A stretch of 64,000 nucleotides of DNA from Glandiceps talaboti (taxonomy: Eukaryota > Hemichordata > Enteropneusta > Spengelidae), in NCBI RefSeq assembly GCF_964340395.1, contig NC_135563.1, positions 16,084,651 through 16,148,650 of the forward strand, written 5' to 3'. The notes beneath the pieces are model-generated. The model was not told the origin of the DNA, did no database searches, and worked only from the letters and a program-made list of their open reading frames with translations. A program made the position numbers and the translations under genes. Below, one piece after another: positions 1 through 64,000 of the stretch (positions are counted from its first letter, which is position 1; each line of letters begins with the position of its first letter).

Positions 1-2
1 AC

Positions 3-3449
<3,447 letters not shown>

Positions 3450-5532
3450 TTTTAAAGAAAGAAATTAAATACCGGGCCAGTTGGGATCAGGATTAAAACT
3501 GTAATTGTGACGGGCAATTATGGCAAAGGCAGAAAAAAATGGTCTGCTGGAACAAAAGAATATTCCATAATCCTTATAACTCCTTATAACGATAACACTA
3601 ATGCGAGAACATGGCATTATAACCTTGTCGGTTAAGTTTAAAGCACCCATTGGGGAGTAACCATGACAACAGAGTATCCACGTGTGCAACTAAAACCAGA
3701 ATTATAGACTAATTTGATAACGTATGTTATGAGGTGACTCGATGGAATTGTCAGAAAGAAATGCGTGGATGTAGCTGTGTGTGGCATATGTCTGAGTATG
3801 AAAACTATTAATCCACGTATTATATTTTTATAATCCCATCAAGTCATCTTATATCGAACGTTATCAAATAGTTTGTCAAGCCATGTAAAAAGTAAAGCTA
3901 ATGATAATAATAACAATGGAGGTAGAAACACAGTCCTTCCTACCTTCTGACATCCAATAACCAAACAAACTTCTAAATTCGTACACAGAAGGATATGACT
4001 ACATTCAAAGGGTCCAGTTTAGCGGTAATTGGAGTTAAAATGGCATATTCCTACAATCTTGTGGGATTAGGTATACTTATCACGTTTCACATCGAATTGT
4101 TGTGAAGTATTTTTTAAAATGTACGTCGACCATCGAACTATTACTGTACAGCGGTTTCTTATAAATATTCGTCAAAACAGCGAATTTATTATTTGATTAT
4201 TATCCACTTTTACTATAAAATACCCACCTTGACATAGCTGAGTAGATGTAACGTTAATTCAGTCATAAATATACCAGTAGGCTTAAATCTATTTTGTGGT
4301 GTATATAATCTGACGTGTATATTTGTAGTCCGAGCACAAGCTTTATCCTCCCCTTCATCTTGTAAATTAAATTAAATTTAAATTAATTCTGAAAATTTCT
4401 GAAGATATTATCGTTTGTAAACATTGACTTGTTTTGTATATGTTAAAAATATATGTAATTTTAATGTAATATTACAATTATTACGATGGTTAAATAAAAT
4501 ATAAATGAAGGGAATAAATGAAAGTATGGTGTCTTTTCGATGATGAATTCTGTAATAGATTATATTTCTCAACACACTATTCCACAAAATTAGATCTCCC
4601 ACTCAAATCACTGAACTCCTGTAACACAATCTGTTAAAATTACGTCTCCACTGATTGCCCTACTGATAGCCTTTGATGACAAAATAACGAGATTGCACTA
4701 CAGACATTTGTCAAGAATTGCTTTTCATCTTGTTTAACGGCGTGATTTCAATATTGTTACTGAAACAATCGAGCGCATTCTCACCGCTTCTCACTTGAGG
4801 ACAATAAACGTTGAGGGCGCACTTGTAAATGTGGACGTACATTTTGACATACAAAGTTCATCGAAAAGACAATTTTTCTCCACACCACAATTCATTTTGG
4901 TGGATCAAACATTCACAGAAGTCTTGGAACTCATCAAGTCGACATGCCTACTTCTATACCTTGACAATTAATATTTTTGGACAAGACATACAATATCTGC
5001 ATAACTCCTGTGAAGGATTTGTGGACAAGGAAACAAAAACAATGAGAAATTCAATGTTCACATTTAGAAACATTTGATGAGACATGCTTGTACGATAACT
5101 ACTGAACTCATAAAGGTTCCAGCCTTTACAAATAATAAGCAAGGGCATCTTTACTTGCTGTTCAGTGCAGACATACGTGTATATAAGTGTTTTTCCAATG
5201 TACACGTCAGCAGCTATATTGGTAGTCTTGCTGCTAAACATTCAGGCTTTCTTCCTATATGATAGGCGAATGAAGTTCACTGTCAGTGCAGAAGCCCGGC
5301 CAGTGTTCCAACCTTGAAAGTGACCTTGAGTTGCTAATTGTTGTACTGTATCAGAAGACCCGAGGTCTAGCAGCTAGACTACTATATTTTGGATTCTAAA
5401 ACAGCTTAAATTTGAGAACATTTTGACCTCTATTTCAAAAATTTGAATAGTGACCATTGATTTTTTTCTTGGTTTTAAATCTAAATGGGTTGGAGATTTT
5501 TTTGAACAAAGTAACAGCAAAAGTTTTAAAAC
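3450..5532 (+). other. Receptor 3' flank / probable 3' UTR, no gene seen
   Basis: AT-rich sequence with AATAAA-like signals near 4490-4530 that could end the receptor transcript. Bases 3551-3606 share a short dispersed repeat with 11829-11873 (AAAAGAAT...CCTTAT...GATAACACTAATGC). Open frames here are short, mostly under 100 codons, and resemble no family I know. Confidence 0.5.
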
Positions 5533-5538
5533 TTTATT
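5533..5538 (-). terminator. Candidate poly(A) signal (minus strand) for a very long RNF4 3' UTR
   Basis: AATAAA on the minus strand followed by a T-rich downstream stretch. No other minus-strand gene is visible between here and RNF4 (stop at 11465), so a 3' UTR of up to about 6 kb is possible. Nearer signals exist (for example 9674-9679), so this is weak. Confidence 0.2.
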
Positions 5539-8500
5539 TCCAAGGTGCATTCTACATTAAAAGAACACCAGTTGTAGTTTCTAGTGTATATCAAAGTTAT
5601 GACAATGAACACGTTTTGAAAATACAAATATGAATTTTAATTTCTTCTCTATATGGAACTACAAAATACGCAGTAACGCAAAACATTGACACAAAAATAT
5701 ACAACTGTATGGTATGTTGAGTTGAATATTCTCCAAAACATACAATTGGCAGTGTGTTGAAATAACTGGAGTAAAGTTTGCCAGGGAGTGTTTAAATAAA
5801 TAGAAAATTATTATTAAATTAAATCACTCGCATCTACTTTCAGTACGGCAGTTAAAACATCTCCCAACATTTTCATAATCTGAACAGTTAAGTTCACATT
5901 TCCCCTCATCACTAGCTGTAAGGCTTAATTTATATCAATCAACAAGGTGTAGAATGTATGCAAAATTAGACAGGTGAACTTTGAGCCAATGAAAAAAGGC
6001 TGTATATACCAGTAATTTGTATGGTATGAACTTATTGATAGGTCCACCATACCATCCAATCACTGTATGGCTTACATCAAACTGTTGGTCTGACTGCACC
6101 AGGAACAAAGCCTGCACAGGATTGGTTAATATTAACCTAAAAAGTGTACAAATTTCTGTGGACTGTTATTTCTTTGTTGGAATTACTGATTAACAATGCA
6201 ATATTTGTACAATTGTAAATTTTGATAACAATTGTATAAAATGTTTGTTTTCTTGTTTCTGAGGAGCCAACACACTTTGTTCGAATTCATTAAAAAAAGC
6301 ACTACTTGTACAATATAAACATACAAATATCATCTCTTACTTGTGTTTTTAAGGAAAATGGCATTAAAAGTACATGACAAATAACCTTTCCTGTAAAGTG
6401 TACAATTGAGTTCATTCAATCATTCTACAAAATACAATAAGCAATTAAAATGAGAGAATGTAGTATAACTCTATTTATAATGTAGACTTACTGACTTTGA
6501 ATCTGTCCTGTGTTCAATATTGCAAGAAACACAATATCATATATATGTGTAAGAATTCATATATATAACATTTCAGTGAAAGTAATACTTGCATAATAGG
6601 CCCCCCAAAAAAGAAAAGAATTGTTTGTGGTCAGTGCATGCATCACTTAAATACTCTCGTGTCGGTCTTTTTTTTGTGTGTGTGTTTGTCCAGCCCATGC
6701 AGTCTGCAAATCCGAGGGGAAACACAAAAATAACCCTCCCTACTTCAGTGAAGACAACTGCAGAGCCAATCATGAACAAGCACACACACTTGCTCAAAAG
6801 TACTAAATAAATAGAATGGTAACTGCCATAAATACATGTAGGAGATCGAGTGACAGGTTTGTTCAGAATAAAAAAAAAACTATATTGTGTCGTCGCACCA
6901 CTTTAGACAAAATGTCCTGACCAGAAACAATTCTCTGTTTTTTGGCCATAACTGTCATAAATTTAGAATATCAGTGGCACTTGGTAAGAAATCATTAAAA
7001 GAGACTGATAGAAATTATTGACAATATCGTAGTAGTAAAGAACTTGTGTATTTCATCTGAAATCAAAACATGGTTTGAGAAATGAACTAGCATTGAAAGT
7101 GTCATATAGATCATACATAATATTTGCATAATTAAAGAATTAGTAAGGTCACTCCAGTGGTTTAGAAACGCAATATTGTGTGTGTGTTGTAAACTGCCCT
7201 TTTTCAAGTTTTTCTACAAAAAACATTGCTTTTTTCCCCTTAGATGGCCTTCATACTGGTAGTGAAAGTAGACTATACCCTAAAGCATAAATCAATAGAG
7301 GTGACGAAATTTAATCTTTTATAATTTCATTTAAGGTCTTTCCAAGTAAAGAAAATGAACTTCCATGAAATATTGAACACCGGAGGAAAAAAATAACAAT
7401 GTTTAGCATTCAAAAAGGAGGCTGCATAATGCTATATGGCTATGTAGACATGAATATTTCTGTAAAACAGTTTTTACCTTGGACATTAACTAAAGGGTTT
7501 TGCTTGGACGAATTTAAAGAAAACCACAGCTTTACATTGCTTTCTGTTTTGAAAAAACATACATCCTTCTTTAATTCTTATTTCTGATTTAAAATCATCC
7601 TAAAAGATACCTCATTATAAAAGTTTATAGTCTATGCTAGTTTGGTCAGTTAGTTCACCTGTTTGCATGTCACAAGTTCTCTCCAATTCTTAATGCCTTT
7701 GTTATCTTTTTCAGACACAAGTGCCTATGCCACTTTACATTAATGATTCTGAAGCGATTGAATGCCTTGAAGTTTATACCTTGAATGCCTTTGTAATCTA
7801 TCTCAGACACTATCACTTGACAACAGACATTCAAATGCCTTGAGGTATATACTTTGAATGCCTTATCATCTTGCTGAGACAAAACCACTAGCTTGACCAG
7901 ATACAAATGTAATTAAATAACTTGAGATTCATACTTTGAATGATGACATTCAAATGCCTTGAGATTCACACTTTGAATGCCTTGAATGACAACATACATT
8001 CAAATGCCTTGAGGTTTATACTTTGAATGCCTTATCTTTCTGAGACACAGCCACTTGACCAGATACATTTAAATACAACTGAATGCCTTTGGCATCTTTC
8101 TGAGACACAACCACTTGACCATAGATACATTCTAATGCAATTGAATGCCTCAGGTTCATAAGAGACCCCTTTTTTGGCTAGTTTGTGTACAAAATCCACT
8201 TACACATGTACATACTAAAACTTATTCAAGTCTAAATCAGATTGTAATACAGGTGGATAAGCATCAAATAGCATAAAGTTACAGACTGTGTGGCCCTTCA
8301 GTAAACTGTGGTTGCTGGCATGGTTGTTGTACAAGACTGAGCATTATTATTTCACTTGGCATTAATCACTAAAGTATCCATATACCAAGAACTTGATTTA
8401 CATGCAAACAAGTTGGCTAAGTCACAAGTCATCAACATAAGGGTTTTACTGTAAAAAGATCAACTCCATTTGGTTCTATTTATTTTATCATTTAAATATT

Positions 8501-8953
8501 TTTAAAGTTATTTTTGTGATAATCTGATATTTCAATCTTCAAGTTACTTGAGTGATATTGAATCAACTACAAAAATGAGGTAAACGACACTGACTGTGTC
8601 CTTTTTAAGGCAATTTGGCTGGTCGCTATGGTTACACGTTGCCGGTAACACATCAAAATATTTACCTATCATCTCCTCAATAGTAACATATATCTTGTAC
8701 CTCACACGACCTTTTTAGGATTCATTTTATTAGATTGTAAGAAAAATGTCTTTTTTTACTTACAAAGAATACCACATCAACAAAACAGATAGTTGCACCT
8801 TTTGTACATGAAATACTGACTGTTATTCAGCTATAACTAGGTTATATGCAAGTCAGTACATAAATCTTACTTTATTTATCTGTATCTTTGTTTATGTTCA
8901 TCTTCAAGAGTTGTGACATATTTTGAGTCCATTTAGAGAATGAACTTGATTCT
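5539..8953. other. Non-coding AT-rich stretch, no gene recognised
   Basis: Only short open frames without family resemblance or splice support. It may be RNF4 3' UTR or intergenic. A degenerate internal repeat and microsatellites are listed separately. Confidence 0.5.
7755..8155. repeat. Degenerate interspersed tandem repeats
   Basis: About five irregular copies of a 65-110 bp unit. Recognisable pieces are CAAATGCCTTGAGGTTTATA, CTTTGAATGCCTTAT and GAGACACAACCACTTGACCA. Spacing varies because blocks have been lost or gained between copies. Confidence 0.75.
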
Positions 8954-9141
8954 ACATATATATGTACGTACAATATGTATGTATGCACGTACGTACGTAC
9001 GTACATACATACATACATACATACATACATACGTACAATATGTACATACATACATATGTACGTATGTACAATACGTACATATATACATACATGTACATAC
9101 ATACATACATACATACATACATACATACATACATACATACA

Positions 9142-9172
<31 letters not shown>
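8954..9172. repeat. TACA/TACG tetranucleotide microsatellite
   Basis: About 220 bp of alternating TACA and TACG units with local interruptions. It reads open in several frames on both strands only because the unit lacks stop codons. Confidence 0.95.
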
Positions 9173-9659
9173 CACGTGAGACCCTTTCTGCCTTTCCCCT
9201 ACTTCAGTAAATCACACAAAAATATTTGTAAAAAATGCACACCATAGGACAACATATAAAATTTTAAAGGCTTCCTTGCTAAATTTCCCAAAAATGGCTG
9301 CCTTGGCACAGAACTACTTGGGAATTCAAGTTATTTTTGTACTCAATGCCTATTGATTATACATATACTAAACAACCACAGCTCTCATTACTGAAACATG
9401 CTATGAGTGTCAACACGAGCCTCTGCTTCCATTAACAACAGTGACATGACATACAAGCAAGTTTCATTATAAATTATGTTGTACACTGTAAGATACGTCA
9501 TCCCAACTGTTGTTGATTCAGTGCATTACTTCTCACAAAGGAAGAGAGTTTAGTCTGTCTGTCATAAACAATGACACGGGATGTAGATATGGGCCAGTAG
9601 CCAGCACAAACAACTGGCTACTTCTCAATTTCTTGGTGACTACTTTTTTTCAGGAATCT

Positions 9660-9870
9660 GTGTTCAAAAACTCTTTATTTCAAACACTATATATCCACTG
9701 TTAGCCAGATTCATGGGTCTCCCCTCATAGGTAATATTGCCTACCTTTTTCAATTTTACCTGTGACTCTAAAATTATTCTTTATTTCAAACATTATATCC
9801 ATGATAGACAGATTCATGGGTCTCCCTAGTAGGTATTACAGCCTACTTTTTCCCAATTTCATCCGCTACT
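9660..9870. repeat. Two diverged ~116-bp tandem copies
   Basis: Both copies contain CTTTATTTCAAACA..., then CAGATTCATGGGTCTCCC and a GCCTAC(T/C)TTTT block. On the minus strand each contains an AATAAA. Confidence 0.75.
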
Positions 9871-11134
9871 TTTAAAATTAGCAACATCCCTGATGACACG
9901 GTACCCTTCAGTACTTTAAATGTAACAATGTGAGAGGCTTTCAACATAACAAAAAATACTGACGAAAAAAATGTACATTCTGTCTGTAATAAATATCACA
10001 GACACAAACAAAGGATGTTTGAAGAGCAGTAAAAAATCCACAGTACGGTTCAACACAATTTATAAATGACTATGAACAGTAAAACGTATACTGCAGTTAC
10101 ACCAAACAAGATCGATAAAATCAGCCAAAATATGACTATACAGAAGCACAGCTGATTACGTTTTGACCCATTATTTAAAGCAAACACAAGCTTTCACAGA
10201 GAAGGCAGACTTGTACCAATCAATTTCATCCTGACAAAATACCTTTGAAGGATAAGAAAGCTGGCACATATGTCAGAGCTTACAGCACAGAAGAACTAAT
10301 TTTTACAACAGATATTTAAGAACATGTTTAAATAACTTAAGTCTGTATTTATATTAACTAACACTTATAATTTTGGTTGTTCAATTACAAAAATTCATCC
10401 TCCTTGAGGATGCACTGTTGCTATGGTAACCAAGATATGCCCTACCATCTTGCATGGCATTTCACAAATAATGTCACAATTTGATTGGAGATTACTGTAT
10501 ATGATTAAGAACTGAAGAGGTCATAAGGTCATAGTGCCTGACAAGCTCTTCCTGATTAGATGTCGAAGAATAAAGAGGCAGGTTCTCAACCAATCACAAG
10601 GTATGTACTGGCATCCGGGCCTGTACAAAATATAACCTGTTCCAAAGTGGCTGTTCAGATTTGTACAAGCTATGATTTGACTTTGAGTTTGAGTGACAGC
10701 TTTGTACTATCTTAGAATTGACCAACAGTGGCTGTTAACACTTGCACAAATCATGGCTTAACCTCCAGTGACACAGTTCAGACACTTTTAGCTAGTTGTC
10801 CTTAGCTAGTTTAACTTCAATTGGCACAGTTTGGACACTTAGCTACTTCTCTAAGTTGATATACCATGACAGAATGACATTAAAACATGCCAATCCTCTC
10901 AAAAAACTAAGTTTTATCACAGAAAATCCTTTTCACTGCCTATATTACCAAAATATCCAACAGCAGGGAAGATAAGCGTGTCATGCAGTTCAGATATCAC
11001 TGTTGATGCTAGTAGTCTGTTAGTGTTTCTTTGAGTACACGTATGTACAGAAACAGGTGGGGGAGTCAGTCAATGAGACATCAACACAAATGCATAGGTA
11101 GAAATGACATCAAATAATGACAATATGCAACTAC

Positions 11135-11240
11135 CTCACAGTCACATCTATGCCAATGTAAATTATACATACATTGACAACAACAGTAGATCTATGCCAA
11201 TGTAAATCACACATACCTTGTCAACAACTGGTAGCTAGCT
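11135..11240. repeat. Short tandem duplication
   Basis: Two copies of a roughly 60-bp unit containing ATCTATGCCAATGTAAAT followed by CATAC..TTGTCAACAAC, just 3' of the RNF4 stop codon. Confidence 0.75.
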
Positions 11241-11464
11241 CTACTGGAGTTTGCAAAACTTGAATTATGGTGGCCCTGAAGATCACCATATATACAGTCA
11301 CATTATCTTATCTATTTCCTCTGTCTTAGAATTAAATAAACTATGTCTTATATATTCTCATTGCACTTTTTTTGTTTTGCAATACAACAGTCTACTGCAT
11401 ATCAAAGTGTCATGCATGACTTTGATGTGTTGACTATCAAAATTTGGTCACTTTAAAGTTGTAC

Positions 11465-14400
11465 CTATATAAAAATAGGGTGAAACTGTCGCATGGATAG
11501 CTTTTTTCTACATGTAGGGCACTTATGCTGTGTCTGGACTGCACCACGTATGCATTTATTACAGAATATGTGTCCACATACTGTTGACATGAGTTGTCGT
11601 TTATTGGCTTTTATCTGCAATTAAAAGTGAATAATAGTTCTGTCAGTGTTAGAATCACGACTTCATTGAAAAAAAAGGAGTTACACACAATGCAAAAACT
11701 GAATCAGGTCAGATTAGTGCTAAAAAGGAGTTACACACAATGTAAAAACTGAAACAGGTCACTTTGGATTAAAACGTAGGAGTAAAGTTCAGTTGTTTGG
11801 CGGAAATATGGAAAAAATTGGGTCAGAGCAAAAGAATGATTCCATGTAATCCTTATTATGATAACACTAATGCAATGACCCAGGACAGAAACAAGGGCCT
11901 TTAATACAGATAAAACTGAGAATACAGGATGAAATGAATTTGATATGTCAAGTATTTTCACCTGTTTTTCATCGTCCATACAGATAGGACATGTGATGAC
12001 TCTCTTTGGTGACATAGGATCTCCACTACTACTTGTACTTTCACTACTAGTTGAGGCAGTATGAGGAGTATCAGATCTGAAAACACAAAGTACAAATATG
12101 TCAAATAATGGATTCTTGCTGATTTATATTTTCTGTTAAGTCATTTTGTTTCTCATTTTTTTCTATTGTGAAAAAGGAGAAGGTATAGTTACTGTGGTGA
12201 TGGGAGTGAGGTTGGACTTGTATAGTGCTGTACCATTTGATTAAGAGTAAGTGTGGTCTATGCCCAGGGTAATGTTACTTTCACATCAAGCTAACACTAA
12301 CAGATATAACTGGTACGAGTTTGCAGAGCTATACAAGTTTACAGAGCTAGCTGCTGCTTGGTATATTTCAGAATGCATACTTTACAATGTTACATAAATA
12401 GCAAGTCCAAACATTGTAAAAAATATTCATCGTAAAAACTGTGTTAGAGTTTGATTTCCAGGCAGATTGAAATTGGAGCAAGTTGAAAATGGGATGATGT
12501 GGGCCGAGTTGAAATTGGGATGAAGTGATCATCAGACATCACAGAAACTTACCTTCTAGTATGTGTTCCTATATTTATAACAGGCAAGACTTGGATTTCA
12601 TTTTCATCATTGCTATCATCATCACTACTAAATTCTATAACACTATTGTTTAGCTGATTTACTCTCTGTGAAGGTCGCATTGCACGTCTGTGTCGACTTC
12701 TAGAATCTGAAACTGAACAGAGAAAGAACCAAAAAGATGAAATACTGATTACTGTGAAAAACCTGTATCCTTACGAAATCTGAAATCTAATCGAAAATTA
12801 ATAACAGATTGTTAACTCAGCAGCAAATAATTGGAACATATTGAACTTTCATAAACCAATTTGCTGTAAACTGTAAGTATTGATTATGTAACTTACAACA
12901 AATTGTGAACACATCAAAATCTTTGATGACATATTGCCGATGTAGACAATGAGCTATCACTTGGATTTATTAATAATGATATTGTTATTTCCAAATTTTT
13001 GATGGTTCACAATATGAGTGAACATTTACTCTATTCTGAGTATTCATAAGAAACTCTGAATGCTAAAATACGTGGGATTTTGTGTTTTATTATTTCACTT
13101 GTATTTTTTTAATTTTTGACATATTTTGATGGTAAGTATATGCTAAATGGTTCACTTTAACTTCAACCAATCTTTACAGATGTACTTTTTATAATTCTTC
13201 AAAAAGAAAGACTGTCCAGTGGGTGCACTACGCTAGTTATCAGAAAGACAAAAGATTACATAATTTGGCCACCAGGGGTGCTGTTTGGCAGTGGTTTTCA
13301 ACCACAGGCATGGGCCTAAACCATAACGTTACAGTAGCATACTTTTTAAATTTCCTTTCTGTGGGTTTCAGGACAAAATTCATCAACATTCTTCATTAGT
13401 CATTCATGACATCTTAAATTGTGAGTGATTTTATAGAACAGAGACAATAAACACCATCAGTGACAAAGAAGGATTTTACTGATAAACCAGCTAGAATACA
13501 GTCAGGTGACAACCATACCCCTGAGTAGTATGTGCAAACAGACGCCCTGGCACATACAGGATACATGGCACTGTATGGAGAGATATGTGATGCATCTTGG
13601 AACTGCCAATGGGTCTATTCTGTACATTCTTGGTTTTAAGTTATTGTTCTTAGTTAATGGTTAGGTAAGAAATAACTGTAAAGTATGTGACTGGAATATA
13701 TCTTGTCATGTGTTTTTAACTTGACAGGTAAACCATAAAGCTATTAGCCATGTCTACTAATGCCACAGTGATATAAATAATTCAAGGTTGCTTCTATTTT
13801 CAGAGCACTTTACTTTGAAATATACATGCTGCTAATACTAACACAGAATAAACAGTCCTTGTACACTACATTAATCACAGATTTTAATTTACCTTGATTA
13901 GGCCTCTATTAATATTTTCTAAATCACTGTAACTTTTGCTTTGTCATAGTTTGGTATTTCTGTTCTGTTGGCTGATTTAAGTTTGATGATCTATTACCTG
14001 AAGCAAATATAAGTCCACCTTTTATCGGGTTTGACACTCAAAATTGTAAAATGTTCTAAATAACATGACTTGACAAAGTAAACTTACCACTATCTAGGTA
14101 AACTACAGGACTATCACTACTTGTTAGATCTACAACTTCTGTGTCATCTACTTGGGTCAAATCTACTATTGCTGGAGTGACACCTACAAACAGAACAAAA
14201 CACACAACAACAATTAGGTATGTCAACAAAAACATGCAGGCTTTAATACGGGATATTTCAATAACTAATACTTGAAGTGAAAACAAACCACAGACCCATG
14301 CTCATCATGATGCCATAGTTCTGGCATGTTTCAACGTGACAGCATTTCATCATTGAATTTATAAATTACCAACTCCCACTCAAAATTAGCATTGCTGACC

Positions 14401-17400
14401 TGAAGATACTTTGTAAAAAAAAAAAATACTCTCCATGTTGCATTATAGGCTTTATGAAGTTCACAATTCTGATATCACAAACAGGATACCACCAGTAAAG
14501 TGGGGGCATTTGTTTGTACATAAAAAAAAATACAAGTTGGAAAAACAACATTAACAACTACATACTTTGCGGACTTGCAAATACAGCATATAACTTACCA
14601 TTATCTAATTCATCTATGTCCAATGAATCGTCTATCACTTGGGTTGGTGTTATGTGTCCTCTTCTAGATGAACGACCAGACCTACTACTACTTCCACTGC
14701 TAGGGGAGGAAGGTTGTCGGTTGTGGCGCCTCTTACCTAATAGCTAAAATAAACAATCAAATATTGAGAGTGTTAAACTAGAAACTGTTACTGAGTGTTA
14801 TTTTTACTGAATATGCCATGTTCTGGTAATTAGTTGTAGCGTAGCGATTGCTCAACGTCACACAAACTCAATAAGCGAACTTCGTTCATTTAGGGGAGGG
14901 GTCTGGTGTCAATGCAATTGCTGAACTTCATTTTTGTATACCTAACCAAATTTTGATGGAAAACTTTCATTCCATCAATAATAACAGCTTTTGTATTTAC
15001 TTCTGAGATGTTGATAACTTGATAAAAATTTACTTCTAATGTGAGGTATGGTGATGGGTTTCTGGTCGTATTTTAATGTGTTTACAAGCATATTTTTACA
15101 TTACATCGATAGTAGTGGTGTGAATGCTATAGTTTTCATCATAATTTATATATATGAACGTTTTATGTCCCATTTGTGAACATTTGTTTAGAGGGTGGGG
15201 GGAGGGGTTTTTGACCGAAACGAACGATGTACGTTTGTTGAGCTTGTGTGACATTGTGCGATAGTCCCTTACATACAAAATGTAATAGCTACAATAAACA
15301 ACAAATATTGAGAAACTAGAAAATGAAAGAGTTTTGCACTAAAGTACTGGTACATGAACTGCTATAAGTCCACTAATTCATCAGTTTTCTCCCAGGCTGT
15401 GTAATAATTCTATACAAAACTACCATTTGTTACTATAATGCAGTGTTTTTGCAAGGGTGGGGAACCCCAGTAACAGAAAGGGGGAATATTGTAAAAGTGG
15501 CATGCCATAGTTTCCAATGCACTGAACCATCATTTTGGTGGCAAATCCCAGTAAAATGACAGGGGAACTAGGGTAGATTTTACCAGCTTATCGACATTAA
15601 CAAAAACACTGTGATGTCATCTAAAGTGACGTAGATGGCCCTTTTTGGCAGTACTGAATCTTTCAAAAAGACCATCAAACTTTATCTTCGAATGACAAAA
15701 ATGTATAAAATACTGTCTGTTGTATGTAAACTGGGGCTGCTATGAGTAATGCTGACATGTAGACAAGTATTGTAAAACACCATGCACACATCATAAACAA
15801 TATTTCCTAATTCCAAATTGCTATTTTCAAGAATAACAATTCATGGCATCACTCCTGTTGCGAGAAATCACCACTTTATAATGCACATGTTTTTATTATT
15901 GTGATATACTGTTGATGTTATAATACATATTCAGTTACTGAGTGGGTATTATTTTGTTTGAGTATTTAAGTTCACTTTTCGGTAACTCAGCGTTCTTTGT
16001 ATAAAAGTGGTGACAAATATACATATATACGAGGGGTTAATCTGTGCCCATCTCAACTCTAAATATCACATTTGAGATTTGTTAACTGAAAGGTCAATTG
16101 GGGTCATAGATCACAAAGTGGTGTACACTGTGAACTACGTTTATGTAAACACATAAATACACACACAGCTCACTAATTTTGAATTGTTTTCATCATCACT
16201 AAGATCAAATTAACCATAAGTCACCCTGAAAATGTTTTTATACATCCAACACAGGGACTAATTTGCAAATTTATGATATCACACTAGATGAGGTCATTTG
16301 AAAGATAGATCATTAGACAGGCTTATTGTAATGTAATGGAATGCAGATGTCAAGAACTAAATTTAGACATCGACACTGGAGAGTCTCTCTCCAACATTGA
16401 TGATTTAGACTGTACTAGAATAAGTAAGATTTATGTATACATTATCATGACTGCATATGAACTCAAAAATTTCATCACTGGCCAATAGGGATTTGAAAGC
16501 AAAAAGGTACATATCCTACACAATATCAGATATTAAGAAAGATTACTATCATGAATGTCACTGCAACATTTCATGCAGACATTAAACAAATGGAGTGTTT
16601 TAGAGGCGCCAGTTATTTTGGCCATTTTCACCTTTTTCAGTATTCCACTGAAATAAAACCTTGGAGAAAAATCTTTTACCTAAGTCCCCTCTTTATCTCT
16701 TCTGAAATCAACAAAAGTATGATTCACACAGACAAATAAATATTTCACAGAATATACTACAACTTGGTAAGACAGTTGACTGTTCACTTAATCACATCGT
16801 GTTCATAGAACTTTTCATTGACCATGCCAAGGTACACATTATCCAAAAAGACTTCTGTTCTCAGTCAGACATCTAAGTCCACTTTAACTGTGCAATTGAA
16901 CATGAATGCTACCAGTTTTTGAGGTGGCACTGATTTCCTCTCATAAAATATATCAAATTGTCAATAAATTCATTTATTTCTCTCCTAACCTTAAATGACA
17001 ACCTCTCCTATGATCCGTAATCAAGTCTTAGAACTGCACAGCTCAATAAAGATATTTGTCTCAAAAAGTTGACTTTGTGTTCTATCCTTGCTTGCTTTAA
17101 CTTGACAAAATATTATTGAATCTTTGTTCACTACTTGGTGTGTGTAATTTGAACCGTGCGCATTTATTAAGACATATTTGAAAATAAAAGACATGTATGT
17201 AACCGTATCATAGGGGTCAGTGTGGGCAATAGATTTGTCAATAAACAAGGACACATTATCAAATGAATCGATTGCATGGTTGAAGGTACTTGGACCTCTG
17301 ACTTAAAAGAAATGGAATCACACCAACTACAAATGACTGCATACTCAAGTCAGAGTTGCCTTCAGACTACTTCTATATTACATGAATAACTCTATAATAG

Positions 17401-18348
17401 TCCAGAGACATGACAATCTGGCTTCACAATATTGTTGGCTGAAAAGCCAGTATGTTGTGCCAGATATATCCAAGTCTCTGGGGTAAATCTATATGGGTAG
17501 ACTGATTAATTTATGTGTGACTACATGGTAGAATAACCTCAGTTGTCTGACTAGGAGACTCTTATCAAATTAAATCACTCTGGCTTCTATTGCAGCAATT
17601 AAGTCACCCTGGCTTCTACAGTTTAATGCAAAAGTAGACATAAACATGAATAATTGTACCTGGTCATTTAGTCCAGTTACCATGGTATTCACCAGTATAT
17701 CATTTCAGTTTAACAGTACCTCATGCACATTAATCAAAGCACATTTATTATAGCCGGCATACATTATTTAACAATTTGACTCAACATAGTTATATGTCCT
17801 GTGGAAAAATTATTGCTGTGTCATGTTGTGATTAATTAAGACTTATGGTGTATTACAAGACGTTAATTAAATTTGTAGAACATGGTTATAATTCAAATTA
17901 GCTGAATAAAAAACTACTAGTTTCTCACTACTGGTGTACTTTTCACCCTGTTCAACGCCTTTTCCTGTATGTTATAACACTAAAAAGTGAATGTGATTCT
18001 TAACTTAGATAATGAATGACAATACAATATCAATACAAAAAATAAAATTTCTCAGTAAACTTGGAATACAATAACTCTGGCAAGGCAGAGGAAATCTTTC
18101 TTCATTTAATTAACGATGGATGAATTTTCTTTCAACGCACTAGTCTGATTTTAAACGATTTACGTACTTCATTGGGTTCAAATGTACTAAGAAATCTTAT
18201 TTTAGACATTGACATATTTGCATACAATGTTAGATCGATTTGACACTTGACATATGGCCGGGTAGGGTTAGGAATTTCTTGGCCTAATATCACGTTCTGT
18301 CAAGCCAGAAGAAAAGGGTTTTCCAATTCACATACTCACCCCACTCAT
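11465..18348 (-). CDS. RNF4: RNF4 orthologue, SUMO-targeted RING E3 ubiquitin ligase (6 coding exons)
   Basis: Exons in transcript order: 18348-18340, 14743-14599, 14183-14088, 12712-12553, 12076-11962, 11614-11465. All have GT-AG borders and compatible phases and encode 224 residues. The first coding exon holds only M-S-G. Residues 57-61 (IVDLT), 68-72 (VVDLT) and 78-81 (VVYL) are tandem SUMO-interaction motifs. Residues 88-97 are an arginine-rich patch like the nucleosome/DNA-binding one of RNF4. A C3HC4 RING follows, with C166, C169, C188, H190, C193, C196, C207 and C210. The C-terminus HPIFI matches vertebrate HPIYI, a tail needed for RING dimer activity. The family ubiquitinates poly-SUMOylated nuclear proteins (for example PML, DNA-repair factors). 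Exon 4 has an alternative in-frame acceptor at 12706. The length is slightly above human RNF4 (190 aa). Confidence 0.93.
11665..11760. repeat. ~52-bp tandem duplication in the last RNF4 intron
   Basis: Two copies of AAAAAGGAGTTACACACAAT followed by G/TAAAAACTGAA(T/A)CAGGTCA. Confidence 0.85.
14845..15262. mobile_element. MITE-like element with ~45-bp terminal inverted repeats
   Basis: The left end (GTCACACAAACTCAATAA then TCGTTCATTT) and the reverse complement of the right end (GTCACACAAGCTCAACAA then TCGTTCGTTT) match with few differences over about 45 bp. They are separated by about 330 bp without coding capacity. This is the signature of a non-autonomous DNA transposon. It sits in RNF4 intron 1, about 100 bp upstream of coding exon 2. 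Target-site duplication was not resolved by eye. Confidence 0.6.
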
Positions 18349-18570
18349 CTCTGACGAGAGTATTCTTGCAAGGTACATGTAGAAGGCTTCAGTGTGTCAA
18401 TTTGGAAGACACTCATTCATCAAATCTGACGATATGTTGGATGAAAGTCTCTAAATGAATTTTATCGTATGTTCAACGTCTCGTACATACTTCTCGCGAG
18501 AAGTTATATCTACGAGAGGTAAACAAAAACAACAGTATTTCCGGGAGAAACTATTTTGCAACGAAGTGAG
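18349..18570. promoter_or_regulatory. Putative divergent promoter with a perfect TCTCGCGAGA palindrome
   Basis: It lies just upstream of the RNF4 start codon and upstream of the plus-strand NLR gene, in a locally CpG-richer stretch. Bases 18492-18501 are TCTCGCGAGA, the palindromic promoter element bound by BANP in vertebrates. An ETS-like TTCCGGG lies at about 18539-18545. RNF4 transcription would run leftward and the NLR gene rightward. Start sites are not visible from sequence. Confidence 0.55.
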
Positions 18571-19465
18571 TGTATCGGGTGTCCAAACTTAAATGTTCAA
18601 TAAACTACTGCGTAGAGAAGTGTATTATTAAAAAAACCGGACTGTGTGCTGAAATTCAATTAGTGTGATGGGTCGAATATCAATATTCAATGACGTGAAA
18701 ATGTTCGGCATTGTGAGCCCTTGGGATGGGACTAATGTAATGATTCCTTGGGTTATTCCATAGTTATTCTTGTTTCCAAGAATTCGTGGAAAAAGGAACA
18801 TGGTGCCTTTAATTCAGCACGATCGTGGCCAATGCTGCCCAGTATCAATTGATTTATCGGTAAGTATGTGTTACGATGTTTACCTGTAATTTCCTAACGC
18901 GCTTGCGAACTGACGGACTACACGATCGACAGGCACTGAGAGCTTAGGGGTCATTGCAAGGACAAACATTGATGTTTTATACACCTTGATGTAAATACAA
19001 GAATGTAGGATGGGCACGTGTGGTGTAGCATGTGTAGTGCATGTCATTACGTGTGTAGCTTTGTATTCGAACTCAACAAGATACTCAGTTATATAGGACG
19101 AGTTCACAGTTCACATCAAGTACATGTAACCAATCAATAATAATAACCAGAAGAATATACATATCTGGGAAAGGAAAGTGAAACATCAGAAGAGCAAGAG
19201 TTGTGAAAATAGTTTGACACTTAATTATTACAGCTGACGTGCGAATGAAACGTTTTGTATTCTTCCGAGTCATCGTCACATTGGGTATAAATAAATGTAA
19301 AAGACATTTGAAAAATGAAATTTTGTGGAAGGACCGTTATGTAATGTAATATATGCATGAATCATACAGGCAATAGATAAAATAGATATATTGTCTAGAA
19401 AGGAATATGCACAGGTTGTTTTGTTTGGTGGCACCAATTCAATTATTGACGCTTTATTTATTTGT

Positions 19466-19517
<52 letters not shown>

Positions 19518-20156
19518 GAAATAAAAAGTTTCTGACAGCAGTGGAGGGGAAAGGTGTAAACATATACTTCTATGTTTATTCCATAGAAATGACATTTTAT
19601 GACATAATTATATTAGTAGGTATGCACACATTACATTAATTCACCCTGTTCCTATTTGATACTGTGAACAATTTTCATTCAATCAAGAATAAATTACTTT
19701 GACATTTTGGTGCTATCTGAACAGATAAGTTTGATATCAGTGTACATTATTTTAGTGTATCGTGTGTTTAGTTCAGTCCAGACCCCTTTTTTTCTAGTCT
19801 TCAATTACTTACACATTTTAAATAATCTAATTACCTTTACAACATATTATATCCTTTTGAGCTATCAACAATTGATTTAATTACATCAATTCATTGCTCA
19901 GAGTTCTAATGTTTTCTGTTTTGATACTGTACAGTATTCTATGTAGATGGGCATTCTTTAGTCCTCTAAACTTTTACAGGTTTTACCACTTGTATAATAG
20001 CATTTTACAAAGGAATAAGAACTTCAGGGATAGTAGTAGTAAAATGGATTTACTGTGTTTTCCTTTTTTTGATTCAGACATTTTAGAGAAAAAGAAAACC
20101 TGGAACACTATAGCCATTTCTGAGACAAGAGGACATTCTACATCAAAATATCTAAA
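18571..20156 (+). other. Inferred 5' UTR / first intron of the RHIM-NLR gene
   Basis: A strong plus-strand donor (CG|GTAAGTATG, exon end 18859) and a strong acceptor (polypyrimidine run then CAG, exon start 20078) could join a leader exon to the exon carrying the ATG at 20157. The in-frame TGA at 20121 keeps 20078-20156 untranslated. An upstream ATG at 18799 would open a 23-codon uORF closed after splicing. A (TTTA)n tract is listed separately; nothing else is recognised. Confidence 0.4.
19452..19512. repeat. (TTTA)n microsatellite
   Basis: About 60 bp of uninterrupted TTTA units in the inferred first intron of the NLR gene. Confidence 0.9.
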
Positions 20157-23100
20157 ATGTCAGAAGTTACATCAGAGGGAAGTACATCAGAGGGAAAATC
20201 AGCAAATAAACTCCGCCAACAACATTCGTCATCACCAGCACTATTGATTACTAATAGAAGACGAGAGATTCCTCTACAGAGGGGTACTAGTAGCAGTGTT
20301 AATGAAACCAGTATTCAAGAAAACTGTGGGGCTGAGACAGCACCTAAACATGGGTCATACCCAGAGAGAAGAGTAACACAACCCACACAAGTACAAGGTA
20401 CATATAATGTTCTCTTACACTTTGACAATTACAATCCAGTAGAAAAATGCAAAACAATAGGCATGTCATTTAGTTACCATAGTAATTGCCTTTTTGTCTT
20501 AAACTTCCACCAAAGAATTGTGTCTTTAGATTTACAAAATCTATGTATGTCTTTTACTGAGGTTGATTCTGTCTCACATCCAAACATCAGATCTCAAGAA
20601 TAGTGCAAGCACTAACCGATAAAAAGGGCAGATGACAACTGCAAACACTAGTGCATTGTTTTGTCTCGACCATTTATTGGTTGAAATATTTATTATACAA
20701 ACATTTTCAACCATTAAAATTCTATTTATAATGCTATGTAATGTTAAATAAAGTTAAAGGGAGCAAAGGCTGAATTTTGTCTTGCAGCTTTAGTTTTAGT
20801 CATGAAGAGTCAAATTCCCCATTCTCCATCACACAACTTCTCTAAATATAAGAGATGTTATTAAGTTATTCAAATTATCAATGACCCAACCTCTGTACAC
20901 TGGGATAGGGATTTTGAGTATAGTGCCCACTTTACCTATGCTGATGTCCCCAATGTCCCTATCGATCAGTCTGTCTGCTATTTCTGTGTATTTTGTTTCT
21001 ACCTTATCAGCCTATAAGGTGCAAACAATAGATACATTGGATGTTTTCTGTCGTGTTTGTGCTCATTTATTGCAGAAACAATACTGATGCAAATGCTCTT
21101 GGTGATATTTTATTTAAAAATGTCAATTGAAGACTACAGTAATGTGTATAATCTATATATTTAGTATAAGAACTGATTTGTAGTATATTGTGGAGGTTGC
21201 ATTTTCTGAGTGTTGGTTGATACTGACCAGTGCTGGCCAGCATGGGGAGAACCACGTATATGTGGCAATTCATCTGCTTACTTCTATGTCCCATTCCTTA
21301 GACATTATGTCTATAATGGTATTTTGTTCTCTTTCAGAAACTAATTGTGACCATTGTGGACAAACTTTAACAATACACCAGTACTACAAAGGGTCAACCA
21401 TTTTCCAAGGCACAGTAACAGGTGCACAGGTTGGTGATTATAACAAGCTTTGTGTAGAGGAAAAAATGTCTTCACAGACTAAAGAGACAGAAGAAGATCA
21501 TAGTGAAGACGATGATGGTGGTGGTGGTGGTGGTGACCCGAAAGAAAAAGAAGAAGAAAATCAAGGTTTGCTTTATCTTTTATGAGATATTCTAATTGTC
21601 ATATTATTGCTTTCTCTCTCAGATTCTCATTTAAATAAAAGGATTCTGTGTTTATGTTTGCGAAAAATCTTCAAATTATATGTGTAAAGATTTTAATTTA
21701 AGTTTGAATAAAATTTTGATTATATTTTTTGTAATTCAGGTGAATTAATAGATCCAGTTGAACAGCAGCAAATATCTTCACCAGTTACATGCCCACGTTG
21801 TAAACAAGAATTCCACCATGAAGTTAAGGATGATAAAGATTGTACAGCAAATGACAAGGGTGTTACACCAGTATTTGAAGGTAATATTACTCGGATAAAT
21901 ATGCTAAAATTGGTCAAATATGTCCTAAAGATTCTGAATATTTTGTTAAAAGTGTATCCTGTCATGTAGAACCCAAGGATAATTCATTTAAACTTGCCAA
22001 ATCAGTGGTCACATTGGACATCAGGAAGTATTTCTTCACTCGGCGGACTGTATCTCACTGGAATGACTTACTGGAATATGTCATTCAAACCAAGACTGTG
22101 TGTGACTTTAAAATTAGCCTTGACCAGCAAATGAACAGTAAAAGGGATTACCTAAGCCTTTTAGCCTGTGTTGACATGGAACATTCATGGCAATCAGTTG
22201 ATAAAATTTTAGATTCACTTTTTCACAAAATAGTCTGAATCATTGGGATATATTTTGCAGATAAATTCTGTTAAGATAATCAATTTTCTTTCTGTAACAC
22301 TCTATTACACTCATTTCTGGTATTACCCTCATCAGTTTTATGAAGGTACAGACAAATTTATAGTCTTGGCAGAAATCTTATTATAAGTGGTCATCTTCTA
22401 TGCTGTACCTGTCAATTTAGTAACTATAAGAAAAATTGCTGGGCTGATGAGATATGGGCTTAATTCTGTTACAACCTACGTTATGAACTATTGTTGAATG
22501 TTTTGTGAATTTTGAAGTGAACACAACAGAAGGTGACTATATCCTGTGATCAACAACATACATACAACTTTTACTGGTCACTGTCAATAAAAAAATAGAT
22601 GAATATGATATACGTGGGCTATGTCAAAAGCACTGTTTGTCCATGTTTAATTGTATAATACTATTGATTTGTGTTTAGTTTTTAGAAAATCCTCATCAAT
22701 CACTTATGTATTTACAGAATCTCTGGTTAAATGTGGCATACCTGAATCTCGTAGTGCATGTGATATGCTCAGTTTGAAAGAGCCATTACAGACAAATATC
22801 ACTGAATCTATACAGTGGAGTACAACTTTAAGGTCATTATCCAAGGAAGAGGACCATGTACTTAATGTGCCTAGGTCAGTTAGCAAGTGTAGAGACCATC
22901 TTAAAGATGTCTACAGTATTCGGTTTAAGGAATACACTGCAGTCACAACTCTACATCAACACCATGAATTAGGTATGAATGTTTACATTCCATTAAAATT
23001 TGAAGATATGAATGAGGGTACCATCAAACAAGTACAGATAATTGAGAGTGAGTTAGATTTAAGTTCTGATAAAAGAATTGTGATATATGGAGGCTCTGGT

Positions 23101-25740
23101 CAAGGCAAAACAACATTTTGTCAGAAATTAGTTTATGACTGGAGTAGAGCATCCAACAGGTACAGTGTCAGTCACTTCAAAGGTGATATCTCAAGTGGTT
23201 TAAGTGAGTTTTATTTGGTGTTTTACTTAGAAGGTAGGCAATTGGAAAGCAAACTTAGTGTAATGGATGCCGTCTTTGATCAGTTGCTTTCTCGGGCAGC
23301 TAGCATAGGTATAAACAGAGAGGAAGTTGAGAAATGGATCCAAGATAACCAGGAGAAAGTTTGTTTTATAGTTGATGCCCTTGATGAAGTGCCCCTCCAA
23401 CATGATGCAAACCATTCACTTAATAGGTTCATCAAGTTGGAGTATCTTGTTAAAACACATGCCATATTCACTGCACAAAATCAGCCAGTTTACAAGTGTG
23501 ACAGATTATACAACATGTGTGAATTTAGTCATGAGGAAGTGAGTGCTTATATTCATAAATACTTCAGCAGTAAGCATGATGAGTCTAAGGCTGCAAGCTT
23601 AGAAGCAAAACTACGGTCAAATAGTAACCTTCGTGACTTGATGTCAATTCCCTTGTATTGTCTTCTGATGTGTATTCTTTGGAAGGACGACGAGGCCAAG
23701 TCACAGCCTGCCACAGAGACAGCACTGTTTAAAGAAATCTTCAACCTAACATGTGAACAGTATTGTAAAAACAAGAAGATTTCTAAATTAGACCCAAACT
23801 TTAGAGAGATTCTTCTCCTCAATTTCTCCCTGGCATGGAATGGTACAAAAGCTGGAAAGTTGACTTTCACAGAGAAAGAAATATTAGAAGCCATTGAGGA
23901 GAGAAAGTGTGCCATGAGTGTAGGTGATGTTGTCAGTATTGGCTTTCTTGTCAAAGTTGTTTGGAAGACAAATGAAGGTCTGGTGTATTCATTCCCACAT
24001 GGTATGTTTCAACAGCTTTTAGCTGCAATGTATGTGAAAGAAGTTAATGATAGAGAAACATATGATCAGTGTTGGTATTGTGGAAAAACCGAAGAGTGTA
24101 GACAAAAATATGAAATGGTTTGTGTGTTTCTAGCTGGTTTGTTGGGAAACAAAGCTGATCCATTCTTTACAGCATTTGGTAGAAAGTTTAATAAGCTAAA
24201 GAATAGTAATGAGGCATGTGTTGCTTGTATTGAGCGCTGTGTTCTCTTGGTTTGCCGATGTCTGATACAAAACGAAAGTCCACACAAATATGTACATGCT
24301 ATTGTTGGTGTGCTAGCAGAGCATAAGGAATTAAGTGTGAAATTTTTCCAGGAAGATCTTGTTGATGACACGTTAATTGCTTTGTCATATATGCTGGAAA
24401 CCAAACGTTGTGAAAAGGAAGAAGGTTGTGAAGGAATCCTAGAGTCTCTTGTCCTTGTCAATCTCAAAAGAGCTGGAAAAGTGGCAATGGAAAGATTTAG
24501 TGGGGCTCTACAGAAATGTTCATGGCTTCTTGAACTGTCTTTGTGTGTGTCATACTTGGATGTTGAAATTTGTCGTCTGCTGCACCATGCTATAGCAAAG
24601 AATAGAAGTCTCCAAAAAGTCAGCATTCATGCGTACATTGATGATATGCAGGAAGGTGCCCCATTAACTATTCCACAGATTCTTCAAAATCCAGTCCTTA
24701 AAGAGGTTAAGTTGTTTGCAGTATTTGTGAGGAAATGTCCTCCCAGTTGTCGATTTGTGAAAGAAGATCGAGCTTGTGATTGCCCAAATTTGCAGCAAGT
24801 CAGTCAATTTGTTAAAGAATTTGTAAAGGCTTTGAAGTCAAATAAGTCTTTGGAGTCTTTGTGGTTAACTGATTGTTTCTTTAACAATTGTCCAAACTCA
24901 ACAGACCTTATGCTAGCCCTCTTGAATCATGAAACTTTGGATTCTTTGATTGTCTCAGGAGAATTCAATGGGTCAGGTCAAATCAGTGCCAATGGGCTTG
25001 ACACTCTCACAAGAATTATCAGGGGGCGAAATCTGGCCAAATTTGGTCTGATGCTGACAACACTCTCTCCTGAAGTTGGCAGCCAAATGAAGCCTGTTGA
25101 TTATACGAAACAGTTGGTCAATGCTTTGTCTGATAATTTTTCTCTGAGAACTGTCAAGTTGATGTTTACTTATTTACCACTTGCCTGCCAGCTACAGATT
25201 GCCAAGTATATCAAAGAGGCACCTTTGCTATGCACAATTGAGTTATGTTGGAAGATGTTCTACCCTAAGTTTCTACTTGACTTAGGTGATGCTTTAAATG
25301 CATTTCCAAATATTGAGAAATTAGATTTAGAGGGGAAATTCATTCCTGGTGGGACCCACACTGTTAACTTCTTGAAGGGAATACAAAAGAACACACAGAT
25401 TAAATCAGTTACCCTGTTCGGGAAACCATTTGAAGCTGAGTTCATTTCTGAACTGATAGACGAAATGAGTTCATGGAAGGAGAGATACCCTTGTCTTCAG
25501 TTGCAGTTGGAAGGAGAAATAATGAAATGTACACCAGTAGGTCAACCTTGTAGTGAGTCAGAGGTTGAGGAAAACTTGAGGGTTGCACAACATGCCTTTG
25601 AGAATCTCCAAAGTGTTGTGTGTTCTTGCAAAGCTGTAAAACTTGATGTACAATGTACCTATGAATGTCCATCATATCTTGAAATGAATGCTGAATGTTC
25701 TTGGAAAAATTGTGAAGAGAGTGTCAGTGCAGTAACCTAA
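20157..25740 (+). CDS. NACHT-LRR (NLR-type) protein with N-terminal CxxC modules and a RHIM-like motif (4 exons)
   Basis: Exons 20157-20397, 21338-21565, 21740-21880 and 22718-25740 join in phase 1 throughout and give 1210 residues. ATG 20157 is the first after an in-frame TGA. Exon 1 (1-80) is Ser/Thr-rich and disordered. Exon 2 (81-157) carries CDHC (C84, C87), then a RHIM-like core at 110-118 (A-Q-V-G-D-Y-N-K-L; consensus I/V-Q-V-G-x-x-N-x-M/L) and an acidic/Gly-rich linker. Exon 3 carries CPRC (C174, C177). Exon 4 encodes a NACHT domain with Walker A GGSGQGKT (328-335) and Walker B DALDE (423-427), then helical and degenerate leucine-rich repeats and a Cys-rich tail. NACHT-LRR proteins are ATP-driven oligomerising sensors; RHIMs seed amyloid signalling in necroptosis and Imd/TLR pathways. 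The NLR call is firm. The RHIM call rests on motif similarity and the fusion on matching phases and splice sites. Confidence 0.85.
21957..22238 (+). mobile_element. Non-LTR retrotransposon fragment (RT C-terminal tail)
   Basis: In the last NLR intron a frame reads LDIRKYFFTRRTVSHWNDL and ends with V..AKTVCDFK-like and LDQQ motifs. This is the conserved C-terminal tail after the reverse transcriptase of CR1/Jockey-type LINEs (R.YFF.QR.V..WN.LP...). Only about 90 codons remain and the rest of the element is absent. Confidence 0.7.
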
Positions 25741-25741
25741 T

Positions 25742-25746
25742 TTGTT

Positions 25747-25777
<31 letters not shown>

Positions 25778-25872
25778 TTGTTGTTGGCATCATCATACTC
25801 ATTGTTGCCTCTATCGTCAACATCATCATCATCATCATCATCATCATCACCACCACCACCATCATCATCATA
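25742..25872. repeat. (TTG)n and (ATC)n trinucleotide tracts in the NLR 3' UTR
   Basis: Directly after the NLR stop codon lies a GTT/TTG run (25742-25785), then ATC/ACC units (about 25821-25872). A small frame there encodes poly-Leu and poly-Ser only because of the repeats. Confidence 0.85.
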
Positions 25873-26329
25873 TTATACGTATGTTGTGGGTCAAAGACCT
25901 TTTCATAGTTATGAATGCATATGAGAGTGACCGGTAAAACACCAAATAAAACAGAACAATACCTAGTAAGTTATGAACTTGAAGGCATTTGAGTTAGTGG
26001 TTTGTCTGCTAGAGTACCAAACTACACCAAAACAAATTTAAAATGACAGGAAAAATAAAACACTAATTATAAGGCAGTATTTGATGAATACCATAAACAT
26101 ATCTTGGAACTTATCCAAAACTTCAAATCATATCTGAACTATTCCAAATCTTTGTTCACGTAATCTTTCAGTATTGTAGTTGATATCTTTTGTAACATTT
26201 CGGACCTGACTGCTTGATCTATTTAACTTTTTATGTCTTGTAATTAGCATACCAAAATGTATTATTATCAATCTACACTGTACCTGAAAAAATGCATAAT
26301 CTCACTTCATTCAAATAAAAATGACTATG

Positions 26330-26400
26330 GATGTAAATATGTATCACAGTTTTGGAGATATTGTGTTCATAGACACACAGACAGACAGACAGACACTCTG

Positions 26401-26431
<31 letters not shown>

Positions 26432-26620
26432 GACAAAAGCATAACATAACCTCCCTTTATGGGAGGTAAATATAACAATTGGTGTAAATACATGTATGTA
26501 TCACAGTTTTTGAGATATTGTGTCTACAGACAGACACAGACAGAGACCGACAGACACACACATACACACAGACAAAAGCATAACATAAAATTGACAGTTG
26601 GTGTAAATATGTATCACTGC
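26330..26620. repeat. ~180-bp tandem duplication containing CAGA/CA microsatellites
   Basis: Two copies each read TGTATCACAGTTTT.GAGATA, then a CAGA/CACA run, then AGACAAAAGCATAACATAA, and the sequence after each contains TTGGTGTAAATA. The copies differ mainly in microsatellite length. Confidence 0.8.
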
Positions 26621-28941
26621 TCGATAGAAATGATATGTGTTGTTTAAGAAACAGTTAGACAAAGATGAAATGTAAGATTAAAGTTTCATGGTTACCTTGA
26701 TGTTTCATTCATAGGACACGATGTTTGTCGTGTAAAGCTAGATATAATGCAACACCATTGAAACTAACAATAACAGAGACAAAACACACAGCAGGATCCT
26801 TTCAATCATGATCACATTGAAACGTGATAAACATTGCTATTCTTTTACAGTGAAGCAGAAATTACTCTCAGACTAAGTACATATACCTGTTGACATTCTC
26901 AATGATTAGGGTGGGTGAAGATGATCATAGTGATCGCAACTCTTATAGTATAGCAAACTAAACAGAAATAGACAGATTAAGAAATGGTTATACATAGACT
27001 TGACACTTTTAATGGTTTACGTTTACAACTTACCTGCATTCAACACCTCTTTAATTGTTTATTTTGTTGTTATCTGATCATGTGTAAGATGTCCAAAAAG
27101 TGAAACATCAAGGTAACCCTGATTGCACTGTTAGTTTTAATTCTTCCTGAACATGAGGTACAACGGTAACATGTTTTTTTTAAGTAAAGTGACTGCACAG
27201 TCTAAATATTGAACTCTGTTCAACATGAATACAAGTTTTATCAGTAAAATTATCAAAAAAAGTCATTTTATATATGAAGCACTATAGTCAAAGTTTCCTG
27301 AACATAGCAGTGCAATTATTAATCTGAAAATCAACTCATTTTAAGCATGATTTTTCAGATTTGTATTATGATATATATGGAAAGTGATTATTGTAAATTA
27401 TTCACCCATGATCTGATTTATCAAATCATGCAAATGTACAAACATAAATGCACTGATGCAAACAACACAGTGTGAATCTGTTTGCTTTGTTTTGTAGTAC
27501 AACACTGTTTGATTTGTAAAATACACTTTTGTGACAAAAAATGTTTAATTTATGCAATACTTTCAATAATTTTTTAAATGCTTTGATTACCCCACAGAGT
27601 AAGGTTTTAATTCTTTGCAAATAATTTTTACTTTTAAACGGATTTGTCACTGCAATATTGAAATTATTGAATTAGAGTTTTCATACTTCATATGTACTCA
27701 GAAGTGTTAATATTTTAGATGTAGGTATGTTATTTTTGGTCGAAGACTGCAAATTTTTGTCATTGTTTATAAATAAATGACTTACTGTAATAGCATATTC
27801 AATTGTTCTATACACAATTTGTACTGTGTTATAAGTCTTCAAAACATGATATTTTTCTGTCACAAAAGCTTCAAAGAATACTTCATTTTATAAGATTGTA
27901 ATTGTTAATCTGGAAAAGTAAATGTCAAAGAGTCATATAGAAATTGTTCATTATTAGGAATGTAGAGTTGAAAAAGTCTTTGTTAAATTCTGTATCAATA
28001 ACTATTTTTCTGTATATTCCTCAACATACACATTAGTTATGTTACTGGCACCAACCCTCAATATTTTTTTTTTTTGAGTCTAATATTCCTCAAATGTTTT
28101 GAATTTGTTATTCATTTATAGTTTTGTAAAGGAAAATGTCCTAAACATTTTATTTTTATTTATCCTAGCGACTATCTCCCAAGGGCTTGAACTGTTTGCA
28201 ATCACTCACTCAGGTCACTCCTTTACACAAAAGAACACACTTGTGTTTTTAAAAAAATTATTCATATAAAAAGCAAAAAACAGCACAGAGATGTGAGCAA
28301 GTCGAATGAGTTATCAAAAGTTAATATTTCTGTATTCTATGCAATTATGGCAAATGTCATTCTTATAATATTTTGTGTGAAATCAAGTTTTGTGAATTTC
28401 ATGTCTGTGAAATTCTCCATGCATAACAACAGATACAATTCCATAACAACAGATACAATTACATTTTAGTACTTTATATGCATGTTGAAAACAATACAAA
28501 AGTTCAAATTAAATTATATTCTTTTTTCCATTTACAAGATAAAATCACCAAAGAGCTCTTTTTGTGAGAGATTTTTTTTTACTTTATTTGACGTGAGATG
28601 TTGTCAATTTTTGTGTCTTGTGTGTGACTTCTAATCTTGATTTCTCTCTCCATCAATTTTATGACATTCCAGCACAAAATCATATTTCAATAATCTGCCA
28701 CTTATTTTGAAAATGTTTGTGTTTTCAGATTTAATTATTCAAATATTTTAAAAGTATCAGTGTAAGTTCAGTTTTAAATGATGACAATATCTTCATCAAA
28801 AGTTATTATTTTGTATTTTGTAAATTTATGAAAACTTGAAGATGACATATTTTAATTCACACAATCATGAAGAAAAGATGCCAGTTCAAATTATTCAAGG
28901 ACTTGAAATCTAAATTATAAATTAGAATATTTTGGTATGAA

Positions 28942-28947
28942 AATAAA
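28942..28947 (+). terminator. Candidate poly(A) signal for the NLR gene
   Basis: AATAAA followed within about 25 bp by a GT-rich TTGTACTTGTGTTTAG element, the usual arrangement at a metazoan cleavage site. It would give a 3' UTR of about 3.2 kb. A second AATAAA lies at 29512. Confidence 0.3.
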
Positions 28948-29633
28948 GACTTTGTACTTGTGTTTAGTGAATTGTAAATTAGAATACTAGTTTCTGTTCA
29001 TTCTTTCTTCTCGATGTTGTATTTGATCAATCACACATCTCAATCATGTACTGAACAAAAGTTCTTTCTATTTATGAATGTTCACTTCCTAATTTTGATC
29101 AACCCAGTTATATAATTGGGGACTTGGTAGGATAGAGGTTGCAATGTGAATGCTTTAATCCTATATGCACTTATATAGGCTGCAATGGATTGTATACTCT
29201 CCAGGGAGTTGAGGAAGTATAAAGGGCCATTGCGCCACTTATGGAGCCATGCCAGGGGTAATAATTGTAAAGTGCTTTGAGCACAGAGTGGGAAGAAATG
29301 TACATTTTTTAATGTAAATTTTCAGTTGCTGAAGTGTAAGTTAGCTTTGATAGTGTATGCATAGCAATAAAATGAGGGGCAAATCCTCAAGTTTCAGCAA
29401 ACTTAAAATGCTGGTATAGAAACAAAGATTGTAGATTTGTAGAATTCTATTCTTATATGCAGTTTGACTGTTTTATTGTATTTTCTATCATGCTATCTCT
29501 TCTACAATGCAAATAAAGATTCTTACTTTTCATAGATTTCTTGCTTCTTGTAAACATTTAAATGAATCACATAGTTGCTAAAGATGGGAAATGTATGATT
29601 AGGATATATCATTTGGATATTTCATCACTATTG

Positions 29634-29668
29634 ACACACACACACACACACACACACGGGGGGGGGGA
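29634..29668. repeat. (CA)n followed by a G homopolymer
   Basis: A short CA dinucleotide run directly abutting a run of about ten G. Confidence 0.85.
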
Positions 29669-29884
29669 GTACTCGTGTGGGTAATGGATACATTTGTACC
29701 CTGGTGGACAAAAATTACAACCACAAACACTATAAAAATTCAAAAAGTAGGGGTCAATAATTACTGTGGTCGACATCGTAAGTTTCTTGTGTTCCAAACT
29801 TGTATATTACAAAAGTGGCCAATAGCGGCGTTTTCACTGTAAACCTTCCCTTCCCTTCTTTGTGGTATACTTTCCTGTCAATTC

Positions 29885-30964
29885 TTAAAGTGGTTCAATT
29901 GGTTTGACCCATTTCGGATCCCTTGCCCCTATATGTTCTGGTCTCTGTTGTCCTGGCGCCGCGGGATATAGTGGCTCTATCAGCTTGTTAGCCAGGCTGT
30001 TATACACGATGAAGAAGTTGAAACGATTCCATGGCGTAAGATTGCTATGGTTAGCATGTAAAAGATTGCTATCAAATAAAATGACATCACCAACATCACC
30101 TGTGCAATATTCAATACCAAACTTATCAGCCATCTCCAGGAGTATGTCAATGTCTGGAGCCCCATATTCAAGGTCACGGTATTTTGTATTTTTGGTCAGG
30201 TGATCTGAGGCGGTCTCCTTCTTCGTAGGAAAGAACCACATATGAGTTTCAGGGATGACCATCAAAGATCCCATTTCTCGTTTGTTGGGCGATAACATGA
30301 CGACACCTGTCAATGAACGTATCCTGGGCATTCCATCTTCTGCATGGTAAAAGTCAAAATCATTGTGAAAGTTATGTCCTGTACCCACAAGCGCCGGGTG
30401 GAAGTTGACACGAGATTGGTGGATATATACATCGTCAGCTAGAATCTGCTTGACTGGTAATATCAGTTTCTTGCTACTACTCAGTTTACGTAGGGCATCA
30501 TAATACAGATGAAGTCCATACATGCTACGTATTTTTCTGGTGTTAGGCTCGGTAGAAAAGATGTTATCACGAGTTACAATTGGGTCGTCACCTTCTCTAA
30601 TATTACTCTCTATCTTTTGCTTTGTATTAGTGACCTCTTCAACCACTGGTGCCATCTCTTCCTTCGTGAAGACATTCTTCAGCACAAGATAACCCCTTTT
30701 CTCGTATTCACTTAGTTGATCGCCTGTCAATGGTCCTTGTGGTGTCTTTCCATCTTGATACTTCCACACAACGGGGTCAACACGGGGAACCACTTTGGCC
30801 ACCGTTTCACATCGAGTTTTGTATGGATCTTCCCCAACAGCAATCCGTGATGAAAAAGAAGATGCGGTCCTTTGTATCAAATGCTTTAAGCCGTGGTCTT
30901 CTCTATTGAAACGGTGCACGATTTTTGAAGTCAAACGAGCACAACGCAAGCACATATATGCCAT
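29885..30964 (-). CDS. PhyH-superfamily Fe(II)/2-oxoglutarate dioxygenase, ectoine hydroxylase (EctD)-like, intronless
   Basis: Single open frame of 359 residues with no introns. Residues 1-45 are basic, Ser/Arg-rich and poor in acids, like a mitochondrial presequence. From 63 the protein follows bacterial EctD: DPVVW, then GPLT..QL..YEKRGYLVL, then the signature block HNFHNDFDFYHAEDGMPR (197-214), close to the EctD consensus FxWHSDFxTWHxEDGMP. Fe ligands are H200, D202 and distal H303; the 2-oxoglutarate arginine would be R314, the usual 11 residues later. The block after H303 (N.TPW.R.N.F.VYNS) also matches EctD. EctD hydroxylates the osmolyte ectoine; the animal substrate is unknown and proline or another imino acid is equally possible. 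No ectoine synthesis gene is in the window. Confidence 0.85.
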   Translation of the reverse strand: MAYMCLRCARLTSKIVHRFNREDHGLKHLIQRTASSFSSRIAVGEDPYKTRCETVAKVVPRVDPVVWKYQDGKTPQGPLTGDQLSEYEKRGYLVLKNVFTKEEMAPVVEEVTNTKQKIESNIREGDDPIVTRDNIFSTEPNTRKIRSMYGLHLYYDALRKLSSSKKLILPVKQILADDVYIHQSRVNFHPALVGTGHNFHNDFDFYHAEDGMPRIRSLTGVVMLSPNKREMGSLMVIPETHMWFFPTKKETASDHLTKNTKYRDLEYGAPDIDILLEMADKFGIEYCTGDVGDVILFDSNLLHANHSNLTPWNRFNFFIVYNSLANKLIEPLYPAAPGQQRPEHIGARDPKWVKPIEPL

Positions 30965-31654
30965 TTTACTGGAACTTTCTGCAAAGTGTACTACGCCCTA
31001 GAAGTTCTTACTTGTCTTTGCTTTACACCGTCTCAGACAATAAACACGTCAAGTACAGGTTGTCAAGGGTAACGTTGGGGCCGGTCATTTTATAGGCGCC
31101 GGGGGGGGGGGTGACGTTTAACTTCTGTTTGTTAAAAAACATCAGGCCACCACAGCAGTTTCAAGGCCAATGAGACCCCAGTAAAGACTACATGTCCTAA
31201 AAACCCACACTCATACACATTGTTTGACATATATATGATGTCAAAGTATAGTCTGGTTAAAATCCTATATCAGTATTTGAATATTACTGTTGGTACCATT
31301 TTTTCTGTGTTCATTGAATGTATAGTGACACATAAGCTTAGATCGTTTCTAAAGGTATATTGTCAGCCAACATAAATACATGTATTACCCATTAAACATA
31401 ACTGACATGACCATGTGCTTTTAAAAAGAAAGAGGGTTCACAAAAACTACGAAAATATTGGCAGGAAGTAATATCTTCTGATATCGCTTACCTGTGATGC
31501 ATATCCATGTAATTTACATTGTATGATATTAATTTTGGCGGTAAAAATATCATAAATTAATGTGCATAAGCAAATACGTTCTGTGCATATATAAAGATAT
31601 ATTCACTAAAATTTGGTCAGCTACTTATGAAAAAAGACATTGTATCTGTTAATT

Positions 31655-32004
31655 AGTGGTCAATATTATATGTAGGTAGTGTAGTGGCAAGTTTATAACT
31701 TGAGCGAAAGCTCGGTTTTGAATGTCAACATGTTAAAACTATACTTCTAGTAGTAACTGGAGTATCATTTTTCGATCAGACAACCACAATATATTCACTA
31801 AAAAATATTAAAATATCTATACCACAGTAATTACACATTGTACATGTTAATCAACGGTCGATATTATCCATAAGTAGTACAGAAACAGGTTGAAATCGTG
31901 ATCGCCGTTGAGGGCGCTGATTTTGGGAGCGGACCCCCAAACAATCAATTTGATTAGATGTATCGTATATGCAAGTACAAAACAGTGTTTACCCATAGGT
32001 CGTG
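31655..32004. repeat. Dispersed repeat copy B, itself partly duplicated
   Basis: 31864-32004 matches the intronic copy at 1456-1592 (TTATCCATAAGNAGT, GCGGACCCC, TTTACCCATAG). A weaker partial copy (GGTCAATATTATATGTAGGT) lies about 205 bp upstream, with shared flank ATATTCACTAAAA, so the element appears as a tandem pair. Confidence 0.5.
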
Positions 32005-32460
32005 CAATACTGTTCATGGTGTATGATATTACGTGTAAGTTATTGTACCAGTAATAAAACATGTTTAAAAATAAAATAAAAACGTTTCAGTTGCATGGCA
32101 GCTAGTGCAACTTTAAGAAACAATGCACTGTGTATATGTTAACACAGGGACAAACACACTAACATTGTTATTGAATGTACTTGTAATAAAAAGTACCGAT
32201 AGGGATTTTTCGACAGTAATCCACGACTTTGAGTGCTTTTTGCCAAATACCCAAACCATAGCCTATTGCTGTGTGATTTGTATACATAGAGTAGGAAGAA
32301 TTGGCAACTTTTGAAGATGGTGACGTCATGATCGTGAATGCCAAGTGAAATTGCTGGACTACTGTATAGGTAAATATGATGGGGGGGGGGGGGTTCATTC
32401 AAATTTTGTGAGTGAGGCAGTGGAGTTACTCAAATTTTGACACTTCTTGTGGTTTCCTCC

Positions 32461-32501
32461 ATAGACCCTCCACCAGGAGTGAGTGTCGGTGGAGGGTCTA
32501 T
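32461..32501. repeat. Perfect 14-bp inverted repeat (hairpin)
   Basis: ATAGACCCTCCACC and its complement GGTGGAGGGTCTAT are separated by 13 bp. The stem is GC-rich in an AT-rich setting. It could be a fold-back element end; it is not next to any stop codon. Confidence 0.85.
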
Positions 32502-34400
32502 GTTTCCTCTGACCCCCTAGGCCATAAATAATGATGGCCCCCTTAGCAATGTATTCAAGTTCTTGTCAACATTTCTTTGTAATCACATATTGAGAGAAAG
32601 TTATAAAAGAAGAATAGATACGGTTCACTGTGTTCCTGATAATTTGCAAAGAATTCTTTGTCAGGTCATCTACTATTATTCAGAACAATACACAGGTTAG
32701 AAATGGTCTAAAATAAGTATAGAATATAAGGTCAGTGTTCAATGGGATGCATAGAAGGATCGCTTTTCGTCTTCATGTAGACTTTCTCAAGTGTACAGAC
32801 TATCTTTCAATCTTTATTTCAATACATATTTGAAACACAAATGTTGTGTACTTTTTCTTTTGTGTGAAATAGTCACCCCGAGTGTGAGTGATTGCGAAAC
32901 GTGATGTCGCGTATATACCTTGTGAAACTACTAGTAACTAGGAAACACTACAACAAGAGTTGACCATATTTTCCTTCAAAAAATTTGAAATTACTAACAA
33001 ATCAAAACATTTAAAGATTATGATTATGAGGCAAAATATATCTCAAGGGACTGGTGCCAGTCTAATTTTCACTGAGCAAAGTCTGACCTCAACGTTGCAA
33101 CACACAAATTCCCTGCATGGAAGGTCACCTGGGCTCAAATTCAATGTGGTTCGGGCACAGTCACTTGTGAGCTAAGAATAAATTAATTGAAGAGCCTAGC
33201 TATATAATCGTGTTTTATACAACATAAACAAATTCACCAGTTGGAATAGTCCAATACAGCCATTCCATGACGTGTTGCACTGGGAACATCGATGACTCTT
33301 ACAAATTACTGCAACATAAACTTTGTCTCCTTGTACCTTTGAATCTCTATCTTTCTTTACACGTAAAATTAGGTGATAAAAAAACTCGTCTCCACACTAT
33401 AACTGACAGCAACAATCTCAGAAGTTTGTTTGTTATCAACTGCACCTTTTTGACGAGTTGCTAGCAAACCAGATTCACGGTACGTCGTGTCGTTCAGCCA
33501 AATATACCAGACTGTATTTTATATATACGTCGTGTCGATCAGCCCCAACCAGTGTTTTCTGTAGGGCTGTACCACAATGTACGACTTGCCTAAGTCGACG
33601 GGACGCTTATTTCAATGAAAATCTTTTTAAAAAACAGTTGTTTTCTCACATGTGAAATGATAACCTGACGATGAACGCAAAATCCCACCTTCGGAACTAC
33701 TAGCAACCTGGAAAAAATGAGAAATTTTCGATTCTAATGAACTGCTATTTTGGCATTTCGCTAGACCAGGGCTAGACAATCCAAACTAATCGTTTCTAAT
33801 ACGACCAAAATGCATTTCGATCGAGCCCATACTTTCAAGTTGTCCATTCTTAACGTGTGGGGCGCCCTTCAAAATTATTACACGCCAGTAGACACTACAC
33901 AACTGAAGGGCCAGACACCATTTCGAACAGATACCAAATTCTTTGCTTACATACAAAATTTGATATAATGTCGAATTAAATCTTTTATTCTAAAACAAGA
34001 CTCTAAACTAATTAATGAAGTCTCAGAAATTTTCTTCTTCAAGTAGTTCTGTTTGGGCAACATTATGAAGTACCACATCAAGCCATATTTGGAAATTAAC
34101 GATACAATCAACAATTATTATTCATTTTCTTAACCAATCATATCAGGGCAAACTTTCCAAACGCTTCATGCTATACCTGCTCTTTGTACAAACCTTTCAT
34201 TGAATGCATTTTAACTTTCTTCATAATTTTAAAGAATATTAATTCCTTGGAAAGAATTGTAACCATAAGTTACAAAATTACTGAAATACCACAAAGTCAA
34301 AGGAGTCTAATAACTTTTACAATAAATGTTAGATGCAGACCACATTCTAACTACTATATTTTTATATTTCCTCTGGTTGATGAATCAATGAAAGGTTAAT

Positions 34401-34640
34401 TTTATTCCAATCTGTGTGCAGCTCAAAACAAATGTATTTCAATTTTTTTAATGTTGTTTTTGCCGTCCATAAGGTAAGCTTATGTTACATGTTTGTCTGT
34501 CTGTCTGGTTTCTTGAAAGAACTAACAAAACATCAATTTTATTCCATCCTGTGTGCAGCTTTAAAACTGCACTTTTCTGTGGGTTTTACCTTCCATAAGG
34601 TAAGGTTATGCTATGTGTTTTGTTTGTTTGTTAGTACATG
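34401..34640. repeat. Two tandem copies of a ~130-bp unit
   Basis: Each copy contains AATTTTATTCCA(A/T)(T/C)CTGTGTGCAGCT and CCATAAGGTAAG(C/G)TTATG followed by a GTTT/TCTG run. Divergence is moderate. Confidence 0.7.
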
Positions 34641-34998
34641 AATGTGCATGTCTGCGGACACGATATCTCAAAAACTACGGCATGGAACTTGCTACACATC
34701 TTCCTTATGGTAATTACAAGAACTGATTTGGCTTTGGTAAATATATCATGTCTATATTAATGAGTCATTTGCATAATTGACAATTTCAGTAATTTGACTT
34801 TATCTTAACAATACAGACGTCATATTCCAATTAATTTGGAAAATACATTACTAATAAATTGTGTTTGTCCTGTAAAGCTTGTGTATGTAGCTTTTGATTT
34901 TAATGAATCATTTGCCTATTTAATGATTTTTGCCAATTGGGCAATATCTTAAAGTGGATGTAAACTGAAATTTCATATAATTTATACATACATTGGTG

Positions 34999-35094
34999 AT
35001 AAGCATGTTATTTGCCAAATACGTTTCCGGTGCAACAGAAAAATAACCTCTTGCAGCAAGACGTGGAACAATATTTGGCAAATAACATACTTAT
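34999..35094. repeat. Fold-back (MITE-like) element, 23-bp arms
   Basis: The left arm ATAAGCATGTTATTTGCCAA... (34999-35021) pairs with 35072-35094 with a single mismatch. The pairing extends outward through GGTGA/TCACC with a 3-base bulge. About 50 bp lie between the arms. Confidence 0.75.
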
Positions 35095-36111
35095 ACGTCA
35101 CCTGCGACTATGAATTCATTTTGAATGTCTAAAAATGCTGTTTCATTTCAAAATAAAATCACTTCTGCATTGTACTGTCAAGTGTAGTATCACGCACCTC
35201 TCTGATGACTGCAATGCAGTTGTTTTTGACAGCTGTAACTTTATTACCCAATCAGAGTGTGCTTTTGCTCTGTAGTATGTCATAATGTTTACTATTTGCA
35301 CAGCACTCAAAGTCAGATTCAAAGTAATAACCTTCAGCTGAAAAATGAGTGCATCCTTGTGTTGCATACTCTATTCCAGTAAATGTATAGAAATGTTCAC
35401 AATATGCTTTGTTGTTCTGGTGAAGCAAAAACTGCACTCTCTGGCAGTAATTTTTATATTGTTCGTAAATTTAGGAATTCATGTTTATGATTGCATGATG
35501 ACCATACGTTTGCCGTCACTGAACATTCGCCGTTGTGTGTGGAATTTTTGATGATTTCCCTGTGACATTAAACGTACAGTTCAAAAACTTGTTATAATGT
35601 ATACAACGATGATATTTTGTGCAGTTGACAATGAATTTGGCATTCAAAATTCTGGTTATATCTGTATTTCTAGTTGTCTGCTCGGTTTGTTTACAATGGG
35701 ACGTGCAGTGATCATGTGATACAACAAGCAAAAATACAGCTGTTGGTGAAAAATACACCTCCATATCTGCAGGAGTCTTGACAATCAGAAAAATGTGAGA
35801 TTGGTAACAAGATGTACATGTCCAATTTTATATAGCTATTACAGTGTATTTCTATTAGTTAGAGCAGTACTTGTACTACTGAAGTTCGTCATGTGGGGAA
35901 ATGAAAAGGATCTTCAGTCATTGGGGGCTAAAAACAACAATTAAACAAAAGTAGTGGAAAATGTACTCTATCTTCCAAATCTCAACTAGTATTATATTTA
36001 ACCATCGGTTTCACTTTAAATGATTCACTTTTAATTCATATCTGGATAGTGAGTTGGGAAAATGATGAGAACAAAGTAACAACAACGTAGGGCAATCATA
36101 TGAAATAGCAC

Positions 36112-36117
36112 TTTATT
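36112..36117 (-). terminator. Candidate poly(A) signal of FAM193
   Basis: Minus-strand AATAAA in the context ATGCAAATAAAGTGC, about 880 bp past the FAM193 stop codon. No closer equally clean signal was noticed. Confidence 0.45.
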
Positions 36118-36995
36118 TGCATATTATTATAAATGTAAACATCAAGAGTCATCGCAATCATGTGATGAGACATATTTGGGATCTGCTTCACAGCATAAAC
36201 ACTTTAGTTTTACACAACACCACACTACGACCATTTCAGCAAACATTCATGTCATTCACACAGTCTGGCGAAATTGGAGACAAAAAAATTAAGTGTGTCC
36301 GAAACGAGAAGCAGATGTGGAAAGAACTATTAAACAGCAGGTATACGTGTGGTTTTATTACCTTCCAACAAAATCACCAAAAACTATCAAGTTTTTCGTC
36401 TTTGAATGCTTGGCGTCAACATCCAAAACAGCCACCAAAATGTTGGTAAACACATAAAATGCAAATATCAGACTCTGATTTACCTCACTATTTAGGGCTT
36501 ACCATGAGCAATCATACTCCCTAGGAGCTGTATTCTCAACACATCATACAACATCTGATAAACTCAATACACGTCTTTCTCTAGATCACAGCTGGAAAAC
36601 ATCAAATCCTGACCTTAACTTTCACAGCATCTTTAAAAAAATATCTGATGTAAGTTGCACTAAAAAATAAAAAAAAAAAATTCTCCACACTACATACACA
36701 TACAGATTATTGTAGCACCTCATTGTAAAGCATAGGCACTCTAAATTTTGAGAGAATTGCAACAAACCTACATATCTATTCTTAACCTTTCACATTGGAC
36801 TATATATATATATTGCAAGGGGGTGCTGCACCTATCCAATCTGTACATTAAGAAGCCATGATTCCCTTTGATAGGGTTCTACTCTAGCAGTCACACATGC
36901 AACAAAAACAAATGTGATAATTTTGTTGTGAGGCATGATATTGGGTTTTATAACTGACTCTAATAGCTGGTTCATACTAATGAGTATGAGTATGA

Positions 36996-60085
<23,090 letters not shown>

Positions 60086-60665
60086 CTGTAAAATGAAATA
60101 AAAGAACAAATGTATAGTATATCGAAATAACACAATTATATAATTTGATAACAACCGACAATGTGTAAGTATTGTGTATACCAGAGTATTCTATTCGCCA
60201 CGAAGGGTACATGTATTTATAAATTTTACAATTATCATATGTATATATATACATGCCTAGGGCTATGAATAACCAGTGTACACAAACTTCTAAGTAAACA
60301 GTCATAACATATTAGATTATAAATATCATAGTCCCCACAAAAAGTGAGATTCCATTGTGAAAGTTAGTTAACTACTGGCCAGACAACATGCAATCCCCGG
60401 TTTTCTTTATAGTGTTATCTTACCAATGGAACTATAAGGATTAAATAAGATTATTGTTTTGTTCTACGCCAACTTTTTCTATAGCTCTGCCAGACAACTG
60501 TGTTTCATGCCTGAATTTTAATCCTTTATCTGACTGGGCCTTTAATAATAATAATAGTAATACATTTTTCTAAAACATACACATGCAGTATACAAATCCA
60601 TGTCTAAGTGGGCAATTGTTATGTAAAAATCACAACAATATTCTCTTGCATTGTACATGAAGCGG

Positions 60666-60696
<31 letters not shown>

Positions 60697-61026
60697 GTAA
60701 TTGATTCAAGTCTCTGTGTAATCAATTGCAAAAGATTTAGGAGATTCTCTGCCATGGGAATGAGTTTTAATCATGTTACATAATAGTACTAAAAGACAAC
60801 AATGATCAAGTGTATTACACAAGGAAACTGAGTGATGCAGTCAATAATTGCATGCACAGGATGTTGAGAGATTTATGATCATTGACTGTGTCCATCCTAA
60901 TTTATCAGTGGATCAGTTCCACTTCACCAGCACATGAAAACACACATGGTCTGAAGGTTAGATGATACAAACAAGGCCAGGCATGTCGTGTGTATACATC
61001 TTTCCAATGTCCTCTATTCGTATTAC

Positions 61027-61232
61027 ACCCATCACAGTAACTAGAATGCATTAGGCACCTTTAGGATAGTGAACTTCAAGGATAATTAGACGTAAACTAC
61101 ATCATTCTAGGCCTATTGTAACCCAAAACACCCATCACAGTAACTACATGAATTAGGCACCTTTAGGATAGTGAACTTACAAGGATGCTCAGACTTAGAT
61201 GTAAACTACATAATTCTAAGGGGCCTATTATA
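61027..61232. repeat. ~105-bp tandem duplication
   Basis: Two copies of CACCCATCACAGTAACTA, then TTAGGCACCTTTAGGATAGT and TAAACTACAT(C/A)ATTCTA, with small indels. Confidence 0.85.
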
Positions 61233-62949
61233 ACTCTATACATTGTACCTGATACATGATCTTCCTGACACATGCAAATGTCATATCTATAGTTACTCCT
61301 ACTATATCAGTCCATCCAACTAGTCAACTGATTACAAAACAAAGAATCATACTTTGTTGAAAACTCTGTATATGGAAACTTACATGATATATTGTCCATG
61401 CATTCTAAATACATGTACATATTACAGCATCATTGTTTTGCTGTCAGTTATGCAGACTACCATTAATTTATGGTTTCAAGTTAAATGAAAACTATAATTG
61501 GTTATTTATCATTTCATTATTATTTTCCAGAAGAATGTTATAATAACGACACAAAAAAAATGATATTTGAATTTCTAACTTCAGACTCTTTTACTTGAAG
61601 ATTGTAATTATGAATCTAAAATTTCAAACTCTGTTTTACATAGTAATACATGACTTGTATTGTTACATATTACAAGTACACTGAAACTATTGCTGGGTCA
61701 ACGACCTGACAGTTATTGTTACATTGATAACAAACTAAACATGTTGATGACCACAACCCATCATTGGTCTCAAGTAATGGACATAAAATCCTTAACACTC
61801 ACTTAGGTAATAGTTACATTCTTGGTGCTATGCCATGAATTTATCCAGGTCAACTCTGACCTCTGACCTTTTAACATTGCAGTTGATACACATGAAGTAA
61901 AGTATAACATCTTAAACTATCAACTATAAACCACATGCCTTCTTTATGTGCATAATAAATAACACTATAGTATGATAAATGTAGTATAAGTTAAACCAAT
62001 CACTATAAATAAATAGAATGTGACAGGATATGACTATATTTACATGTACAGCAGTCGGAATTGTACGAAGAGATCTCAGGTATCATATTAGGTATACTAC
62101 ATAAATTATTCACTTCTAACTATGGATATATTTTAATTTTATATATTATGTACTACCTAGCATGTTTGAACATATTATAATACTCTATTCATATACAATA
62201 GGCCACCAAATGTACATGTATCAAAATAAATAATAACACCTTAGAAGGTACTGAAAATTACAAGAAATATGATTCCCATAATTCTGTCATAATGACACAG
62301 TGGGAGATGATCCCTCAAAATACCAATTTGACCTCTTTCAAATTGAAAATAATATATATTTAGATAAATTACGTATAACAGAAGTATTTTTAGACTGGAA
62401 CAACATGTTATATTTCTCTTCAGTGTAAACATATTTACTGACCATCTTTTTGAATACAAGCCTCATTGTTGCATTCTGCATTCTACCCATTTGCCTTTGT
62501 TCAGTTTTGCTGTGCGAGTTACACTCATACTTTTGGAATGTGACTGCTCAATACAATGGGTATTGGGTAAGGAGTTGTTATTCTTTAATTATTAGTACTT
62601 AGTTTTTATTATCAACTGGCCTCCAAATTATTATATTTCTTAAACTGCAACATTTTAATATATGTATTAGTTGTGTTTATGAGTTTACTTTCAAGGCAAT
62701 TCTTTAAACTTTAAACTTTGAATATGTTCCATATTTGCACCATCTTTCATTAACATTTTGATAGTCCCCCCCCCCCCCTCCAAGTATTATGTGTGGTTCA
62801 CTATGTGCCATTCAAATTGGCATAGCAGTGTAATGTATTGCATTTTTTCAACTATACAGGCTCATTTCATTCTCCTACAACACTCCCTAAAGTATTGTAC
62901 AAGACTAGACATAACTTTGTTAAAACATGGCTCTTACATGTAACAAATT

Positions 62950-63402
62950 AACAAGTCATTGAGAATGACATAGTGCCCGCTATGATTGGGTAAATTACAA
63001 TTCGATTTCTTGATATCACTACTCTGAAAACTGTGCCAACAAAATGGCTGCCAGGCAGCCATATCGGATTGTATCACGACGAAAATGGATATGCACATGT
63101 ATGTCATAGAACACTGTGCTAATACCAACTTTGAATGAGATCTATTCAAGCATGTCTGAGTTATGGCGTTGGACATGGAAAATTCACAAACAAAATGGCT
63201 GCCAGGCAGCCATATTGGATCATATCACGACAACAATGAATATGCACATGTATGTCATAGAACATTGTCCTAATAGCAACTTTGAATGAGATCTGTTCAA
63301 GCATTTCTGAGTTATGGCTTTGGATAGGGAAAATTCGCAAACAAAATGGCTGCTAGGCAGCCATATTGGATCATATCATGAAACAAATTGATGTGCATAT
63401 GC
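62950..63402. mobile_element. Second pearl/HINE-like copy, truncated
   Basis: It begins ACAAGTCATTGAGAATGACA like the 54870 element and holds three 151-bp-type units (AAAATGGCTGCC near 63040, 63195, 63343). It breaks off after GATGTGCATATGCAT, where the intact copy continues toward its ACGG tail. The 3' hairpin is missing. Confidence 0.75.
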
Positions 63403-63505
63403 ATAGCCAGGGCTCGAAATTCGTTTTTTTTCTTGGTAGCCCAGGTGGGCTACCATCTTTTAAATTTGGTAGCCCGAGAGCAATGACTGGTAGCCCATAT
63501 GCATG
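63403..63505. mobile_element. Unidentified element with GGTAGCCC palindromes
   Basis: It begins CCAGGGCTCGAAATTCG right at the break in the pearl-like unit and contains the palindrome GGTAGCCCAGGTGGGCTACC (63435-63454) and two further GGTAGCCC copies. The abrupt junction suggests an insertion. The family is not recognised with confidence. Confidence 0.4.
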
Positions 63506-64000
63506 CATTCCTAAATTAATGGTGTCTGTGTATATATGTAACTATATGATGTATTGAATTCGATGATTGATTGAATAACTTAAGAGTCACGTTAACACGT
63601 TATTTGTGTGTATTTCATGCCATATTTGACATTGGGGACACAATTTTTTGCATGTATGTGTCTCTGGGGCCGTGTCATTTACAACGTACGGTTATCATTG
63701 CAATGAAGAAAAAACATGTAGTCGCAATTCGTACTTGTAACTATTATCTAAATCTCTTGGTGCAGTGAGACCTGTAAAATTTGAATATGATTCAACGTAT
63801 GGAAAACGTATAAACAGTTTCATAAGCCCCATGGCCATTTCCTGATGTGGAGACTACGTCTTGGGTAGTTTAGAAACTATGTGCTGTTATCATTATCTAT
63901 TCACGTGATTGGTTACTTATTAACAGATGGGTGAGACAGGATTTGTATTAATACATGACGGCCATTACGGCAAAGCCCCTAGATCCATTCATGGGCGAAG

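Follow-up and report, generated by a model that had tools for sequence, protein, structure and literature searches.

Divergent RHIM-like cores are known in invertebrate immunity from the cryptic RHIMs of the insect Imd pathway, whose carriers are PGRP and adaptor proteins and are not known to be NLRs. Among NLRs themselves, the fungal PP-motif proteins (for example PNT1/HELLP) and the bacterial BASS3 proteins carry a short GxQxG-bearing motif N-terminal to the oligomerisation domain, and amyloid-signalling NLRs usually pair with an effector motif in a neighbouring gene. According to the available text of the sources, GxQxG is common to PP and RHIM (PMC5485727), the PP motif reads N-x-G-x-Q-x-G-x-N, and in 2022 amyloid NLRs were called specific to fungi and bacteria (PMC9815663). 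Five Drosophila proteins are mentioned in the context of RHIM-like cores in the accessible part of PMC7885112. Our search, which covered the open-licence literature, found no paper joining RHIM with NLR or NACHT.

The locus described here lies in a 64-kb stretch of DNA, analysed as a whole and referred to as the window. Its candidate amyloid motif is, like theirs, short and GxQxG-bearing and is predicted to lie N-terminal to the oligomerisation domain; it differs from the PP and BASS3 systems in belonging to an animal NACHT protein and in having the RIPK1-like spacing Q-x-G-x-x-N. No second strict core was found within the 64-kb window, and a RIPK1-like locus with a RHIM lies unlinked, on C8 (L011, described below).

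As predicted from the DNA letters, the window contains an NLR gene of four coding exons, with all introns GT-AG and in phase 1 and a joined frame that is open over 1210 residues (Table 1). The first-pass annotation had placed a RHIM-like core at residues 110-118 in exon 2, followed by a NACHT-LRR body. The core was found exactly there, and the gene model joins exon 2 in frame and in phase 1 toward the downstream NACHT exon, with a good acceptor (TTCTCTTTCAG/AAA) and a weak GT donor (AAG/GTTTGC). The NACHT domain was confirmed by Pfam, whereas no LRR family was matched in the 1210-residue protein at E ≤ 10 and the repeats are suggested by spacing only; a spacing pattern chosen by eye matched the exon-4 protein nine times, with the first match (residue 303) N-terminal to NACHT. 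The N-terminus encoded by exon 1 is Ser/Thr-rich and probably disordered, and exon 1 of a paralog on C11 likewise ends in phase 1 before GTACAT.

Table 1. Coordinates of the features of the window gene and of short exons at two other NLR loci (window positions unless a contig is given)
Feature	Position	Strand	Details and evidence
Exon 1, coding part	20157..20397	plus	ATG at 20157; residues 1-80; ends in phase 1, donor AAG/GTACAT
Exon 2	21338..21565	plus	CxxC, RHIM-like segment and acidic/Gly linker; phase 1-1
Lone CxxC knuckle CDHC, N-terminal to motif	21346..21357	plus	Sequence; Zn_ribbon_3 E 0.93, far under cut-off
RHIM-like segment STIFQGTVTGAQVGDYNKLCVEE, residues 100-122	21394..21462	plus	Profile, shuffle and alignment tests
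Core AQVGDYNKL, residues 110-118	21424..21450	plus	Sequence; genome-wide pattern count
Acidic/Gly linker within exon 2	21480..21565	plus	Sequence
Exon 3	21740..21880	plus	Phase 1-1; second lone CxxC, CPRC, at 21790-21801
Exon 4, NACHT and C-terminal half, including stop codon	22718..25740	plus	Gene model, Pfam
NACHT domain, residues 323-488	23074..23571	plus	Pfam E 6.6e-14
C-terminal region with degenerate LRR-like spacing, limits approximate	24440..25420	plus	Pattern match only
Paralog motif exon GSPGNITIHGGCVMIGDRGCMQITPSSMTPPPAY	L042 (C11:8912500-8919500), reverse-strand positions 5869-5970	minus	Acceptor 4.5, donor 3.2; phase 1-1
First exon of L014, MSKDGPGHNVALRGDNNTVIITGSLAEISIGES, 33 residues, Gly/beta-rich	L014 (C16:19334120-19343978), reverse-strand positions 6466-6565	minus	Phase 1; clean splice sites

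The coding signal of exon 2 as a whole exceeded that of 1000 of 1000 open non-coding stretches, a high score probably driven by the acidic/Gly repeats. For the 44-codon motif part the signal was unremarkable, with 20% of 2000 nulls as high. A simple exon finder, which used splice weights with a donor threshold of 3.0, considered phase-1 exons only and was blind to the motif sequence, proposed zero exons in the window region; the window exons were missed because their donors score 1.4, -0.6 and 2.1. A genome search with residues 1-53 of the exon 2 product gave no second match at E 10 (two candidates scored).

Several further features were noted in the window. Immediately 3' of the NLR stop codon, at 25741-25880, there are GTT/GCT, ATC and ACC trinucleotide repeats. 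About 4 kb past the NLR gene a 370-residue ORF lies on the minus strand (29885-30997), which we take to resemble a phytanoyl-CoA dioxygenase-type protein. Several minus-strand ORFs at 41328-54055 bear C-E/N-C-x-x-C motifs and presumably resemble exons of a FAM193-type gene.

The RHIM-like segment (STIFQGTVTGAQVGDYNKLCVEE) was compared with its human RIPK1 counterpart (TIYNSTGIQIGAYNYMEI). It follows the RIPK1/RIPK3 RHIM pattern T-I-[YF]-[NQ]...T-G-x-Q-[VI]-G-x-[YN]-N-x-[LM], including the hydrophobic, Q, G and N positions, and has in common with human RIPK1 the elements T-I-[YF]-[NQ], T-G, Q-[VI]-G, Y-N and [LM], with [VI] as the last. The RIPK1-type likeness extends past the core, with T-I-F-Q...T-G-A-Q-V-G-D-Y-N-x-L in the window against T-I-Y-N...T-G-I-Q-I-G-A-Y-N-x-M. 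It departs from the RIPK1/RIPK3 RHIM in opening the tetrad with Ala where these have I/V, in a short insertion ahead of T-G, in a K replacing the Y that follows the core Asn, and in being part of an NLR and not of a kinase or an adaptor.

The core tetrad has the consensus (V/I)-Q-(V/I/L/C)-G in the text available for PMC9444067. The window has A-Q-V-G, and the Ala at the first position, which had been named as the main weakness of the motif from the start, indeed departs from the published V/I. The sequence after the tetrad, G-D-Y-N-K-L, conforms to G-x-x-N-x-[ML]. A search with the RHIM profile HMM, as had been proposed, went against the motif, with no match of Pfam RHIM (PF12721) to the window exon at E ≤ 10. 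Elsewhere in the genome the same profile matched four places at 17.0-20.8 bits, of which only L009 was above the cut-off of 20. This is a strict test, because the RIPK1-like L011 itself falls under the cut-off. By the strict definition, tetrad and Pfam, the window segment is outside RHIM. The portion of PMC9444067 consulted also describes that mutation of the tetrad to AAAA abolishes RHIM signalling and that in mouse RIPK3 one V-to-P substitution is enough to block necroptosis; Ala at position 1 may therefore give weak, selective or no assembly.

A RIPK RHIM profile was then applied, with human and mouse RIPK1, human RIPK3 and the animal's own RIPK1-like RHIM (L011) as members. Besides the training member L011, exon 2 was top of 10,306 ORFs (a set in which some overlapping loci are present twice), with 8.4 bits and E = 1.0, and it scored above L009, L010 and L012, the places picked by Pfam. 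With L011 left out of the profile, no shuffle of exon 2 among 10,000 matched its score; with L011 included, one of 10,000 did. In local alignment of the window segment, the shuffles that scored as well numbered 6 of 2000 against the own RIPK1-like RHIM exon, 6 of 2000 against human RIPK1 and 12 of 2000 against human RIPK3. A PDB search with the segment gave no match at E 10. On these figures, for which motif and place were picked after reading the sequence, the wider similarity to RIPK1/RIPK3 RHIMs is above chance, with a marginal E-value and strong shuffle support; the likeness would be judged above chance were the place fixed beforehand. The RHIM resemblance noted in the first-pass annotation held for Q-V-G-x-x-N and for the wider likeness above shuffles, and failed at the Ala of the tetrad and in Pfam.

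We tentatively favour, at a confidence just short of even, the reading that the window segment is a divergent RHIM-like adaptor by which the NLR would seed RIPK1-type assemblies. The alternative that survives best is coincidence, that is, a nine-residue near-match without function in the fast-evolving, disordered N-terminus of an NLR, met while scanning 64 kb; this is a serious possibility, although we would not call it probable. The Ala, the unmatched Pfam RHIM and a profile E-value of only 1.0 all point to it, and so do the genome-wide counts. The pattern G-A-Q-[VIM]-G-x-x-N was present at 4 places in 590 Mb (6 in the reversed control) and G-[IVM]-Q-[IVM]-G-x-x-N at 30 (control, 23), 13 of these being copies of one identical 24-mer. 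Taken together as G-[AIVM]-Q-[IVM]-G-x-x-N, the genome had 34 and the control 29, and most genomic cores are therefore chance. The place of the window core argues against coincidence: it alone among the 34 has one of 79 listed NACHT places at a distance of 50 kb or less (the genome has at least 80, and one of the 80 was omitted from the proximity list), and the chance expectation of a core in 80 stretches of 612 nt, corresponding to the NLR N-termini, is 0.0012, or about 0.001. The extension of the similarity past the core likewise counts against it.

The paralog bears on coincidence in both directions. For the part from NACHT to the C-terminus, one close relative was found, at C11, with 46% over 882 residues (the next had 26% and 127 bits), in a ranking among the 51 of 74 candidates that were scored. 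Its motif exon is placed upstream of NACHT as in the window gene and in the same phase; it was first picked by eye, before the motif-blind exon finder, in which it came first of six candidates in the C11 region. When it was aligned with the RHIM exon of the RIPK1-like locus, only 4 of 5000 shuffles were as good, and the N-terminal part was included (GSPGNITIHG / GST-NITISG). Such a resemblance at the same place and phase is not expected of a chance match, whereas the lack of Q and N in the paralog exon (M for Q, G for N) is in keeping with one. No RHIM profile signal was seen in the paralog exon (1823 and 2064 of 10,000 shuffles as good), and no similarity to the window exon beyond shuffles (1611 of 5000 as good). 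Orthologues lacking the Q-G-N core had been put forward as a sign that would speak against the motif; the paralog exon comes near to this, although it belongs to a paralog and not to an orthologue.

Long upstream DNA was compared for 22 of the 80 NACHT loci, namely the 20 best-scoring, the paralog and the window. When each region was represented by its highest-scoring alignment with the RHIM exon of the RIPK1-like locus, the order was L022 (44), the paralog (42) and the window (40), with the rest at 35 or below and antisense maxima of up to 36. That the L022 stretch outscores the window here is a further point for coincidence. Against human RIPK1 the window ranked first with 38 and the next region had 34; the best stretch of the paralog (32) lies elsewhere than its motif exon. 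L022 was also the one strict-core match among the 20 other NLR upstream loci (L013-L032), and both this match and its top alignment were apparently due to chance. A much looser core pattern gave many matches in the NLR upstream loci, which were judged by eye to be chance.

The upstream exons of six other NACHT loci, which were hand-picked from the exon-finder list and so give no frequency for the genome's NLRs, corresponded to DED in five cases (one under the Pfam cut-off) and HEPN_DZIP3 in one. Animal death-fold NLRs, to which these loci with DED or HEPN exons are comparable, have the NACHT body in common with the window gene; unlike them, the window gene has no folded domain N-terminal to NACHT that is recognisable with Pfam. 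The 33-residue exon of L014 matched nothing in Pfam, had no second genome match at E 10 and did not clearly resemble RHIMs (in the alignments, 37 to 421 of 2000 shuffles were as good). A broader proposal is that some NLRs here swapped the death-fold exon for short amyloid-signalling exons (AQVGDYNKL in the window, NITIHGGCVMIGDRGCM on C11 and NVALRGDNNTVIITGSLAEISIG in L014), RHIM-derived or convergent, through which activated NLRs would directly seed RIPK1-type amyloids. In this general form the proposal is speculative and rather unlikely; if true, it would give the NLR-amyloid signalling of fungi and bacteria its first branch in animals.

Exons 2 and 3 could alternatively encode small zinc-binding knuckles (CDHC and CPRC) that form a folded adaptor together or in oligomers, with QVGDYN as a beta-turn. 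There is one lone CxxC in each of the two exons, and besides the Zn_ribbon_3 match of exon 2 (E 0.93) Pfam gave zinc-ribbon matches of E 0.021 and 0.06 for exon 3. However, all of these are under the cut-offs, each exon has a single CxxC, the two exons are alike only in C..C.Q (2623 of 5000 shuffles as good), and CxxC is absent from the reading frame of the paralog exon, which together make this explanation improbable. A third alternative, which is highly improbable, is that the window segment is an amyloid-signalling one without RHIM descent. In that case several NLRs of this animal would have replaced the death-fold exon by different short beta/Gly motifs, and each motif would act as a template for a partner of its own, in the manner of fungi. 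The short exons with Gly that precede NACHT in the window, the C11 paralog and L014 are indeed all three unlike one another, but the window and paralog exons are each closer to the own RIPK1-like RHIM exon than to each other, and the search for an effector bearing such a motif gave no second strict core in the window.

The search of the same genome for other RHIM proteins, which the first-pass annotation had suggested, was productive and led to the RIPK1-like locus on C8. Its RHIM exon (L011, GIKHGSTNITISGNPSGIQIGNQNYMVVQG) matched Pfam RHIM at E 0.005 with 16.8 bits, or 18.6 bits in the genome search, both under the cut-off of 20. The best PDB matches of this exon were RIPK1 RHIM structures (E 0.042), with profilins and RIPK3 also listed. 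On the same strand, 7.3 kb upstream, a kinase exon (C8:7566804-7567106) matched the human RIPK1 kinase domain at 35% (E 6.9e-9), ranking 39th of the 52 listed genome matches to that domain, which are 26-49% identical. Such identities are below what a vertebrate would be expected to show and suggest that the animal is an invertebrate. A Death-domain ORF (E 2.2e-15) was located further along the strand, so that kinase, RHIM and Death exons follow one another along a single strand over about 8.3 kb. In the available text of PMC12119088, RIPK1 has an N-terminal kinase and a C-terminal RHIM and Death domain in one protein, and RHIM-bearing RIPK1 homologues are reported in the zebra mussel, other spiralians and lancelets. 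The C8 locus, read as encoding a kinase-RHIM-Death protein, is a possible RHIM partner for the window NLR. A further kinase exon (C8:7553022-7553354, minus strand; 40% to human RIPK1, one in-frame stop) was observed about 6 kb past the L011 RHIM exon and is perhaps a neighbouring copy.

If the favoured reading of a divergent RHIM-like adaptor is correct, the window NLR would signal without a folded death domain, through a short segment that has a phase-1 exon to itself and is connected to NACHT by a linker that is acidic and probably disordered. Once the C-terminal half senses a ligand, NACHT would oligomerise, and the oligomer would bring the N-terminal segments together to form a cross-beta seed. 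This seed would recruit the RHIM of the same animal's RIPK1-like kinase-RHIM-Death protein, which in turn could pass the signal to NF-kB or cell death. Amyloid formation, partner and output are all what we infer for this NLR. The RHIM-sensor interpretation offered initially is partly supported: it is helped by the position N-terminal to NACHT, the RIPK1-like likeness and the partner locus, and is weakened by Pfam, the Ala and the paralog without Q or N. As part of the favoured reading, and by analogy, the window NLR may be an animal counterpart of the fungal and bacterial amyloid NLRs, a suggestion to which we give somewhat less than even weight. Should some NLRs signal through short RHIM-like exons that have so far been hidden, the link that is missing from NLRs to RHIM kinases would become testable, and the ancestry of the RHIM, PP and BASS3 motifs could be traced through NLRs.

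Other RHIM-like stretches were also recorded in the genome. L009, with HCKNVQFGHNNYI ahead of a stop and behind a tandem repeat, was set aside as probable chance despite passing the Pfam RHIM cut-off. L010 (GVQIGLN), with a spacing that is wrong for RHIM, was likewise set aside as probably a chance match. Further canonical cores were seen at C5:9497242 (GVQIGHRN), C4:7358498 (GVQMGKNN), C16:8886197 (GVQVGAHN) and C20:10257610 (GIQIGNCN), and these could be other RHIM proteins or chance. At L012 (C4:5637412-5637447, minus strand) a RHIM-like stretch, VYEINGKFVQIGDNNVIIALTSN, was present in an open frame, and none of 2000 shuffles was as good in comparison with the human RIPK3 RHIM.
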